This document shows positions 1-64,000 of a stretch of 64,000 bases of DNA, one piece after another; within the stretch, counting starts at the first letter, position 1, and each line of letters begins with the position of its first letter. The stretch spans positions 124,001-188,000 of the forward strand of contig NZ_SOEY01000008.1 of assembly GCF_004402535.1 (NCBI RefSeq), in the 5' to 3' direction. The position numbers and the translations under genes are program-made. This DNA is from Cryobacterium glaciale. Its GTDB lineage: Bacteria; Actinomycetota; Actinomycetes; Actinomycetales; Microbacteriaceae. The notes under the pieces are model-generated. The model saw only the letters and a program-made list of their open reading frames with translations, was not told the origin of the DNA and searched no databases.

Positions 1-368
1 ACGTGAACTTCGTCCTGATCGAACCGATGGAGCGCCGGGTGGCCTGGCTGCATGATCAGGTTGCTGCGCTGCACCTCGACAATGTGACCGTGGTGCGGGC
101 GCGTGCGGAGGAAGCGCGGCTGGCGCATCCGCTCGATAAGGTTACGGCCCGCGCGGTGAGTGCGTTCAGCAAGCTCATTCCCTTGACCGCGCCGCTGCTG
201 CGGACCGGTGGCGAGCTCATTCTCATGAAGGGTGAGGGCGCCCAGCGTGAAGTCGACGCCGCAGCGAAGCCTATTCGCAAATATCGTCTGCGTGATGTCG
301 AGGTCATTACCCTCGGCGTGGGCGTGCTGCCAGAGGCAACCCGGGTCATCCGGGCTACAGTGGACTAG
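1..368 (+). CDS. rsmG: 16S rRNA (guanine-N7)-methyltransferase, C-terminal part
   Basis: The window opens inside this gene, so the N-terminus is missing; about 121 codons remain. The visible protein begins VNFVLIEPMERRVAWLHDQ and contains the ARAVSAFSKLIPLTAPLL segment typical of RsmG/GidB, the Rossmann-fold SAM enzyme that methylates G527 of 16S rRNA. It lies directly upstream of parA and parB, the conserved order near bacterial origins. The product is cytosolic. Identity rests on sequence recognition plus this gene order. Confidence 0.9.
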   Translation, partial: VNFVLIEPMERRVAWLHDQVAALHLDNVTVVRARAEEARLAHPLDKVTARAVSAFSKLIPLTAPLLRTGGELILMKGEGAQREVDAAAKPIRKYRLRDVEVITLGVGVLPEATRVIRATVD

Positions 369-437
369 TCCCGAATGTCACCAGATTTGGTGTTCGGGGG
401 TCCCTTTCGGGTGGCTCATCAACCGTCGAACGTAAAG

Positions 438-452
438 GTTTCACGTGAAACA
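438..452. promoter_or_regulatory. parS: parS site overlapping the parA start
   Basis: gtttcacgtgaaaca matches the bacterial parS palindrome (tgtttcacgtgaaaca) except for its first base. The GTG start of parA lies inside the palindrome, so its right half encodes the first residues (MKH). Known role: ParB binds parS and spreads to organise the origin region. Inference: ParB bound here could also repress parAB. Confidence 0.88.
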
Positions 453-1416
453 TCCTGCTGAAGATCAGCGCACGGGCAAGGCGGCAGGGTTCGACGGTAC
501 AACGCCGCTCGCCCGCGAGATCGCTGAACTCACGCGACGCCGCCAGGTCATTGCGGCCGGCGAACTGCCCAAACCAGACAAGACCCGTGTGCTGACGATC
601 TCCAACCAGAAGGGCGGGGTCGGCAAGACCACGACTGCCGTCAACCTTGCTGCAGCCCTCGCTCGGCAGGGAGCTCGCGTCTTGGTCATCGACCTCGACC
701 CGCAGGGCAACGCTTCCACCGCCCTGGGGGTGGAGCACCGCGCCGAGACGCCGAGTGTCTACGACGTCATCATCAACGACATGCCCATGTCCGAGGTCGT
801 GCAGAAAAGCCCCGAATTCGGAGCCCTTTTCTGTGTGCCAGCCACCATCCACCTCGCTGGTGCCGAGATTGAACTGGTCTCACTCGTGGCGCGGGAACAG
901 CGACTGCGCCGCGCGCTCGATCTCTATCTGGGCGAGATGGCCGAGCCGTACGACTACGTCTTCATTGACTGTCCGCCTTCGCTCGGGCTGCTGACCATCA
1001 ACGCGTTCGTTGCGGCGCGTGAGGTTCTCATTCCGATCCAGTGCGAGTATTACGCGCTCGAGGGGCTGAGCCAGCTGCTCAAGAACATCGCCCTGATCGA
1101 GAAGCACCTGAACCCCGACCTCGTCGTGTCGACGATTCTGTTGACCATGTACGACAGCCGCACCAATTTGGCAACGCAGGTAGCCAAGGAAGTACGTGAT
1201 CACTTTCCCAAAGAGGTGCTGAATACCGCGATTCCGCGCTCTGTGCGCGTTTCTGAGGCCCCGAGCTACGGTCAGAGCGTCGTGAGCTACGACCTCAACT
1301 CCGCGGGATCGCTCTCCTACCTCGAAGCAGCAGCAGAAATGGCCCATCGTGGGGCTCCCGGCACGGGAGATCAGGCCCAAAAAGGAGAAAAGACCCAATT
1401 AGGAGAAAAGAAATAA
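445..1416 (+). CDS. parA: chromosome partitioning ATPase ParA (Soj)
   Basis: This 323-residue protein is a deviant Walker-A ATPase that drives ParB-parS complexes apart over the nucleoid. Visible motifs are KGGVGKTTTAVNLA at about residue 54, DLDPQGNAST, and DCPPSLGLLT. An N-terminal extension with TPLAREIAELTRRRQ precedes the ATPase core, as in actinobacterial ParA. GTG at 445 is the first start after an in-frame TAA at 433, and the next in-frame start would lie inside the conserved core, so the start inside parS is well supported. It overlaps parB by one base. Confidence 0.96.
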   Translation: MKHPAEDQRTGKAAGFDGTTPLAREIAELTRRRQVIAAGELPKPDKTRVLTISNQKGGVGKTTTAVNLAAALARQGARVLVIDLDPQGNASTALGVEHRAETPSVYDVIINDMPMSEVVQKSPEFGALFCVPATIHLAGAEIELVSLVAREQRLRRALDLYLGEMAEPYDYVFIDCPPSLGLLTINAFVAAREVLIPIQCEYYALEGLSQLLKNIALIEKHLNPDLVVSTILLTMYDSRTNLATQVAKEVRDHFPKEVLNTAIPRSVRVSEAPSYGQSVVSYDLNSAGSLSYLEAAAEMAHRGAPGTGDQAQKGEKTQLGEKK

Positions 1417-2369
1417 TGGCGAAGAGAACTGGCCTGGGCCGCGGCATCGGTGCACTTATCCCGGTACAGGACGATGCTTCGGCGCCCCGCCCGGTCGACG
1501 TCTTCTTTCCTCGCGGTGTGGCGATTGCAGCGGATGCCTCCTCCCCCGAGCTCGTCCCGGTGCCCGGTGCCCGCCTGGCGCACCTGAACCCGCAGGACAT
1601 CGTTCCCAACCGGGCCCAGCCGCGCACGATTTTCGACGAGGATGACCTCGCCGAGCTTGTGCACAGCATTCGCGAGGTCGGCGTGCTGCAACCGATCGTC
1701 GTGCGGCCGCTGGCCGATGAGCCGGGTAAATATGAGCTCGTCATGGGTGAGCGTCGGCTGCGCGCGACCAAGGAAGTCGGGCTCGACACCATTCCGGCGG
1801 TCGTGCGCGAAACTGCTGACGTTGACATGCTGCGCGACGCGCTGCTGGAGAACCTTCACCGTGCTCAGCTGAACCCGCTCGAAGAGGCTTCCGCGTATCA
1901 GCAGCTGCTCGCTGACTTCGGGATCACGCAGGAGGAACTCGCGGCCCGCATCGGGCGGTCGCGCCCGCAGATCACCAACACGCTGCGTCTGCTCAAACTA
2001 CCGGAGCCGGTGCAGCTGCGCGTGGCTGCGGGTGTTCTGTCGGCCGGGCACGCTCGGGCGATTCTGTCGGTGGGTGACCTGGCCGGCATGTTGCGGCTGG
2101 CCGACAAAATCGTCGAAGAAGACTTTTCCGTGCGCGCGGCCGAGGCTGCAGCCACAGCGGTGCCCAAGCTCGCGAAAGCCAAGCCGCTTCCCGGACGACG
2201 CCAGGGACACCTTGATGAGATCGCAGAACACCTCGGCGATCGTCTCGATACTCGCGTCAAGATCAACCTTGGTGCACGAAAAGGCCAGATCACAGTGGAT
2301 TTCGCAACCATCGGAGATCTCAACCGCATCCTGACGGTGCTCGGAGAACCTGGCTTTAGCGCCAGCTGA
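1416..2369 (+). CDS. parB: chromosome partitioning protein ParB
   Basis: This 317-residue parS-binding CTPase clamp carries the GERRLRATKEVG segment (GERRxRA motif of the N-terminal CTPase domain), the helix-turn-helix QEELAARIGRSRPQITNTLRLLKLP, and a C-terminal dimerisation region. The ATG overlaps the parA stop (TAATG), so the two are translationally coupled. It starts MAKRTGLGRGIGALIP, the usual ParB N-terminus. Three more parS sites lie just downstream, plus the one at the parA start. Confidence 0.96.
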   Translation: MAKRTGLGRGIGALIPVQDDASAPRPVDVFFPRGVAIAADASSPELVPVPGARLAHLNPQDIVPNRAQPRTIFDEDDLAELVHSIREVGVLQPIVVRPLADEPGKYELVMGERRLRATKEVGLDTIPAVVRETADVDMLRDALLENLHRAQLNPLEEASAYQQLLADFGITQEELAARIGRSRPQITNTLRLLKLPEPVQLRVAAGVLSAGHARAILSVGDLAGMLRLADKIVEEDFSVRAAEAAATAVPKLAKAKPLPGRRQGHLDEIAEHLGDRLDTRVKINLGARKGQITVDFATIGDLNRILTVLGEPGFSAS

Positions 2370-2410
2370 TTGGTTGCTCTGATCGTTGATCGAGCCGGTC
2401 GAGACCATGG

Positions 2411-2426
2411 TGTTTCACGTGAAACA
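2411..2426. promoter_or_regulatory. parS: parS site
   Basis: tgtttcacgtgaaaca is a perfect 16-bp match to the bacterial parS consensus. It lies 41 bases after the parB stop and directly precedes a REP-like repeat unit. Confidence 0.93.
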
Positions 2427-2430
2427 TCCG

Positions 2431-2464
2431 GATCTCGATCGCTCGCAAGCTCGCGCCTCGATCG
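2431..2464 (-). repeat. REP-like intergenic repeat, inverted unit 1
   Basis: The unit reads gatctcgatcgctcgcaagc and then tcgcgcctcgatcg. Its reverse complement aligns with the forward unit at 2541-2570 (gtcgaggcgcgag...cgatcgagac). It is nearly identical to 2591-2624. Repeats of this style are scattered between genes in Microbacteriaceae (family knowledge); a mobile origin is inference. Confidence 0.65.
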
Positions 2465-2540
2465 GCCGGCTCTGCTGATCGAGCACGTCGGTAGCCGTCG
2501 CTCGGTGCTGCGGAGCCCGCGCATCCTGCACGTCTCGCTG

Positions 2541-2570
2541 GTCGAGGCGCGAGGAACGAGCGATCGAGAC
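2541..2570 (+). repeat. REP-like intergenic repeat, forward unit
   Basis: This unit, gtcgaggcgcgaggaacgag followed by cgatcgagac, is opposite in orientation to the units on either side. Paired with either neighbour it could fold into a long hairpin between the converging genes and may act as a transcription barrier. That role is inferred. Confidence 0.6.
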
Positions 2571-2590
2571 TTGTTGGTTCGTGAGGTCTG

Positions 2591-2624
2591 GATCTCGATC
2601 GCTCGCAAGCTCGCTCCTCGATCG
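2591..2624 (-). repeat. REP-like intergenic repeat, inverted unit 2
   Basis: This is an almost exact copy of the unit at 2431-2464. The main difference is tcgctcctcg in place of tcgcgcctcg. Confidence 0.65.
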
Positions 2625-2698
2625 ACGGCTGCGCTTATCGCGGCTACCGAGAGCGTTATCGCTTTCCCATGAGGAACCTTCGGGAGGTGAGGTGGCCA

Positions 2699-2714
2699 TG
2701 TTTCACGTGAAACA
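2699..2714. promoter_or_regulatory. parS: parS site
   Basis: tgtttcacgtgaaaca is a perfect consensus match. It lies 10 bases from the next site at 2725, a tight pair just beyond the 3' end of ddl. Confidence 0.93.
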
Positions 2715-2724
2715 CTTGCGATAA

Positions 2725-2740
2725 TGTTTCACGTGAAACG
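2725..2740. promoter_or_regulatory. parS: parS site
   Basis: tgtttcacgtgaaacg has one mismatch, at the last base. It lies immediately beyond the 3' end of ddl and pairs with the site at 2699-2714. Confidence 0.9.
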
Positions 2741-2742
2741 GG

Positions 2743-3699
2743 CTACTGGGTTGCCAGGGCGTGGGAGGCCAGGGCGGAGTAGGTGGCGCTGAGGGTCTGG
2801 CCATCAGCTTCGATTGCCTGCGGTACCAGGGATGTCTCGGTTAGGCCGGGCAGCACGTTGGCCTCCAGGAACCAGGGGGTGCCGGCAGCGTCGACGATGA
2901 GGTCGATGCGGCTCAGGTGGCGCAGCCCCAGAAGTGCGTGGATGGCCAAGGCTGCGTCCGAAACGGACTCCGCCACCTCGTCGGTGAGGCGGGCTGGCGT
3001 GTAGAAGTCGGTTTCGCCGGCGTTGTAGCGCGCCTCGAAGCTGTACACGCCATCAACGGGAACAATTTCCACAATGGGGAGGGCGGTGGCGCCGTCGCCC
3101 GTGTCGATAATTGCCACGGTGACCTCGGTGCCCTCGACATACGCCTCGACGAGGGCGGTATTGGCGTAGGTGTACGCCTCTACCATGGCCCGGGGCAGGT
3201 CGGCGGGGGTGCGTACGATGGTGACGCCCTGTGAGGATCCGCCCTGGGCCGGCTTGACGACGAGGGGTAAGCCTATCGCGCCGATCAAGTGCTCGAGAAC
3301 GCTCGTGGCGCCGAGGTCCCGAAACGTCTCGGTTGATAGCGCAATGGCTGGGGGAGTGGCGATGCCGGCCCGCAGCACGAGCTCCTTGGCGGTGGCCTTG
3401 TTCCAGGCCAGGGCGGCGGCCGGGCCGCGTGACCCGAGAAAGGGGATTCCGGTGGTCACAAGCAGGGAGAGCAGCGCGCCATCCTCGCCGGTAGCGCCGT
3501 GCAGGGTGGGCCAGATTAGGTCGGGAGCTTGCTGGCTGAGGGTGGTGAGCAGGTTGGAGCCGGGGTCGAGTACGGTGACGGAGTGGCCCGCGTCGGTGAG
3601 GGCATCCGCTACCCGGCGCCCTGAGCGCAACGAAACGTCTCGTTCGTGCGAGATCCCCCCGGCCAGGATGACAATCTTTAGATGAGTTAATTCGCTCAT
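2743..3699 (-). CDS. ddl: D-alanine--D-alanine ligase
   Basis: This 318-residue ATP-grasp enzyme joins two D-alanines for the peptidoglycan stem peptide. Visible segments are the N-terminal LAGGISHERDVSLRSGRRV (family signature HExxVSLRSG), LPTLHGATGEDG-like WPTLHGATGEDGALLSLL, the ATP-grasp segment LPLVVKPAQGGSSQGV, and the metal-binding end FLEANVLPGLTETSLVPQA. I chose ATG at 3699 (MSELTHLKIVILAGG) because the frame upstream is not conserved in character. It converges with parB across the parS/repeat region. Length is slightly short but complete for the family. Confidence 0.93.
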   Translation of the reverse strand: MSELTHLKIVILAGGISHERDVSLRSGRRVADALTDAGHSVTVLDPGSNLLTTLSQQAPDLIWPTLHGATGEDGALLSLLVTTGIPFLGSRGPAAALAWNKATAKELVLRAGIATPPAIALSTETFRDLGATSVLEHLIGAIGLPLVVKPAQGGSSQGVTIVRTPADLPRAMVEAYTYANTALVEAYVEGTEVTVAIIDTGDGATALPIVEIVPVDGVYSFEARYNAGETDFYTPARLTDEVAESVSDAALAIHALLGLRHLSRIDLIVDAAGTPWFLEANVLPGLTETSLVPQAIEADGQTLSATYSALASHALATQ

Positions 3700-3754
3700 G
3701 ATCAGGTATTTTCCTAACTGATTGGGTGAAAGGAGACGAATCGAGGCGATGGAG

Positions 3755-5104
3755 TCACGAGATATTGGCCGGCGGGCCGGCGTACCGCTGATTCGTGGCC
3801 CCTGGTCGGTCAGGAACGGCGCCGAGCGAGCCGGTACCGGCAAAGGTGTCGAGCAGATCGAGCTCGCCGCGAATCACCGTGGCGAGACGACGGATGCCGA
3901 CCCGAATGTTGTCGGGAGTGGGATAACAGAAGGCCAGGCGCATATTCTGCCGTCCGTCGCCATCGGCGTAGAAGGCGGTGCCGGGCGTGTACGCGACGAG
4001 TTCCTTGACCGCCCGAGGCAGCATGGCCTTGGAGTCGAGCTGTTCGGGCAGCGTCACCCAGACGTAGAAGCCGCCGGCGGGGTTGGTCCAGGTGAGGTCG
4101 GGGAGGTATTCATCGAGCGCGGCGAGCATGGCGTTCTTACGCTCGTGATACACGCCGCGGAAGGTACGGATCTGTCCCTTCCAATCGGCGGTGGAGAGGT
4201 ATTCCGAGATGACCATCTGCGTGAAGGAGCTGGGGGACAGCACGGCGGCCTCGTTCGCCAGCACAAGTTTCTCGCGGATCGCATGCGGGGCGAGCGCCCA
4301 GCCGACCCGAAAACCGGGCGCGAGGGTCTTGGAGAAGGTCCCCAGGTAGACGACGCCGTCGCGTTCGAGCGAGCGGATGGCATCCGGTGCCGGTTTGTCG
4401 AAATAGAGCAGTCCATAGGGGTTGTCTTCGAGAACCAAAATGTTGTTGGAGCGGCAGATTTCGAGAATCTCCAGGCGACGTTCCCAGCTGAGGGTGACGC
4501 CGGCCGGATTGTGAAAACTGGGGATCGTGTAGAGGAATTTAATGGTGCGTCCGGCGGCCTTGAGGGCCGCGATGTGCTCGATCAGGGCGGCCGGGATCAG
4601 TCCGTTCTCGTCCATCGGCACGTGGTCGACCTCGGCCTGATACGACTTGAAGATGACCATGGCGGTGACGTAGCTCGGTCCCTCAGAGATCACGACGTCG
4701 CCGGGGTTCAAAAACAACTTGCTCACCAGTTCGAGGGCGTGCTGGGAGCCGGTGGTGACTACGACGTCGTCGGCGTTGGCCTTGATCCCTTCGAGGGCCA
4801 TAACGTCGAGAATCTGCTCGCGCAGCAGGGGAACTCCCTGACCAGAGCCATATTGAAGGGCGGTGGAACCCTTCTCACGCATAACGCGGTCCATGGCATT
4901 TATGACGAGGTCCTGGGGCAGGGCTGCGACGTACGGCATGCCGCCGGCGAGGGAGACAACCTCCGGGCGGGAGGCCACGGCGAAGAGGGCGCGCACTTCC
5001 GAAGCCTTGAGTCCGGCGGCTCGCTCGGCGTAGTGGTGATACCACGGGTCGAGGTTGTTGCCGCTTTGCTTGCTAACGGCCTGGGGGGAACCCTGATTTG
5101 TCAC
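3755..5104 (-). CDS. PLP-dependent aminotransferase (2-aminoadipate/MocR-like class I)
   Basis: This 449-residue fold-type I aminotransferase begins near VVSLAGGMPYVAALP, has the pyridine-nitrogen Asp segment VLEDNPYGLLYFDKP, and the Schiff-base lysine in LGTFSKTLAPGFRVGWALAP. LysN/2-aminoadipate and multisubstrate aminotransferases have this architecture without a GntR domain. The true amino donor cannot be read from sequence. A start by GTG at 5104 fits. A relative of this gene commonly sits by parAB in actinobacteria, but I infer no functional link. It has its own unit between ddl and trxA. Confidence 0.85.
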   Translation of the reverse strand: MTNQGSPQAVSKQSGNNLDPWYHHYAERAAGLKASEVRALFAVASRPEVVSLAGGMPYVAALPQDLVINAMDRVMREKGSTALQYGSGQGVPLLREQILDVMALEGIKANADDVVVTTGSQHALELVSKLFLNPGDVVISEGPSYVTAMVIFKSYQAEVDHVPMDENGLIPAALIEHIAALKAAGRTIKFLYTIPSFHNPAGVTLSWERRLEILEICRSNNILVLEDNPYGLLYFDKPAPDAIRSLERDGVVYLGTFSKTLAPGFRVGWALAPHAIREKLVLANEAAVLSPSSFTQMVISEYLSTADWKGQIRTFRGVYHERKNAMLAALDEYLPDLTWTNPAGGFYVWVTLPEQLDSKAMLPRAVKELVAYTPGTAFYADGDGRQNMRLAFCYPTPDNIRVGIRRLATVIRGELDLLDTFAGTGSLGAVPDRPGATNQRYAGPPANIS

Positions 5105-5155
5105 GTCGCATCCGTTCTGCTGTCGTCTTCATCGTATGGGGTGGCACCGGGCACG

Positions 5156-5188
5156 AAAAAACCCGCCCGGTTCACACCGGGCGGGTTT
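5156..5188 (-). terminator. intrinsic terminator of trxA
   Basis: Read on the minus strand, aaacccgcccggtgtgaacc is followed by the pairing arm gggcggg and a run of T. The stem is 9 bp and GC-rich with a U tract, 17 bases past the trxA stop. This is a textbook intrinsic terminator for the trxB-trxA transcript. Confidence 0.9.
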
Positions 5189-5204
5189 CACGTGCGGGCG
5201 CTGG

Positions 5205-5528
5205 TTAGACGAGGTAGTCGGCCAGGTCCTTTTCGAGCTGCGGCTTCGGCTTGGCGCCGATGACGGTTTTGACGACCTCGCCCTTCTGGAAGACCTTCAT
5301 CGCGGGGATAGAGGTGATCTGGTACTTGGCGGCCAGGGCCGGGTGCTCGTCGACGTTGAGCTTGACGATGTCGAGCTTGTCGGCGTTTTCGGCCGCGATC
5401 TGGTCGAGAATCGGGCTGACGGCGCGGCAGGGACCACACCATTCGGCCCAGAAGTCTACCAGAACGGTCTTCTCGTTGTTGATGACTTCCTGATCGAAGT
5501 TGGCTTCGGTGACGGATCGTGCGGTCAT
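5205..5528 (-). CDS. trxA: thioredoxin
   Basis: This 107-residue thioredoxin has the redox motif WAEWCGPCRAVSPIL at about residues 28-42, the cis-proline region ITSIPAMKVF, and KVVKTVIGAKPK near the end. It reduces protein disulfides using electrons from TrxB. It lies 10 bases downstream of trxB on the same strand and is followed by a strong terminator, so trxB-trxA is a two-gene operon. An AAGGAGC-type ribosome site precedes the ATG. Confidence 0.97.
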   Translation of the reverse strand: MTARSVTEANFDQEVINNEKTVLVDFWAEWCGPCRAVSPILDQIAAENADKLDIVKLNVDEHPALAAKYQITSIPAMKVFQKGEVVKTVIGAKPKPQLEKDLADYLV

Positions 5529-5538
5529 TCGGTGCTCC

Positions 5539-6510
5539 TTAGTTGACTGAAACGAGTTCGGTGTCGCCGGCCTGGGCCAGCAAAGCGGGGGGAAGGGTGC
5601 TGAGGTAGTGTTCTGCGTCGAGAGCGGCCGCGCAGCCGGAGCCGGCCGCGGTGATGGCCTGACGGTAGCTGGAGTCGATCACGTCACCAGCGGCGAAGAC
5701 GCCGGCCTGACTGGTGAGCGATGACCGGCCGGCGACGGCGATGGTGCCCTCCGGGGTGAGGTTGAGCTGCTGGTGAACGAGGTGCGTGCGCGGGTCGTTG
5801 CCGATCGCTACGAACACGCCGCCAACGGGAAGGCTGCTCTCGACACCAGAGACGGTGTCGCGCAGGGTGAGACCGTCGACAGCTTCGGCACCGGTGATGC
5901 CGACGACCTCCGAGTTCCAGGTGAACTCGATCTTGTCATTGGCGAAGGCGCGCTCCTGCATGATTTTGGAGGCGCGAAGCTCACCCTTGCGGTGAATGAC
6001 GTGCACCTTGGAGGCGAACCGGGTGAGGAAAGTCGCTTCCTCCATGGCGGAGTCTCCGCCGCCGATGACGGCAATTTCCTTGCCCTTGAAGAAGAAACCG
6101 TCGCAGGTGGCACACCAGGAGACACCGCGACCCGAGAGACGTTCTTCGTCGCTCAGGCCGAGTTTGCGGTAGGCCGACCCGGTGGCGAAGATGACTGCGA
6201 GGGCCTGCTCCACGTCGCCGTTGCCGAGGGTTACCGTCTTGATGGGGCCGGTCAGATCGACCGACTCGACGTCGTCATAGACGACCTCGGTGCCGAAACG
6301 CTCGGCTTGTTCCTGCATCTTGGTCATCAGGTCGGGCCCCTGCACGCCCTCCGGGAAACCTGGAAAATTCTCAACGTCGGTCGTGTTCATCAATTCACCG
6401 CCGGCCTCTACCGAGCTGGCGATCAGGAGCGGCTTGAGATTGGCCCTGGCGGCATAGATCGCCGCGGTGTAGCCGGCCGGTCCGGAACCGATGATGATGA
6501 TCTGACGCAC
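5539..6510 (-). CDS. trxB: thioredoxin-disulfide reductase
   Basis: This 323-residue FAD/NADPH flavoenzyme recharges thioredoxin. Motifs are QIIIIGSGPAGYTAAIYAAR (FAD dinucleotide fold), the CATC redox pair in GVSWCATCDGFFFKGK, GGGDSAMEEATFLTRFA (NADPH fold), and the C-terminal FAAGDVIDSSYRQAITAAGSG. I chose GTG at 6510 because AAGGAG lies 7 bases upstream; a longer frame exists but lacks a ribosome site. It is transcribed together with trxA. Confidence 0.96.
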   Translation of the reverse strand: MRQIIIIGSGPAGYTAAIYAARANLKPLLIASSVEAGGELMNTTDVENFPGFPEGVQGPDLMTKMQEQAERFGTEVVYDDVESVDLTGPIKTVTLGNGDVEQALAVIFATGSAYRKLGLSDEERLSGRGVSWCATCDGFFFKGKEIAVIGGGDSAMEEATFLTRFASKVHVIHRKGELRASKIMQERAFANDKIEFTWNSEVVGITGAEAVDGLTLRDTVSGVESSLPVGGVFVAIGNDPRTHLVHQQLNLTPEGTIAVAGRSSLTSQAGVFAAGDVIDSSYRQAITAAGSGCAAALDAEHYLSTLPPALLAQAGDTELVSVN

Positions 6511-6702
6511 GCGCACGCTCCTTGCAGTGGTGGGCAAGACGGGCAAAATCCCGACTCACGTTTCGATACAACACATCCTAATCGGATGCTATTCCGGGCC
6601 CTCCCAGCTTTGGAGCTGCCGCACAGCCACGGAACCTGGCCGAGCACAGAACGGGCGCGGCCGTCACCCCGCCGCTGCGGGCAGCTGTGCCCATCGAGGT
6701 AC

Positions 6703-8328
6703 TCAGCGGCGAAAGCGCGCCCGCAAGGGCGTGAGGAACGCTGTGAGCTCGTCACTGCGCATGAGCAGCAGCAGGCCGAAGTAGCTCGCGGCCATGACCA
6801 CACCGATCAGGACCATGGAGACCATGGCTGTGAGTCTTGAGGACACGGCGAATCCGCCCTCCACATTGCCCCCCAGGATGATCATGAGGGTCAGGCCGGC
6901 GGCCAGGGGAATGATGACGGCGACCAGATATCTCACGAGGCTGCGCAGAATGCGTCGCCCGTCGATACCGTGCATTCGATGGCGCAGAAGCAGGGCGGCC
7001 AGGATGGCCTGCAGCGTACCGGTCACCGTGATCGAACCGGCGATGCCAACGGCAATCCAGTCCGTGGGCAGCCACGCGCAGGCCAGCACGGCGCAGATCA
7101 GCAGAACGACCTGGAACAGTGTGAAAAAGAACGGTGTACGCGTGTCACCGAGGGCGTAAAAGGTGCGCTGCAGAACGAACAACACGCAGAACGGCACCAG
7201 TCCGAGGATGAACGCGATGATGACGTTGCCGATGGACTGCACCTGCTCGAATGGTGCCACGAAGACGGCCGCAAAGGGGTACGCGCAGACCGCGATGACG
7301 GCTGCAGCGAGCACGATCACCAGCGACGTTCCGCGAATCGCGCTCGAGGCATCCGTTCTGACCAGGGACCAATTACCCAACGCGGCATGTTCGCTCATGC
7401 GGGTGAAGTACGCCGTCGCGACCGACACGGTAATCACGGAGTGCGGCAGCATGAAGATCAACCAGGCGGTGGCGAGAACGGCCACGGATGCCTTACCGTG
7501 GGCCAGCGTCACGACCTGCGTTTCGACAATGCCCGCGAAAGTAGTGAGCAGCAGCATGCCGAAGGTCCAGCTCGCCATTTTGCCGGCGGCCCCGAGACCG
7601 ACGCCCCGAAAATGGAAGTCCGGGCGGTAGCGCAGACCGATGCGACGCCAGAAATAGAACAGCACAACGGCCTGGGTGATCACGCCGAGGGTCGCACTGC
7701 CTCCCAGCACGGCGACCATGGCCGACGTGATCTCGGCAGCCGATCGATCACCGAACGGATCGGGGCTGAACAGCGTCGCGAAGACGATCAGTCCGACGAT
7801 GGCCACCAGGTTGTTGAGCACAGGTACCCAGGTGAACGGTCCGAAGGATTTGCGGGCATTGAGGACTTCGCCGAGCAGGGTGTACAGCCCATAGAAGAAC
7901 ATTTGCGGAAGGCACCAGTAGGCGAATGCCACGGCCAGTGCCTTCTCGTTCTGGGGGAGGTTCAAGCCGATGAACCCGGTGATGGTCGGGGCCAGCAGGG
8001 TAGCGACGAGGGTCGCCGTGAACAGCACGACCAGGGCGAGCGTGAGCAGCTTGTTGATGTAGGCCGTGCCGCCGTCGGCGTGCAGGCTGGCACGAACGAT
8101 TTGCGGAACCAGAACGGCCGTCAGGATTCCGCCGGCCACGATTACATAAATGGTATTGGGCAGCTGATTGGCGATCGCGAAGGTGTCGGCAGCGGCGCCG
8201 AACTGGCCGATGATGGCGGCCAGAACGATGACCTTCACGAAGCCGAGAATGCGCGACACGATCGTGCCGGAGGCCAGGAATGCGCTGGCTCGACCGATTC
8301 CGCCGGTGCCGGTCACGGTGTCAGACAT
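6703..8328 (-). CDS. murJ: lipid II flippase MurJ (MviN)
   Basis: This 541-residue polytopic membrane protein has about 14 predicted hydrophobic segments. It begins with the hallmark ASAFLASGTIVSRILGFVKVIVLA and continues LPNTIYVIVAGGILTAVLVPQIVR, both typical of MurJ. It flips lipid II across the membrane for peptidoglycan assembly. ATG at 8328 overlaps the stop of the upstream DUF6049 gene by 8 bases (ATGTCTGA), which argues for coupling. The C-terminal extracytoplasmic or pseudokinase extensions of some mycobacterial homologues are absent. Confidence 0.94.
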   Translation of the reverse strand: MSDTVTGTGGIGRASAFLASGTIVSRILGFVKVIVLAAIIGQFGAAADTFAIANQLPNTIYVIVAGGILTAVLVPQIVRASLHADGGTAYINKLLTLALVVLFTATLVATLLAPTITGFIGLNLPQNEKALAVAFAYWCLPQMFFYGLYTLLGEVLNARKSFGPFTWVPVLNNLVAIVGLIVFATLFSPDPFGDRSAAEITSAMVAVLGGSATLGVITQAVVLFYFWRRIGLRYRPDFHFRGVGLGAAGKMASWTFGMLLLTTFAGIVETQVVTLAHGKASVAVLATAWLIFMLPHSVITVSVATAYFTRMSEHAALGNWSLVRTDASSAIRGTSLVIVLAAAVIAVCAYPFAAVFVAPFEQVQSIGNVIIAFILGLVPFCVLFVLQRTFYALGDTRTPFFFTLFQVVLLICAVLACAWLPTDWIAVGIAGSITVTGTLQAILAALLLRHRMHGIDGRRILRSLVRYLVAVIIPLAAGLTLMIILGGNVEGGFAVSSRLTAMVSMVLIGVVMAASYFGLLLLMRSDELTAFLTPLRARFRR

Positions 8329-10633
8329 CGGGCTCCGCCGCCGGTAACGCCGTTTCAACTGCAGCAGCGGATGCCTCAGCGGCGCGTTCCCGGCGTCGGC
8401 GCACGATATTGCGCCAGATACCGAATCCAAAGAAGCCGATGACGAGGATCGCGAAGATGCTCGCGCCGACTCCTTCCCAGTCGGCACGCACGCTGACATC
8501 GATGGGGGCCGGCTGGCCGAGCGGGGTGCCGTTCAGGGTGAATAACGTGACCCGCAACACGACGTCGCCGTTGCCGACGGCGGCGCTGAGCGGCACCGAC
8601 ACGGCCTGTGCGGAGTTGGATTGAATAATGGTCTCGAGGGTCTCACCGACGACGAGGCGTCCATTGGACGGCACGATCTCGGTGCGCACGGTAACGGCCT
8701 GGTCGAGGGCGTTGTTGAGCGTGATGCGCAGGTCGACCTTGCTCCCCACCACGATGATGGGCCCACGGGTGGTCACGGTCACGGCATGCATCAGGTCGAA
8801 GGAAGCGGCGAGGCTGGTACGAACCTGGTCTTCCCAGGCCGACGTCTGTGAATCCCAGGTCGTGTCCAGGAGCGCCAGCAGATCTAGTCGCGCCGGGGCG
8901 GTAATGGCCACCGGATCGGTCAGGATCGTCGCGAACTCGGCGATTGCACCCTCGCGCTCCAGCAATGATCGGGCGAGGGTGACCCGGTTGCTGTCGATGG
9001 TTTCGTCCTGGAAGCTCACGGTGGTTGCCGGGGTGGCGGCCAGGGCGGACTGCAGCGAGGATGCATTCGACCAGGTTGCCCCGTCGAGGGCTGCGAGGGT
9101 TTGGCCGATCCGGGTCACGGCCGTAGGACTACTGCGGTCGAATGTGACCAACAGGGTGCGCGCCGAATCCGGGTTCTCGGCGGAGACGATAGCCAGGAGG
9201 GAGGCTGCCTCGGCGACGTTCACCCGCCATTCCTCGTCGGTCGTGGCTGCGGCGGCGGCACGGATGGCGGCCGAGAGAGGGCTGTCACTGACCAGGCCCA
9301 GCCCGGTCGGGAGGGTGACGGCGGTATTCGGCGTGAAGACGTCTGATTGCTCCACGTTGCCGCTGGAGAGGATGGTGGTGGTCAGGCCACTCGCGGCGAA
9401 CACGTCGAGGTCGGTGCGCGCCACCTGCCCGGCGGCCGGCCAGCCGATCGCGGTGCTCGTGTAATTCCAGGCGAGTAGGTCGCTCGTGCTGGGAATGACC
9501 GTCTGGCCCGGCTCCAGCGCTGGCGTCGGTGTCGGTGACGGTGTGGTGGTAGCCGTCGTGCGCGACGTCACCGTGGGCACATTGGTCGGATCAGCGGTCG
9601 TCTCCGGGATCGGCGAATTCGAGGGCACCACGAACAGGCTCGCATCGATGGCCGGGTCGAAGGATGTCGGCGCGAGCAGGGTCGCGGCACCGGCCTGCGC
9701 CTGCAACGCGATGTCGGCATCCGCGTAGCTGAGCGGGAAGATGTCATTGCTCGATCCGGCCAGGCGATCCAGCCAGGCGAGCGCCGACGCGGGAGCCGCG
9801 CTGCCGAGCACACGAATAGAGGCGATGATCTGCGGATCGATCGCGATCGTTGCCGTCGGCGCATCGGTCGCGGCATCCAGTTGGCGAGAGAGCAGACCGA
9901 CCGAACTCGTGTAAGACTCGAGCGCCTTGGCGGTGATCAGGCCGGTCGCGCTGGCCGGGGTCGTGATCGGCAGGATGGTTGCGAGAGCGACCGGGGTGAT
10001 CGCGCTGCCCTGCGACCAGACGAACGTGCCGCGGCCCTCCGCCCGAACCACGTCATCCGCGCTGAGAATTGCGGCGATTCCCCGGGCTCCCCACGCGTTC
10101 TGGTCGGTCAATCCGACGGAATCAGCCGGAACCGTGACGCTGATGGTCGTACTGGCACCGGCCGGAATGATTCCCGCCGTCGGCACGCTCACCAGCTGGT
10201 CGCCGGAATTCGTATCAGCGTCGGGTCGCAGCCAGCCGTCAAGCGCAGCGCGGGTGGTCAGTGCCAGTTGCGCCAGGTAGACATCGACTCGGCCGAGGGG
10301 AATAGCCGCGTCGGTGTTGTTGTGAACGGTCACCGTCAGCAGCAGGTCCTGGCCGGGAGACAGCTCGGAAGATTCGCGCGGAGAAACGGTGACGCCGACC
10401 GTGTCAGCGGGAGTCGTGGCGCTTGGGGCGGTGCCGTTCTCGGTTTCCGCGCTGGCCGGTCCGAGGGATTGGGACGGGGCGAAAACCAGCGACGCCAGGG
10501 TCAGGAATCCGACGAGAAATGCCGTGAACGGTCGCAAACTCCGTCGCCCCTGCATGCGCCGGACCGGGCGCACGGCACTGCACGCGGCAGCCGAGAGCGC
10601 GGGCCGATGCGCGGAATCTGAATCGGCCACCAT
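8321..10633 (-). CDS. DUF6049 family secreted/membrane-anchored protein
   Basis: This 770-residue protein has an N-terminal signal segment (PFTAFLVGFLTLASLVFAPS), a large Thr/Ala-rich extracellular part with a TPSPTPTP linker near the middle, an immunoglobulin-like C-terminal part, and one membrane segment close to the end (SIFAILVIGFFGFGIW) followed by an Arg-rich cytoplasmic tail. The cca-DUF6049-murJ order is conserved in actinobacteria, which suggests an envelope role, but no function is known to me. A TAGAAT hexamer lies 6 bases before the ATG, so a leaderless transcript is likely. Confidence 0.8.
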   Translation of the reverse strand: MVADSDSAHRPALSAAACSAVRPVRRMQGRRSLRPFTAFLVGFLTLASLVFAPSQSLGPASAETENGTAPSATTPADTVGVTVSPRESSELSPGQDLLLTVTVHNNTDAAIPLGRVDVYLAQLALTTRAALDGWLRPDADTNSGDQLVSVPTAGIIPAGASTTISVTVPADSVGLTDQNAWGARGIAAILSADDVVRAEGRGTFVWSQGSAITPVALATILPITTPASATGLITAKALESYTSSVGLLSRQLDAATDAPTATIAIDPQIIASIRVLGSAAPASALAWLDRLAGSSNDIFPLSYADADIALQAQAGAATLLAPTSFDPAIDASLFVVPSNSPIPETTADPTNVPTVTSRTTATTTPSPTPTPALEPGQTVIPSTSDLLAWNYTSTAIGWPAAGQVARTDLDVFAASGLTTTILSSGNVEQSDVFTPNTAVTLPTGLGLVSDSPLSAAIRAAAAATTDEEWRVNVAEAASLLAIVSAENPDSARTLLVTFDRSSPTAVTRIGQTLAALDGATWSNASSLQSALAATPATTVSFQDETIDSNRVTLARSLLEREGAIAEFATILTDPVAITAPARLDLLALLDTTWDSQTSAWEDQVRTSLAASFDLMHAVTVTTRGPIIVVGSKVDLRITLNNALDQAVTVRTEIVPSNGRLVVGETLETIIQSNSAQAVSVPLSAAVGNGDVVLRVTLFTLNGTPLGQPAPIDVSVRADWEGVGASIFAILVIGFFGFGIWRNIVRRRRERAAEASAAAVETALPAAEPDV

Positions 10634-10639
10634 AGGTGG

Positions 10640-10645
10640 ATTCTA
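10640..10645 (-). promoter_or_regulatory. -10 element of the DUF6049-murJ transcript
   Basis: On the minus strand TAGAAT is followed by 6 bases and then the ATG at 10633. This is the spacing of a leaderless actinobacterial promoter. No clear -35 is seen. Confidence 0.6.
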
Positions 10646-10700
10646 CGGCGTGCCAGCCTAGAGCCGCCTGCACCGCGACTGCGCGCCCCCCGATGGCAAC

Positions 10701-10706
10701 TAATAT
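10701..10706 (+). promoter_or_regulatory. -10 element of cca
   Basis: TAATAT ends 7 bases before the ATG at 10714, so transcription would start at or next to the start codon. There is no good ribosome site, consistent with a leaderless mRNA. Confidence 0.6.
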
Positions 10707-10713
10707 GGGGCAT

Positions 10714-12144
10714 ATGCAGAGCGTCGCGGCAGCCCTCGCACGACTGGGCGACCTGGCTGCCACTCCCACGGTATCCCGTCTGGCGAACGCATTTGCGGCG
10801 GCCGGCCACGAGCTGGCCCTGGTCGGCGGCCCGGTGCGCGATGCGTTCCTGAATCGTCCGCTCCACGACCTGGACTTCACGACGGATGCGACACCGGACC
10901 AGATCCTCGCACTCGTCAAACCACTCTCCGAAGCCCAGTGGGATATCGGTCGGGCCTATGGCACGATCGGTGCCAGCCTGGCCGGCGAGACCGTGGAGAT
11001 CACCACCTATCGAGCCGACAGCTACGACGGCACCACTCGCAAGCCCGACGTCGTGTTCGGACGCGACCTTACGCCCGATCTGCTGCGCCGGGACTTCACC
11101 GTCAACGCGATGGCCCTGCGGCTGCCCCAACTGACGCTGGTCGACCCGTCCGGCGGAATCGACGACCTGCTCGCCCAGCGCCTGCGCACGCCGAGCACTC
11201 CGGAAGTGTCGTTCGGAGATGACCCGCTGCGGATGCTGCGCGCGGCCCGGTTCACCGGCCAGCTCGGTTTCACGCTGGATCTGGACACCGCACTGGCCAT
11301 GGAGAAGATGCGGGACAGCATCCGTATCGTGTCGGCCGAGCGTATCGGCGACGAACTATCGAAACTGCTGGTCTCGAAGAACCCGCGCGCCGGCATTGAA
11401 GTGCTGATGGAATCGGGCCTCGCCGAGATCGTTCTCCCCGAGATCCCCGGCCTGCAATTGGAAATCGACGAGCACCACCACCACAAGGACGTCTACCAGC
11501 ACACCCTCACCGTGCTGGAACAGGCCATCGGTTACGAGACGGACCGCGGCAACCTCGAGGCACCCGACCTGATCGTGCGTCTCGCCGCCCTGCTGCACGA
11601 CATTGGCAAGCCGGCCACCCGCAAACTTGAAGCGGGTGGAGTCGTGAGCTTTTACCACCACGACGTGGTCGGTGCGAAGCTCGCGAAGAAGAGACTGCGC
11701 GCCCTGCGCTTCGACAATGACACCATCAACGCCGTCTGCCGGCTGATCGAGCTGCACCTGCGGTTCTTCGGCTACACCGAGGGGGCCTGGACCGACTCGG
11801 CCGTGCGCCGCTATGTGCGCGACGCCGGTGACCAGTTGGAGCGACTGCACATTTTGACCCGCGCCGACGTCACGACCCGCAACCGGCGCAAGGCCGACCG
11901 GCTCGGCTTCGCCTATGACGACCTCGAACAGCGCATTGCCGCGCTGAACGAGCAGGAAGAGCTCGGAGCCGTGCGCCCCGACCTTGACGGCGAACAGATC
12001 ATGGACGTGCTCGGCGTGAAGCCGGGGCGCGAGGTGGGTGAGGCCTACCGGTATCTGCTCGAGCAGCGGCTTGACGACGGCCCGCTCGGCGAGCAGGAGG
12101 CCACCCGCCGCTTGGTTGAGTGGTGGGCGGAGCGTGCGCAGTAG
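10714..12144 (+). CDS. cca: CCA tRNA nucleotidyltransferase
   Basis: This 476-residue protein adds or repairs the 3' CCA of tRNAs. The N-terminal nucleotidyltransferase part has LVGGPVRDAFLNRPLHDLDFTT (GGxVRD and DxD metal site), RRDFTVNAMAL follows, and an HD domain is visible at ALLHDIGKPATRK. HD-containing class II enzymes of this size are usual in actinobacteria. ATG at 10714 was chosen over in-frame ATGs at 10693 and 10705 because a TAATAT element sits 7 bases upstream. It is divergent from DUF6049-murJ. Confidence 0.93.
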   Translation: MQSVAAALARLGDLAATPTVSRLANAFAAAGHELALVGGPVRDAFLNRPLHDLDFTTDATPDQILALVKPLSEAQWDIGRAYGTIGASLAGETVEITTYRADSYDGTTRKPDVVFGRDLTPDLLRRDFTVNAMALRLPQLTLVDPSGGIDDLLAQRLRTPSTPEVSFGDDPLRMLRAARFTGQLGFTLDLDTALAMEKMRDSIRIVSAERIGDELSKLLVSKNPRAGIEVLMESGLAEIVLPEIPGLQLEIDEHHHHKDVYQHTLTVLEQAIGYETDRGNLEAPDLIVRLAALLHDIGKPATRKLEAGGVVSFYHHDVVGAKLAKKRLRALRFDNDTINAVCRLIELHLRFFGYTEGAWTDSAVRRYVRDAGDQLERLHILTRADVTTRNRRKADRLGFAYDDLEQRIAALNEQEELGAVRPDLDGEQIMDVLGVKPGREVGEAYRYLLEQRLDDGPLGEQEATRRLVEWWAERAQ

Positions 12145-13015
12145 GGGCAGCCTGCGTCGACGCAGTGCGATCACCGGCTACGCCCTGCTCGCTCCCAGCT
12201 TGTTCGGCGTGGTCTGCTTTCTCCTGCTTCCGGTGCTCGTCGTGCTCTGGCTCAGCTTTCAGAGCTGGGATCTGATCGGCCCGATCAGCTTCGTCGGCCT
12301 TGACAACTACCGATCGGTACTTAGCGATGGCGTCTTCGGCAACTCCCTGGTGGTCACGCTCATCTTCGTGCTGCTCGTGGTTCCGATTCAAACCCTGATC
12401 GGGCTCGGCGCGGCGACCCTGCTTACCCGGGGCCTGCCGGGGTCAGCCTGGTTTCGCACCGTCTACGTTCTGCCGTGGATTTGCGCCCCGCTCGCTCTCG
12501 GGGTCGTCTGGAAGTGGATTCTCGCGCCCACCGACGGAGCCCTCAATACCCTGCTCGGCCACCGCGTCGAGTGGCTCAGCGACCCCGCCCTGGCGCTGCC
12601 GGCGGTGGCCGCCGTCGTGATCTGGACCAATGTCGGCTACGTCACGCTGTTCTTCATGGCCGGGCTGCTCAACATCCCAGGGCAGATTCTCGAGGCGGCC
12701 CGCATCGACGGTGCGGGCGCGGTGAAGGTCTTCTGGCACATCAAGCTGCCACTGCTGCGTCCGACCATGTTCTTCGTGCTCGTCACCACCGTCATTTCGG
12801 CCTTTCAGGTCTTCGACCAGGTGTACGCGCTCACCCAGGGCGGCCCGGCGCGATCAACGGATGTCGTGGCTGCGCGCATCTACTACGAAGCTTTCGATGC
12901 CTTCGACCTCGGCCGGGCGGCCGTCATGGCCGTCGTCCTGCTGGTCATCCTGGTCGTCATCACCCTCGCCCAGCAGCTCTATTTTCGTCGGAGGGTCACC
13001 TATGAAATGGACTAG
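12134..13015 (+). CDS. carbohydrate ABC transporter permease, MalF type
   Basis: This 293-residue inner-membrane protein has six or so hydrophobic segments and the EAA loop EAARIDGAGAVKVFWHIKLPLLRPT that contacts the ATPase. A TFLL-type first segment is followed by FQSWDLIGPISFVGLDNY, typical of CUT1 family sugar permeases. GTG at 12134 overlaps the end of cca by 11 bases and is preceded by a purine-rich site. It forms a three-gene unit with the next permease and binding protein. No ATPase is encoded here; a shared MsiK-like ATPase elsewhere is likely. The substrate is unknown. Confidence 0.88.
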   Translation: MRSRGSLRRRSAITGYALLAPSLFGVVCFLLLPVLVVLWLSFQSWDLIGPISFVGLDNYRSVLSDGVFGNSLVVTLIFVLLVVPIQTLIGLGAATLLTRGLPGSAWFRTVYVLPWICAPLALGVVWKWILAPTDGALNTLLGHRVEWLSDPALALPAVAAVVIWTNVGYVTLFFMAGLLNIPGQILEAARIDGAGAVKVFWHIKLPLLRPTMFFVLVTTVISAFQVFDQVYALTQGGPARSTDVVAARIYYEAFDAFDLGRAAVMAVVLLVILVVITLAQQLYFRRRVTYEMD

Positions 13016-13832
13016 ATTCTCTGCCACGGCGGCTGTCTACCTGGTGCTGCTGCTCGGCGCCCTGTTCACCCTCGGCCCATTCCTGCTGAGCATCCTGACC
13101 GCATTCAAGACGCGGGAGCAGTTTGCGCAGCAGTCGGCGCTGACCTGGCCTGACCCCTTCACCCTGGAGAATTTTGCGCTGCTCCTGAACGGGCCGGCGC
13201 AATTCGGTCGCGCCATCCTGATCACGGTGCTCGCGGCCGTGCTGATTCTGGTCGGGCAGCTGATCTGCTCGATCCTCGCCGCCTACGCCTTCGCCCGGGT
13301 CGATTTTCCCGGTCGTCAGGTGCTGTTCTGGGTGTATCTGTCGACCCTGATGATCCCGCCGGTCGTGCTCGTCGTGCCGCTGTACCTCATGATGACGGAG
13401 GTCGGGCTGCGCAACTCGTTCTGGAGCCTCGTACTGCCGTTCGCATTCGCCTCCCCCTACGCGATTTTTTTGTTGCGCGAATATTTTCGCGGAATTCCCC
13501 AGGAGCTCATCGATGCCGCCCGGCTCGACGGGGCGAATACCCTCGACGTGCTGGTCGAAATCGTGGTGCCGCTGTCCCGGCCGATTATCGCCACCCTGAC
13601 CCTCATCACGATCGTGAGCCACTGGAACAGTTTCATGTGGCCGCTTGTGGTGACGACCGGTACCGAATGGCGGGTCGTGACGGTCGCCACCGCGAGCCTC
13701 CAGAGCCAGTTCAACGGCAATTGGACTCTCGTCATGGCGGCCACCACGCTCGCTCTGGTTCCGCTGCTTGTCTTGTTTCTCATGTTCCAGCGCAGCTTCG
13801 TGCGGTCGATCACCATCGCGGGTTCTGCGTAG
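13002..13832 (+). CDS. carbohydrate ABC transporter permease, MalG type
   Basis: This 276-residue partner permease has the EAA loop ELIDAARLDGANTLDVLVEIVVPLSRP and the C-terminal QRSFVRSITIAGSA ending seen in MalG-like subunits. The start ATG at 13002 overlaps the MalF-like gene by 14 bases, with GGAGG about 7 bases upstream. It pairs with the upstream subunit to form the channel of a CUT1 importer. Confidence 0.88.
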   Translation: MKWTRFSATAAVYLVLLLGALFTLGPFLLSILTAFKTREQFAQQSALTWPDPFTLENFALLLNGPAQFGRAILITVLAAVLILVGQLICSILAAYAFARVDFPGRQVLFWVYLSTLMIPPVVLVVPLYLMMTEVGLRNSFWSLVLPFAFASPYAIFLLREYFRGIPQELIDAARLDGANTLDVLVEIVVPLSRPIIATLTLITIVSHWNSFMWPLVVTTGTEWRVVTVATASLQSQFNGNWTLVMAATTLALVPLLVLFLMFQRSFVRSITIAGSA

Positions 13833-13877
13833 GCTGGTCCCTTGGGGAACACGTTCGAACCGTCAACAGAGGACATC

Positions 13878-15218
13878 ATGGCCAAGCGTTCCACCGTCAT
13901 TGCCGCCGGCGCTGCCGCCGTGCTGCTCGCTATCATCGGTGCCGTTGCCGCGCTGAACCCTTCCGACTCTGATGGGCCCGGCGAGGCCGCACGCGTCACC
14001 GTGCGGCTCTGGGACGAACCGGTTGCCGCCGCCTACGAGAAGTCCTTTGCCGCCTTCGAGAAGGACAACCCCGACATTCAGGTCGACGTCGAGATCGTGC
14101 CCTGGGACGACTACTTCGAGAAGCTGCGCACCGACGTGGCCGGTGACGGCGCGCCCGATGTCTTCTGGGTCGACGGCGGCAGCTATCCCGCGTACGCCGA
14201 CGCGGGAGCGCTGCTCAACATCACGACCGCCCTTCCAGCGGATGCCCAGGCCGACTGGTCCGCAGCCGTGACAGCCCAGTACACCCGCAACGCCGTGCTC
14301 TGGGGAGTGCCCCAGCTCGCCGATCCCGGCATCGCTGTGTATTACAACGCCGACCTGCTCGGTGACGCCGGCCTGACCCCCGATGACGTGTCCGCACTGA
14401 CCTGGGATCCCGCCGGACAAGATGACACGCTCATTGCGGTACTGCAGAAACTCACCAAGGACTACAACGGCAATACGGCTGACAGTGCCGATTTCGACGG
14501 GTCCAACCTCAGCCAATACGGCTACAACGCCGGCTACGATCTGCAGGCGATGGTGCTCAACTATCTGGCCTCTAATGGTGCCCAGTTTCAAGACGCGTCC
14601 AACCAGTACGCCTTCGCGTCCGACGCCGGAATCGCTTCATTCCAGTACCTCATCGACCTCATGAACAAGTGGCAGGTCGCCCCGTCGGCCGCGGATACGA
14701 ACAGCAACGGCGATTTCAGTCGCGAGCAGTTCCTGCAGGGCAAGATGGCTCTGTTTCAGAGTGGTGTCTACAACCTCGCCAACGTGAGTGCCGGGGCGAA
14801 CTTCGATTGGGGGGTGGTGCAACTGCCGAGCGGTCCCGTCGGAGCGATCAGCAATGTTGACGGCATCGCGGCCGCCGGCAATGCGGCGTCTGCGCATCCG
14901 GCCGAAACCCAGCGGGTGTTGGAATGGCTCGGAAGCGCAGCGGGATCCGAGTTCATCGGAGCCTCCGGCGCTGCTTCACCCGCCGTGCTCGCAGCGCAGC
15001 CGGCGTACGCGGAATATTGGGCGGCCGAGAAGGTCGATATCAGCCCGTTCTACGATGTGTTGGCCGCCGGAACGGCGCCGGCGCCGCGGGGAGCCGGCTG
15101 GCCGGCCGCCGAGAACGCCATGCGCCCGCTGCTCGACGAAGTCTTCCTCGGGCGTACACCCGCAGGCCAGGGCGTGCGCGCCGCGCAGGAAGCCGCCAAC
15201 GCCACCCTGACCGAATAG
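13878..15218 (+). CDS. extracellular sugar-binding protein of the ABC transporter
   Basis: This 446-residue solute-binding protein has the cluster-1 layout: VTVRLWDEPVAAAYEKSFAAFEKDNPDIQVDVEIVPWDDYFEKL, GAPDVFWVDGG, and a long C-terminal lobe. The N-terminus MAKRSTVIAAGAAAVLLAIIGAVAALNPS is a hydrophobic export signal, but there is no lipobox cysteine, so lipid anchoring is not expected. Most Gram-positive members of this family are lipoproteins. The ATG at 13878 has an AGAGGA site. The substrate cannot be told. Confidence 0.86.
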   Translation: MAKRSTVIAAGAAAVLLAIIGAVAALNPSDSDGPGEAARVTVRLWDEPVAAAYEKSFAAFEKDNPDIQVDVEIVPWDDYFEKLRTDVAGDGAPDVFWVDGGSYPAYADAGALLNITTALPADAQADWSAAVTAQYTRNAVLWGVPQLADPGIAVYYNADLLGDAGLTPDDVSALTWDPAGQDDTLIAVLQKLTKDYNGNTADSADFDGSNLSQYGYNAGYDLQAMVLNYLASNGAQFQDASNQYAFASDAGIASFQYLIDLMNKWQVAPSAADTNSNGDFSREQFLQGKMALFQSGVYNLANVSAGANFDWGVVQLPSGPVGAISNVDGIAAAGNAASAHPAETQRVLEWLGSAAGSEFIGASGAASPAVLAAQPAYAEYWAAEKVDISPFYDVLAAGTAPAPRGAGWPAAENAMRPLLDEVFLGRTPAGQGVRAAQEAANATLTE

Positions 15219-15383
15219 CCCCACACGTTCGACTGGCGCATGGACTGGCGCATGGACTCGGCATCCGGTAGTCTGGGCAGGTTGCCTGCGTGCCGGATTC
15301 CCGGCCTCCGCGTTCAGCACATGCACAACCCTCCTGTTACAGAAAGTCTGTAGCCGTTTTAGTCCGAAGGAGGTGGGTTAGTC

Positions 15384-16010
15384 ATGCATCAGTACGAACT
15401 TATGGTTATCCTCGATCCCGAGATCGATGAGCGCACCGTAGCTCCCAGCCTTGACAAGTTCCTCAACGTTGTTCGCAACGATGGTGGCACCATTGACAAG
15501 GTTGATGTTTGGGGTCGTCGTCGTCTCGCATACGAGATCAACAAGAAGACCGAAGGCATTTACGCCGTCGTTGACTTCACCGCGAACGCCTCAGCAACGG
15601 TCGAGCTCGACCGCCAGCTGAGCCTGTCCGAGGCCGTCATGCGCACCAAGGTGCTCCGCGCCGAAGAGGGCATCGCCCAGGTCGTCGTCGCCACGAAGCT
15701 GGCCGCAGAGAAGGCCGCCCGCAAGGCTGCCAACCCCAAGGTTATCGCTGCCAAGGCTGACGCTGCTGCTGCAGCCGCTGCCGCTCCGGCTGCGAAGGTT
15801 GCCGCTGCTGCCAAGCCCGTCGTTGCCGCCACCGAGGCAGTCGAGGCTCCGGCCGCCGCCGCTCCGGTTGCTGCCAAGGTAGAGGCCGCTGCGACCGTTG
15901 CAGCCGCTTCCACCGCGGTTCCGGCTGCGAAGGTTGCTGGTGCCAAGCCTGCTGCTGCCAAGGCCACTCCGGCTCCGGCCGCTGTTGCCGACAAGGCTAG
16001 CGACAAGTAG
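15384..16010 (+). CDS. rpsF: 30S ribosomal protein S6 with long Ala-rich tail
   Basis: Residues 1-95 are a normal S6 ([19 protein letters not shown]..., [20 protein letters not shown]). After [11 protein letters not shown] comes an extension of about 95 residues made almost only of Ala, Lys, Pro, Val and Glu in [13 protein letters not shown] repeats. Bacterial S6 is usually 95-130 residues, so 208 is long. The start has a strong AAGGAGGTG site 8 bases upstream. It is the first gene of the rpsF-ssb-rpsR-rplI operon. Confidence 0.93.
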
Positions 16011-16013
16011 CCC

Positions 16014-16532
16014 ATGGCTGGCGAGACCGTAATCACCGTGGTGGGCAACCTCACCAGCGATCCGGAGCTGCGTTACACGCAGAACGGGCTGGCGGTTGCC
16101 AACTTCACCATCGCCTCCACTCCGCGCACGTTCGATCGTGCGGCTAACGAGTGGAAAGATGGGGACGCGCTGTTCCTGCGTGCGAGCGTTTGGCGTGAAT
16201 TCGCCGAACACGTGGCAGGTTCATTGACCAAGGGGTCGCGTGTCATCGCTTCCGGGCGTCTCAAGCAGCGTTCGTATGAGACGAAGGAAGGTGAAAAGCG
16301 CACGAGCATGGAGCTCGAGATCGATGAAATTGGTCCTTCGCTGCGCTACGCCACCGCTTCCCTCACTCGCGCGCAGTCGTCCGGCCCCCGCAGCGGCGCT
16401 CCCGCTGCAGGCGGCCAGGGCAATGATGAGCCGTGGGCACCCAGCGCCCCCGCCAAGACTGCGTCGCCCGCAGCATCTGGTGGAGACGTCTGGAACAGTC
16501 CAGGCAACTTCAGCGACGAGACCCCCTTCTAA
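16014..16532 (+). CDS. ssb: single-stranded DNA-binding protein
   Basis: This 172-residue protein has an OB fold at residues 1-115 ([33 protein letters not shown]), a Gly/Pro/Ala-rich linker, and the acidic tip DETPF in place of the usual DDDIPF. The tip recruits replication and repair partners. The ATG lies 3 bases after the rpsF stop, and the gene sits in the conserved rpsF-ssb-rpsR order. Confidence 0.95.
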
Positions 16533-16581
16533 GCCACGCCTGGCGCGTAGCTAAAACCTTTTTTTAGAAAGTAAGGAAATC

Positions 16582-16845
16582 ATGGCTGGAAAGTCGAGCG
16601 GCGACCGCCGCAAGCCGCTTCGCGGAGCTAAGGGTGGCAAGAATGCCGCTCCCGCGAAGTCGATTCGGGTTGGTGTCATCGATTACAAAGATGTCCCCAC
16701 CCTGCGCAAGTTCATCTCCGAGCGTGGAAAGATCCGCGCCCGTCGCATCACAGGCGTTTCCGTTCAGGAACAGCGCCTCATCGCCCGTGCCGTCAAGAAC
16801 GCCCGCGAAATGGCTTTGCTGCCCTACGCAGGCTCAGGCCGGTAA
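16582..16845 (+). CDS. rpsR: 30S ribosomal protein S18
   Basis: This 87-residue protein contains [33 protein letters not shown], matching S18. S18 forms a dimer with S6 on the 30S platform. This copy has no cysteine, so it is the zinc-free form. A GAAAGTAAGGAAATC ribosome site precedes the ATG. Confidence 0.96.
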
Positions 16846-16854
16846 GGAAACCAA

Positions 16855-17304
16855 ATGTCGAAATTGATTCTGACGCATGAGGTCTCCGGCCTCGGTGCAC
16901 CCGGCGACGTCGTAGACGTCAAGAACGGGTTTGCTCGAAACTACCTCGTTCCCAAGGGCTTCGCTGTTGCGTGGACCCGCGGTGGCGAGAAGCAGATCGA
17001 GCAGATCAAGGCAGCCCGCGCAGCCCGCGAGCACGCCACCTTCGAAGAGGCTGAGGCGCTCAAGGTCAAGCTTGAGAACACCAAGGTCACCCTGGTCGTC
17101 AAGGCCGGCGCCGGCGGACGCCTGTTCGGTTCGGTCAAGACCACGGATGTGGCCAACGCCGTCGCAGCCGCCGGTCTCGGCACGGTCGACAAGCGCAAGA
17201 TCGAACTCACCGCCATCAAGCTGACCGGTGAGCACACGGCAACGGTTCGTCTTCGCGACGAGCTCAGCGCCACGATTACCCTCGTGGTCGTCGCCGCCAA
17301 GTAA
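16855..17304 (+). CDS. rplI: 50S ribosomal protein L9
   Basis: This 149-residue protein starts [35 protein letters not shown], the L9 N-terminal domain, with the central helix and C-terminal domain following. It is the last gene of the rpsF operon. A large hairpin lies about 50 bases downstream. Confidence 0.96.
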
Positions 17305-17354
17305 CAACGCACTCCAGTAGGCCCGGTGCTGTGCGGCCGGTCGCTTTTCCTGCT

Positions 17355-17395
17355 CCCATAGCGGGGGGTTCCGATAGGAACCCCCCGCTATGGGG
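17355..17395 (+). terminator. long hairpin after rplI
   Basis: The arms cccatagcggggggttcc and ggaaccccccgctatggg are perfect complements around a 4-base loop (gata). A short T run (cccttttt) follows some 12 bases later, not directly. A terminator for the rpsF operon is likely, though not canonical. Confidence 0.75.
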
Positions 17396-17399
17396 CGTT

Positions 17400-17763
17400 A
17401 AGAGCCCTTTTTGGGGCATTGACCCGCCGCTTTTGTGCACAGGTGAGCATTCCTGTCGACAAGGTTCAAGGGTTGCTTGAGGTTACTTTATTCACACCCG
17501 TGTGCAAAACTTAAAGTCCTGATCAAAATGCTTTTTTTTGCCAATAATTTATGTTTGTCCACAGGTGAGTGCACAGGTTCTGCACAATCTCCACGGCGTT
17601 TCGCGCAGATTTTCCACAGAGTTATCCACAGGGGCGCTTGTGACGGGTGTTGCTGGCTCCCTAGGGTGTTCGAGTACCGGCATCTCGCTTCGGCTGGTGC
17701 GTCACGTCCCGTGTCGGTGGGTCCTGATACACCTATAAAGCACGACAGAGAAAGAGGTGCCGA
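17400..17763. other. AT-rich spacer upstream of dnaB with DnaA-box cluster
   Basis: No gene is visible here. DnaA-box-like 9-mers are TTATTCACA (17488), TTGTCCACA (17555), TTTTCCACA (17610) and TTATCCACA (17622); TTGTGCACA (17433) and TTCTGCACA (17578) are weaker. A strongly AT-rich stretch (about 17508-17558) lies between them. TTGTCCACA is the high-GC actinobacterial DnaA consensus and TTATCCACA the E. coli R1 box. The layout resembles an origin, but it could equally be DnaA control of dnaB or a DnaA-titration site. Confidence 0.6.
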
Positions 17764-19191
17764 GTGTCGATCGCTCACCTGGGCCTGGCCAACCAGCCAG
17801 CATCAAACGAGTACGGTTCGTCGGCCCGCGGCGGTATCGACCGTGCCGAGCGACCCGCTGAAGCCTGGAAGTCGGAGCGAGCGCTGCCCCACGACCTCCT
17901 GGCCGAACAGAGCGCCCTCGGTGGAATGATGCTCAGCAAAGACGCGGTCGCCGACGTCGTCGAAACCGTGCGCGGCGGAGACTTTTATATCCCCAAGCAC
18001 GAGATCATCTTCGATGCGATCCTCTCGCTGTACGCCCAGGGTGAGCCGACCGACGTCATCACGGTCACCGACGAGCTCACCAAGGTCGGCGAACTTTCCC
18101 GGGCCGGCGGTGCCGACTACCTGCACACCCTGACGAGCCTGGTGCCCACTGCGGCCAATGCGGGCTTCTACTCGACCATCGTGGCCGAACGTGCACTCCT
18201 GCGCCGCCTCGTCGAGGCTGGCACGCGCATCGCCCAAATGGGCTATGCCGCCGAGGGTGAGGTGCTCGACCTCGTGAACACCGCCCAGGCCGAGATTTAT
18301 TCCGTCACCGGTGGCACCCAGACCGAAGATTACGTTCCACTCACCGACGCCGTGACAGCGGCCATCGAAGAAATTGAGGCCGCCAAGCTCAAAGACGGCC
18401 AGATGAGCGGCGTCCCCACGGGCTTTGCCGACCTCGACGAACTCACCAACGGGTTTCACGGCGGCCAGCTCATCATCGTGGCGGCTCGCCCGGCGCTGGG
18501 TAAGTCCACGCTCGCCCTCGACTTCGCGCGGTCGGCATCCATTCACCACAACATGCCGAGCATCTTCTTCTCACTCGAAATGGGGCGCAGTGAAATTGCG
18601 ATGCGCCTGCTCGCGGCCGAGGCATCCGTTCCCCTGCAGAGTATGCGCAAGGGAACAGTTGAGGCCCGTGACTGGACCACGATCGCCGCCACGCGCGGGC
18701 GCATCAACGATGCGCCGCTCTACATCGACGACAGCCCGAACATGACCCTCGTGGAGATCCGCGCCAAGTGCCGTCGGCTCAAGCAGCGCGTCGGGCTCAA
18801 AATGGTCATCATCGATTATCTGCAGCTGATGACCAGCGGTAAGAAGGTCGAGTCACGTCAGCAGGAGGTCAGTGAGTTCTCGCGGGCGCTCAAGTTGCTC
18901 GCCAAGGAACTGCAGGTTCCGGTCATCGCGCTCTCCCAGCTAAACCGTGGGCCGGAGCAGCGCGCCGACAAGATGCCGGCCATCTCCGACCTTCGTGAGT
19001 CGGGTTCGCTCGAGCAGGACGCCGACATGGTCATTCTGCTGCACCGCGAAAGCGCGTACGAGAAGGACAACCCTCGCGCCGGTGAGGCCGACCTCATCGT
19101 GGCCAAACACCGTAACGGTCCGACCCGCACCGTCACTGTCGCCTTCCACGGCCACTACTCCCGGTTCGCCGACATGGTGGCAGGCGGGTAA
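17764..19191 (+). CDS. dnaB: replicative DNA helicase DnaB
   Basis: This 475-residue hexameric helicase unwinds DNA ahead of the replisome. The N-terminal domain begins LPHDLLAEQSALGGMMLSKDAVADVVE, and the RecA-like domain has VAARPALGKSTLALDFARS (Walker A), IDYLQLM (Walker B) and the final KHRNGPTRTV segment. No intein is present. GTG at 17764 is preceded by GAAAGAGGTG. The upstream spacer holds several DnaA boxes. Confidence 0.96.
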   Translation: MSIAHLGLANQPASNEYGSSARGGIDRAERPAEAWKSERALPHDLLAEQSALGGMMLSKDAVADVVETVRGGDFYIPKHEIIFDAILSLYAQGEPTDVITVTDELTKVGELSRAGGADYLHTLTSLVPTAANAGFYSTIVAERALLRRLVEAGTRIAQMGYAAEGEVLDLVNTAQAEIYSVTGGTQTEDYVPLTDAVTAAIEEIEAAKLKDGQMSGVPTGFADLDELTNGFHGGQLIIVAARPALGKSTLALDFARSASIHHNMPSIFFSLEMGRSEIAMRLLAAEASVPLQSMRKGTVEARDWTTIAATRGRINDAPLYIDDSPNMTLVEIRAKCRRLKQRVGLKMVIIDYLQLMTSGKKVESRQQEVSEFSRALKLLAKELQVPVIALSQLNRGPEQRADKMPAISDLRESGSLEQDADMVILLHRESAYEKDNPRAGEADLIVAKHRNGPTRTVTVAFHGHYSRFADMVAGG

Positions 19192-19286
19192 TCCGCACGA
19201 GTCGTGCATGCAGGCGGCTCGCAGATGCGCGGGTGGGTCGCCGCGTAGACTAGGCCTGATAAATTTTGCAACGAAAGAGGTCGTGC

Positions 19287-19937
19287 GTGGCGAACGCCCA
19301 GGCACCATCAAACGTCGGCCCCGGGTATTGGTCCGTGGCCGTCGGGCGCGCCCTGATCGCCGTGATACCCGCCGTGATCATCACCTTCAACCGCGATCAC
19401 TCCGCCCAGTTTGGCCTGATCGTGTTCGGCGCATTTGCCCTAGCTAGCGGAATCCTGCTCGTTGTGACCGGTCGACGTGCCCTGACCGTGTCCGCCGACC
19501 GCAGCCTGTTCCTCATCCACGGCATCGTGAGCATGGTCGCCGGTGGCCTGGCCCTGGGCTTTCACGCCGGTGGCCACGGGTTCTTCTTGTTCGTAGTGAG
19601 TGTGTGGGGAGCCGTCACCGGGTTTCTCGAAATCTATGCCGGAATCCGACTGCGTAGACGGCCGGCGCCCGCCAAGGACTGGCTGTTCACCGGGATCGGC
19701 ACGGCGGTACTCGCCCTGCTCCTGCTGCTGCTGCCGCCGAACCCGGTCGTCTCGGTCGGATTATTCGGCGCCTATCTGGTCTTTCTTGCTGTCTTCCTGC
19801 CCATCGCCGGGCTCTCCCTCAAGTGGGATGCTCCCCGCCAGCGCCGCAGCACATCCTTGAACGCGACACCCGCGAACACCGCACGTGTGAACACCGCACG
19901 TGTGAACACCGCACCCAATGATTCGGACTCCCTGTGA
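19287..19937 (+). CDS. multi-pass membrane protein (HdeD/DUF308-like)
   Basis: This 216-residue protein has about six hydrophobic segments in three pairs and a polar C-terminal tail. The layout resembles HdeD/DUF308 membrane proteins, but I see no decisive motif. The tail contains a repeated NTARV unit encoded by a short tandem repeat (19871-19914). GTG at 19287 has AAAGAGG 6 bases upstream. It overlaps the next gene by 4 bases (GTGA). Confidence 0.6.
   Translation: MANAQAPSNVGPGYWSVAVGRALIAVIPAVIITFNRDHSAQFGLIVFGAFALASGILLVVTGRRALTVSADRSLFLIHGIVSMVAGGLALGFHAGGHGFFLFVVSVWGAVTGFLEIYAGIRLRRRPAPAKDWLFTGIGTAVLALLLLLLPPNPVVSVGLFGAYLVFLAVFLPIAGLSLKWDAPRQRRSTSLNATPANTARVNTARVNTAPNDSDSL
19871..19914 (+). 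repeat. short in-frame tandem repeat in a membrane protein tail
   Basis: The unit gtgaacaccgcac recurs with a 15-base period, first as cgcgaacaccgcac and then twice as cgtgtgaacaccgcac. It adds NTARVNTARVNTA to the protein and could vary in copy number between strains. Confidence 0.75.
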
Positions 19938-20203
19938 CCCCTAAGACTCCTGGTACCCCCAACTCGGCGCATCAGCCCAGCAGATCCGATCGGTTGAAAC
20001 CGGCAGAATTGCTCGCCATCTCCGCGGGGATGGCCCTGTTCGTCGGGGTGACGATTCTGGTCACCACCCGCGAGCTGATGCTCTCGGCCATCGGGCTCGG
20101 TGTGACGTTCATCGTGGCACTCGTGGTGATCGCCATGCTCGTGCTGGGAATGAAGCCGAACGCGTCGGAGCAGACTGACCTCGACGAGCAGAACGGTCAC
20201 TAG
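19934..20203 (+). CDS. small two-segment membrane protein
   Basis: This 89-residue protein has a polar N-terminus, two hydrophobic segments (LLAISAGMALFVGVTILVTT and LSAIGLGVTFIVALVVIAMLVLG), and an acidic tail. I do not recognise the family. It is coupled to the upstream gene by a GTGA overlap and ends before a bidirectional terminator. Confidence 0.65.
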   Translation: MTPKTPGTPNSAHQPSRSDRLKPAELLAISAGMALFVGVTILVTTRELMLSAIGLGVTFIVALVVIAMLVLGMKPNASEQTDLDEQNGH

Positions 20204-20209
20204 CCCGTC

Positions 20210-20258
20210 TGAATGAAAAAGCACCTTCGACGATACCGACGAAGATGCCTATTCATTC
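20210..20258. terminator. bidirectional terminator between converging genes
   Basis: The outer arms tgaatga and tcattca and the inner arms gcaccttcg and cgaagatgc (one mismatch) pair around a short loop. A-rich and T-rich flanks occur on the two sides. It lies between the 89-residue membrane gene and purB, which converge. Confidence 0.75.
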
Positions 20259-20266
20259 AACGCAGA

Positions 20267-21649
20267 TCAGGGCAGGTAGTCAACCAACGGGTCGGCCAGC
20301 CCGACGTAGGTCGCCGGCGTGAGTGCCAGAAGCCGGGTCTTGGCTGCGGCGCCGATGTCGAGGGCGGAGACGAAGGTCGCCAGGTCGGTGCTCGTGATGC
20401 GCTTGCCGCGGGTCAGCTCCTTGAGTAGCGCGTAGGGATCCGCGATCGACGAGCGCCCGGCCGAGGCCTCCGCGCGAATCACGGTCTGGATCGCCTCACC
20501 CAGAATCTCCCAGTTTGAGTCGAGGTCGCTCGCGAGGAGGGCACGGTCAATGTCGATCTCGCCGAGGCCGCGCAGAATGTTGTCGAGGGCCAGCAGCGAG
20601 TGCCCGAAGCCAACACCGATGTTGCGCTGGGTTGTGGAGTCGGTGAGGTCGCGCTGCAGTCGACTGGTCACGAGGGTGGCAGCGAGCGAGTCCAGGATGG
20701 CGCAGGACAATTCGAGGTTCGCTTCGGCATTTTCGAAGCGAATCGGGTTGATCTTGTGCGGCATCGTGGACGAGCCGGTGGCGCCGGCCTGCGGAATCTG
20801 GCGGAAATAGCCGATGGAGATGTAGGTCCAGATGTCGGTGGCCAGGTTGTGCAGAATGCGATTCGCGTGCGCCGCGCGCGAGTACAGCTCTGCCTGCCAG
20901 TCGTGCGATTCGATCTGGGTGGTGAGAGGGTTCCAGCCGAGGCCGAGGCCCTCGACGAATTCGCGCGAGACGGCGGGCCAGTCGACGGAAGGCTCGGCGG
21001 CCACGTGGGCGGCGAAGGTGCCGGTGGCGCCGCTGAACTTGCCCAGGTACTCGCCGGCCTGGATCTGGGCGACGACGCGCTCCAGGCGGTAGACGAACAC
21101 GGCGAGTTCTTTGCCCATGGTGGTCGGCGTCGCGGGCTGCCCGTGGGTGCGGGCGAGCATCGCATCCGCTCGAAATTCGAGTGCGTTGCTGCGCAGCGCC
21201 TCGATGACCAGGCGCAGCTTCGGCAGCCAGACGGTCTGCACGGCGTCACGCACGGTCAGGGCGTAGGACAGGTTGTTGATGTCTTCGCTGGTCGCGGCGA
21301 AGTGGGTGAGTTCACCGATGTGGTCGAGGCCGAGCGTGCCCAGCCGTCGACGCACGAGGTATTCGACGGCCTTCACGTCGTGGCGGGTGGTGGCCTCGAG
21401 TTCGGCCAGTTCGTCGATCTCGGCCTGGCCGAAGTCGGTGACCAGGGCGCGCAGGGAGAGCTTCTGCTCGGAGGTGAGGGGTGCGGAGCCAAACAGGCTA
21501 CGGTCGGTGAGGGTGATCAGCCACTCCACCTCCACGCGCACCCGGGCGCGGTTGAGGCCGGCCTCGGACAGGAACTCGCCCAGATCGGAAACGGCGGCTC
21601 GGTAGCGGCCATCTAGCGGGCTCAGAACCTGTACGGGTAGGTGACTCAT
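20267..21649 (-). CDS. purB: adenylosuccinate lyase
   Basis: This 460-residue member of the fumarase/aspartase superfamily catalyses two steps of purine synthesis: SAICAR to AICAR, and adenylosuccinate to AMP. The signature GATGSSTMPHKINPIRFENAE is clear, as are THFAATSEDINNLSYAL and ARTHGQPATPTTMGKEL. The long form starting LSPLDGRYRAAVSDLGEFLSE is the E. coli type. Its ATG overlaps the stop of the upstream phosphatase gene (ATGA). Confidence 0.96.
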   Translation of the reverse strand: MSHLPVQVLSPLDGRYRAAVSDLGEFLSEAGLNRARVRVEVEWLITLTDRSLFGSAPLTSEQKLSLRALVTDFGQAEIDELAELEATTRHDVKAVEYLVRRRLGTLGLDHIGELTHFAATSEDINNLSYALTVRDAVQTVWLPKLRLVIEALRSNALEFRADAMLARTHGQPATPTTMGKELAVFVYRLERVVAQIQAGEYLGKFSGATGTFAAHVAAEPSVDWPAVSREFVEGLGLGWNPLTTQIESHDWQAELYSRAAHANRILHNLATDIWTYISIGYFRQIPQAGATGSSTMPHKINPIRFENAEANLELSCAILDSLAATLVTSRLQRDLTDSTTQRNIGVGFGHSLLALDNILRGLGEIDIDRALLASDLDSNWEILGEAIQTVIRAEASAGRSSIADPYALLKELTRGKRITSTDLATFVSALDIGAAAKTRLLALTPATYVGLADPLVDYLP

Positions 21650-22173
21650 CGGACTCCCTGTCGAATTGCGGGTGCGAGTTGTTTCACAAGTGCGTGACTT
21701 GCCCTCTCAATCATGCCTAATACGGCGTCAAACAACGCATCGTCGGAATAGTAGGGGTCTGGCACGTCGAACAGGGCGGCTTGCTCGGCGTCAAAGCTCA
21801 GTAGCAGGCGCACCTTGGCGCGATCGCGATCCTCGAGTGCCCAGTTGCGCAGAATACGCTCCTGGCTGCGGTCGAGTACCACGACGAGGTCGTGCTCGGT
21901 GAACCAGAGCGGATCAAACTGGCGGGCCCGGTGGTGACTGCCGTCGTAGCCGCGCTTGGCCAGGGCAGTGATCGTGCGACCGTCAGCCTGCTCACCCACA
22001 TGCCAGTCCCCGGTGCCGGCCGAGCTGGTTGCAATAAGACGACCAAGTCCCAGCTTGGTCACGAGGTCACGCAGCACGACCTCGGCCATGGGCGATCGAC
22101 AGATGTTTCCGGTGCAGACAAAAATGATCCGAAACGGCATCGACTCATCGGGGGTGAGTGACGCGAAGGACAT
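21646..22173 (-). CDS. low molecular weight protein-tyrosine phosphatase
   Basis: The catalytic loop FVCTGNICRSPMAE (CX5R) and the general-acid segment DVPDPYYSDD are clear. The protein is 175 residues from the ATG at 22173; a shorter form from 22140 (MPFRIIF) is possible and matches the fold start better, so the N-terminus is uncertain. It is coupled to purB by an ATGA overlap. Substrates are unknown; family members act on tyrosine-phosphorylated proteins or free phosphotyrosine. Confidence 0.9.
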   Translation of the reverse strand: MSFASLTPDESMPFRIIFVCTGNICRSPMAEVVLRDLVTKLGLGRLIATSSAGTGDWHVGEQADGRTITALAKRGYDGSHHRARQFDPLWFTEHDLVVVLDRSQERILRNWALEDRDRAKVRLLLSFDAEQAALFDVPDPYYSDDALFDAVLGMIERASHALVKQLAPAIRQGVR

Positions 22174-22299
22174 GCCTCCCATTGTGGAGCAGATTCGCCT
22201 TCTCCACACGCCCAGTATTCAGCGTCTGCGCACAGATTGCGCGCAGTGCGGTCGCCGAGCTCGCGTTCCTGCGACGATCGGCCGTGACCGGGAGGTGTC

Positions 22300-22581
22300 A
22301 TGGAGGATCTGGACTGGCTCGGTTCGCCGGGCCACACCGAGCACCTGGCAGCGCTGAGGTCCCAGCGGCGGCGACTTCTCGGGCTCACCGAGGATATCCG
22401 GGAGGTGCAACGTCGACTTGCCGGTTTGGATCCCAGTGAGTTCTGGCGCGGTGGCGCGCAGCGCGCCTATCGCGATCGGATTCAGGAGATCGTGCATGAA
22501 TTGCGACGCGTGCTGGTCTACCTCACTGAGGCGCAGGAACAAATAGAGCGCACTATTCGTCAGTTGGAAGCTGAACAATGA
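22300..22581 (+). CDS. WXG100-like small helical protein
   Basis: This 93-residue protein is nearly all helical, with a central DPSEFWRGGAQRAYRDRIQEI. W-R-G followed by A and Y/F at the right spacing resembles the WXG100 turn of Esx proteins, and the length fits. No ESX secretion machinery is seen in the window. It overlaps the following hydrolase gene (ATGA), so the two proteins probably work as a pair. Confidence 0.55.
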   Translation: MEDLDWLGSPGHTEHLAALRSQRRRLLGLTEDIREVQRRLAGLDPSEFWRGGAQRAYRDRIQEIVHELRRVLVYLTEAQEQIERTIRQLEAEQ

Positions 22582-23999
22582 TCGAGCCACGTGATGGGGC
22601 AGGGGGAGGTGACCTGACGGTTTCGGTGGGGGGAACGACCGTCGTGGCGACCGACGTGGTCCTGGCTCAGGCTGCAATACTGCGCTACACACACATCCAG
22701 GCCGGTGAGTGGAAGTCCAGGGTCGCGAGTATCCGTGCACTGGACTCGGACGGACCCCGCAACCGGGCCTCCCAGGAAACCGACCTGCCGCTGCACTGGG
22801 CAGAGGCAGCGCTCGGCCATCTCGAACAGCGCAGTGGCGATCTCGTCGTGAGTCTCATGGATGCCGCCGAACGTTACGGCCGGACAGAACGTGCGGCGAT
22901 GCAACTAGCACTGCTCGGGAGCGCAAAGGTCGGCTACGACCTGGGGCTGTTTCGCAATTTGGTTCTCCTCCTCGCCGCGGGGCCCGCGGCCAAAGCAGCC
23001 CTGGCCTGGCAGTCCTGGGCCGGGGGCAGTACACGCAGGCCGCAGGCTCTCGACCCCCGGCTTCTCACCAATCCGTCGGTGGTTCTGCTGACGAAGTTGA
23101 CCGTCTCCTCCCTCGACGAGGTCGTCGCGGGCGGCTACGGAATGCCCTTCCCGGTGGCCCTGGCGCTTGGTAACTCCGGCCTGGGCCTGACCGGGGCATC
23201 CGGCACGGCGCTTGGCGTGCTGGCTTTGGGGCGCAGCGGCGGGCGCTTTCGGGAAGGGCCGGTGAGGGTGGCCGCAGTGGGTGCGCCGATACCAGCCCGA
23301 CCACCGGCGGGGGTAGGCGACCTCGCCGCGAATATTCCGAAAGCCGTCGAGGGGCAGCCACAGGTGCGGATCGAGAGATATGGCACGCCTGGACATTGGT
23401 CCTGGGCCGTCTATGTCGGAGGAACGGTTGACTGGGACTCCGTCGCCATGACGGAACCGTGGGACCTCACCGCCAACGTTTCCGCGATGGCCAGGCAGAA
23501 CTCGGGGTCATACGAAGCCGTGATGCAGGCAATGGACGCCGCCGGCATCACGTCCGGGGACCCCGTGGTGCTCGCCGGACATTCACAAGGCGGGCTGATT
23601 GCCACCCAGGTAGCAGCCTCCGGGGCGTTTGATGTGCGGGCGGTCGTGACCCTGGGGGCACCGGAATCGCCCATGCCAGTGCCGCCCGGCGTCGCCACCC
23701 TCACGGTCGAGCATACGGACGATATAGTGACCGCGTCCGGCGGGGCCAGCCTGATTGATTCTGACGACCGGGTAACCGTGCGCCGTGAGGCTTTCGTCTC
23801 TGCTCCACTCCCTGAGGGGGAGGTTCTACCGGCTCACCATCTTGATACCTATCGCGAGACGGCCCGCCTCATCGACGCGTCACCAGAAACAACCCTGCAG
23901 GGCTTTCGAGACACCGTGACCGGAGCTCTCGGGAGCGCGCCGGGCGAGGCATTCTTGTGGCGCGGCATCCGTTTGCCGGAGCGACCCGTGCCGCAGTAG
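22578..23999 (+). CDS. large alpha/beta-hydrolase-domain protein paired with WXG-like protein
   Basis: This 473-residue protein has an N-terminal part of about 200 residues rich in helices and a C-terminal alpha/beta hydrolase. The nucleophile elbow is VLAGHSQGGLIATQ at about residue 333. An acidic residue in VEHTDDIVTA and a His in LPAHHLDTYRETARL complete a plausible Ser-Asp-His triad. The order WXG-like gene then hydrolase resembles secreted LXG/PPE-type effectors, but there is no immunity gene or secretion signal visible. Function is unknown. Confidence 0.6.
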   Translation: MIEPRDGAGGGDLTVSVGGTTVVATDVVLAQAAILRYTHIQAGEWKSRVASIRALDSDGPRNRASQETDLPLHWAEAALGHLEQRSGDLVVSLMDAAERYGRTERAAMQLALLGSAKVGYDLGLFRNLVLLLAAGPAAKAALAWQSWAGGSTRRPQALDPRLLTNPSVVLLTKLTVSSLDEVVAGGYGMPFPVALALGNSGLGLTGASGTALGVLALGRSGGRFREGPVRVAAVGAPIPARPPAGVGDLAANIPKAVEGQPQVRIERYGTPGHWSWAVYVGGTVDWDSVAMTEPWDLTANVSAMARQNSGSYEAVMQAMDAAGITSGDPVVLAGHSQGGLIATQVAASGAFDVRAVVTLGAPESPMPVPPGVATLTVEHTDDIVTASGGASLIDSDDRVTVRREAFVSAPLPEGEVLPAHHLDTYRETARLIDASPETTLQGFRDTVTGALGSAPGEAFLWRGIRLPERPVPQ

Positions 24000-24025
24000 T
24001 ACCGGCCGGATCGGTACCGGCCGGA

Positions 24026-24418
24026 TCAGTCGCGGGCAGTGACCGGGCGCAGAATAAGGCCGAGCAGCCAGGAGATGATGCCGAGTGCCAGGGCGCCGAG
24101 CACGCCCCACCAGAAACCGTCGATGACCAGGCCGAAGCCGAGGAACCCGGAGAGCCAGGCCACGAGTAAGAGCAGCAGACCGTTGACGATCAGTGCGAAC
24201 AGGCCGAGCGTCAGAATGTAGAGCGGAAATGCGACGACGCGCAGCACGCCGCCGACAACGGTGTTGACGAACCCGAAGATCAGCGCGATGAGCAGATAAG
24301 TGAGCACGCTCGCACTCGCATCGGGCGCGTAGGGCGTCACGTGCACCCCTGTCACGAGTAGGGCGGTGAGCCACAGGGCTACCGCATTGACGATCAGTTG
24401 GATCAGGAATCTGGCCAT
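24026..24418 (-). CDS. phage-holin-4-like small membrane protein
   Basis: This 130-residue protein has four hydrophobic segments and matches the Phage_holin_4_2/YvlD family layout (MARFLIQLIVNAVALWLTALLV, GFVNTVVGGVLRVVAFPLYILTLGLFALIVN). Despite the name these are ordinary chromosomal membrane proteins of unknown function. It is alone between the hydrolase and hisC. Confidence 0.75.
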   Translation of the reverse strand: MARFLIQLIVNAVALWLTALLVTGVHVTPYAPDASASVLTYLLIALIFGFVNTVVGGVLRVVAFPLYILTLGLFALIVNGLLLLLVAWLSGFLGFGLVIDGFWWGVLGALALGIISWLLGLILRPVTARD

Positions 24419-24495
24419 GCCCCTACTATCTCACCGGCTCGCGGCGGGCGAAAGCCACGCGAACATTCATTCGTTATTGCGAATATATCCGGGCG

Positions 24496-24501
24496 TAGAC
24501 T
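24496..24501 (+). promoter_or_regulatory. -10 element of hisC
   Basis: TAGACT ends 6 bases before the GTG at 24508, the leaderless spacing. A short inverted repeat (attcg-ttattg-cgaat) lies upstream at 24469-24484 and could be an operator. Confidence 0.5.
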
Positions 24502-24507
24502 CACCGG

Positions 24508-25614
24508 GTGAGCCTCTCAGACCGACCCTCCGTCCGCCTGCGTCCGGAGATCATCGCCCTCCCGGCTTATAAGCAGGGAAAACCGGCTGATGCCAGTGCC
24601 TTCAAGCTCTCCAGCAATGAGAACCCATTCGACCCGCTGCCCGGGGTCGTCGCGGCGGTCACGGCCGAAACGGCGTACAACCGCTACCCGGACGCCTCAG
24701 CACTCGCCCTGCGAGAACGCCTCGCCGCCAAGTACAGCGTGAACGTCGACCAGGTGCACATAGGCTCCGGCTCGGTGGCGCTGCTGGCCCAGCTCATTCT
24801 TGCCGCCGCCGGCCCTGGCGATGAAGTGCTCTACTCCTGGCGGTCGTTCGAGGCGTACCCCTCCCTCGTGACGGTCGCCGGCGCGACGAGCGTGCGCGTT
24901 GCGAACCGCACCGATCACGGCCATGACCTGCCCGAAATGGCCGCAGCCATCAGCGACCACACCCGGGTGGTCATCGTCTGCTCGCCGAACAACCCGACCG
25001 GCACCATCGTCACGAAGGACGAATTCGAGGCCTTCATGGCCGTCGTCCCGACCGACCTGCTGGTCATTCTCGACGAGGCATATATCGAGTTCGTCACCCA
25101 GACGGATGCCGTGAACGGGCCGCCCCTGCTGGCCCGATACCCGAATCTGGTCGTTCTGCGCACCTTTTCGAAGGCCTACGGGCTCGCTGGCCTGCGGGTC
25201 GGTTATGCGCTCGGCGCGGTGGACATTCTGAATGCCGCCCGATCCACCGCGATCCCTCTCTCGGTGACCGCGCAGGCAGCCGCCGCCGCGATCGCCTCGC
25301 TCGAGGCCGAGAAGGAGTTGCTCGCCCGGGTTCGGAGCATCGCCGCGCGCCGCGATGCGACCTGGCAGGCGCTCACCCGCCAGGGCTGGAGCATCCCCGC
25401 GCCCCAGGGAAATTTTCTCTGGCTGCCCACCGGGGCTGAAACGACGAGCGTGGCGGAGGCGCTGGGCGCGGCCGGCCTCGTCGTGCGCCCCTTCCCGCCC
25501 GAGGGTATTCGGGTCTCGATCGGGGAGGAGGAGGCTGTGGCGACACTCCTACTTATGAGCGCGGATCTTGTCGGTGCCCTTCCCGCCGATCACCCGGCTC
25601 GGCAGATAGGTTAG
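24508..25614 (+). CDS. hisC: histidinol-phosphate aminotransferase (or related aminotransferase)
   Basis: This 368-residue fold-type I PLP enzyme has [15 protein letters not shown] near the start, [21 protein letters not shown], and the lysine in [20 protein letters not shown]. It matches HisC and close relatives that act on aromatic or branched-chain amino acids. It sits 5 bases before the 2-oxoacid dehydrogenase operon and away from other his genes, so a role in aromatic or branched-chain amino acid breakdown is a real alternative. GTG start, probably leaderless. Confidence 0.85.
25607..25612 (+). promoter_or_regulatory. -10 element of the oxoacid dehydrogenase operon
   Basis: TAGGTT lies inside the last codons of hisC and ends 6 bases before the GTG at 25619. 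An internal leaderless promoter is possible in addition to readthrough from hisC. Confidence 0.4.
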
Positions 25615-25618
25615 TACG

Positions 25619-26824
25619 GTGTCAGCCACCCGAAACGACTCGACCGCACCAGCTTCTGACGTGCGCACTGCTGCAGTGCCCTCCTCGGCCGGTGTGGAAT
25701 TTGGCCTCGATGGGGCCGAGACCTGCGTGCGCATGATCTCGCCGAACGGGGCGTTCGAACCGAACGCCGCCGCCGAAGAGTACCTGCCCTACCTCGATCG
25801 ACTCACCGAGGCTGATCACCGCCGTTTTTACCGCGACATGGTCGTGGTACGCAGGTTCGACACCGAGGCAGCCAACCTGCAGCGTCAGGGCCAGCTCGCC
25901 CTCTGGGTGCCGAGCCACGGGCAGGAAGCGGCCCAGGTCGGGTCCGCCTACGCCACACGATTGCAGGACCACGTGTTTCCGTCCTACCGGGAGCACGTCG
26001 TTGGCATGATTCGCGGTCTCGACGTCGTCGACATCCTGCGGATGCTGCGCGGGGTCACCCTCGGGGGCTGGGTGCCCGAAGAACACGGAAACTTTCACCT
26101 GTACACCCTGGTTCTCGCCGCGCAGACGCTGCACTCGACCGGTTATGCCATGGGGATGCAACTCGACGGCTCGACCGCGACCGGCAACCCGGAAACCGAT
26201 CAGGCCGTCATCGTTTACTACGGCGACGGTGCCTCGTCGCAGGGTGACGCCAACGAGGCGCTCGTGTTCGCAGCGAGCTACCAGACGCCGCAGGTGTTCT
26301 TTCTGCAAAACAACCACTGGGCTATCTCGGTGCCCGTGGCACGGCAGTCCCGAACTCCGCTCTACCTGCGCGCCGGCGGCTTCGGCATGCCCGGCACACA
26401 GGTCGACGGCAACGACGTACTCGCGAGCTTCGCCGTCACGGCAAAGTCGATGGATGACGCCCGCGCCGGCCTTGGCCCGTCGCTGATCGAGGCGCTCACC
26501 TACCGGGTCGGCGCCCACACCACCGCCGACGACCCCACCAAGTATCGCGATCCCGATGAACTCGCCTACTGGGTGGCCCGCGACCCGATCGTGCGCTTTC
26601 GCAGCTACCTGCAAAGCCGGGGCATCGAACAGCAGTTCCTCGACTCCGTCGAAGAGGAGGCGGCCGACTTCGCCGCCGACACCCGCCGACGGGCGCTCGA
26701 GGTCACCGGCCCGGAGCAATCGGTGATCTTCGACAACGTCTACGCCGAACCGCATCCGCTCGTGGCTGAGCAAAAAGCCTGGCTGGCACGCTATGAAGCG
26801 TCTTTTGACGAGGGTAAGAACTGA
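25619..26824 (+). CDS. bkdA: 2-oxoacid dehydrogenase E1 alpha subunit
   Basis: This 401-residue thiamine diphosphate enzyme subunit has the TPP motif YYGDGASSQGDANEALVFAASYQTPQVFFLQNN (GDG...NN). The E1 alpha family includes pyruvate and branched-chain 2-oxoacid dehydrogenases; a two-subunit E1 with a BkdC-like E2 in an actinobacterium, next to an aminotransferase, favours branched-chain substrates. TPP-dependent decarboxylation feeds the lipoyl group on E2. The stop overlaps the E1 beta start (TGATG). Confidence 0.85.
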   Translation: MSATRNDSTAPASDVRTAAVPSSAGVEFGLDGAETCVRMISPNGAFEPNAAAEEYLPYLDRLTEADHRRFYRDMVVVRRFDTEAANLQRQGQLALWVPSHGQEAAQVGSAYATRLQDHVFPSYREHVVGMIRGLDVVDILRMLRGVTLGGWVPEEHGNFHLYTLVLAAQTLHSTGYAMGMQLDGSTATGNPETDQAVIVYYGDGASSQGDANEALVFAASYQTPQVFFLQNNHWAISVPVARQSRTPLYLRAGGFGMPGTQVDGNDVLASFAVTAKSMDDARAGLGPSLIEALTYRVGAHTTADDPTKYRDPDELAYWVARDPIVRFRSYLQSRGIEQQFLDSVEEEAADFAADTRRRALEVTGPEQSVIFDNVYAEPHPLVAEQKAWLARYEASFDEGKN

Positions 26825-27828
26825 TGATCGCCGCAACCGACACGAGCGTTGCATCCGCTTCACTGCCAATGACGAAGGCCCTGAATGCCGGGCTGCGCCG
26901 CGCAATGCTGGACGACCCCCGAGTGCTGCTGATGGGTGAGGACATCGGCCCGCTCGGCGGAGTATTTCGAGTTACCGAGGGACTCATCGCCGAGTTCGGT
27001 GACAAGCGGGTGCTCGACACGCCGCTCGCCGAATCCGGCATCATCGGCACGGCCATCGGCCTGGCCATGCGCGGGTTTCGACCGGTGTGCGAGATTCAGT
27101 TCGACGGATTCGTTTTTCCCGGCTTCGACCAGATCACCAGCCAGCTGGCCCGCATGCGCAACCGCCACGAGGGCGGGCTCATCATGCCGGTCGTCATCCG
27201 CATTCCCTACGGCGGACACATCGGCTCGGTCGAGCATCACCAGGAAAGCCCCGAGGCGTACTTCGCGCACACCCCGGGCCTGCGCGTGGTGAGTCCGTCC
27301 AACCCGCACGACGCCTACTGGATGATGCAGGAAGCCATCGCCAGTGACGACCCGGTGATCTTCTTCGAGCCGAAGAGCCGTTACTGGCCCAAGGGCGAGG
27401 TGCGCTTTGGCGAGAGCGGGACGCCCCTGCACGCGAGCCGCGTGGTGCGGGCCGGTCTCGACGTAACCGTCGTGGGCCACGGCGCCATGGTGAGCGTGCT
27501 GTTACAGGCCGCCGACCTCGCCGCCGCCGAGGGCATCAGCCTCGAGGTCATCGACCTGCGTTCGATCTCCCCGATCGACTACGGACCTGTTCTCGGTTCC
27601 GTGCAGAAAACCGGCCGCCTCGTCGTGGCCCAGGAAGCCCCCGGCTTCGTGAGCGTCGGCAGCGAGATCGCCGCCACGGTCGCCGAGCGGTCGTTCTACA
27701 CGCTCGAAGCTCCCGTGCTGCGGGTCTCCGGCTTTGACACGCCGTTCCCCCCTGCCGCCGTCGAGACACACTTTCTGCCGAGCCCCGACCGGGTGCTCGA
27801 AGCCGTCGACCGCGTTCTCGCCTACTGA
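26824..27828 (+). CDS. bkdB: 2-oxoacid dehydrogenase E1 beta subunit
   Basis: This 334-residue protein has the features of E1 beta: [20 protein letters not shown], the TPP-binding glutamate in [32 protein letters not shown], and the C-terminal transketolase domain ending [18 protein letters not shown]. It forms the alpha2beta2 E1 with the upstream product. ATG at 26824 overlaps the alpha stop. Confidence 0.9.
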
Positions 27829-27865
27829 TCATTCTCACTTCCACCAGCAGCAGGAAAGGCACAGC

Positions 27866-29221
27866 ATGAACGCGATGAAGTTCACTCTCCCCGACGTGGG
27901 CGAAGGCCTGACCGAGGCCGAGATCGTCGAGTGGAAGGTCGCCCCCGGCGATACCGTGACGATCAACCAGGTGCTGGTCGAGATCGAAACGGCCAAATCG
28001 CTCGTCGAGCTGCCGTCTCCGTTCGTCGGCGTGGTCGGGGAAATCCTGGTCGCTGCCGGAACCACCGTTGACGTCGGCACGCTCATCATCACGATCAATT
28101 CCGACGCCACCGCGGGTGCAGACCAGCCGGCGGCCGCTCCGCCAGCGGATGCCGCCGCCACCCTGGCAACGGACACGAGCAGCAGCATCAGCGACGAGGC
28201 CCCCGAGCCGGTGCTCGTCGGCCGCGGCGCCGCGGCCACGATGCCCACGCGTCGTCGCCGGCACACCGGCGCGACGATCGCCCACGAGACCCTGGCCCCG
28301 CAGGCCCCGGTGCGTGCGCGCACCGAACCGCTGGAACCGACCCGGCGCGCGGCATCCGCTGGACCGGTCATGGCGAAGCCGCCCATTCGCAAGCTGGCCA
28401 AGGACCTCGGCGTCGACCTGTCGCTCGTTACGGCGACCGGGCCGGTCGGCGACGTGACCCGCGAAGACGTGCTGCGCGGTGCGACCCAGGCCAGCGTGTT
28501 CCGCAACATCGCGACCCCGGAATGGCCGGTCGATCGCGACGAACACATTCCGGTGAAGGGCGTGCGCAAGGCCATAGCGCAGGCGATGGTCAAGAGCGCT
28601 TTCACCGCGCCGCACGTGAGCCTGTTTGTCGACGTCGATGCCACCCGCACCATGGAATTCGTCAAGCGGCTCAAGGCCTCCACCGACTTTGCCGGAATTC
28701 GGGTGTCGCCGCTGTTGATCATGGCCAAGGCCATGATCTGGGCGGTGCGACGCAACCCCACGGTGAACTCCACCTTCACCGATGAGGAGATCATAGTGAG
28801 GCACTACGTGAACCTCGGGATCGCCGCGGCGACCCCGCGCGGGCTGATCGTGCCGAACATCAAGGAAGCGCAGGATATGAGCCTGCTCGAACTCGCCGCG
28901 GCCCTCGAGAAGCTCACCATGACGGCGCGCGACGGCAAGACCAGCCCGGCCGAGATGAGCAACGGCACGATCACGATCACCAATATCGGTGTGTTCGGCA
29001 TGGACACCGGAACCCCCATCCTCAACTCGCCCGAAGCCGGAATCGTGGCCCTCGGCACGATCAAGCAGAAGCCGTGGGTCGTCGACGGTGAGGTGCGGGT
29101 ACGGTACGTGACCACGATCGGTGCAAGCTTTGACCATCGCGTCGTCGACGGTGATGTCGCGAGCCGTTTTCTCGCTGATGTCGCGAGCATCATCGAGGAG
29201 CCCGCACTGCTGCTCGAGTAG
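27866..29221 (+). CDS. bkdC: 2-oxoacid dehydrogenase E2 (dihydrolipoamide acyltransferase)
   Basis: This 451-residue protein has one lipoyl domain at residues 4-80 (the lipoylated Lys is in [14 protein letters not shown]), an Ala/Pro-rich linker, a peripheral subunit-binding domain ([33 protein letters not shown]), and a catalytic domain ending with [17 protein letters not shown] (HxxxDG). The core forms the E2 multimer. The start ATG at 27866 has AGGAAAGG upstream. No E3 gene follows; a shared dihydrolipoamide dehydrogenase is expected elsewhere. Confidence 0.92.
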
Positions 29222-29241
29222 CGCAATCCCTGCTAATGGTT

Positions 29242-29270
29242 TTGACAATCATTATCAGCAAGGATAGTGT
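29242..29270 (+). promoter_or_regulatory. promoter of the zinc uptake operon with Zur-box-like operator
   Basis: The -35 TTGACA (29242-29247) and -10 TAGTGT (29265-29270) are 17 bases apart, and the ATG follows 6 bases after the -10, so the mRNA should be leaderless. TGACAATCATTATCA (29243-29257) is a 7-1-7 palindrome that resembles the actinobacterial Zur box and covers the -35. A Zur-type repressor is the last gene of the operon. Confidence 0.8.
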
Positions 29271-29276
29271 CGAGGA

Positions 29277-30302
29277 ATGCACAAAAGATTTTTTATTGTT
29301 CCCGCACTCCTCGGGTCAGCCACTCTAGCTCTGTCGGGGTGCACGGCCGGTACCACAGCGAGCGCCGACGGGGGTGGCGACCTCAAAGTCGTCGCGACGA
29401 CCACCCAGGTCGCCGACTTCACCCGCAACGTCATCGGTGACTCCAGCGGTGTCGACCTGACCCAGCTCATCCAGCCGAACCAGAGCGCCCACAGCTACGA
29501 CCCATCCGCGGCCGACCTGACCGCGCTCGGCGCTGCCGACGTGCTCGTGATCAACGGTGTCGGCCTCGAAGAGTGGCTCGACGACGCCATCGCCGCATCC
29601 GGCTTCGATGGCGTCACGATCGATGCCGACGAGGGCATCACCATTTCGGAGGTCGGCGCCGGCGACGAGCATGCCGACGAAGAAGCTGATGCCGACACGG
29701 ACGCCGCTGAGGAGGAGCACGCCCAAGAGGGCGGCGACCCGCACATCTGGACGAACGTGCAGAACGCCGAGACCATCGTCGCGACGATCACCGACGGTCT
29801 CACGGCCGCCGACGAGGGCAACGCGACGACCTTCGAATCCAATGCGACGGCGTATACGGCCCAGCTCAGCGCCCTCGACGAGTGGATCCGCACCAATGTC
29901 GAGACCGTGCCGGAGACCGACCGTCTGCTCGTGAGTAACCATGACGCCCTCGGCTACTTCACCGCGGCGTACCACATCGACTACGTCGGCTCGGTGATTC
30001 CAAGCTTCGACGACAACGCCGAGCCGAGCGCCGCTGAGATCGACACCCTTGTGGCAGCCATCAGAGCGACCGGCGTCACGGCCGTCTTCTCCGAGGCATC
30101 GTTCAGCCCCAAAACCGCTGGGACGATCGCGACCGAGGCCGGCGTCACCGTCTACTCCGGCGATGATGCCCTCTACGTCGACTCCCTCGGACCCGAGGGG
30201 AGCTCGGGCGACACCTACATCAGGGCGCAGCTGCACAATGCAACGCTCATGCTCGAATCATGGGGCGTCACGCCCTCTGCGCTGCCCGCCGACCTGCAAT
30301 AG
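29277..30302 (+). CDS. znuA: zinc-binding lipoprotein of ABC importer
   Basis: This 341-residue cluster A-I solute-binding protein has a lipobox at LALSGCTAG, so Cys at about 22 is lipidated. Zinc ligands are expected in NQSAHSYDPS, GGDPHIW, VSNHDALGYF and the Asp near VYSGDDALYVDSLG. A charged loop rich in His, Asp and Glu (DEHADEEADADTDAAEEEHAQ) is typical of ZnuA-like zinc chaperone loops. The neighbouring Zur-type gene and Zur-box-like site favour zinc over manganese. Confidence 0.87.
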   Translation: MHKRFFIVPALLGSATLALSGCTAGTTASADGGGDLKVVATTTQVADFTRNVIGDSSGVDLTQLIQPNQSAHSYDPSAADLTALGAADVLVINGVGLEEWLDDAIAASGFDGVTIDADEGITISEVGAGDEHADEEADADTDAAEEEHAQEGGDPHIWTNVQNAETIVATITDGLTAADEGNATTFESNATAYTAQLSALDEWIRTNVETVPETDRLLVSNHDALGYFTAAYHIDYVGSVIPSFDDNAEPSAAEIDTLVAAIRATGVTAVFSEASFSPKTAGTIATEAGVTVYSGDDALYVDSLGPEGSSGDTYIRAQLHNATLMLESWGVTPSALPADLQ

Positions 30303-30309
30303 TTAACCC

Positions 30310-31107
30310 GTGATCGAGAACACTTCTCAAGTACCATCCACAGCGAACGCTGCCGCCGCTCTCCGAGTGGCGGCGGCGTCGTTCGCGTACGATGCTGAGC
30401 CCGCGCTCACCGGGATCGACTTCACGGTGCTGCCCGGCCAGGCCGTTGCCCTGATCGGCCCCAACGGTTCGGGCAAGTCCACCCTGCTCAAGGGTATTCT
30501 CGGGCTCATCGCCCGCACGGCGGGTGACGTCGAGGTGCTCGGGCAATGGCCGGCTCCGGCCGGCTACATCGGTTACGTGCCGCAGACCGACCAGCTCGAC
30601 CCGAACTTTCCGGTCTCGCTCGAGCAGGTCGTCATGATGGGCCGTTACCGCTCGCTCGGCTGGTGGCGCATGCCAGCCAAAGCCGATCGCCGGGCAGTCG
30701 CCGAGGCGCTGGAGACCGTCGGCCTGGGCAACCGCGCGAAGACTCGCTTCGGTGAGCTGTCGGGCGGCCAGCAGCAACGCGGTCTGCTCGCGCGCGCCGT
30801 CGCATCCGCCCCGCGCTTGTTATTGCTGGATGAGCCGTTCAACGGTCTGGACCAGGTCAACCGGGATGCCCTCATTGACACCGTGAAACGGCTCAAGAAG
30901 CAGGGTGTTGCAGTGCTGGTCTCGACGCACGACCTTGATCTGGCTCGTGCCGTGTGCGAGAGCGTGCTGCTGCTCAACGGGGCGCAGGTGGCGTTCGGGC
31001 CGCGCGACACGGTGCTGACTCTGGCGAACGTGCAGCAGGCCTTCGGGTCGGTCGGTGTGGAGATGGACGAGCACACCATCGTCGTTCCGGGCCACGGAGG
31101 TCACTGA
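30310..31107 (+). CDS. znuC: zinc ABC transporter ATPase
   Basis: This 265-residue ATPase has Walker A LIGPNGSGKSTLLKG, signature LSGGQQQRGLLARAVA, Walker B LLLLDEPFNGLDQ, and the H-loop VLVSTHDLDLAR. It belongs to the zinc/manganese cluster and powers import with the two permeases that follow. GTG start 7 bases after the znuA stop. Confidence 0.93.
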   Translation: MIENTSQVPSTANAAAALRVAAASFAYDAEPALTGIDFTVLPGQAVALIGPNGSGKSTLLKGILGLIARTAGDVEVLGQWPAPAGYIGYVPQTDQLDPNFPVSLEQVVMMGRYRSLGWWRMPAKADRRAVAEALETVGLGNRAKTRFGELSGGQQQRGLLARAVASAPRLLLLDEPFNGLDQVNRDALIDTVKRLKKQGVAVLVSTHDLDLARAVCESVLLLNGAQVAFGPRDTVLTLANVQQAFGSVGVEMDEHTIVVPGHGGH

Positions 31108-31992
31108 ATGGACCTGGCCATGCTGTTCACCGCCTTCGACCTGCCGTTCATGGCGCGGGCGCTGCTCGTGCTCGTTGTGCTCAGCCTGGTCGCCGGGCTC
31201 GTCGGTGTGCTCGTCAACCTGCGCGGGCTCGAGTTCATCAGCGACGGACTGACCCACGCGGTCTTTCCCGGGGTGGCCATCGGATTCGTCTGGGGCGGCC
31301 GCGACGGCCTGTTCGTGGGTGCCATGGTGGCGGCCCTCATCGCCGCCGTCGTGCTGACAGTGATCGTCAAACGCGCGGTCACCTCGGACGCCGCCATCGC
31401 CATTGTGTTCACCGCCATGTTCAGCGTGGGAATCATCGTGGTTTCACGGGAAACAAATTATGTCGGTCAGCTCGATGCCCTGCTGTTCGGACGCCTGTTG
31501 ACCGTGAGCCCGGCCGAGGTCAATCAGACCGTCGTGGTCTGCCTGATCGCGTTGATCATCGTGGGGTCCACCCTCAAGGAGCAGGTCTTTCGAGCCTTCG
31601 ACCTCGAAGGCAGCCGGGCAGCCGGATACCGCCCGCTCGTGCTCGACGTTCTACTCAATGTCGCCATCGCCCTCGTCGTGGTGGCCGCGAGCAGTGCCGT
31701 GGGCAATCTGCTCGTGCTCGCCGTGCTGATCGTGCCCGGCGCGGTCGCGCGTCTAGTGACCAATCGCCTGTGGCTGCTCTTTCCGGTCGCCGCCGGCTTC
31801 GCGATCCTGGCGGCATGGGTCGGGCTCGCGCTCGGCTACGACGCCTCGGTGAACGGTGGCGTCGACCTGCCGAGCGGAGCCACCGTCGTGCTCGTGCTCG
31901 TTGCGGGCTACGTGGTGGCCCTGATCGTGCGCCTGGCCCTGGACCGGACCGGCGGTCCGCGCCGAGCACGCCGTGTGGCGGTGGCGCACTGA
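31108..31992 (+). CDS. znuB: zinc ABC transporter permease, first copy
   Basis: This 294-residue permease of the ABC-3 family has eight or so hydrophobic segments, with [25 protein letters not shown] and the end [16 protein letters not shown]. Its ATG directly follows the znuC stop. A second, different permease follows, so the importer may be a heterodimer. A one-mismatch parS-like string inside this gene is probably chance (see rejected). Confidence 0.9.
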
Positions 31993-32843
31993 TGGGCTAC
32001 TTCGAGCAGGCACTGCTGGCCGCGGTATTGATCGGGGCGGTCAGCGGCCTCGTGGGCACCCTCGTGGTCTTGCGGCAGCGCACCTTTTTCGCCCAGGCCC
32101 TCACCCACGCGACTTTTCCGGGAGCGGTCGGCGCGGCCATCCTGGGAGTGAGCATCCCCCTCGGCGCGGCGCTGGCGAGTGTGATCATCGTGGGCGTCAT
32201 GACCATGATCGGGCGCGTCAAGCGGCAGGGCAACCAGGTGGCCTCCGGCATTCTGCTGACCGCGGGATTCGCCCTCGGCGTGCTGTTGCAGGGGCTCAAC
32301 CCGTCTTTGCCGGTGAAGGTCGACTCCTATCTGGTCGGGTCCATTCTCACGGTGACCGAACGCGATGTGACGCTCGTGGCCGTCGTGCTGGTGTTCGCGG
32401 TGCTCGCCATCGTCTTTCTCGGCAAGCAGATCAGGTTCTCGACCTTCGACGTGAACGGTTTTCGCGCGGCCGGCTACCGGGAGTGGCCCATCGAACTGCT
32501 GACCCTCGTGCTGATCACAGCCACCGTGGTGACCGCGATGCCGGCCGTCGGAGCCATTCTCGCGATCGCCCTGATCGCCGCGCCCGCCGCGGCCGCCCGG
32601 CTCGTCTCCCGCACGACGACCCAGATGTTCGTCATTGCCCCCCTGCTCGGTGCCCTGTCCGGCCTGGCCGGCGTGCTGTTCTCGCGATCCCTCGACGTGG
32701 CGGCCGGCCCGGCGATCGCCCTCACGGCGGCTGCGCTATTCCTGCTCGCCCTGCTGATGCGGCGGCTTGTGCGCGCAGGAGGAGGCCCAGGCCCCGCGGA
32801 TGCGAATCGGACGTCGCGAACATCGCTACGGTTGAAGTCATGA
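31992..32843 (+). CDS. zinc ABC transporter permease, second copy
   Basis: This 283-residue ABC-3 permease reads [52 protein letters not shown]. It is related to, but clearly distinct from, the preceding permease. The ATG overlaps its stop (TGATG), so the two are made together. Two consecutive ABC-3 permeases in an operon are common in actinobacteria. Confidence 0.9.
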   Translation: MGYFEQALLAAVLIGAVSGLVGTLVVLRQRTFFAQALTHATFPGAVGAAILGVSIPLGAALASVIIVGVMTMIGRVKRQGNQVASGILLTAGFALGVLLQGLNPSLPVKVDSYLVGSILTVTERDVTLVAVVLVFAVLAIVFLGKQIRFSTFDVNGFRAAGYREWPIELLTLVLITATVVTAMPAVGAILAIALIAAPAAAARLVSRTTTQMFVIAPLLGALSGLAGVLFSRSLDVAAGPAIALTAAALFLLALLMRRLVRAGGGPGPADANRTSRTSLRLKS

Positions 32844-33244
32844 AGCGAAACACCTGGCAGCGCGAGGCCGTGCGTGGCGCCCTCGACGCGAACGACGGCT
32901 TCGTCAGCGCCCAGGCACTGCACTCCGCCCTGCACGCGACCGGATCTCCCATCGGCCTTGCCACGGTCTATCGGGCGCTCGCCGACCTCGCGACCAAGGG
33001 CGATGCGGACTCGCTGCAGTCGCCGGAGGGTGAAAGCCTGTATCGCGCCTGCAGCACGAGCAAGCATCATCACCACCTGATCTGTCGCAATTGCGGGTTG
33101 ACGATCGAGATCGAACCGCATGCCGTCGAGCAGTGGGCGAACGACGTCGCCGCCGCGAACGGGTTCACCCAGGCGGAGCATGTCGTGGACGTCTTCGGGC
33201 TGTGCGCTGCCTGCAGTGCCCTGGCCGCGGCATCCGCTTCGTAA
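32840..33244 (+). CDS. zur: Fur-family zinc uptake regulator
   Basis: This 134-residue protein has an N-terminal winged helix (QREAVRGALDANDGFVSAQALHSAL...GLATVYRALADLA) and a metal-binding C-terminal domain with KHHHHLICRNCGLTIEIE and FGLCAACSALA. The CxxC pairs bind structural zinc and the His-rich loop the regulatory zinc. It ends the zinc uptake operon (ATGA overlap), and the Zur-box-like site in the operon promoter makes autoregulation likely. Without the context it could also be a Fur or PerR relative. Confidence 0.88.
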   Translation: MKRNTWQREAVRGALDANDGFVSAQALHSALHATGSPIGLATVYRALADLATKGDADSLQSPEGESLYRACSTSKHHHHLICRNCGLTIEIEPHAVEQWANDVAAANGFTQAEHVVDVFGLCAACSALAAASAS

Positions 33245-33439
33245 ACTATTCAGCGCTGATGCGCTGACGAGTTTGCAGGACGCTCTGCCATCGAGTAACG
33301 TAGGTAGCTGCTACGCCTGTGTGCGTACACTGCGGGCGTTTCTCTCCCGGCCTTGAGTTCGCTCGGGGCTGCTGTGGGGTTGTGCCCGTCGACAAGGGAT
33401 CTTGGGAAGGGCACTCGCCCTTCGGTAATGGAGGTAACC
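33245..33439. other. zur-rpmB spacer with leader hairpin
   Basis: No gene is visible in these 195 bases. A 7-bp perfect hairpin (33406-33423, gaagggc/gcccttc around actc) ends 7 bases before the GGAGG ribosome site of rpmB and could influence its translation. A second small hairpin (cagcgc/gcgctg) lies just after the zur stop. No Zur box was found here. Confidence 0.45.
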
Positions 33440-33676
33440 ATGGCATCTGTATGCCAGGTGACCGGAGCTGTTCCCGGCTTCGGACACAACATTTCGCACT
33501 CGCACCGACGCACCAAGCGTCGTTTCGACCCGAACGTTCAGAAGAAGACGTACTACGTGCCGTCGCTTCGTCGCAAGGTCACACTGACCTTGTCCGCAAA
33601 GGGCATCAAGGTTATTGATGCGCGTGGTATCGAGAGCGTCGTCAAGGACGTTCTCGCTCGTGGGGTGAAGATCTAA
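33440..33676 (+). CDS. rpmB: 50S ribosomal protein L28
   Basis: This 78-residue protein begins [34 protein letters not shown]. It has a single Cys and no CXXC pairs. The ATG at 33440 has GGAGGTAACC directly upstream. It is the first gene of an rpmB-rpmG-rpsN unit located right after zur. Confidence 0.95.
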
Positions 33677-33843
33677 TGGCTAAGGCTCATGACGTACGTC
33701 CGATCATCAAGCTTCGTTCCACGGCTGGAACCGGTTACACCTACGTGACCAAGAAGAACCGCCGTAACGACCCCGACCGTCTCGTGCTCAAGAAGTACGA
33801 CCCGGTCATCCGTAAGCACGTTGACTTCCGTGAGGAGCGCTAA
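33676..33843 (+). CDS. rpmG: 50S ribosomal protein L33 (zinc-free form)
   Basis: This 55-residue protein reads [20 protein letters not shown], then [18 protein letters not shown], and ends near FREER. Its ATG overlaps the rpmB stop by one base (TAATG). The protein has no cysteine, so it is the C-minus form that does not bind zinc. It is too short for many gene finders' defaults. Confidence 0.95.
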
Positions 33844-33845
33844 AC

Positions 33846-34151
33846 ATGGCGAAGAAGAGCATGATTGCCAAGAACAACCAGCGCAAGGTCATCGTCGAGC
33901 GCTACGCCGTCAAGCGCCTTGAGCTCAAGAAGGCACTGGTTGACCCGGCCGGCACCGACGAGTCGCGTGAAGCAGCTCGTAAGGGCCTGCAGAAGCTGCC
34001 GCGCAACGCGAGCCCGGTGCGCCTGCGCAACCGTGACGCCGTTGACGGTCGTCCCCGTGGCCACCTCTCCAAGTTCGGCATCTCGCGCGTTCGTTTTCGC
34101 GACATGGCGCACCGCGGCGAGCTGCCCGGCATCACCAAGTCCAGCTGGTAA
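33846..34151 (+). CDS. rpsN: 30S ribosomal protein S14 (zinc-free, long form)
   Basis: This 101-residue protein starts [21 protein letters not shown] and ends [13 protein letters not shown]. The long form without CXXC pairs is the zinc-independent S14. It closes the rpmB-rpmG-rpsN unit and is followed by a strong terminator. Confidence 0.95.
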
Positions 34152-34191
34152 CTCCTGCTGGAAGCCGGTTTTACCGGCCCCTGCACTATAG

Positions 34192-34226
34192 AAACGGGAT
34201 GTCGACTTCGGTCGGCATCCCGTTTT
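34192..34226 (+). terminator. intrinsic terminator after rpsN
   Basis: The arms aaacgggatg and catcccgttt pair around a tcgacttcggtcgg loop region, followed by a short T-rich tract. It lies about 40 bases after the rpsN stop. Its apical sequence is shared with the terminator after the hup gene (34763-34798). Confidence 0.85.
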
Positions 34227-34462
34227 GTGTTCGGGCGGTGTTCACCGTAGCTCCTCTGATGTTTCGCGGAGAGCGAAAATCGGGTGCCACTGAAGGGGAA
34301 ATTACCCTGAAATGGCCTAAAAACGCCGTAAATCCGGGGATTTTGGTGGATCAATGCTAGATTTCAACTCGGTCGAACCGACCATCGGGGTTTCTCTCTC
34401 GAGGAGCATCCGTATTACGAATATCGCTGTTTATACAGACGAAGGTCCGAGGAGGACACTCA
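34227..34462. other. upstream region of the HU gene
   Basis: There are 236 bases without a gene after the rpsN terminator. A -10-like TATACA (34432-34437) lies about 26 bases before the ATG at 34463, but no clear -35 precedes it. A ribosome site (GAGGAGGAC) lies at 34449-34457. Nothing else is recognised. Confidence 0.45.
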
Positions 34463-34750
34463 ATGGCTGACAAGTCGCTGAACAAGACCGAGCTCGTTGC
34501 CAAGGTTGCCGCTGACTCCGGACAGAGCCAGGCCGCCGTTGACGGCGTTCTGAACGCATTCTTTGCAACCCTGGCCGAGACCGTTGCCGCTGACGGCAAG
34601 GTCACCATCCCGGGATGGTTGGGCGTCGAGCGCACCGCAACCGCCGCTCGCACCGGCCGCAACCCGCAGACCGGCGAAGAGATCGCCATCGCTGCCGGCC
34701 ACCGCGTCAAGCTGACCGCCGGAAGCAAGCTCAAGGCTGCCGCCAAGTAG
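34463..34750 (+). CDS. hup: HU-family DNA-binding protein
   Basis: This 95-residue nucleoid protein begins MADKSLNKTELVAKVAADSGQSQAAVDGVLNAFFATL and carries the DNA-embracing arm GVERTATAARTGRNPQTGEEIAIAAGHRVKLTAGSKLKAA. It bends and compacts DNA as a dimer. This is the short form without the long Lys/Ala-rich tail of mycobacterial HupB. A GAGGAGG site precedes the ATG. Confidence 0.93.
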   Translation: MADKSLNKTELVAKVAADSGQSQAAVDGVLNAFFATLAETVAADGKVTIPGWLGVERTATAARTGRNPQTGEEIAIAAGHRVKLTAGSKLKAAAK

Positions 34751-34762
34751 CTTTTGCTGTAA

Positions 34763-34798
34763 AGAAGGGGCGTCGACTACGGTCGGCGCCCCTTTTGC
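34763..34798 (+). terminator. intrinsic terminator after hup
   Basis: The arms ggggcg and cgcccc pair around a tcgactacggtcgg apical region, followed by TTTTGCTG. It lies 13 bases after the hup stop. The apical sequence nearly equals that of the rpsN terminator, differing at one base. Confidence 0.85.
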
Positions 34799-34844
34799 TG
34801 TCTCGACGCATCCGTTTGGCGACGGATGCCCAGGGCTGGGCGAA

Positions 34845-34850
34845 TAAGCT
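34845..34850 (+). promoter_or_regulatory. -10 element of the CopD-CtaG gene
   Basis: TAAGCT ends 6 bases before the GTG at 34857, matching the leaderless spacing seen in several other genes of this window. Confidence 0.45.
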
Positions 34851-34856
34851 GGGCGG

Positions 34857-36845
34857 GTGCCCCGTCTCGTCCGCGTTCTCGGACCGGCAGCCCTGCTGCT
34901 GGTCGCTCTGTTGTCCACCCTTGTTGCCCTGGCCTATGGCGGTGGCGCCTCGGCCCAGTTGCTGGCCGACCCGGGACCGGTGGTGCGCTGGGGACTCCCA
35001 ATCGCCAAGCTCGTCGTCAATATTGCAGCGGCCGGCACCATCGGCGCCCTGGTGCTCACGCTGTTCGCACTCAGCCCCAAGGAACGCGAATTCGGCACGG
35101 CCCTGGACTTCGCCGCCGCCAGCGCTGCACTGTTCGCCGTCGCCTCCGCTGTCACGGGCTTTCTGACATTTTTGCAGGTCACCAACGTGCCCTTCGGAAT
35201 CAGCGACCAGTTCAGCGCCACGGTCGGGCAATTCTTCAGCCAGATCGAACTTGGACAGGCCTGGCTCGCGACGACCCTGATCGCCGCCGGCGTCACCGTA
35301 TTGTGCTTTGCCGTGCGCAACCAGACCGCGTTGGTCTTCGTGACGGTGCTGGCCCTGTCCTCGCTGCTGCCCATGGCCCAGCAGGGCCACTCGGCGGGCG
35401 CTGCCGGGCACAACGCCGCCATCACGGCCCTCGGCCTGCACCTCGTCTTCGCGGCGATCTGGCTCGGCGGCCTGCTCACCATCGTCGTGCTGCGCACCCA
35501 GCTCGACGGCGAACGCATCCGCCAGGTGATCGGGCGTTATTCCTCCCTCGCCCTGATCTCCTTCATCGTGGTCGCCGCCTCCGGCTATGTCAGCGCCGAA
35601 TTGCGCATCGGCAGCTGGGACAACCTGTTCAGCCCCTACGGCATCCTCGTGCTGGTCAAGGTGACCGCCCTGATCGCCCTCGGAGCCTTCGGCGTGCTGC
35701 AGCGCCGATTCTTCATCAAACGCATGCAGCGTCGCGACCAGGCACGCGGCCGCTGGTTCTGGTGGCTCATCGTGACCGAGCTCGGCTTCATGGGCCTCGC
35801 CTCGGGCGTTGCTGCCGCTCTGGCCCGCACAGCGACCCCGGTGTCCCAGGTCGTCGCGACGGAGATCCCCCAGTCCACGCCGGCGCAGATTCTCACCGGT
35901 GAACTCCTGCCGCCCGAGCTGACCTTATCGCGCTACTTCACCGAGTGGAACTTCGACCTCGCCTGGATTCTGTTCTGTGCGTTCGGCATCTTCTTCTACC
36001 TCGCCGGCGTCTGGCGGTTGCGCCGCCGCGGCGACGCCTGGCCGGTCTACCGCAGCGTGCTCTGGATTCTCGGCATGCTCACCCTGTTCTACATCACCAA
36101 CGGTGGCGTGAACGTGTACGAGAAGTACCTGTTCTCCACCCACATGCTCATGCACATGATGCTGACCATGCTCGTGCCCCTGATGCTCGTGCCCGGCGCC
36201 CCGGTGACGCTCGCCGCGCGAGCCATCGCCAAGCGGCAGGACGGCAGCCGCGGGGCGCGCGAGTGGATCCTCACCGCGGTGCACTCGCGCTTCGCCGGCA
36301 TAGTGGCCAACCCGATCGTCGCCGCCATTCTGTTCGGTCTCTCGCTCTGGGTGTTCTACTACACTTCGATCTTCAGCTGGGCGACGACCGACCACATCGG
36401 ACACCAGTGGATGATCGTGCACTTTCTGATCACCGGCTACCTGTTCGTGCAGTCCCTGATCGGTATCGACCCGGTGCCGTTCCGGCTGCCGTACGCCTTC
36501 CGCCTGCTGTTGCTTCTCGTGACGATGGCGTTCCACGCCTTTTTCGGCCTCGCCCTGATGAGCGGTACCGGGCTGCTCCTGGCCGACTGGTACGGCGCGA
36601 TGGGCCGCACCTGGGGCGTCTCGGCCATCGCCGACCAGCAGATGGGCGGCGGCGTCGCCTGGGGAATCGGGGAACTGCCGACCTTCGTGCTGGCCGTCGT
36701 CGTCGCGATCATGTGGAGCCGCGACGACACCAAGGTGACCAAGAGGCTGGATCGCAAGGCCGACCGCAACGAGGACGCCGAGCTGATTGCGTACAACGCG
36801 AACCTGGCCCGAATCGCCCAGCGCGACGCGCAGACCCCCGGCTAG
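34857..36845 (+). CDS. CopD-CtaG fusion, copper handling / cytochrome oxidase assembly protein
   Basis: This 662-residue protein has two membrane halves. The first, to about residue 325, resembles CopD copper resistance proteins, including HSAGAAGHNAAITALGLHLVFAAIWLGGLLTI. The second, to about 620, resembles CtaG (caa3-type oxidase assembly): NGGVNVYEKYLFSTHMLMHMMLTMLVPLMLVPGAPVTLA and HIGHQWMIVHFLITGYLF, with His and Met residues that suit copper binding. The fused form is usual in actinobacteria. GTG start, probably leaderless. Confidence 0.85.
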   Translation: MPRLVRVLGPAALLLVALLSTLVALAYGGGASAQLLADPGPVVRWGLPIAKLVVNIAAAGTIGALVLTLFALSPKEREFGTALDFAAASAALFAVASAVTGFLTFLQVTNVPFGISDQFSATVGQFFSQIELGQAWLATTLIAAGVTVLCFAVRNQTALVFVTVLALSSLLPMAQQGHSAGAAGHNAAITALGLHLVFAAIWLGGLLTIVVLRTQLDGERIRQVIGRYSSLALISFIVVAASGYVSAELRIGSWDNLFSPYGILVLVKVTALIALGAFGVLQRRFFIKRMQRRDQARGRWFWWLIVTELGFMGLASGVAAALARTATPVSQVVATEIPQSTPAQILTGELLPPELTLSRYFTEWNFDLAWILFCAFGIFFYLAGVWRLRRRGDAWPVYRSVLWILGMLTLFYITNGGVNVYEKYLFSTHMLMHMMLTMLVPLMLVPGAPVTLAARAIAKRQDGSRGAREWILTAVHSRFAGIVANPIVAAILFGLSLWVFYYTSIFSWATTDHIGHQWMIVHFLITGYLFVQSLIGIDPVPFRLPYAFRLLLLLVTMAFHAFFGLALMSGTGLLLADWYGAMGRTWGVSAIADQQMGGGVAWGIGELPTFVLAVVVAIMWSRDDTKVTKRLDRKADRNEDAELIAYNANLARIAQRDAQTPG

Positions 36846-37371
36846 ATGAGTGAGTCCTCATGGTCGTGGGCGGTGCGAGATCGATTCTTGGGAGTTCCGA
36901 GAAGCCGGTTGTGCCAGATTCCGGCCCATTAGCTGACGCCCATTCACCACTGAATGCCCTGCTGCCGCAGCAACTCCGGCGCGAAGGCGATGCCAGCTCC
37001 GGGAAGGCCCTCGGTTTCGGGGGTGATCGCGCCGGAGCCGCTCGCGACCAGGGAGCGTTCGACCCGGTCGAGGTCCTCGATCAGCACGGAGGAGCGCAGG
37101 CCGTCGAGCACTTTCACGATCACGCGGGCCTGCTCCACCCCGACTGCTCCGCCCTGCAGTGCTTCGCCGAGAACAGGATAGGTGGGGGTGAGGGGCCGGC
37201 CGAGCAGCATCCGCTCGCCGGCTTTCTCGCCGAGCGCGGCACGCTGGCGCACCTCGGCGCGGGAAAGCCGGGCCAGGGTGCAGACCAGATCCACGCCGCT
37301 GCGGCAGCCCAGCCGGCGCGCCAACGTCGGCGCGGCCAGAGCCGCCGCACTCGGCGTGGCGCCCTCAGGGA

Positions 37372-37417
37372 TGACTGACTCCGTGCTCCCTGACTCCGTC
37401 CTGCCTGACTCCGCACC
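37372..37417. repeat. short tandem repeat in the DUF222 fragment
   Basis: The unit ctgactccg recurs at least three times with spacers of 6 or so bases and encodes an ESGxTES-like stretch on the minus strand. It marks the variable region of the gene. Confidence 0.7.
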
Positions 37418-37435
37418 GGCGACCTCCGCCGCGAC

Positions 37436-37481
37436 AGTCTGGACAGAGGCAGTCTGGACAGCGGCAGTCTGGACAGCGGCG
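37436..37481. repeat. 15-base tandem repeat in the DUF222 fragment
   Basis: The unit agtctggacagcggc recurs three times (the first copy with one change). On the minus strand it encodes VQTAAVQTASVQTV. Copy number changes would keep the frame. Confidence 0.8.
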
Positions 37482-37972
37482 GCCTGAGCTGCGGCATTCT
37501 TCGCGGCTGAAGCATCGAAGTACTCGGAGCGGCGCAGCACGTCGGTCGTGGAGAGCACCCGGGCTCCATCGACGACCCGGCCCACACTCTCCAGGGCGAG
37601 CAACATGGTCAGGGATTCTTCGTCGCCGAGCAGCCCGAACGACACCCCGCCCAACGCCGCCAGCAACAGATCCCTGGCCTGCTCCACCGCCACAATGGCG
37701 GCATTCGAGCCGGTGCTGTCAGGGTTTTCCATGAACATGGGCGCCAGTGCCTCCTTGACGCCAATTCTACCGCAATCGAACATAAAAGCGAGATAAACTC
37801 AAGAAAAGTACTGAATAGAAATTGGACAATTCGGCGCTTGGGAACCACGAGTTCCAGCCGAATCCCCTATATATTAAGCCGTGGTGCGTTCTTCTGCTTG
37901 GAAGATCTGCTGCCTCGTCTGCACGATTCGAAGTCTTGATCGAATCTCTGCCATCAATCCTTTAGGACGGCG

Positions 37973-39055
37973 CTAATGCAGCTGGATGGCCAGGGCGCCG
38001 CTCGCCTGCACGACAACGCTGAGCCCCATCGTGAACGGTACGTCTTCGTCGCGGATGTTGATGTCACCGTCGAATAGGGACTGCACCTCGACCACGATAT
38101 GGGCCAGCCCGTCCGTGGCGACCATCTCGAATGACAAGTCGCCGGCGGTCAGGGTGACGGGGGGATACGCCGTGATGGACCAGGCTGGTGCGCCCTCAAT
38201 GCGGTCATCGACGGGAAAGCTCATCGGGCAGCTGGTCGGTTGCAGTACCGTCTGGGTGGCGCACGCGTCGAGGAACTTGTTCAACTCCGACTGCACCTGG
38301 GTCACCATGGCCTCGTTCGGCACGGCGTCGACCTCGACGGCGGTCGGGCCGGCCGTTGTGACGCGCACCGTGGCCTTCTTGGCGGTGAGCATGGCCGACT
38401 CGTGCTCGAACACGTAGCGGTTCGGGGCGAAGGCGAGATAGGCGGCGGATGTAGAGAACGTGGCTGGGGCATCCGCTGCGCTGTGGGCGCGCGTGTCGAG
38501 GGTGAGGCCGTTGACCGTGAATGATCGTTCGTGCAGTACCGAGACCTGCAGCACCGCGAGGGGGCTGGCGGTGAACCGCCAGGCATGGAAAACTCCCGCG
38601 AACGTGCCGGCGCGCTCGACGGTGAAGACCATGCTCGACGCGGTGCCGTTCAAATCGAAGTCGAACACGACGGTCTGGGCGGTTCCGTCGTCGGTGGCTG
38701 CTGTGGCGGTCGCGCTCGCGAGTTCAATATTGTCGAGGCCGCCAAGTACGGATGCCCGCAGCAGCGTCTTGGGCAGATCGTGGGCCGCCTCGTCGGTCAG
38801 TCCCCAGGCCGCGAGGTCGGCTGTGTCGGGCATGACGCCGTCGAGGGCGAGGGCGCCAACGGTGTCGCCGCGGGCCAGGGCGTCGAGGTACTGCCGGGCA
38901 AAGCCGCCGGCGCTGTACACCGTGCGGTTGAGGGCTCCGATCGTGGCCACGAGGCCGGCCGCGAGGAGCGCGGCGACCACCACGATGGCGAGAACGGCCC
39001 GGAGCATACTGCCGCGGCGCCCGCTCGCCCGCTTCTGCTCGGCCGGAATGGTCAC
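37973..39055 (-). CDS. membrane-anchored protein of unknown function
   Basis: This 360-residue protein has a basic N-terminus, one signal anchor (LRAVLAIVVVAALLAAGLVATIGAL), and a soluble exported part with TLDTRAHSAADAP and a Cys pair (DACATQTVLQPTSCP). I do not recognise the family, though this layout is frequent in actinobacteria. GTG at 39055 is preceded by TACAAT with 6 bases between, a leaderless arrangement. Divergent from the PIF1-like gene. Confidence 0.65.
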   Translation of the reverse strand: MTIPAEQKRASGRRGSMLRAVLAIVVVAALLAAGLVATIGALNRTVYSAGGFARQYLDALARGDTVGALALDGVMPDTADLAAWGLTDEAAHDLPKTLLRASVLGGLDNIELASATATAATDDGTAQTVVFDFDLNGTASSMVFTVERAGTFAGVFHAWRFTASPLAVLQVSVLHERSFTVNGLTLDTRAHSAADAPATFSTSAAYLAFAPNRYVFEHESAMLTAKKATVRVTTAGPTAVEVDAVPNEAMVTQVQSELNKFLDACATQTVLQPTSCPMSFPVDDRIEGAPAWSITAYPPVTLTAGDLSFEMVATDGLAHIVVEVQSLFDGDINIRDEDVPFTMGLSVVVQASGALAIQLH

Positions 39056-39061
39056 TTCAAT

Positions 39062-39067
39062 ATTGTA
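39062..39067 (-). promoter_or_regulatory. -10 element of the anchored-protein gene
   Basis: On the minus strand TACAAT is followed by 6 bases and the GTG at 39055, consistent with a leaderless transcript. Confidence 0.55.
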
Positions 39068-39209
39068 TGGGGGGGTGCGCCGGTCAGGGGGCCAGTGCCC
39101 GGTCCCGCCCCCACGCGCGCTGCCGGCGGTTACAGTGGGATGTCCCCTCTGTCAATAACACCAGTGTTGATAGCACCGTGCAGCATTCGCCTGCCAGAGA
39201 AAGTGTGCC

Positions 39210-40550
39210 GTGTCCGAGATTCCGCTCAGCCGAGAACAGGCGCTGATCTTCGCGGCCATCGAGGGCACGAAGCAGAACGTCTTCGTCACCGGACGGGCCG
39301 GGACGGGTAAGTCCACCCTGCTGAACCACCTGTCGTGGAACACGAGCAAGCAGATCGTGATCGCCGCTCCCACCGGGGTCGCCGCACTGAACGTGGGCGG
39401 CCAGACCATCCACTCGCTCTTTCGCCTGCCGATCGGCGTGATCGCCGACAGCCCGATCGACCAGAACGACCAGGTGCGCAAGCTCCTGAACACCATCGAC
39501 ACCCTCGTCATCGACGAGGTCTCCATGGTCAACGCCGACCTCATGGACGCCATCGACCGTAGTCTGCGTCAGGCCAGGCAGCGGCCGTTCGACGTGTTCG
39601 GCGGCGTGCAGATCGTGCTGTTCGGCGACCCGTACCAGCTGGCCCCGGTGCCAGGCGGCCCCGACGAGCGCGCCTATTTCGCCGACCACTATCGCTCGAT
39701 GTGGTTCTTCGATGCGAAGGTCTGGCGTGACGCCGAACTGCGCATCTTCGAGCTCACCGAGATTCACCGCCAGCGCGACAACGACTTCAAACTCATGCTC
39801 AACGCCGTCCGCCACGGGCAGGTCACCCCGGAGATTGGCGGTGCGCTCAACGGGGCCGGTGCGCGCACGCCGCCGAGTGAGGGCGTGATCACCCTCGCGA
39901 CGCGCAATGATGCTGTGAACCGCATCAACGCATCCGCTTTGAAAAGGTTGTCGGGCAAATCGCTCACCGCGAAGGCCGATATCACCGGGGATTTCGGTGG
40001 CAAGCAGTTTCCGGCTGACGAGGTGCTCGAGCTCAAAGTGGGCGCGCAGGTGATGTTTTTACGCAACGATTCACCACTCGACGGTGGCCCGCGCTGGGTG
40101 AACGGCAGTATCGGCACGGTGACCAAGGTCACCTCGACCGTGTTCGTCGACATCGACGGTGACGTGCACGAGGTCGAGCCGACCGTATGGGAGAAATACA
40201 AGTACACCTACAACGCCGCGACCAAGAAGCTGAGCCGGGATGTCGTGGCGGAATTCACGCAGTTTCCGCTGCGACTGGCCTGGGCGGTCACCATCCACAA
40301 GTCGCAGGGCGCCACCTACGAGCGGGCGATCGTCGACCTCGGCGCTCGGGTGTTCAGCCCCGGCCAGACCTACGTGGCGCTGAGCCGGCTGACCAGCCTG
40401 GACGGGCTGTACCTGACCCGCCCGCTGCGACCGAGCGACATCATCGTTGACGAAAACGTCAAACGGTTCATGAACATTGAGGTGGTGCCGCCGGTGGCCG
40501 ATCTGGCAGGGCTCGACGCGTCGGGGCTGAGCGCGACCGACCCGGCCTGA
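39210..40550 (+). CDS. PIF1-like/RecD-like AAA helicase
   Basis: This 446-residue SF1B helicase has Walker A VTGRAGTGKSTLLNHL, motif Ia APTGVAALNVGGQTIHSLF, Walker B LVIDEVSMVNADLMDAID, GDPYQLAPVPG (motif III), and the C-terminal VTIHKSQGATYERAIVDLG...YVALSRLTSLDGLYL. PIF1-type enzymes resolve structured DNA and replication blocks; the role here is not known. GTG start with GAGAAAG upstream. It ends 17 bases from a converging gene. Confidence 0.9.
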   Translation: MSEIPLSREQALIFAAIEGTKQNVFVTGRAGTGKSTLLNHLSWNTSKQIVIAAPTGVAALNVGGQTIHSLFRLPIGVIADSPIDQNDQVRKLLNTIDTLVIDEVSMVNADLMDAIDRSLRQARQRPFDVFGGVQIVLFGDPYQLAPVPGGPDERAYFADHYRSMWFFDAKVWRDAELRIFELTEIHRQRDNDFKLMLNAVRHGQVTPEIGGALNGAGARTPPSEGVITLATRNDAVNRINASALKRLSGKSLTAKADITGDFGGKQFPADEVLELKVGAQVMFLRNDSPLDGGPRWVNGSIGTVTKVTSTVFVDIDGDVHEVEPTVWEKYKYTYNAATKKLSRDVVAEFTQFPLRLAWAVTIHKSQGATYERAIVDLGARVFSPGQTYVALSRLTSLDGLYLTRPLRPSDIIVDENVKRFMNIEVVPPVADLAGLDASGLSATDPA

Positions 40551-40567
40551 CTGCTCTGCGAGGGACT

Positions 40568-41170
40568 CTAATGTGACCCGTGGCCGTCCGAGTCCGGCAC
40601 GGTGACCTCCGTCACTCCGTGGGAACCGTGCGGTACCGCGTGGGAGCCGACCTCTGTGGCGGCGAGGGCCGGAGTGGTCAGTGCGGAGAGTAGAAACCCT
40701 CCGACGACGAGGCCGGTGAGAAAACGCCAGCCCCCGGGTGCAGCGGCACCGGGTGCAGCGGCACCGGGTGCAGCGGCACCGGGTGTTGATGCACTGGCGG
40801 GTGTAGGGATCCCGTTCGATGCATGCCGAAGTGCGATGGCCACCGTGGCGGCCAGGAAAACGTTGAACCATGACGCCATGGCCATCGGGTACAGCGGCAG
40901 GCCGGTCTGGGCACTCGTGATGCCGAGCCCACTGCCGAGGGCTGCGGTGGCGCCCCAGATGAAGACCGGGATGAGAGCCGCGCCCACGACGACGCGGGGC
41001 CCGATCACGCGGCCCGCGGCAAGGGTGGCGATTCCCCAGCCGAGTTCAGCAATGCCGAACCCGACCAGGAGAACCGACAGGGGAAACGGAGCGGTCACGC
41101 CCACGGCCAGATGGATCAGGGCGGCGCCGAGTGCGGCGAAGCCGAGCCAGGTTCGAAGAACCGGGGACAT
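40568..41170 (-). CDS. multi-pass membrane protein with PGAAA repeats and His-rich tail
   Basis: This 200-residue protein has four or five hydrophobic segments, a (PGAAA)3 linker at about residue 130, another membrane segment, and a His-rich end (GSHAVPHGSHGVTEV... and SDGHGSH). The tail could bind metal ions, which is inference. No family recognised. It lies upstream of the PIF1-like gene end and is probably co-regulated with the DUF4383 gene 48 bases upstream. Confidence 0.6.
   Translation of the reverse strand: MSPVLRTWLGFAALGAALIHLAVGVTAPFPLSVLLVGFGIAELGWGIATLAAGRVIGPRVVVGAALIPVFIWGATAALGSGLGITSAQTGLPLYPMAMASWFNVFLAATVAIALRHASNGIPTPASASTPGAAAPGAAAPGAAAPGGWRFLTGLVVGGFLLSALTTPALAATEVGSHAVPHGSHGVTEVTVPDSDGHGSH
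40736..40785. repeat. 15-base tandem repeat, three exact copies
   Basis: The unit ggtgcagcggcaccg occurs three times in a row (from 40737), and each unit is itself a near-perfect hairpin (ggtgc/gcacc). It encodes the PGAAA repeats of the membrane protein on the minus strand. Confidence 0.85.
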
Positions 41171-41218
41171 GATGCTCCTTGGATGGATCTGCTGCTGCGA
41201 AGGGATGGAGTGGGGTGC

Positions 41219-41629
41219 TTAGACCGTCGCGTGACTGCGAACAGTCTTGTCAGCGGTCAGGCCGACACCGAGGAGCACGATCGCGCTGGCGAGGTGCAGG
41301 AAGTGGTCAGCCGTGTTGAGCGCCAGGATGTTCAGCGAGGTGCCCGCAATGAAAAATCCGACGATGCCGAGGAGCAGGTAGACGGCACCGATCGTGCTGT
41401 TGGTGGCCTTGGCCGCCATGGCGTTGGAGAGTCCGGCTAGCAACAGGGCTGCTCCGATCAAGAGGTGCGCGACGTTGTGCAGTGGATTGACCTCGAAAAT
41501 GCCGAGAAGTAATCCGCCCTCTGTGGCGATGAAGCCGACGCTGCCGGTGACGGCGAAGCCGAGTAATCCGACGAGAACGTAGACCGCGCCGAAGACGGTG
41601 GCGATCAGGCGATTGGGTGATGTGCGCAT
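41219..41629 (-). CDS. DUF4383 family membrane protein
   Basis: This 136-residue protein has four hydrophobic segments and the DUF4383 pattern NPLHNVAHLLIGAALLLAGL and ALNTADHFLHLASAIVLLGVG, with conserved His residues facing the membrane interior. The function is unknown. It precedes another membrane gene on the same strand. Confidence 0.8.
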   Translation of the reverse strand: MRTSPNRLIATVFGAVYVLVGLLGFAVTGSVGFIATEGGLLLGIFEVNPLHNVAHLLIGAALLLAGLSNAMAAKATNSTIGAVYLLLGIVGFFIAGTSLNILALNTADHFLHLASAIVLLGVGLTADKTVRSHATV

Positions 41630-41754
41630 TTCAGGTGCCTCCTAGGTGATTCACGGCTAACCCGTGGTTGCTTTGTATTCGGAGCTCCATCTGCTTCGGA
41701 TTGGTGCTAATTGTGGCCCTGATCTTGTTGTTTAGGGCAATCTTGTTGGGCGGA

Positions 41755-41793
41755 GAACAAAACAGCACGCCACCCGAAATGGGCGGCGCGCTG
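41755..41793 (-). terminator. terminator after the GlsB-like gene
   Basis: On the minus strand the arms cagcgcgccgccc and gggtggcgtgctg pair, with two G-U pairs, around a short loop and are followed by TTTTGTTC. It lies just past the stop of the GlsB/YeaQ-like gene at 41816. Confidence 0.8.
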
Positions 41794-41815
41794 TATTTCG
41801 CGGTTTGGGAGCGAG

Positions 41816-42079
41816 TCAGGCCTTGCGACGGTTAGTGATCGCGCCGTAGATGAGGAGAACGATGAGCGATCCGACGATCGCGAGAATCCAGGTCGTCAAG
41901 GAGAAAAACTCCCCCAGATTGACGTTGAACAAGAGCCCGCCCAGCCATCCGCCAAGGAAAGCTCCGATGACTCCGAGCAACAGGGTGATGAACCAGCCCC
42001 CGCCTTGCCGGCCGGGCAAGATCGCCTTCGCAATAGCGCCGGCGATGAGACCGAGTAAGAGAAATCCGAGGAAACTCAT
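41816..42079 (-). CDS. GlsB/YeaQ/YmgE family stress-associated membrane protein
   Basis: This 87-residue protein has three hydrophobic segments: MSFLGFLLLGLIAGAIAKAI, GGWFITLLLGVIGAFLGGWLGGLLF and TTWILAIVGSLIVLLIYGAI. The GxxxG-rich pattern is that of the transglycosylase-associated/GlsB family, which is linked with stress. It is a single gene with its own terminator. Confidence 0.85.
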   Translation of the reverse strand: MSFLGFLLLGLIAGAIAKAILPGRQGGGWFITLLLGVIGAFLGGWLGGLLFNVNLGEFFSLTTWILAIVGSLIVLLIYGAITNRRKA

Positions 42080-42240
42080 GAGACTGCCTTTCAGTAGACG
42101 TACGCGAAACGGGCGGATGCCGTTCGCGTGAATTTACTCATGTGCCCGCTTCTCGTCAATGGCGCGAAATCAACGATTTGTCGACAATCCCGAGCAGCGG
42201 CTGCAGGCCAGCGAATTCGCCCGTGCCGGCAGTGCAACCC

Positions 42241-42528
42241 TCAGTCGAGCCAATAGTCACCATCGACGTAGGTCGGGCCGACGGTTGGAACACCTTCGGC
42301 GACGTCAGGCAGGTCCTTCTCGACGATGGTCTCGAGCTTCACTACCGAACAGGCCGTGATCAGCAGGGACACGTGGGTCTGCACGGAGCTGACGATGTCC
42401 ACGAAGCCACCGCCGCTATGCACCGCGGCGGCCAGGGTCGCCTTTAAATCTGCGATGTTGTACTCGTTCGACAGGTAAAACCAGTCTCCATTGATCGTCA
42501 ACCGGTAGCTCTGCATTAGCTGATCCAT
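42241..42528 (-). CDS. small protein of unknown function, divergent from marR
   Basis: This 95-residue soluble protein starts MDQLMQSYRLTINGDWFYLSNEYNIADLKATLAAAV and ends VDGDYWLD. I do not recognise a family; it is acidic with mixed alpha/beta character. It shares a 231-base divergent upstream region with the MarR gene, and the palindrome at 42617-42642 may control both. Confidence 0.55.
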   Translation of the reverse strand: MDQLMQSYRLTINGDWFYLSNEYNIADLKATLAAAVHSGGGFVDIVSSVQTHVSLLITACSVVKLETIVEKDLPDVAEGVPTVGPTYVDGDYWLD

Positions 42529-42616
42529 TTCATTGTGGTGAGCTCATGGGCGCACAGATCTGCGAGCCCCAGGTGGGGGCCCACGGACTCACCGGATTGT
42601 CAAATATACGGCAAGT

Positions 42617-42642
42617 AACTTAAACAGTTAACTATTCAAGTT
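42617..42642. promoter_or_regulatory. palindromic operator candidate for the MarR regulator
   Basis: A 26-base inverted repeat is centred on GTTAAC, with left arm aacttaaacagtt and right arm aactattcaagtt. Two of the 13 pairs mismatch. The site is AT-rich, of MarR-operator size, and sits between the divergent genes. The assignment to this MarR protein is inferred from position. Confidence 0.6.
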
Positions 42643-42759
42643 GTGAGAAGCTTTCGAAATTAATTGCTCCAATACACTGGCGAAACACAGAGTCCTGATA
42701 CGGGCACCAACACGGACCTGCAGCGCGGGGAATCAATAACGACCAGAGGTCAGGAATGC

Positions 42760-43236
42760 ATGGACGACGCAAACAACTTGGTACGCACCCAGGAGTGCCT
42801 GTCGATACCGGCTCTCGTTTTTCTTCGCGCTATGGACCACAACCGCAGTCAGGTCGCGGCCGAGATCGGCGTGTCCAGCAGTGAATTGCGAGCCCTGTCG
42901 CGGGTAGCCGAAGCTGGAAGCATCACCCCGAAGTTGCTCGCTAAGTCCCTGGAGATGACAACGGGCGCCGTGACCGCGATTTCAAGTCACCTCGTGGCTC
43001 TGAATATGCTTACCCGCGTGCCGCACCCGCACGACCGGCGCAGCCTGCTGTTGGAACTGACCCCGGCTGCGCAAGTAACTGCGGCGAGACTCCAAAACGA
43101 ATTTCAAGTGCTCTTCGCTCATGCCGCACGCAACGTGACGCCGGAAGACCAGACTCGGCTCGGGTCGTTGTTGACCTCGATGGCAGTCATCATCGCATCG
43201 GACTCCGAGGCCACCCCGGCCGGGCCAACAACGTAG
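42760..43236 (+). CDS. MarR-family transcriptional regulator
   Basis: This 158-residue winged-helix protein has the recognition part ITPKLLAKSLEMTTGAVTAISSHLVALNMLTRVPHPHDRRSLLLELT, with the wing DRR and a final dimerisation helix. ATG at 42760 was chosen because AGAGGTCAGGA precedes it; a longer frame exists. The ligand and targets are unknown, but a palindrome lies upstream. The epimerase-like gene converges from the other side. Confidence 0.85.
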   Translation: MDDANNLVRTQECLSIPALVFLRAMDHNRSQVAAEIGVSSSELRALSRVAEAGSITPKLLAKSLEMTTGAVTAISSHLVALNMLTRVPHPHDRRSLLLELTPAAQVTAARLQNEFQVLFAHAARNVTPEDQTRLGSLLTSMAVIIASDSEATPAGPTT

Positions 43237-43256
43237 GTCTGTCGGCAGAGACGGGC

Positions 43257-44147
43257 CTAGGAGTGCCGAGTGCCTCGCCCGGAGAGAAGAGCACGATAGC
43301 CCTCTCGATACGTTGGATAGCTGAACACAAAGCCGGTTTGACGTAAGAGCTTGTTGCTGAGGAGCTTGTCACCGCCACGCTGGCTTTCGTGGGATTCCGG
43401 CTCGCTCGGCGCTGGCTTCGGGGTCGGCTTCAGAGTCGGTGCTGGCAGGCCGAGCTCGGCGGCGAGAAAGGTCACTACCTCGTTTGCCGTCACCGGTGCG
43501 TTGTCGACGCCGAGATAGAGCGGTGCGGGCGGTTCCGGGCGCAGCAGCAGGTGAACGATCGCGGCGGCTGCGTCGTCCCGGTGTATGCGGTTGGTGTGGC
43601 GTGACTGGGTGGAGAGCGCGGCGCCGCCTCGTACCTGCTTGATCAGCCGTTCACGCCCGGGGCCGTAGATGCCGGCCAGGCGAAGTACGGTGGCGGCGGG
43701 GAGACGCTGGTGGAGCATCCGCTCGGCGTCAAGCACGATGGAATCGGTGCCCGGCTTGGGGTTGGCGGGGGTTTGCTCGTCGACCCGACTGCCGTCGTTG
43801 ACGTCGTAGACGGCCGTGGATGACACCAGCAGCACGCGGTGGGGCGTGACGTTGGCACTGTTCTCGTCATGAGTGGCGAGGGCGTCGAGCAGGTTTCCCA
43901 GGCCGTCGAGGTAGGCGGCGCGGTAGGCGTCGACGGTGGGGCTGCCGGCGGAGATGGCGACGACGACGAACTCGGTATCGCCTGGAATGACCGGCTTCGT
44001 AGTACTGAGGTCAACGGATTGGCCGGTGATCTCAGCCGGAAGGACGCTCGCGTTGCGGCGGAGCCCGACCACCGTATGGCCCAGCCGCGCGAACCGCAGG
44101 CCCACCTCGGTGCCGAGGTCACCGCATCCGGCAATGAGTACCGTCAT
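43257..44147 (-). CDS. NAD(P)-dependent epimerase/dehydratase-like protein
   Basis: This 296-residue extended-SDR-like protein has VLIAGCGDLGTEVGLRFARLGHTVVGLRR (dinucleotide-binding turn), LLVSSTAVYDVNDGSRVDE, and VLRLAGIYGPGRERL. It resembles the YeeZ-type family, where the usual GxxGxxG is GCGDLG. The catalytic Tyr is not in a clear YxxxK, so activity as a dehydrogenase is uncertain. Start ATG 44147 has AAGGAG 4 bases upstream. Confidence 0.75.
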   Translation of the reverse strand: MTVLIAGCGDLGTEVGLRFARLGHTVVGLRRNASVLPAEITGQSVDLSTTKPVIPGDTEFVVVAISAGSPTVDAYRAAYLDGLGNLLDALATHDENSANVTPHRVLLVSSTAVYDVNDGSRVDEQTPANPKPGTDSIVLDAERMLHQRLPAATVLRLAGIYGPGRERLIKQVRGGAALSTQSRHTNRIHRDDAAAAIVHLLLRPEPPAPLYLGVDNAPVTANEVVTFLAAELGLPAPTLKPTPKPAPSEPESHESQRGGDKLLSNKLLRQTGFVFSYPTYREGYRALLSGRGTRHS

Positions 44148-44301
44148 CATTCTCCTTGTGCTCAGTGACAACGCTAGCTGGCTTCGGTGCCGAAATGGAC
44201 ACGCCGGGATGATCACCAAAACGTGGGATGGGCGTTGCCGACTGTTCACCCACGGCAAATAGTCTCGAGGAGTTCTCAGCCATCGACTCAGAAAGATTGA
44301 C

Positions 44302-45567
44302 ATGATCAAGAAGATTGCAACTGGCGCTGTATTCGTCTCCCTGCTGCTCAGCCTCGGCGGGGCCGCCCACGCAGATCCGGCCGGCCCTCCGGCGGGTCCG
44401 AGCGACCACGGTCAGGGCCCGTTCGCCTTTGAGCCCCTCGCCGCATCCGCCTACGGTCAGGCCAGCAGCGACTGGACCGTGCCGTACCTGGTTCCGGCCG
44501 GTTTCACGCAGACCCTGGTGAAGGACGAGACCGTGCTCGACGTTTACCCCGGCGTCGATGACCTGCACGACATGAATACCCAGAATGAGACCGGTCGCGA
44601 AGCCGGACGCTACCTGTATAACACTTACGAGGTTGGCGCGAACGGCGCTGTGGCCGTCACCGATTTGAAGACCGGCACAACCTCGGTCATCGCCCAGCGA
44701 GCCGACTGGAACCGGCTGGATGGCATCCGCTGGACGCCGTGGGGCACCCTGCTGATCACCGAGGAGACGGCGGGCGGCAAGGTCTACGAGCTGTTCTTCG
44801 ATAAGAAGGACCTCACCAAGGTCGTCAAGATCGAAGAGCGAATCGCGCTCGGCGTGTTGCGCCACGAGGGCATCGACATAGACAAAGACGGCAACGTCTA
44901 CGTCATCGACGAGCTCAACGGTGGCTCGATCTACAAGTTCGTACCCACCCAGAAGGGCAACCTCGCGGCGGGCCAGCTCTACGCGCTCAAGCTGACCGGG
45001 CTGGTCGATGCCGACCAACTCTGGAACGCGGGCACCTTCGCGAACAAGGTCGGGGCCTTCACTTGGGTGGCCCTCGACCAGAATCAGGTCGAAGTGGATG
45101 CCGACGTCGCGTCGAACGCGGTCGTCGCGACCGAATTCGGTCGCCCCGAAGACGTCGAGATCATCGACCACACGCTCTACGTGGCCAACACCTCGGAAGA
45201 CCGCGTCATCGCCATCGACCTGCAGAAGAGCGCGCTCAGCACCTTCGTGCAGGCTGGGGTCAACGTGCCGGTCGAGAACCAGGCCGCCGGAATCACGGGA
45301 TTCAACAACCCCGACAACCTGGCGGAGGGCCCCGACGGCGCCCTGTGGATCGTCGAAGACAACAGCTTCAGCGATGTCTACCGGGCCAGCACGCGCACCA
45401 ATACGGTCGGCAACTCCATCAACGTTGAGCTCTTCGCTTCGCTGACGGATCAGGGCGCCGAGACGACCGGCATCTACTTCGGTAAGAACCCGACGGAGCT
45501 CTTCGTGAGCGTGCAGCACCCCGACAAGGCGCTCGCTGACGGCATCTGGAAGATCAGCAAGCGCTAA
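44302..45567 (+). CDS. secreted PhoX/DUF839-like beta-propeller protein
   Basis: This 421-residue protein has a Sec signal peptide (KKIATGAVFVSLLLSLGGAAHADP). The mature part contains repeated beta-propeller-like segments and GIRWTPWGTLLITEETAGGKVYELFF, LRHEGIDIDKDGNVYVIDE, RPEDVEIIDHTLYVANT and DGALWIVED, as in DUF839/PhoX proteins. PhoX proteins are calcium- and iron-dependent alkaline phosphatases; whether this divergent member hydrolyses phosphate esters is not certain. Confidence 0.78.
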   Translation: MIKKIATGAVFVSLLLSLGGAAHADPAGPPAGPSDHGQGPFAFEPLAASAYGQASSDWTVPYLVPAGFTQTLVKDETVLDVYPGVDDLHDMNTQNETGREAGRYLYNTYEVGANGAVAVTDLKTGTTSVIAQRADWNRLDGIRWTPWGTLLITEETAGGKVYELFFDKKDLTKVVKIEERIALGVLRHEGIDIDKDGNVYVIDELNGGSIYKFVPTQKGNLAAGQLYALKLTGLVDADQLWNAGTFANKVGAFTWVALDQNQVEVDADVASNAVVATEFGRPEDVEIIDHTLYVANTSEDRVIAIDLQKSALSTFVQAGVNVPVENQAAGITGFNNPDNLAEGPDGALWIVEDNSFSDVYRASTRTNTVGNSINVELFASLTDQGAETTGIYFGKNPTELFVSVQHPDKALADGIWKISKR

Positions 45568-45584
45568 GCCCGACCTGGCATCGA

Positions 45585-45623
45585 CGCGCCGCCCGGTAGT
45601 CGCTTCGGCGCCCGGGTGGCGCG
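45585..45623 (+). terminator. hairpin after the PhoX-like gene
   Basis: The arms cgcgccgcccgg and ccgggtggcgcg pair (one G-U pair) around a loop of about 15 bases and are followed by ttcgtct. It lies 18 bases past the stop. A terminator is likely, though the T tract is weak. Confidence 0.65.
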
Positions 45624-45674
45624 TTCGTCTACGACGGCCGCGCCATCGGCCGACGGCGCGCAAATCGCGGTTGC

Positions 45675-45680
45675 TACCAT
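45675..45680 (+). promoter_or_regulatory. -10 element of the DinB-family gene
   Basis: TACCAT ends 6 bases before the ATG at 45687, so a leaderless transcript is likely. Confidence 0.45.
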
Positions 45681-45686
45681 GAAGCC

Positions 45687-46208
45687 ATGCCGATTATTCC
45701 TGACACGTCTGACTGGACCTGGGTGCTCGAACGCCCCTGCCCCGCCTGTGGATTTCGGGCGAGCGAGGTGGACTTCGAGAGCCTGCCGGGCCTGATCCGC
45801 GCGAACGCCGCAGCCTGGCCGGTCGTGCTGACGCGAACGGATGCTGCGGTGCGTCCGAACGATCACACCTGGTCAGCCCTCGAATACGCGGCCCATGTGC
45901 GTGACGTCTGCCGCCTGTTCGACGAGCGCCTGCGCCTCATCCTCGACGACGACGACCCGCTGCTGGCGAACTGGGACCAGGACGCCACGGCGATCGCGGA
46001 GCGGTACGACCTACAGGATCCGCAGACCGTGGGACGCGAGCTCGTGGCAGCCGCTTCAAGCGTGGCCGAGAGCTTCGCCGCCGTACCAGGGGATGCCCGC
46101 CAGCGCACCGCCCGCCGCAGCGACGGGCCGTCGTTCACCGTGGCGACGTTCGGGGCCTACTTTCTGCACGACATCGTGCACCATCGGCACGACGTGGGCG
46201 CTGACTAA
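45687..46208 (+). CDS. DinB-family putative metal-dependent protein
   Basis: This 173-residue protein has a CPACGF motif near the N-terminus, YAAHVRDVCRLFDERL, and a final LHDIVHHRHDVGA. The three His positions fit the metal site of DinB/mycothiol-dependent proteins. Known members include mycothiol transferases, but this one cannot be assigned. The stop TAA is the start of the target duplication of an IS1380 element, so the gene ended here before insertion. Confidence 0.75.
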   Translation: MPIIPDTSDWTWVLERPCPACGFRASEVDFESLPGLIRANAAAWPVVLTRTDAAVRPNDHTWSALEYAAHVRDVCRLFDERLRLILDDDDPLLANWDQDATAIAERYDLQDPQTVGRELVAAASSVAESFAAVPGDARQRTARRSDGPSFTVATFGAYFLHDIVHHRHDVGAD

Positions 46209-46209
46209 G
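46205..46209. repeat. left target-site duplication of IS1380
   Basis: CTAAG here is repeated as CTAAG at 47857-47861, on the two sides of the element. The 5-base length suits IS1380-family insertions. Confidence 0.85.
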
Positions 46210-47856
46210 CCTCGATCCACCGGTCGAGTTGAGGTGGTGACGGCGCGTTAAACCGAGAATGCCTGTCGGATCAGGAAAAATAGAACTTACTTAGGGTTCA
46301 TTTCGACCGATTCGAGAGGCATCTCGTAGATGCAACTTTTCCATACTTCGAAGCGCTTGTCAGCCACCTTCGATGACACAAATCTCGTGTCGGCCGTAGG
46401 GCTCGTGCCCGCGCTGGCCTTGGCGGTGAAAACAGGTCTTGGGGAGCTCTCTGATGCGCGGCTGAGCCTGCCCGGATACTTCGGCGCGAACGCCGGATTG
46501 AAAGTCACCGCGTTGGTCGCGGGGATGCTTGCCGGGGCCGACTCCATTGATGACATGGCGCTGCTGCGGCACGGCGGCATGAAGAAACTCTTCGTCGGAA
46601 CGTACGCCCCCTCGACGCTGGGGTCCTTCCTCCGCGCGTTCACGTTTGGTCACGTCCGTCAGCTCGACTCCATCGCGTGGCGGTGGCTGGTCAACGTCGC
46701 CGCCCACACCCCGATCGTCGCGGGAATCAACGACTACGCCCTGGTCGACATCGACGACACCATCAAAGAAGTCCACGGCTACCAGAAGCAAGGTTCCGGT
46801 TACGGGTACTCCGGGGTGCGCGGGCTGAACGCTCTGATCGGCATCGTCTCCACACCGACGGCCGCACCGATCATCATCGGATCTCGGCTGCGGAAAGGAT
46901 CGACGGGCTCTCCCCGCGGCGCGGGCAAATTCGTCGGTGACGTACTCGCCACCGTGAAACGTCTCCGCAGCGAAACGGCGACCGGCGTCGTGCTGCTGCG
47001 CGCGGACAGCGCGTTCTATGGCCACGCCGTCGTCGCCGCCGCGAATCGGGCTGGGGCGAAAGTGTCCATCACCGCTCGGATGGACCCCGCCGTCAAGCGC
47101 GCGATCGCCACGATCGGCGCCGACCAGTGGACCACGATTAACTACACCGACGCGATCCGAGACGAGGAAAGCGGCGCCTGGATCTCGTCCGCCGAGGTCG
47201 CCGAAGTCACCTTCACCGCGTTCAGCTCACGCCGGAAAGCGGAACGCATCGAGGGCCGTCTGATCGTGCGGCGGATCCCCGAACTGAACCAGAAAGCGGG
47301 CGAAGGGCAGCCGACCCTCTTCGACACGCACCGCTTTCACGCGTTCTTCACCACCAGCGACCTGGACACCGTCACAGCCGATCAAACCCACCGGCAGCAC
47401 GCGATCATCGAGCAGATCAACGCCGATCTCAAGGACAGCGCGCTGGCCCACCTGCCGTCCGGTGTCTTCACGGCCAACGCGGCCTGGCTCGTGCTGGCCA
47501 CGATCGCGTTCAACCTCTCCCGCGCCATTGGCTCTGTCGCCGGCGCGGAATTGGGCAAAGCGCGAAGCGGCACCATCCGCCGCAAACTCATCAACATCCC
47601 GGCCCTCATATCCACGTCGGCGCGGAAAATCATCCTGCACCTTCCAACGAACTGGCCATGGGAAACCGGGTGGACCGCCGCGTTCGCGGCGGCCTGCGGC
47701 CCGCCGCGAACCATCACCACCTGACCACCAGCCATCCGGCACCGAAGATCACGGAACACCACCGGCAGCAAGGCCGGCAGCTTCGCCACGCCTACCACCA
47801 CAACACCGCCACGAAATTAGCGACGCCACTCAGTCAAGGCCGACCGGTGGATCGAG
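46210..47856 (+). mobile_element. IS1380-family insertion sequence
   Basis: The element is 1647 bp with terminal inverted repeats starting CCTC: cctcgatccaccggtcg (46210-46226) and its complement cgaccggtggatcgagg (47840-47856). It is flanked by CTAAG on both sides. One transposase gene fills it. The termini look intact, so the element is probably recent. Confidence 0.9.
46330..47724 (+). CDS. IS1380-family transposase
   Basis: This 464-residue DDE transposase has VDIDDTIKEVHGYQKQGSGYGYSG (first Asp), LLRADSAFYGHAVVAAANRAG (second Asp), and HAIIEQINADLKDSALAHLPSG (Glu region). It begins MQLFHTSKRLSATFDD, as in IS1380 family members. It is open throughout, so the element may be active. Confidence 0.93.
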   Translation: MQLFHTSKRLSATFDDTNLVSAVGLVPALALAVKTGLGELSDARLSLPGYFGANAGLKVTALVAGMLAGADSIDDMALLRHGGMKKLFVGTYAPSTLGSFLRAFTFGHVRQLDSIAWRWLVNVAAHTPIVAGINDYALVDIDDTIKEVHGYQKQGSGYGYSGVRGLNALIGIVSTPTAAPIIIGSRLRKGSTGSPRGAGKFVGDVLATVKRLRSETATGVVLLRADSAFYGHAVVAAANRAGAKVSITARMDPAVKRAIATIGADQWTTINYTDAIRDEESGAWISSAEVAEVTFTAFSSRRKAERIEGRLIVRRIPELNQKAGEGQPTLFDTHRFHAFFTTSDLDTVTADQTHRQHAIIEQINADLKDSALAHLPSGVFTANAAWLVLATIAFNLSRAIGSVAGAELGKARSGTIRRKLINIPALISTSARKIILHLPTNWPWETGWTAAFAAACGPPRTITT

Positions 47857-47863
47857 GCTAAGA
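47854..47863. repeat. left target-site duplication of the IS4 element
   Basis: aggctaagag here matches aggctaaggg at 49317-49326, 9 of 10 bases. It includes the end of the IS1380 right terminus and its CTAAG duplication, so the IS4 element inserted after IS1380 was in place. Confidence 0.75.
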
Positions 47864-49316
47864 GCAATACCGTTCAGTTAAGCACTTGAATGGTGATTTC
47901 TGGCTCGTGAGCGGGTTGTGGCCAGTGGGCGTAGTGGAAGCGTTTGGCGGGCCATTTCGAGACCTTGCGTTTGATGATGCGAGGGTTTGATCGTCGTCGG
48001 CGCGCGGGGTTCAGCCTTCGGACGAGGGCGCGGATGGCATGACGCCAGACTGCTTTGGCGTGGTCAAGGTGCGGAGGGGGAAAAATCGCCCTGTGCCACG
48101 GAGCGACGGGCGATGCGGAGTGCGGCAACGAAAGAGACCCGGTCAGGGTCGCGGTGAGCGTGCTGGGCGGCCTCGACCATGAGGGTGCGGATCGCGTAGT
48201 GGCAGCACAGGTGGCCCCAGATTTCCTGCTTGACCAACTCCGGGGATTTGGACCGCATCACCATGCGCGGGCCGCGTTGGTGGGTTTTCAACTCGTCAAA
48301 CACCGTCTCGATCTCCCACCGTTCGGAATACACGGTCGCGAGTTCTTCGGCCGAGGCCTCGGCCGGATCCAGGATCGTGGTCAGCAGCCGGTAGGAGTCA
48401 GGATTTTCGCGTCCATCGTCGATCGTGTAGTCCACGACCCGAACCGCCAACGGTGTCGTCGACTGCCGCCCCGTGCCGGAGGTCGGGATGATCGTTGCCA
48501 GCCAGGACCCGTCAGCGAGGGTCTCCTGGAACCGGGGACGGAGGTTCGTCTTGACCCGCCAGAGCAGATCAGCGCCCGTCGCTGCTGCCTGCGCCCACAA
48601 CCGGAAGCCGTAGAAGCCGCGGTCGGCCAGCACCAGCATGCCCGGCTTGAAGCGGCCGGCCAGCTCCCGGGAGAGTTCAATTTCCGACGTCGTGCACGGG
48701 CCCATCACCGCGTCCAGAACGGCATGCGTTCCGCACTCGGCCAGCGCCACCAGGCGTGCCTGCGGAAAAGCAGATTGCTCCCCACGACTCACCGGTGGCC
48801 GGCCAAAGAACTCCGTATTCACCACGCTGTCGGCCAGATCCAGGATCGTTCCGTCGATGGACATTAGACGCCGCCCAGCCAACCAGGACCCCGGCGTGTC
48901 AGGCCCAGCCAGCGGCCGGGCCACGCGGGCAAACAAGTCCCGCACCGGTTCGAACCCCAGCCGTCGACGCGCCTGAAAGATGGCCGACTTTGACGGCGGC
49001 GCAAACGTCTCGGACCAGCCAGTTGACCACGACAGCCCATCCGTCAGCCGAGCAAACACATCCTCGTAGGACGCTTCGGCATACAGGCCCATCCCGATGG
49101 AGAAATACGCCATCACCCGTGCCGGCAACGCCCGGTTACGCTGCTCAGTCCGCCCCGCGGCCTGAACCACCTCGTCGATGACATCAGCAGGGAACACACG
49201 GGTCAACAAACCGACCGACACCAAATCCGACAACCGACGGTCAGAGACCGGCTTCACCCACCCTGTACGCGCCATAACCACAACGTAACACGAGAATGCT
49301 TAACTGAACGGTATTG
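47864..49316 (-). mobile_element. IS4-family insertion sequence
   Basis: The element is 1453 bp with 20-base perfect terminal inverted repeats, caataccgttcagttaagca at 47864-47883 and its complement at 49297-49316. It is flanked by an imperfect 10-base direct repeat. The transposase runs leftward and carries a frameshift. Confidence 0.9.
47874..49275 (-). pseudogene. IS4-family transposase, frameshifted near the 3' end
   Basis: The first frame (49275 down to 48064, about 403 residues) has the IS4 DDE segments: LMSIDGTILDLADS (D), LVLADRGFYGFRLW (D) and YSERWEIETVFDELKTH (E with the Y-(2)-R-(3)-E-(6)-K signature). It ends RRSVAQGDFSPSAP. The C-terminus continues in another frame as FPPPHLDHAKAVWRHAIRALVRRLNP... 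and RRSNPRIIKRKVSKWP, ending at 47874. The break lies in a T5C5 run (48076-48085) and looks like one extra base. The catalytic residues are all before the break, so activity is uncertain. Confidence 0.85.
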
Positions 49317-49440
49317 AGGCTAAGGGCCCGAGGCGTACGTTCACGCGCTTGCCGGCTCCGGCAAGCTGTTTGGCCTGACTGCCCGCTGGAGCGCCGTCTG
49401 GATGTGCTCTCAAGAGCACTTGTCGAGTTTCCATTGGCTT

Positions 49441-50700
49441 TCAGGAAGTTGATCGGTGTTTTGTTGAACGCGCCACCATGCGCCGGCCGTACCAGTTTCG
49501 GGTCGGTGATCTGGGTGGCGGAACTGCTGGACCAGCCACAGCTTGGGTGAGTGCAGGTTGCGCGCGGTCAGCGACGCTTTCCAGCCACTTGACATCTTCC
49601 TTCACGCCTTCGATTAGTCCCTGATACATACGTGCGATCACGAGCCTGAAGAGCCCATGAAGCCCGAAGGTGAGCCTGGGGTGTCGCGGATCCTCTTCTC
49701 GAACGAATTGAAGCCACGCTCGCAGCAACGCCAAGTACACGATCGTGTTGCTGAGAGTGACTATGACTAGAAACGCGAGTGGTGAGCCTTCAGAGTCGAC
49801 GGTCATAGCGACGATCACGAGGGCCCCGGGAACTGTGATCACAAACCACATCAGTTTCCTTTTCCACTTGGACGGACCGGAACTTGCGTTCGACAAGAGC
49901 ACGAGCAGCCCCAGTCCAAAGTTGAAGCACCGGACCAATAGCATCGCTACCGCTATTCCGAGGGTCGTATCCACACTGTTCCCAAGCCCGTCGAAGTACT
50001 TCTGCGCGGTTTCAGGCGACGCGTAATCTGGTTGGAAAACAAGTTGCGCTGCGGTCGGCAGCAGCATCAGAATGATGACGCTCGCGATGCCTGTTCCGAT
50101 CAGCCAGCGGTAAGAGGGCAGGGAACGGGTGATCCGGTCTAATCTCACCTGCCGTGAGCTCACCAACTCGTACGCCGTATTTAGCCGTTCGTTGACCTCC
50201 GTGCTCGTGATCACCCGTGCGGCATCAATACAGAGCACGGCAGTAGCGAAGGCGATCACGAGGAATGCGAGGAGTTCTGCCTTGGACGAAGTCGAGGGCG
50301 GCCCGAACGCTCGTTGGACGACTGTGCTGACGGCAAGGAGCATGACGACGGCGGCCACGAACGCTCCCGTCGTGGAGAAGGCTTTCGCTCGCCATACTTC
50401 TGTGGGGCTTGCTTCTCGGCTGCTCTCGGAACGGAGACCGTGGACGGCGACCTACAAGCCGATCGCCACTGCCGCCAAGGCTCCGATGACAGGGATCTGA
50501 AGCTCTGTATCTAGGACCAGCCAATCTGACGGCACAAAGTCAGGCACCAGACTCGGGGTGTCACTCACGTGTGGAAGAACATCCAGAATGCCGTATGCGA
50601 AGACGATGCTCGTCGCCAGATAAATGAAACCAACAGCCACGCGGCGAGTCACTCCGCCAACTGAATCAATGACGAGTCGTGCTGATTCGGCTTCGCTCAC
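49441..50700 (-). pseudogene. multi-pass membrane protein interrupted by an in-frame TAG
   Basis: Two consecutive pieces share one frame: residues 1-82 (MSEAESARLVIDSVGGVTRR... to AALAAVAIGL-like end) and, after TAG at 50452-50454, an open stretch including VVMLLAVSTVVQRAFG and five or so hydrophobic segments, ending at 49441. The bases between read on in frame with sensible residues (VAVHGLRSESSREA). A single C-to-T change from CAG would explain the stop. The whole gene would be about 420 codons. The family is not recognised. Confidence 0.7.
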
Positions 50701-50983
50701 GGCGTTGAGCCTTTCGGGGTGCCGCGCGTTGATGCTAGACGTTGGCGGACCCCAATTGAGTCAGAAGATCGTCACGGCGGGAACCGCGTTCGATGCCCGC
50801 TGACGAACCGTCCCGCGGCTGGCGGGCCGCGGCGGTCGGTCTTGACGTAATCGACCGTTCTCGGTCTCGTGCCCTCGGAGTGGGGCCCTTGGTCGCTAGC
50901 GAAATACAGCTCAGGCCGGACGAGGACCTCGCCCGACAGGCAGGAAATCACCATCGATTCGTTTCCGGAGCTGGGCAACAGTC
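50701..50983. other. spacer between broken membrane gene and antitoxin gene
   Basis: No convincing gene is visible in 283 bases. It contains a stretch (about 50799-50865) that is about 70% similar to 54934-55000 by eye, listed separately. Confidence 0.5.
50799..50865 (+). repeat. diverged direct repeat, left copy
   Basis: The core gtcttgacgtaatcgacc here corresponds to gtgttgacgtaataggcc at 54971-54988, with similarity continuing on both sides (tgacgaaccgtcccgcgg against tgacccgtccagcgg). Together the copies bracket the toxin-antitoxin and ubiquitin-like genes. Its origin is unknown. Confidence 0.4.
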
Positions 50984-52111
50984 CTATTGATCGGAGTCGT
51001 CAGCCGACACGATGATGAGCGAGGCAAATAGTCCGGGGACGCCGAAGGTGTGCTTGTTTCGGTCATGTTGGATTCGTCCGGCCACAATGCCTGGGTGGAT
51101 GCCAAGCTTCGACGCTAGGGTTTTCACTTCAGAGTAGGTGTGGACGTTCTCAATGAGCGCGTCAGCTTCGAGCGGTATGAGTGTGCGGGCCGCGAAGTCG
51201 TTTGCTTGCTTCTCTGCCTCGAGTCGGCCGCCGTCTTTGCCGAGGGAGTGCTCGACGAAGACGTCTTTCTTGCCATGAAGGAGGACGTGTGCCAACTCGT
51301 GAAAGAGCGCGAACCAGAAGTGATCGTTTCTTTTGTGGCGCAGGCTTAGCTGAACTAAAGCCTTGCTCGGCGATAGCCATCGGGTTGCGCCGCTTGCGCG
51401 GGCTCCAGTGACTTCGGGGATGAGGACGATGGCAACGCCAGCCCGGGCACACAGTTCCTGCACCTGCGGCCAAAACACGTCTGGCTCGAGGACTGTGAGC
51501 GCGCGCAATTTAGGGAGGATCGCTCGCAGCGCCGCCTTGTCAAACGGTTGAACGGCCAATTTGCTGGCTTCAAGTTCACCGAGGCGGAGCCAGGCTGCAA
51601 CGGCGCCGGCATCGGCGATGAAGGCGGCGGATTGCAGGAACGCCGCCGATGGCTCGGCCCAAGCAGCACGCCACGCGCCAACCGAAGCGACTCCGAAAAA
51701 TTCCAGAATCTCCTGCAGTTGTGTTTCGCGATCGTGATGCGTGGCCTGGATGATCCCGCTCTTGCGGAGGGCTGCAACAGGCATCTGTTTCAACCAGTCG
51801 AGACTTCCGGCAAGGGATTCACGTTCGGATGCTCTGCTTTGCCAATCCCGATACTGCGATTCGAGTGAATTCCACAAGCGGGCGGGTACGCCCGTAGCGC
51901 GTTCCAACTTGATGGCAGTTTCATGCGTGAGGGCAGCTGTGCCTAGAACAATCTGACTGATGTGTTTAGTGGACAACCCGGTGCGCACCGCGAGGTCGCT
52001 TTGCGACAGGGGCAAGGCCTCCAGCGTCTCTCGGAGCGTCTCCCCGGGGCTTGAAATCCGATCGGGGACATAGGGGATCCACGTCGAACCCTGATTGTTG
52101 TGCTCAGCCAT
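50984..52111 (-). CDS. higA: HigA-type antitoxin fused to ImmA/IrrE metallopeptidase
   Basis: This 375-residue protein has an N-terminal XRE helix-turn-helix (LSQSDLAVRTGLSTKHISQIVLG, about residues 34-56) and a C-terminal zinc-peptidase domain with FALFHELAHVLLHGK (HExxH) followed by EAEKQANDFAARTLIP. Such HigA-ImmA fusions act as antitoxins or as stress-cleaved repressors. ATG at 52111 has AAGGAG 6 bases upstream. It follows higB by 23 bases, the reverse-order HigBA layout. Confidence 0.87.
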   Translation of the reverse strand: MAEHNNQGSTWIPYVPDRISSPGETLRETLEALPLSQSDLAVRTGLSTKHISQIVLGTAALTHETAIKLERATGVPARLWNSLESQYRDWQSRASERESLAGSLDWLKQMPVAALRKSGIIQATHHDRETQLQEILEFFGVASVGAWRAAWAEPSAAFLQSAAFIADAGAVAAWLRLGELEASKLAVQPFDKAALRAILPKLRALTVLEPDVFWPQVQELCARAGVAIVLIPEVTGARASGATRWLSPSKALVQLSLRHKRNDHFWFALFHELAHVLLHGKKDVFVEHSLGKDGGRLEAEKQANDFAARTLIPLEADALIENVHTYSEVKTLASKLGIHPGIVAGRIQHDRNKHTFGVPGLFASLIIVSADDSDQ

Positions 52112-52134
52112 GTCTGGCTCCTTGAAGTGATTGG

Positions 52135-52470
52135 TCAATGAGTGTCTGTGATCTCGAGAACGCAAACGGTGACTACTTGGCTCAGGTCGATGCCGCCGTC
52201 ACTCAGCCGTGGGATCGGATCATCGGCGATTTCGAAGAGCAGGCGGTAAGGGCCGTCGAGATCAATGGAGAACTGCTCGTCCTTGTCACCTATCAGTTGG
52301 TGGCACCTCGCCTGAGGGAGCGTGTAGAACTCAGCGAGGTTCGAAGCGGCGGAAAGTTGGTCCAGGCGGCGAAGTACCTTGTCTGCCCGCTCAGATCCCA
52401 GTTTTCTGACTCGTTGCGACGCGGTGGTGCACATCTTGGCGAGCTTGGCGTTGCCAAAGCCAACGTTCAC
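52135..52470 (-). CDS. higB: HigB/RelE-family toxin
   Basis: This 111-residue protein starts VNVGFGNAKLAKMCTTASQRVRKLG and has FYTLPQARCHQLIGDKDEQFSIDLDGPYRLLFEI, the RelE/HigB fold with the core basic/aromatic residues. Family members cleave mRNA on the ribosome. GTG at 52470 was chosen because GGAGG lies 7 bases upstream. It is the first gene of the pair with higA and reads away from the ubiquitin-like gene. Confidence 0.83.
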   Translation of the reverse strand: MNVGFGNAKLAKMCTTASQRVRKLGSERADKVLRRLDQLSAASNLAEFYTLPQARCHQLIGDKDEQFSIDLDGPYRLLFEIADDPIPRLSDGGIDLSQVVTVCVLEITDTH

Positions 52471-52488
52471 GCGTTGGCCTCCAAAGAA

Positions 52489-52545
52489 ATGATACACCCA
52501 TCAGGTGTGCTAAACTGTTTGATGCACCAACAAGGTGCATCAAAC
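52489..52545. promoter_or_regulatory. shared operator region between higB and the ubiquitin-like operon
   Basis: Two palindromes have the same shape: acacc-catca-ggtgt (52494-52508) and tgcacc-aacaa-ggtgca (within 52517-52545, arms of 12 bases). Each has a 5-base spacer. Leftward -10 TATCAT (52489-52494) overlaps the first, and a rightward -10-like TAAACT (52511-52516) lies between the two. The HigA-type protein is the likely binder, and it could control both directions. Confidence 0.7.
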
Positions 52546-52610
52546 TATCGGAACCATTTCAGCTGGTCCTCGAACAACGCACCCCACGGTGCAGAAAATA
52601 GGTGCCCATC

Positions 52611-52898
52611 ATGAATAGTACATTGATCGAAGTCGACGGTCCCGGCGCGCGAAAGCCCGAGCGCTTGAACGAGATCGTGGTGAATGGAGAATTGACCGCG
52701 CACGCTGCACACACGATCACCTTCGAGGAGCTCGTGCAGATCGCATTTCCTGAGGCACCGGCGCCGGACGCCACTTTCACGGTGACGTTCAGGAACGCGC
52801 AAGGCCGTCGGCGCGAAGGTGAATTGGTAGATGGCCAGTCGGTCAACATCAAAAAGAAGGGAACGACCTTCGATGTCACTACTACGGGAAAGTCCTAG
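52611..52898 (+). CDS. ubiquitin-like protein (multiubiquitin-domain family, single domain)
   Basis: This 95-residue protein has the beta-grasp pattern of bacterial Multi_ubiq domains: NEIVVNGELTAHAAHTITFEELVQIAFPEAP, FTVTFRNAQG, and GELVDGQSVNIKKKGTTFDVTTTGKS. One copy is present, while family members often have several. The C-terminus is TTTGKS rather than a Gly-Gly end. A start at GTG 52602 would add three residues. The 3' end overlaps the E1-like gene by 26 bases. Confidence 0.75.
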   Translation: MNSTLIEVDGPGARKPERLNEIVVNGELTAHAAHTITFEELVQIAFPEAPAPDATFTVTFRNAQGRRREGELVDGQSVNIKKKGTTFDVTTTGKS

Positions 52899-54048
52899 CC
52901 TCGATCTTCGCAGCCTCATCGACCAGGGCTATGAGATCAGGATCGAGGATAACTACCTCGTTATGGGCCATGTACCGTTCCTTAACGCCTCCGGCGTTGT
53001 TGAATTTGGTGAGCTGATTTCGGAGTTGCTCGTCTCGGGCACCGAGACGCTGCGACCAGATCCACATACCGTGTACTTCACCGGAGTGCCCCACGACACC
53101 CAAGGGCGCCCGTTGGTCAAGATTATCGCCGGAGTCATGTCTCAGGTGCTTACCCCCACGCTTACGGCCGCTACCTTCTTGTCGAGCAAACCGCCGATCG
53201 GCTACTACTCGGATTACCACGCGAAGATGACGCAATACGCGAAGATGATCTGGGGGTGGGCGCAGGCCGTCGATCCCGACGTGACTGCCAGAACCTACCG
53301 ACCTGTCATCGTCAATGAGTCCGATTCCGTTTTCGAATACCTCGACTCCGCTTCAAGCCGAGCCGGCATCACCGAGCTCACCAGGCGTCTCGCCAGGGGG
53401 CCGGTGGCGGTCATCGGTCTCGGTGGAACCGGATCCTATCTGCTGGACTTGCTCGTGAAGACCCCGGTCGAGCAGATCCACCTGTGGGATTCGGACGTCT
53501 TTTCGGCCCATAATGCGTTTCGCGCGCCCGGCGCCGCAAGCGTCATAGATCTCAACGCACGGCCGCTCAAGGTCGACTACTACACCACCATTTACAGCAA
53601 GATGCGACGGGGGATCTTCCCACATCCCCAACGCATCGAGGAGGAAAACGTCTCCGAGCTTGCTGGAATGAGCTTCGTCTTTGTGTGCATGGACGCAGGA
53701 CCATCCAAACGCGTCATCGTCGAGTACCTCATAAGCAAGGGAATCCCATTCATCGACACGGGCATGGGTGTGCAGCGGCAGGGCGACGCGCTCGGCGGCG
53801 TCGTGCGGGTAACGACGAGCGCAGAGGGACAGCACGCGCACGTACTCAACAGGGTGTCGTTCGCCGACGAGCAGCACGACGAGTACGACCGCAACATCCA
53901 GATCGCCGAGTTGAACTCCTTGAACGCGACGATGGCCGTCATCAAGTGGAAAAAGCTGATGGGCTTCTACCTTGATCACGAAAAAGAACTGCACTCGACT
54001 TACACCGTGAGCGGGAACTTCTTCGCGAACTCGGAGAACAGCGAATGA
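52873..54048 (+). CDS. ThiF/E1-like adenylyltransferase with N-terminal DUF6791-like domain
   Basis: This 391-residue protein has an N-terminal domain of about 150 residues (HTVYFTGVPHDTQGRPLVKIIAG) and a C-terminal ThiF/MoeB/E1 Rossmann domain with GPVAVIGLGGTGSYLLDLL (about 182), IHLWDSDVFSAHNAFRAPGA, and SFVFVCMDAGPSKRVIVEYLISKGIPFID. Such proteins adenylate the C-terminus of a ubiquitin-like partner. The only Cys is at about residue 272 in the Rossmann strand, so no normal catalytic Cys is seen. Start ATG 52873. Confidence 0.8.
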   Translation: MSLLRESPSLDLRSLIDQGYEIRIEDNYLVMGHVPFLNASGVVEFGELISELLVSGTETLRPDPHTVYFTGVPHDTQGRPLVKIIAGVMSQVLTPTLTAATFLSSKPPIGYYSDYHAKMTQYAKMIWGWAQAVDPDVTARTYRPVIVNESDSVFEYLDSASSRAGITELTRRLARGPVAVIGLGGTGSYLLDLLVKTPVEQIHLWDSDVFSAHNAFRAPGAASVIDLNARPLKVDYYTTIYSKMRRGIFPHPQRIEEENVSELAGMSFVFVCMDAGPSKRVIVEYLISKGIPFIDTGMGVQRQGDALGGVVRVTTSAEGQHAHVLNRVSFADEQHDEYDRNIQIAELNSLNATMAVIKWKKLMGFYLDHEKELHSTYTVSGNFFANSENSE

Positions 54049-54464
54049 AGGTGTCGACCGTGCGAACGCAATTCGTGGAATACATCCCGTCCACCCGTGA
54101 CGAAGGGGTCTTATACGTATCGACGAAATTTAGAACAGCCGTTCACAACTGCGCGTGCGGATGCGGCAACAAAGTTGTCACACCGATCGACCCAGCTCGT
54201 TGGCACCTGTCATGGGACGGAATCGATGCCACATTGTCGCCCTCAGTCGGGAATTGGGAGTTCCCCTGCCGATCCCACTATTTGATCCAAAGGGGCGACG
54301 TGAGGTGGTCGACTCAGTGGACCGATAAGCAGATCAAAGCCGGCGCGCAGCGAGATCGCGAAGCGCGGATTGACCAGCTGGCAGCGCCAGGCCCATTCAA
54401 GCGGACAACTTTCGTGGCTCGCCTCTTTGCGCATCTTCGGCGGGTCCATCGCCGAATGCAGTAG
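54045..54464 (+). CDS. DUF6527 family protein (metal-binding cysteine cluster)
   Basis: This 139-residue protein has a CACGCGNKVVTPIDPARWHLSWDGIDATLSPSVGNWEFPCRSHYLI block, which matches DUF6527; the Cys and His residues suggest zinc binding. It overlaps the E1-like gene (ATGA). DUF6527 proteins are often found beside multiubiquitin and ThiF genes, so it is part of the same system. Its biochemical role is unknown. Confidence 0.75.
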   Translation: MKVSTVRTQFVEYIPSTRDEGVLYVSTKFRTAVHNCACGCGNKVVTPIDPARWHLSWDGIDATLSPSVGNWEFPCRSHYLIQRGDVRWSTQWTDKQIKAGAQRDREARIDQLAAPGPFKRTTFVARLFAHLRRVHRRMQ

Positions 54465-54558
54465 TGCTGAGACGGACGCTTGTCTGGGCCATGTCAGTGG
54501 CTACTGCAACCCTGATATGGGAGGACCGAATGACAACTCAAGAATAGGGCGGAAAATC

Positions 54559-54783
54559 ATGGCAACTGGCGACATCTCGACATACAACGAAGACGGAACC
54601 TGGAAAAGCGCGGTTGAGGGCAGCTCTCGAGCGGCGCATGTCGGTGGCACCAAAGCCGAGCAGCAAGCGATCGGCAAGGATTTGGCTAAGGGGCGTCGTG
54701 TGGAGCACACCGTACGCAATCTCAATGGTCAGATCGCGCAGAAGAACTCCTACGGGAACGATGCATACCCGCCAGCCGGTTAG
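54559..54783 (+). CDS. DUF2188-like small protein
   Basis: This 74-residue protein reads MATGDISTYNEDGTWKSAVEGSSRAAHVGGTKAEQQAIGKDLAKGRRVEHTVRNLNGQIAQKNSYGNDAYPPAG. The pattern (W followed by a G-K-x-x-A-x-x-x-A block and HxxxG-x-I-x-x-x-x-S-Y-G) is DUF2188. It follows the ubiquitin-like operon in the same direction with a 94-base gap and is probably part of it. ATG at 54559. Confidence 0.65.
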   Translation: MATGDISTYNEDGTWKSAVEGSSRAAHVGGTKAEQQAIGKDLAKGRRVEHTVRNLNGQIAQKNSYGNDAYPPAG

Positions 54784-54800
54784 AGGTAACGAGCGACTGC

Positions 54801-54838
54801 GCCCGCAGGTTGACGGGCAACTGTTTCCGCCTGCGGGC
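54801..54838 (+). terminator. hairpin after the DUF2188 gene
   Basis: The arms gcccgcagg and cctgcgggc pair around a loop of 20 bases. There is no T tract, so it may be a weak terminator or mRNA 3' stabiliser. Confidence 0.5.
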
Positions 54839-54933
54839 CTGCCGCGCTCGATCTGGTTAGTCGGGGGATAAGGGAAGAAGGTTGTCTCAGACGCGAGTGA
54901 TTACATGCATCAAGCGATACTCGCCAAACGAGC

Positions 54934-55000
54934 AGTGACCCGTCCAGCGGCCTGCCGGGCAGTACGGCCGGTGTTGACGTAATAGGCCATTATCGGTCGG
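54934..55000 (+). repeat. diverged direct repeat, right copy
   Basis: This copy corresponds to 50799-50865. Identity is roughly 70% by eye over about 60 bases, with a 3-base gap. The minus strand can be read as MAYYVNTGRTARQAAGRVTARLASIA, a short reading frame whose relationship is unknown. Confidence 0.4.
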
Positions 55001-55077
55001 TCGCACCGGGCCGCGAGGTGCCGATCGGATCTAGGGCGAGCGAACAGACCGGCCAATGACTGCGCGCATGCCCTGTC

Positions 55078-55310
55078 TATTGATAGTGGGCCTGATCGTC
55101 AGCGGTCATGGCGATCAGATCCACCGGCAACGAGAGTTTCAAGGCCTCGACGTCTGTTCGAAACGCATCGACCGACCGGTCGTTGTCATATATGACTAAG
55201 AGATTGATGTCGTACGCACGCTCAAGTCATCGCCGACGGAGTACGTCACATCTTTGACCTCACGGCACAGCGCGAGCGCATTGACCGAGCCCAGCGGGGT
55301 GGCCCAGGCT
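55078..55310 (-). pseudogene. remnant of a nucleotidyltransferase-like gene
   Basis: On the minus strand the frame reads TPLGSVNALALCREVKDVTYSVGDDL, then shifts to ERAYDINLLVIYDNDRSVDAFRTDVEALKLSLPVDLIAMTADDQAHYQ and ends at TAG 55078. The DINLLVIYD part resembles the metal-binding DxD segment of minimal nucleotidyltransferases. A one-base frameshift lies near 55222-55230, and the N-terminus is missing. A short decayed gene, direction minus. Confidence 0.55.
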
Positions 55311-55379
55311 CAGTAACAAGTTAGCAGGGTGTGGTCATCGATGTGCACGACGGTCCAGGAATCGTTGGCAAAAGCGAAG

Positions 55380-56135
55380 TTAGGCATGCTTGATTCCATG
55401 GAGGGGGCAGACGTGAGAATCGAACGCTGGTTCGGGATGGCCCTGCAAATACTCTACGTTCGGTCCCCAATCCGTCCGAAGCACGCGACCGAAAGGAACA
55501 ATCCCAACTTTTGCAATTCCAGCCAGCTTCAGGCTCGCTGCAATTGATTGGGCATGGCCGCCCGTCACCCACGAGTCATCGATGACAACAGCCCGCGTAA
55601 GGCCAGCCACAGCGGCAGCGTCGACGGCCCAATCTTCGAGGCGCAATTGGCGTCTCCCATTCCGCGTACGATCCGTGTCACCGACGTAGGTCGGCATGAG
55701 CCTGGGAATGCTTGGAGTGAACATCGCCAGTATCGCCTCGATCGGATGTGGACCCTTGCGTCCTCCCGTTGACGGGATACTAACTATGGCGACTGTCGAG
55801 GTTTCCCAGCCAGGCATTAGGCATTGAGCGTAATTGGCGAAGGCGAGACGCAGCATGAGGCGTAGCCGCTCGGCGGCCACGTCAGCGACTGCCTGCTGAG
55901 CCTCATCCTTGTACGAGGCCAGGTCGGCATAGGCTTGCCCGCCCATGGGAGCCCAACTCAGCGGGGCGACGAAATCAGCAAGAGGCAACCCTGAACCATT
56001 GTGAATGTTGCATGCGTAACACAGCTCGTAGTTCGGATCCTTGGGGACCGTGCAGACGGGGCAGATGCCAGGTTGGCGACTTGGCGGATTTCTGTATATG
56101 CGACGCAGGGATGCGTCCTTAGGCTGTTCCTGCAT
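55380..56135 (-). CDS. ComF-like phosphoribosyltransferase with zinc-ribbon-like Cys motif
   Basis: This 251-residue protein has a Cys cluster near the start (GICPVCTVPKDPNYELCYACNIHNGSG) and a type I phosphoribosyltransferase core with the PRPP loop AVVIDDSWVTGGHAQSIAASLKLAG. Another CPLHG lies close to the C-terminus. It follows the DprA-like gene by 9 bases and is presumably expressed with it. The substrate is unknown. ComF proteins act in DNA uptake, but no other competence genes are seen here. Confidence 0.75.
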   Translation of the reverse strand: MQEQPKDASLRRIYRNPPSRQPGICPVCTVPKDPNYELCYACNIHNGSGLPLADFVAPLSWAPMGGQAYADLASYKDEAQQAVADVAAERLRLMLRLAFANYAQCLMPGWETSTVAIVSIPSTGGRKGPHPIEAILAMFTPSIPRLMPTYVGDTDRTRNGRRQLRLEDWAVDAAAVAGLTRAVVIDDSWVTGGHAQSIAASLKLAGIAKVGIVPFGRVLRTDWGPNVEYLQGHPEPAFDSHVCPLHGIKHA

Positions 56136-56144
56136 CGTGGGCGC

Positions 56145-57059
56145 TTAGGTCGCGAAGAGAGACCCTGCAGCCCAGCTCGCCGCCCCTGCATCACGTCGGT
56201 CGTGGATGCGATGGACAGCTTCTTCTGCCTCCGCCGCATTTGAAACGACCACGACATCGAGTCCGTCATCCACGAGCGCCTTGCCCCACGTTGTTTGAAG
56301 AAAGACAGCTCGGCTGATTATGAGTGGCCGCCCATGTCGCACCGCAGCGCGGGCTTGAATCCGCGTCCCGGACTTCTCACTCGCCTCGGCGATCACCGTC
56401 AGGGACGCGAAGCCGCTCATCACAACGTTGCGCATCGGGAACGTCTTGGGAGATGCGCTGCCATCAGGGTGGAACTGAGAAAGGAGTAGGTGATTTGCAG
56501 CGATTTCATCTTGTAAGGCAGCGTGCTCTTTCGGGTAGCTGCGATTGAGGCCCGTCCCAATCACGCCGATTGTCCGGTTCCCCTCCCTGAGGGACGCGGT
56601 CATAGCCGCAACATCAATACCATAGGCGAGCCCAGACACGATGGGGACTTGGTGTTGCGCGAGCCTTCTTGCGAGATCAGTCACGAACCTTACGGCACCT
56701 TCGGAAGGCTTCCGCGTTCCGACTATGGCCACTGATCGCAGGTCAGCGATCTCCCTGTGACCCTTCCAGTAAACAACGGGAGGGAAATCGTGGATCGTAC
56801 GAAGCTGTTCAGGGTAGCCATCCGCAAGGTACGTATCGGCGTGTATACCAACGGCTTCAAACTCAGCGATCGCTCTTCGCGCATCGTGCAGTGCGCGCTT
56901 ATATTCCTCGTCGATGAGGTAGCCAGCAAGATGCTCTCTCAGCGCTGCGTCAGGACCGCCCGCCCGCTCAATGAGAGCTCGGATCTCACGCCACTTCAGC
57001 GAACCATCCCGCAGGAGGGCATAGAGCGCAACATTCTCCACGCTCATCCGACTATCCAT
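56145..57059 (-). CDS. DprA/Smf-like Rossmann-fold protein
   Basis: This 304-residue protein has SVAIVGTRKPSEGAVRFVTDLARRLAQHQVPIVSGLAYGIDVAAMTASLREGNRTIGVIGTGLNRSYPKEHAALQDEIAANHLLLSQF, the DprA core, and FPMRNVVMSGFASLTVIAEASEKSGT. It has an N-terminal helical part but no clear C-terminal winged helix. True DprA loads RecA onto incoming DNA; here the pairing with a phosphoribosyltransferase suggests a specialised, perhaps defence-related, role. The -10-like TAACCT lies 6 bases before the ATG, so it is probably leaderless. Confidence 0.75.
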   Translation of the reverse strand: MDSRMSVENVALYALLRDGSLKWREIRALIERAGGPDAALREHLAGYLIDEEYKRALHDARRAIAEFEAVGIHADTYLADGYPEQLRTIHDFPPVVYWKGHREIADLRSVAIVGTRKPSEGAVRFVTDLARRLAQHQVPIVSGLAYGIDVAAMTASLREGNRTIGVIGTGLNRSYPKEHAALQDEIAANHLLLSQFHPDGSASPKTFPMRNVVMSGFASLTVIAEASEKSGTRIQARAAVRHGRPLIISRAVFLQTTWGKALVDDGLDVVVVSNAAEAEEAVHRIHDRRDAGAASWAAGSLFAT

Positions 57060-57065
57060 AACAAC

Positions 57066-57071
57066 AGGTTA
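57066..57071 (-). promoter_or_regulatory. -10 element of the DprA-like operon
   Basis: On the minus strand TAACCT is followed by 6 bases and the ATG at 57059. This is the leaderless arrangement. Confidence 0.45.
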
Positions 57072-57272
57072 CCGCCAACCGCTGACGGTCGCATGGACGC
57101 TGCAGCGAGTCGCAGAAGGAGCGATGACGAGGCGGAGCCTTGCCCATTCGATGGTTGTGCCTGGGCGGAACGCACTACCGACAGCTTCATAGGACACATT
57201 TGACCAAGATTATGCAGTGGTGTCAGCGCTCTAGAGCCAAGCCTGGCTCAGGCCGCCTCCACTTCTCCCGCC

Positions 57273-57686
57273 TCAAAGCCTCCCGTTAGCCGCATCCACG
57301 TATTGACGGATGCAGCACAGGTCGATGATGAACCAGATGACCGCTGCGATCAGCATGAGGACGCCAACACCAACGCCCGTGAGCGCCCACCCGCCCCAAT
57401 ACAGGGCGAGGAACCCGATGGCCGGCCCGACGCGGCCCAGATAAAAGTTGTGCGCCGCGAAGCCGCCCAAGAGCAAGATGAACAGATACGCGATCCCGGT
57501 TGTCTTCTCGCCGGGTCGTGCACTCACGTAGACGACCTGCGGCGGCGCGCCCGGCGCGGCGACTTTGGGCGTGGAATGCTCCGTCCAACCGGAGCCATCC
57601 CACCACCGGTTCACCGTTGCATTGTCGGGGCTCGTGTACCAACCTGCCGGCGGCAGTTGCGGCGTCGCCGCTAATTCATTACTCAT
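57273..57686 (-). CDS. DUF2510-TM2 membrane protein
   Basis: This 137-residue protein has an N-terminal DUF2510 unit (PPAGWYTSPDNATVNRWWDGSGWTEHS) and a C-terminal TM2 pair (KTTGIAYLFILLLGGFAAHNFYLGRVGPAIGFLAL... and GVGVGVLMLIAAVIWFIIDLCCI). Such proteins are widespread in actinobacteria and of unknown role. The G-rich site before ATG 57686 supports the start. It is located between the DprA-like pair and the restriction genes, with no proven link to either. Confidence 0.83.
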   Translation of the reverse strand: MSNELAATPQLPPAGWYTSPDNATVNRWWDGSGWTEHSTPKVAAPGAPPQVVYVSARPGEKTTGIAYLFILLLGGFAAHNFYLGRVGPAIGFLALYWGGWALTGVGVGVLMLIAAVIWFIIDLCCIRQYVDAANGRL

Positions 57687-57799
57687 TGTTCCCCCCGTTG
57701 ATTCGATCTCAGAGTACCGTCTACTCGGGCACGGACATGCTCGATGTCATTCGTCGCCAATAGGCTGAACCCAACACGTAATTGGGGAGCTCCAAAAAC

Positions 57800-59779
57800 A
57801 TGGCCGAAAACAACAACGGCGCTTTTATCTGGTCAATCGCGAATCTGCTTCGCGGCACCTACAAGCAATCGGACTACGGCAAGATCGTACTGCCGTTCAC
57901 CATTCTCAGCCGCCTGGACGCGGTGCTGGCGCCGACCAAAGACGCCGTCCTCGCCGAGTACACCAAATACAAAGACGGCAGCATTCCAGTCGAGAAGCTC
58001 CTCCCGGCCGTCTCCAAACATGACTTCTACAACACCAGCTTGTACACGGTCGAGAAGCTCAGCGGCGACCCCGCCAACGTGCGCGCGAACCTGCTCAACT
58101 ACCTCGACGGTTTCTCGGCCAATGTGCGTGACATATTCGATCGCTACGACTTTCCGGCCCAGATCGCGCGCCTCGACGAGAATGACCTGCTGTATCTACT
58201 CATTCAGAAGTTCGCTGCCGTCGACCTGCACCCCGACCGGGTCAGCAACACCGAGATGGGCCTCATCTTCGAAGAGCTCATCCGCCGCTTCGCAGAAGCC
58301 TCCAACGAAACCGCCGGAGAACACTTCACCCCACGCGAGGTCGTCCGCCTCATGGTCAGCCTGCTCTTCACCGAGCACCCCGACGAAAACCCCGAGAAGT
58401 CCCTCTCCGTTCCCGGCGCCGTGCGAACCGTCTACGACCCCACCGCCGGCACCGGCGGCATGCTCAGCGTCGCCGACGACTACGTACGCGAACACTTCCC
58501 CCAAGCCTCCCTCACCCTCGTCGGCCAGGAACTCAACGCCGAATCCTTCGCCATCGCCAAGGCCGACATGGTCATCAAAGGCCAGGCCATCGAGAACATC
58601 ATCTGGGGCGACACCCTCACCAACGACGGACACCTCGAAAAAACCTTCGACTACGGCCTGTCGAACCCTCCGTTCGGCGTCGAATGGAAGAAACAGCAGA
58701 CGTTCGTGCAGAACGAATACGACCAACGCGGCTACGACGGCCGCTTCGGCCCCGGCCTGCCCCGCGTCTCCGACGGGTCCCTCCTCTTCCTCATGCACCT
58801 CGTGAAGAAAATGCGCCCGAAAGCTCAGGGAGGCGGTCGCGTCGGGATTGTGCTGAACGGCAGCCCACTCTTCACCGGCGGCGCCGGCTCCGGCGAGAGC
58901 AACATCCGCAAGTACGTCATCGAGAACGACCTCCTCGACGCCATCATCGCCATGCCCACCGACCTTTTCTACAACACCGGCATCGCCACCTACATCTGGA
59001 TCCTCGACAACGACAAGCCCACCAGCCGCAAGGGCAAAGTGCAACTCATCGACGCCACCGACCAGTGGATCAAAATGCGTAAGAACCTCGGCTCCAAACG
59101 CCGTCTCATCAGCCCCGAACAAATCGAACACATCGTCCAGCTCTACGGCAACAACAGCGACGGCACCGAACAAACGGATGCTGACGCCTCGAAAATCTTC
59201 GCCACCGCCGACTTCGGCTACACCACCATCACCGTCGAACGTCCTCAACAGTTCAATTGGGCCGTCACCCCGGAGCGCCTGCAGCTCGCCTTGTCGCCGA
59301 AGAATCTCACCGCCCTCGCGGACCAGATCAAGACGGCACTGCTCGATCTCAGCAACGCCGCCAAGACCACAACCGATGCCGCCGTGTTCACCACGCGAGT
59401 CAAGAAGGTACTCACTTCCGCCGACGTCGCCCTAAGTGCACCCCTGCTGAAGGTCCTCATTGCCGGGCTCGCCGAGCGAGATGAAACCGCACCGGTTGTC
59501 ACGGACAGCAAAGGGAAACCCGTCGCCGACACCACCCTGCGCGACACGGAGAACGTGCCGCTCACGGAGGACATCAACGCTTACATCCAGCGCGAGATTG
59601 CCCCGCACGTCCAGCACTTCTGGGTTGATCGCACCAAGGACAGGACCGGTTACGAGATCCCCTTCACCCGACACTTCTACAAATACATGCCACCGCGCTC
59701 GCTCGAGGAGATCGACGCCGATCTCAACAAGCTGGTCCAGGAGATCACTGTCCTGCTTGGTGAGGTAGAACGCGCATGA
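57800..59779 (+). CDS. hsdM: type I restriction-modification DNA methyltransferase subunit HsdM
   Basis: This 659-residue N6-adenine methyltransferase has an N-terminal HsdM_N part (FIWSIANLLRGTYKQSDYGKIVLPFTILSRLDAVL), the SAM motif DPTAGTGGMLS (about 213), and the catalytic SNPPFGVEW (about 288). ATG at 57800 is preceded by GGGGAGC; a TTG start 18 bases upstream is possible. The stop overlaps the hsdS start (ATGA). Methylation protects the host sites read by HsdS. Confidence 0.95.
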   Translation: MAENNNGAFIWSIANLLRGTYKQSDYGKIVLPFTILSRLDAVLAPTKDAVLAEYTKYKDGSIPVEKLLPAVSKHDFYNTSLYTVEKLSGDPANVRANLLNYLDGFSANVRDIFDRYDFPAQIARLDENDLLYLLIQKFAAVDLHPDRVSNTEMGLIFEELIRRFAEASNETAGEHFTPREVVRLMVSLLFTEHPDENPEKSLSVPGAVRTVYDPTAGTGGMLSVADDYVREHFPQASLTLVGQELNAESFAIAKADMVIKGQAIENIIWGDTLTNDGHLEKTFDYGLSNPPFGVEWKKQQTFVQNEYDQRGYDGRFGPGLPRVSDGSLLFLMHLVKKMRPKAQGGGRVGIVLNGSPLFTGGAGSGESNIRKYVIENDLLDAIIAMPTDLFYNTGIATYIWILDNDKPTSRKGKVQLIDATDQWIKMRKNLGSKRRLISPEQIEHIVQLYGNNSDGTEQTDADASKIFATADFGYTTITVERPQQFNWAVTPERLQLALSPKNLTALADQIKTALLDLSNAAKTTTDAAVFTTRVKKVLTSADVALSAPLLKVLIAGLAERDETAPVVTDSKGKPVADTTLRDTENVPLTEDINAYIQREIAPHVQHFWVDRTKDRTGYEIPFTRHFYKYMPPRSLEEIDADLNKLVQEITVLLGEVERA

Positions 59780-61083
59780 GCGGGTCATTGAAATACTCAA
59801 AATACAAACCGTCCGGGACGCAATGGCTCGGAGAGGTCCCGACCCATTGGGCTGTAACGCGTCTTGGTCGTGGTTTCCAACTCATGCGACGCCCACCACG
59901 CAAGGAAGACGGCAATCTGACTGCCTACCGCGACGGAGAGGTGACTCTCCGTTCAAATCGACGGTTAGACGGTTACACGGAGGCTGACAAAGAAATCGGT
60001 TATCAAGGCATCCGTGTCGGGGATCTCGTTATTCACGCTATGGATGCGTTTGCGGGCGCCATCGGCGTATCGGACAGCGATGGTAAGTCATCTCCTGTTT
60101 ACCTTGCTTGCCAGCCGCTGCCTGGCCACGATGCCCGCTACTTCGCGAGAGTCATGCGTCACATCGCCCTTTCGGGATATATCACGTCCTTAGGAAAGGG
60201 CGTTCGAGAGCGTTCGACTGACTTTCGTTGGAGCGACGCACGGAACGTACTGGTTCCCGTCCCGCCGATTGATGAACAGCAGAGGATTCTGGCTTTCCTG
60301 GATCGGGAGACTGGCCAGATTGACGCGCTGATTACCAAGCAGGAGCAGTTGGTCGTGGCGCTGACTGAGCGCCGCCAAGCAGTGATCACCCAAGCGATAA
60401 CCCGTGGCCTTGATCCTCTGATTCAGCTCAGGGACTCCGCGACGAAATGGTGGGGAAACATTCCCGTGCACTGGTCGATTACCGGACTCAAACATCTTGT
60501 GTCAATCCCGATCACGGATGGGCCACATGAGACTCCAACGTTCTTGGCTAATGGAGTGGAATTCATCTCTGCCTCAGCGATTTCCGCTGGAACCGTCAAC
60601 TTCGACAAGCGCCGGGGCTTTATCTCTGCAGAAGACCACGCACTCTACTCGATGAAATACTCACCTCGGCTCTATGACATTTACATGATCAAGTCGGGGG
60701 CGACCACCGGGAATTCGGCGATTTTAACCGAGGACAGGGACTTCAGTATTTGGTCGCCGTTGGCCGTGCTGCGGAGTGGCCACCGCACTAACCCATTTTT
60801 CATGCATTTCGCCATTCAGTCACAGGCATTTCAGCGAGCGCTGACGCTTGCATGGACGTTTGGCACTCAACAGAACATCGGAATGAAATCAATCGGCGAC
60901 CTGCAAATCCCGACCCCTCCGAGACCAGAGCAGGACGAAATTGTTCTCTATCTTCAAGAACACGTTTCGATTATCGATGCGCTCATAGCCAAAGCACATC
61001 AGGTCGTTGAGGTCCTGCAGGAGCGTCGTCAGGCACTTATCAGTGCTGCAGTCACCGGGAAGATTGATGTGAGGGGGCTCTGA
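59776..61083 (+). CDS. hsdS: type I restriction-modification specificity subunit HsdS
   Basis: This 435-residue protein has two target recognition domains. The first starts SGTQWLGEVPTHWAVTRLGRGF, with the central helix VPPIDEQQRILAFLDRETGQIDALITKQEQLVVALTERRQAVI; the second starts TKWWGNIPVHWSITGLKHLV and ends with PPRPEQDEIVLYLQEHVSIIDALIAKAHQVVEVLQERRQALISAAVTGKIDV. The two domains set a bipartite recognition site. It overlaps hsdM by four bases and hsdR by one. Confidence 0.95.
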   Translation: MSGSLKYSKYKPSGTQWLGEVPTHWAVTRLGRGFQLMRRPPRKEDGNLTAYRDGEVTLRSNRRLDGYTEADKEIGYQGIRVGDLVIHAMDAFAGAIGVSDSDGKSSPVYLACQPLPGHDARYFARVMRHIALSGYITSLGKGVRERSTDFRWSDARNVLVPVPPIDEQQRILAFLDRETGQIDALITKQEQLVVALTERRQAVITQAITRGLDPLIQLRDSATKWWGNIPVHWSITGLKHLVSIPITDGPHETPTFLANGVEFISASAISAGTVNFDKRRGFISAEDHALYSMKYSPRLYDIYMIKSGATTGNSAILTEDRDFSIWSPLAVLRSGHRTNPFFMHFAIQSQAFQRALTLAWTFGTQQNIGMKSIGDLQIPTPPRPEQDEIVLYLQEHVSIIDALIAKAHQVVEVLQERRQALISAAVTGKIDVRGL

Positions 61084-64000
61084 TGGGGCAGCACAATGAG
61101 ACACCGTTCGAAGAGGAAATCGCTCTCTACCTGCAATCCCGGGGGTGGCTGTATTCCCCCACCAGCACGGGTTACGACAAGGAACGCGCCCTGTTCCCAG
61201 AGGATGTGTTCGGCTGGTTGGCCGACACGCAGCCCGAGGCGTTGGCGAAGGTTCTGAAGCCGGGTGATGCGGCATCCGTTCAAGAGGAGGCGCGGAACGC
61301 GATTCTCGACCGGCTGGCCAAATCACTCGGTGCGTCCTTCGACAGTGTCGCTGGGGTGCAGGGCGGGACTCTGTCGGTGCTCAGACGTGGGTTCAAGTAC
61401 ACGCCGGCATCGTTCCGGATGGCGCAGTTTCGGCCTGCTGACGGGTTGAACCCCACGACCACGGCTGACTACGGCAAGATGCGCCTGCGGGTGATGCGTC
61501 AGGTGTTCTATTCCACGTCGAACCAGAAAAGCATCGACCTGGTCTTGTTCGTCAACGGGCTGCCGGTGGCGACGCTGGAGTTGAAGACGGACTTCACGCA
61601 GAGCGTGCAGGATGCGATCTCGCAGTACCGCACCGACCGCAATCCCAAGGGTGAACCGTTGCTTTCCTTCGGCCACCGCGCGCTCGTGCACTTCGCCGTC
61701 TCCAACAGCGAAGTGTTCATGACCACGCATCTGCAGGGCCCGGACACGTTCTTCCTGCCGTTCAACAAGGGCAATGACGGGCGGGCCGGCAACCCGGTCA
61801 ACCCCGACGGGTCGGAGACCGCCTACTTGTGGGAGCGCGTGCTGCAGAAAGACGCGTGGCTCGGTATTCTCGGGCGGTTCATGCACCTCCAGGTGGAGAA
61901 GAGCATTGACCCCGTGACGGGCGAGGTTGAGAAGAAGGAAACCCTGCTGTTTCCACGTTTTCAGCAGTGGGAATCGGTGACGAAACTCATCGAGACAGCC
62001 CGTGAAGAAGGCCCGGGGCACCGGTACCTGATTCAGCATTCGGCAGGGTCGGGCAAGACGAACTCGATCGCCTGGACCGCGCATCAGCTGTCGACGCTGC
62101 ACCGCACCGACGGCAGCAAGGTTTTCAACTCCGTGATCGTCGTCACGGACCGCACCGTTCTGGACACCCAGTTGCAGGATGCGATCAAGCAGATCGATTC
62201 CAAGACCGGCGTGGTCATCGGCATCGATAGTAAGACCGGCGGGTCGAAGTCGAGCCGGTTGGCTGAGGCGCTCACGCAGGGTGCGCAGATCATCGTCGTG
62301 ACCATTCAGACGTTCCCGTTCGCGATGGCCGAGCTGGCCAAGCTCGACGGGTCCCTTGCGGGGCGCAGCTTTGCGATCATCGCCGACGAGGCGCACTCCT
62401 CGCAGACGGGAACCACGTCAAACAAGGTGAAGTCGGTGCTCAACGCCGACGAGCTCGCGGATCTCGCCGACGGCGGTGAGGTCGACATGGAGGCACTGCT
62501 CGCGGTCGACATGGAGTCCCGCGCGAATGCGACGAACATCTCCTACTTTGCGTACACGGCCACACCCAAGGCGAAGACCCTGGAACTCTTCGGTCGCTCC
62601 GTCGACGGAGGCCTGCCGAAACCGTTCCATCTCTACACAATGCAGCAAGCCATTGAGGAGGGCTTCATCCTCGACGTGCTGCGCAACTACACGCCGTACA
62701 AGGTGGCGTTCAAGCTCGCGCACAACGGTCAAGAGTATGACTCCGATGGGCCGTTGGTGGAGAAGACCCAGGCGGTCAAGGAGCTGATGCAGTGGGTTCG
62801 GCTGCATGACTTCAACATCACCCAGAAGGTCGCGCTCATCATCGAGCACTACCGCGAAAACGTGGCCTGGCGCCTGAACGGCAAAGCCAAAGCGATGGTC
62901 GTCACCGGATCACGCCGCGAAGTCGTGCGCTACAAGCTCGCCTTCGACGCCTACCTCAAGCGCACCGGACACACGGATGTTCGCGCTCTCGTCGCCTTCT
63001 CCGGCGAGGTTCTCGACGAGGACCTCAGCCCAGACAAGTTCACGGAAACGAGCATGAACACCGGCCTCAAAGGCCGCTCCCTACCGGAAGCGTTCAAGAC
63101 CGACAGCTTCCAAGTGATGCTCGTGGCCAACAAGTACCAGACCGGGTTCGATCAGCCGCTGCTCGTGGCCATGTACGTCGACAAGAAGCTCTCCGGTGTC
63201 ACGGCGGTGCAGACCCTGTCTCGGCTGAACCGGATGGCCAAGGGCAAAGACACCACGTATGTGCTCGACTTCGTGAACGACCCCGAGATCATTCGGGAGT
63301 CGTTCGAGCCCTACTTCAAGGACGCGCGCCTGTCGGCCGTGTCGGACCCAAACATCGTGCACGACATCAAGGGCAAGCTCGATGCCCTGCACCTCTACGA
63401 GGAGCACGAAGTGGATGCGGCGGCCTCTGTAGAGGTTTTCAAGAAGGGTAACAACGCTCTCGCCGCCGCTGTTGCGCCGGGCAAGGACAGGTTCAACAAG
63501 CGGTATGACGCGGCGGTTGAGGCCGACGACCATGAAGAGGTCGACCGGTTGGAGCTGTTCCGCAGGGACCTGACCTCGTTCATTAATGCCTACGACTTTC
63601 TGTCGCAGATCATCAACTTTGAAGACGTGTCGATTGAGAAGCACGCAATTTACTACCGGGCTCTGGCCCGCGTGATCAGTGAGAAAACACGGCGTAGCGC
63701 CATCGACCTGACCGGTGTGGCGATGATCGGTTATGGCATCAAAAAGCATGACCAGCAGAACATCAGTCTGACCGGTGATGAGGAGCTGGACCCGCTCATC
63801 GGTTCCGGGTCAAAGAGTGCCGTCGACCCAGTTCTAGCGCGTCTGCTCGAGGCCGTGAACCAGCTCAACCAGCTCTTCGACGGCGACGGGCTCACCTCCG
63901 CCGACATGATGGGTTTCTACACCCATGTGAAGGGCAAGGTCGCCGAAAACGAGAAGGTCACCACCCAGATCAAGGTCAATAGCGAGCAGCAGTTCCTGGC
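61083..64000 (+). CDS. hsdR: type I restriction endonuclease subunit HsdR (partial, runs off the window)
   Basis: About 972 codons are present without a stop, so the 3' end is cut by the window edge. The start ATG at 61083 overlaps the hsdS stop (TGATG). The N-terminal nuclease segment is NQKSIDLVLFVNGLPVATLELKTD (D...ExK type), the Walker A is HSAGSGKTNSIAW (about 319), and the DEAH-like box is IIADEAHSSQTG (about 435), followed by other SF2 helicase motifs. HsdR translocates DNA and cuts at a distance when HsdM has not methylated it. Confidence 0.95.
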   Translation, partial: MGQHNETPFEEEIALYLQSRGWLYSPTSTGYDKERALFPEDVFGWLADTQPEALAKVLKPGDAASVQEEARNAILDRLAKSLGASFDSVAGVQGGTLSVLRRGFKYTPASFRMAQFRPADGLNPTTTADYGKMRLRVMRQVFYSTSNQKSIDLVLFVNGLPVATLELKTDFTQSVQDAISQYRTDRNPKGEPLLSFGHRALVHFAVSNSEVFMTTHLQGPDTFFLPFNKGNDGRAGNPVNPDGSETAYLWERVLQKDAWLGILGRFMHLQVEKSIDPVTGEVEKKETLLFPRFQQWESVTKLIETAREEGPGHRYLIQHSAGSGKTNSIAWTAHQLSTLHRTDGSKVFNSVIVVTDRTVLDTQLQDAIKQIDSKTGVVIGIDSKTGGSKSSRLAEALTQGAQIIVVTIQTFPFAMAELAKLDGSLAGRSFAIIADEAHSSQTGTTSNKVKSVLNADELADLADGGEVDMEALLAVDMESRANATNISYFAYTATPKAKTLELFGRSVDGGLPKPFHLYTMQQAIEEGFILDVLRNYTPYKVAFKLAHNGQEYDSDGPLVEKTQAVKELMQWVRLHDFNITQKVALIIEHYRENVAWRLNGKAKAMVVTGSRREVVRYKLAFDAYLKRTGHTDVRALVAFSGEVLDEDLSPDKFTETSMNTGLKGRSLPEAFKTDSFQVMLVANKYQTGFDQPLLVAMYVDKKLSGVTAVQTLSRLNRMAKGKDTTYVLDFVNDPEIIRESFEPYFKDARLSAVSDPNIVHDIKGKLDALHLYEEHEVDAAASVEVFKKGNNALAAAVAPGKDRFNKRYDAAVEADDHEEVDRLELFRRDLTSFINAYDFLSQIINFEDVSIEKHAIYYRALARVISEKTRRSAIDLTGVAMIGYGIKKHDQQNISLTGDEELDPLIGSGSKSAVDPVLARLLEAVNQLNQLFDGDGLTSADMMGFYTHVKGKVAENEKVTTQIKVNSEQQFL

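Follow-up and report, generated by a model that had tools for sequence, protein, structure and literature searches.

In the textbook view of ubiquitin tagging, the tag ends in glycine and cysteine thioesters are formed on the E1 and the E2. The Bub pathway uses oxyesters. It has a Ubl, BubA, and an E2, BubB, and carries a JAB domain on its E1 (BubCD). Phage defence has not been shown for Bub (PMC13373217); Bil (BilABCD), in which a ubiquitin-like protein (Ubl) and an E1 stand in a short operon, as they do here, is placed in phage defence in the available text of PMC12687455. According to the available text of PMC11354881, the Ubl of Bil is trimmed to a reactive glycine, and the system also comprises a JAB (BilC), an E1 with Cys417 and an E2 whose catalytic residue is Cys138. 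MccB and its relatives combine an N-terminal recognition domain with a ThiF domain and act on a C-terminal Asn or another end residue; for MccB no thioester is required (PMC12250964, in the text available). Operon type 6e, ‘polyUbl’, in which a ‘distinct domain’ replaces the JAB, was listed by Iyer, Burroughs and Aravind in 2006 (PMC1779556).

We analysed an operon from Cryobacterium glaciale within a stretch of 64,000 nucleotides, hereafter the window (Table 1). This kind of operon, predicted in 2006 as type 6e, is known and not new. As in the operon here, the ‘domain X’ subset of type 6e pairs a Ubl, which has between one and three domains, with an E1 that carries something other than a JAB at its N-terminus; the subset also has a small protein, ‘Y’, that binds metal. 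In our reading, domain X would be DUF6791 and Y would be DUF6527. The available text of PMC1779556 gives no function for domain X beyond a possible JAB-like role, and does not mention a C-terminal serine for type 6e.

Table 1. Features of the operon and of the genes upstream of it, in positions of the window
Feature	Position	Strand	Description
HTH (HigA-like)-M78/IrrE peptidase fusion	50984..52111	-	Pfam M78 E 6.9e-10, HTH_3 E 1.9e-8
HigB/RelE-like toxin	52138..52497	-	PF05015 E 3.1e-7; divergent from the Ubl gene
Candidate operator	52517..52545	.	Perfect 12-bp inverted repeat, GTTTGATGCACC-n5-GGTGCATCAAAC; divergent promoter
Ubl	52611..52898	+	ATG start, 95 aa, one beta-grasp domain; Multi_ubiq PF14452 E 2.8e-12
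E1-like protein	52873..54048	+	ATG start, 391 aa; DUF6791, then ThiF
Ubl/E1 overlap	52873..52898	+	26 nt; phase identical in 90/91 mapped operons
DUF6791 part of E1-like protein	52873..53370	+	Residues 11-159; PF20590 E 9.3e-45
ThiF/E1 adenylation domain	53374..54048	+	From residue 168; ThiF match residues 168-369, E 2.9e-13
DUF6527 protein	54045..54464	+	139 aa; PF20137 E 7.3e-23
DUF2188 protein (PADLOC PDC-S16)	54559..54783	+	ATG, 74 aa, E 2.1e-13; accessory

The three-gene core and its neighbours

An earlier note, made from the sequence without database searches, had described four coupled genes, for a Ubl, an E1-like protein, a DUF6527 protein and a DUF2188 protein. Their positions, the 26-nt and 4-nt overlaps and the 94-nt gap proved exact, and Pfam profile searches matched the families it had named (Multi_ubiq, DUF6791, ThiF and DUF6527). 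The feature start that it gave, position 52489, does not coincide with the start of any gene: it lies inside the divergent promoter and touches the opening codons of the gene for the HigB-like protein. Its expectation that the four genes are kept together stands for the Ubl-E1-DUF6527 core and fails for DUF2188.

These comparisons draw on 80 related loci, the best kept of at least 509. In all 80, the Ubl gene precedes the E1 gene and lies, as in type 6e, beside an E1 whose N-terminal domain is not a JAB; the order Ubl-E1-DUF6527 recurs in 77. DUF6527 is present in 78 loci; 77 have it at -52 to +21 nt from the E1 end, and in locus L063 it lies 2 kb downstream. Ubl, E1 and DUF6527 are thus a conserved three-gene core. 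Among the matches listed, the records with this operon class span many bacterial phyla and include two thaumarchaeal ones. Its occurrence is sporadic, in that a single one of 60 relatives carries it, which is the window's own genome.

DUF2188, found near the operon in seven of the 80 loci (phmmer, E<=1e-3), is ruled out as a core gene. All seven matches lie between -1.3 and +1.8 kb from the start of the E1 match, a range that was picked after seeing the matches, so that the 27% of bases it covers is indicative only. The gene stands downstream, as in the window, in one of the seven loci (L014), and in L105 it lies directly upstream of a Bub-class Ubl.

The HTH-M78 fusion is likely a repressor or regulator. 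In a version two codons shorter, it matches PADLOC PD-Lambda-2_B (E 2.2e-34) and scores above the cut-off for NCBIfam HigA. The divergent arrangement of HigB-like and Ubl genes also occurs on the M. luteus plasmid (L096). Over 3.5 kb on either side, an ORF with an M78-type motif lies upstream in 46 of the 80 loci versus downstream in one, this distance being reached by 67 loci upstream and 66 downstream. The M78 linkage of Multi_ubiq genes has been in print since 2016, as the available text of PMC4963859 reports that 70% of PF14452 proteins are beside DUF955 (M78-type) loci and describes a multiubiquitin-E2-E1-metal-protein cassette with a DUF955 neighbour in Synechocystis pSYSX; the neighbours are read there as a stabilising toxin-antitoxin pair, not as a regulator. 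A literature search on DUF6791, DUF6527 and the multiubiquitin domain gave no match beyond that paper. Further defence genes adjoin the operon in the window. The Pfam scan of neighbours in related loci covered 145 of 156 upstream ones, from 74 loci, and left out the 71 downstream ones.

The DUF6527 protein has the signature C36-x3-C40-x34-C75-x2-H78, whereas the signature given for type 6e in the available text of PMC1779556 is C-x3-C-x(35-38)-H-x2-C, with the order of His and Cys swapped. C36, W53, S67 and H78 are kept in both the DUF6791-type and the Bub-type operon class, the latter represented by eight of nine proteins (L106 was left out). The protein is a candidate hydrolase or deconjugase, or a zinc adaptor; C36, S67 and H78 could also be structural or zinc-linked. 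A Citrobacter plasmid operon matches the PDB chains BubA, BubB and BubCD and has DUF6527 as its last gene, and in our reading the DUF6527 gene after BubCD is BubE. Because DUF6527 also adjoins JAB-type E1s, it does not simply stand in for a JAB, and the idea that it replaces the JAB is weakened by this co-occurrence.

The adenylation site and the cysteines of the E1-like protein

The ThiF domain contains the motif GxGGxG together with D206/D208, N214, R217, K233 and D274. Across 201 E1s, R217 and K233 are kept without exception and D274 is kept in 190, with a replacement in the other 11. Judged from the range of the MoeB match, the positions of R217, K233 and D274 appear to fit MoeB Arg73, Lys86 and Asp130, the residues named in PMC12355090. 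By hhalign, the domain aligns with the E1 part of 11 BubCD-like (JAB-E1) proteins (Prob 99.2, E 3e-19), and in the PDB the E1 profile matches BubCD best (9ea5, E 8.6e-9). When the single E1 sequence was searched against the PDB, the best match was 8ide, a threonylcarbamoyladenine synthase chain (E 3.1e-5), with BubCD at E 0.0083.

The single cysteine that had been noticed in the protein is indeed present, at residue 272. It is ruled out as the catalytic cysteine, since this column holds A, T or S in 133 of the 201 E1s (A 83, C 68, T 35, S 15). Column 74 holds Cys in 152 E1s; the window's E1 and 30 others have His there, and the cysteine is therefore not essential to the class. No cysteine column is conserved across the 201 E1s, so that a catalytic cysteine like that on the canonical ubiquitin or Bil E1 was not found, and ten E1s, all 376-419 aa long, lack cysteine entirely.

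The ThiF fold and the kept adenylation residues would also suit a sulfur-carrier or cofactor route, in which Ubl-AMP is converted to a thiocarboxylate, as for ThiS and MoaD. We regard this route as very improbable: the Ubl ends in Ser instead of Gly, there is no conserved E1 cysteine to carry a persulfide, the 25 of 43 upstream families listed include no rhodanese or cofactor family, and the operon is sporadic, in one of 60 relatives.

A separate E2 or JAB gene, which the earlier note could not see, left no trace in profile searches of the related loci either. Prok-E2_E (PF14462) has no match in the window's genome, and neither JAB nor Prok-E2_E has a match in the 80 related loci; as a control, the JAB and E2 profiles recover the 11 JAB-E1 and six Ubl-E2 proteins that fed them. 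The Ubl, E1 and DUF6527 held in common with Bub could be taken to mean that a full Bub pathway operates, with E2 and peptidase supplied in trans from elsewhere in the genome, but the absence of Prok-E2_E from the genome, and of both profiles from the 80 loci, makes that very unlikely.

DUF6791 had been suggested to be an E2-like domain without cysteine. The domain is indeed Cys-free in the window, and H65, P73, S104 and Y156 are invariant in the 201 E1s; the E2-like fold found no significant support. Alignment of DUF6791 with BubB by hhalign spans 31 columns at an insignificant P of 0.037, alignment with JAB gives nothing, no solved relative appears among PDB sequences at E<=10, and the 18 Pfam families matched by 42 DUF6791 members at E<=5 include no E2 family.

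The lack of a conserved cysteine in 201 E1s, the retention of the adenylation residues and the absence of E2 and JAB matches from the related loci favour adenylation without a thioester relay. This agrees with one of the two options that the earlier note proposed, and is the best reading at the level of sequence.

The C-terminal serine of the Ubl

The Ubl ends in TTTGKS (…FDVTTTGKS), as first reported. Its last residue is Ser in all 91 mapped operons, which are 91 of 92, locus L114 having been dropped when the script found no Ubl there. These 91 include one duplicate (L122 and L023 come from one genome), and pairs such as L065/L066 appear nearly identical. In six standalone Bub Ubls the last residue, or one close to it, is Gly, and the BubA construct in the PDB stops at Gly229, immediately ahead of the E2. 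Serine ends are not exclusive to the DUF6791 class: the actinobacterial Ubls L085 and L088, which have no strong match to a DUF6791-type E1, end in Ser too. The Ubl of L091 has a C-terminal Ala with no Gly nearby.

PDB entry 9cd2 is a Ubl ending in TDKS, and for this reason Gong 2025 may already treat the DUF6791 class. Relatives of 9cd2 are on 30 plasmid records, and among the ten listed each match touches a ThiF gene; two of these ten plasmids (H63, H64) are the plasmids of the DUF6791 matches H1 and H2.

Nearly all Ubl ends (90 of 91) run into the E1 start in the same phase, and we therefore considered whether the terminal serine could be a by-product of gene overlap. The overlap is 26 nt long in 82 operons and shifted by one codon in eight. 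In the 80 loci, a tally that includes L067, which has no overlap, the last Ubl codon is TCG in 51, TCA in 12, TCT in 12 and TCC in five, with no AGY serine codon, and the stop codon is TAG in 55, TAA in 20 and TGA in five. The E1-frame codon spanning the boundary encodes R, H, L or P, with the Ubl residue remaining Ser throughout, and E1 residues 7 to 9 are variable across the 201 proteins. L067, the one locus without overlap, still has a Ubl ending in TDKS. The by-product explanation is rejected on the changing E1-frame residue and on L067, with two caveats, namely the lack of AGY codons among the 80 loci and the single case without overlap. The codon patterns in the fixed overlap show that the Ubl frame is under selection.

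An invariant last residue would also be expected if the E1, in the manner of MccB or EnfB, stably modified the Ubl's own serine end (by a nucleotide, cyclisation or amidation), with DUF6791 as a recognition clamp and a modified Ubl, not a conjugate, as the product. MccB and its relatives share the pairing of recognition and ThiF domains and the non-Gly ends, MccB is thioester-free (PMC12250964, in the text available), and the E1 profile also matches MccB weakly in the PDB (E 0.0018). We nevertheless consider this unlikely: the partner is a folded Multi_ubiq domain common to a known conjugation pathway, BubCD is by its E value of 8.6e-9 the best match of the same profile, and the 25 of 43 upstream families listed include neither a transporter nor an immunity family.

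The relatives of the Ubl, multi-domain ones included, have ORFs of 83-274 aa, which would suit a mainly non-covalent scaffold of Ubl filaments or complexes in which the E1 is a nucleotide-dependent switch. Gong 2025 is said to describe oligomerization of bacterial Ubls. Against such a scaffold, which we judge quite unlikely, the Ubl in the window has one domain, its C-terminal residue is invariant and the adenylation site is kept.

Proposed mechanism and relation to known systems

The operon is probably a Bub-like conjugation module, a non-JAB (DUF6791) subclass of type 6e. The E1 would adenylate the carboxylate of the Ubl's C-terminal serine. DUF6791 would be a clamp that binds the Ubl or the target, or an acyl transferase for which the invariant Ser104 or His65 are candidates, and the Ubl would pass to target proteins directly or via an oxyester, and at no point via a thioester. 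A trimming protease would be unnecessary in this module, since the Ubl is translated with its mature end already in place. DUF6527, with Cys36, Ser67 and His78, would remove or edit conjugates, or recruit targets. The divergent HTH-M78/toxin pair would repress the operon until a stress such as DNA damage, and DUF2188 would be an optional partner. The neighbourhood suggests a use in defence or stress response.

A broader version, possible though in our view doubtful, is that a whole branch of bacterial Ubl systems works without cysteines and with modifiers that end in Ser. An E1 devoid of cysteine would adenylate the serine, which would itself be chemically involved (through an ester, a lactone or an acyl shift) or form the joint to the target, and DUF6791 would carry out transfer directly, without a separate E2 or trimming protease.

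With a Ser-ended tag and no conserved E1 cysteine, the chemistry should differ from that of textbook ubiquitin. Activation appears to be kept in this class, whereas the terminal glycine, the cysteines, the E2 and the trimming peptidase appear to have been lost. Should the class prove to conjugate proteins, thioesters would be shown to be optional, and its ubiquitin-like toolkit would be the smallest known to us. The invariant terminal serine offers a one-residue handle on the mechanism.

None of the features that the available text describes for Bil, namely the JAB, the E2 and E1 cysteines and the trimmed glycine, was found here. MccB, PaaA and EnfB resemble the E1-like protein in joining a ThiF domain to an N-terminal recognition domain, and MccB in its non-Gly C-terminus, as far as the available text goes. 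Their substrate is a short peptide, whereas here it is a folded Ubl of 95 aa with DUF6527 adjoining, which ends in Ser and is not a short precursor with a C-terminal Asn. With Bub, the operon shares the Multi_ubiq Ubl, the homologous E1 (the BubD part), DUF6527, the HTH/M78 neighbours and, in one case, DUF2188. Sequence comparison places it as a sister of Bub, without the E2 and JAB of that pathway, with DUF6791 on the E1 instead and a Ubl that ends in serine where that of Bub ends in glycine.

An operon conserved without E2 or JAB genes

The Ubl, E1-like, DUF6527 and DUF2188 genes lie in the window with the spacings that the earlier note had reported, except that the Ubl gene begins at the ATG at 52611 and not at 52489. 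The E1-like protein belongs, at 481.6 bits (cut-off 352), to NCBIfam PRK06153.1-4, which carries no name there beyond 'hypothetical protein'. Protein searches returned 6290 E1 relatives at E<=0.001 (8000 candidates scored), with DUF6791 and ThiF both present in the 120 listed, and 1640 DUF6527 relatives, whereas the Ubl search gave just 5 entries, one apparently the window's own; the Ubl evolves fast.

A scan of genome contigs yielded at least 509 encoding stretches. By record title, the best 80 of these come from Actinobacteria, Proteobacteria classes, Bacteroidetes, Verrucomicrobia, Acidobacteria, a Nostoc, Nitrospira, Chloroflexota, Thaumarchaeota and others. The genes are kept together: among the best 80 of 509, the Ubl lies directly 5' of the E1 in all 80 and DUF6527 is present in 78, in 77 of them at -52 to +21 nt from the E1 end and in one (L063) about 2 kb downstream. 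In L006 the contig stops near the E1 end, and in L051 no DUF6527 gene was found in the locus. The suspected lack of JAB and E2 extends beyond the window, as no JAB or Prok-E2_E profile matches in these best 80 of 509, nor does PF14462 (Prok-E2_E) match in the window's genome.

The system is accessory. DUF6791 occurs in 1 of 60 relatives, namely the window's own genome, and in 7/299 genomes of the phylum to which genome G352 belongs; Multi_ubiq occurs in 11/296 genomes of the window's phylum. With tblastn, 120 plasmid records matched, 109 of them covering at least 80% of the protein, and phage records gave no match. Viral contigs gave a single long match (L114, residues 35-379, 37% identity) and two further partial ones.

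The serine end of the Ubl and the E1-like enzyme

We mapped 91 of 92 examined operons (those of the 80 loci and of the window, plus L094-L096 and L117-L123; L122 duplicates the genome of L023), and the last Ubl residue is Ser in all 91. Across the 80 loci, the residue before it is K (53), R (22), Q (4) or L (1). The third-from-last residue is not fixed (D 43, N 14, T 8, G 7, others 8); hence no hidden Gly cleavage site is conserved. Ubl and E1 overlap in one common phase in 90 of the 91 operons, across phyla (52873-52898 in the window), and the codon at which E1 starts within the Ubl gene, as read at the 26-nt position in 72 loci, is ATG in 67, TTG in 2, and GTG, CCG or ACG in one each. Since changes inside the overlap are synonymous in the Ubl frame and replace residues in the E1 frame, selection acts on the Ubl frame. 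In L067 the two genes do not overlap, and the Ubl nonetheless ends TDKS. Taken together, the invariant Ser, the Ubl-frame selection, the L067 end and the lack of a conserved Gly site indicate that the Ubl probably works with Ser as its final residue. PDB entry 9cd2 is a Ubl with a TDKS end.

The earlier note had suggested adenylation without the usual thioester relay, and this is supported by an alignment of 201 E1s (the window's, 80 from the loci and 120 database proteins; two <370 aa), in which no Cys column is conserved. The commonest, column 74, holds Cys in 152/201 and His in the window; the column of the window's C272 holds Cys in 68/201, and ten E1s, every one of 376-419 aa, are Cys-free. 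Invariant in all 201 are the four Gly of GxGGxG, D206, D208, N214, R217 and K233 and, within DUF6791, H65, P73, S104 and Y156; D274 is kept in 190. R217, K233 and D274 sit where MoeB Arg73, Lys86 and Asp130 (named in the accessible part of PMC12355090) are expected, a placement taken from the MoeB match range only. The E1 domain and its Bub counterpart are homologous (Prob 99.2), and the best match in a single-sequence PDB search was 8ide, a threonylcarbamoyladenine synthase chain, with BubCD behind.

In the mechanism we propose, the E1 would adenylate the Ser end of the Ubl, which would be transferred without Cys; DUF6791 could be a clamp or transferase, and DUF6527 a hydrolase or adaptor. 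In peptide antibiotics, ThiF-like enzymes without thioesters act on non-Gly ends (PMC12250964, accessible part), and such precedent makes thioester-free chemistry on a Ser end feasible. The main rival to our scheme is that the chemistry would instead resemble that of these antibiotic enzymes.

Genomic neighbours and regulation

Features near the operon in the window
Feature	Position	Strand	Evidence
Transposase gene	46330-47724	+	DDE_Tnp_1_4, E 1.1e-27
Transposase gene	48064-49281	-	Nterm_IS4, E 2.7e-30
HigB-like toxin and HTH-M78 protein, divergent from operon	50984-52497	-	PADLOC PD-Lambda-2_B likeness, E 2.2e-34
DprA-like protein matching ShosA, then 251-aa protein	55380-57059	-	PADLOC, E 1.5e-63 (ShosA)
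Type I restriction-modification genes	57782-63998	+	HsdM (PADLOC MTase_I, E 1.1e-267), specificity subunit (Methylase_S, E 2.4e-10), HsdR-like ORF (HSDR_N, E 5.4e-16; extends past window end)

The window promoter holds a perfect 12-bp inverted repeat. A Micrococcus plasmid has an identical divergent layout, its M78 match falling below the Pfam cut-off. An M78 domain occurs in 36 of 145 upstream neighbours (74 loci), and an M78-type motif in an ORF up to 3.5 kb upstream in 46/80 loci and in the equal downstream stretch in 1/80, the full 3.5 kb being reached in 67 loci upstream and 66 downstream. This linkage of Multi_ubiq genes is already known: according to the accessible part of PMC4963859, 70% of PF14452 proteins have DUF955 loci next to them, which is interpreted there as a stabilising toxin-antitoxin pair. 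Divergent promoters of three M78-linked operons (L029, L034, L043) share inverted repeats with CATCACCC...GGGTGATG halves, candidate operators unlike the window's repeat.

The 251-aa protein looks phosphoribosyltransferase-like by eye and has no Pfam match; with the ShosA-like protein it is possibly a ShosTA toxin-antitoxin pair. G+C drops from about 64% to about 59% near the transposase genes, and together these likely mark the edge of an acquired defence island.

Comparison with Bub operons

Plasmid searches reached a second operon class of Ubl, Prok-E2_E, JAB-ThiF and DUF6527, with all four genes annotated in some loci only. We identify this class by sequence match as Bub: L103, carried by a Citrobacter freundii plasmid, hits the PDB entries that bear the names Citrobacter BubA (residues 155-229), BubB and BubCD. 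The JAB part of the JAB-ThiF protein fits BubC, the BubA construct stops at Gly229, immediately before E2, and gene order suggests that the DUF6527 protein is 'BubE'. In the accessible part of PMC13373217 (EMBO J 2026), CapW or CapH+CapP is said to be present in 219/544 Bub operons, CapH+CapP being a pair of helix-turn-helix protein and peptidase, and phage protection by Bub operons is described as not demonstrated. On a Rhizobium phaseoli plasmid, a DUF2188 gene (L105:3477-3704) is immediately flanked by an HTH/ImmA pair on one side and a Bub-class operon on the other, and a Fic family gene adjoins the operons of L108, L112 and L113.

Standalone Bub-class Ubls end TTTEG (2/6) or have two or three residues after a near-terminal NPG (4/6). 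Seven further actinobacterial Multi_ubiq loci (L085-L091) lack a strong DUF6791-type E1 match; the Pfam scan of their E1s covers L087 alone, with JAB at 21.5 bits, below the 25-bit cut-off. Their Ubls end at or near Gly in four (L086 NPGIRR, L087 NLG, L089 RG, L090 FG), in Ser (GDDNS) in L085 and L088, and in Ala with no Gly nearby in L091, and the last three speak against a clean Ser/Gly split between classes.

In the phylum of G352, 20 DUF6527 places occur in 19/398 genomes: by profiles, 8 beside a DUF6791 E1, 4 beside a JAB E1 and 8 with neither, 6 of which are also unmatched by the DUF6527 profile used. Among 14 control genomes, Caulobacter vibrioides gave the sole DUF6527 match. H34, C36, C40 and W53 are invariant in 199 DUF6527 proteins of the DUF6791 class, and S67 and H78 are present in 198, the one exception being a gap. 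All 8 Bub-class proteins retain C36, W53, P66, S67 and H78; C40 is lost in three and C75 in three. Residues that outlast the loss of presumed zinc ligands are a candidate catalytic set; in the accessible part of Iyer 2006 (PMC1779556), the protein is proposed to form a Zn finger and to recognise targets.

In accessible literature text (without Gong 2025 and Ye 2026), we found no description of the invariant Ser end or of the proposed Cys-free, E2-free and JAB-free chemistry. The locus itself belongs to an already known operon kind, type 6e of Iyer 2006.
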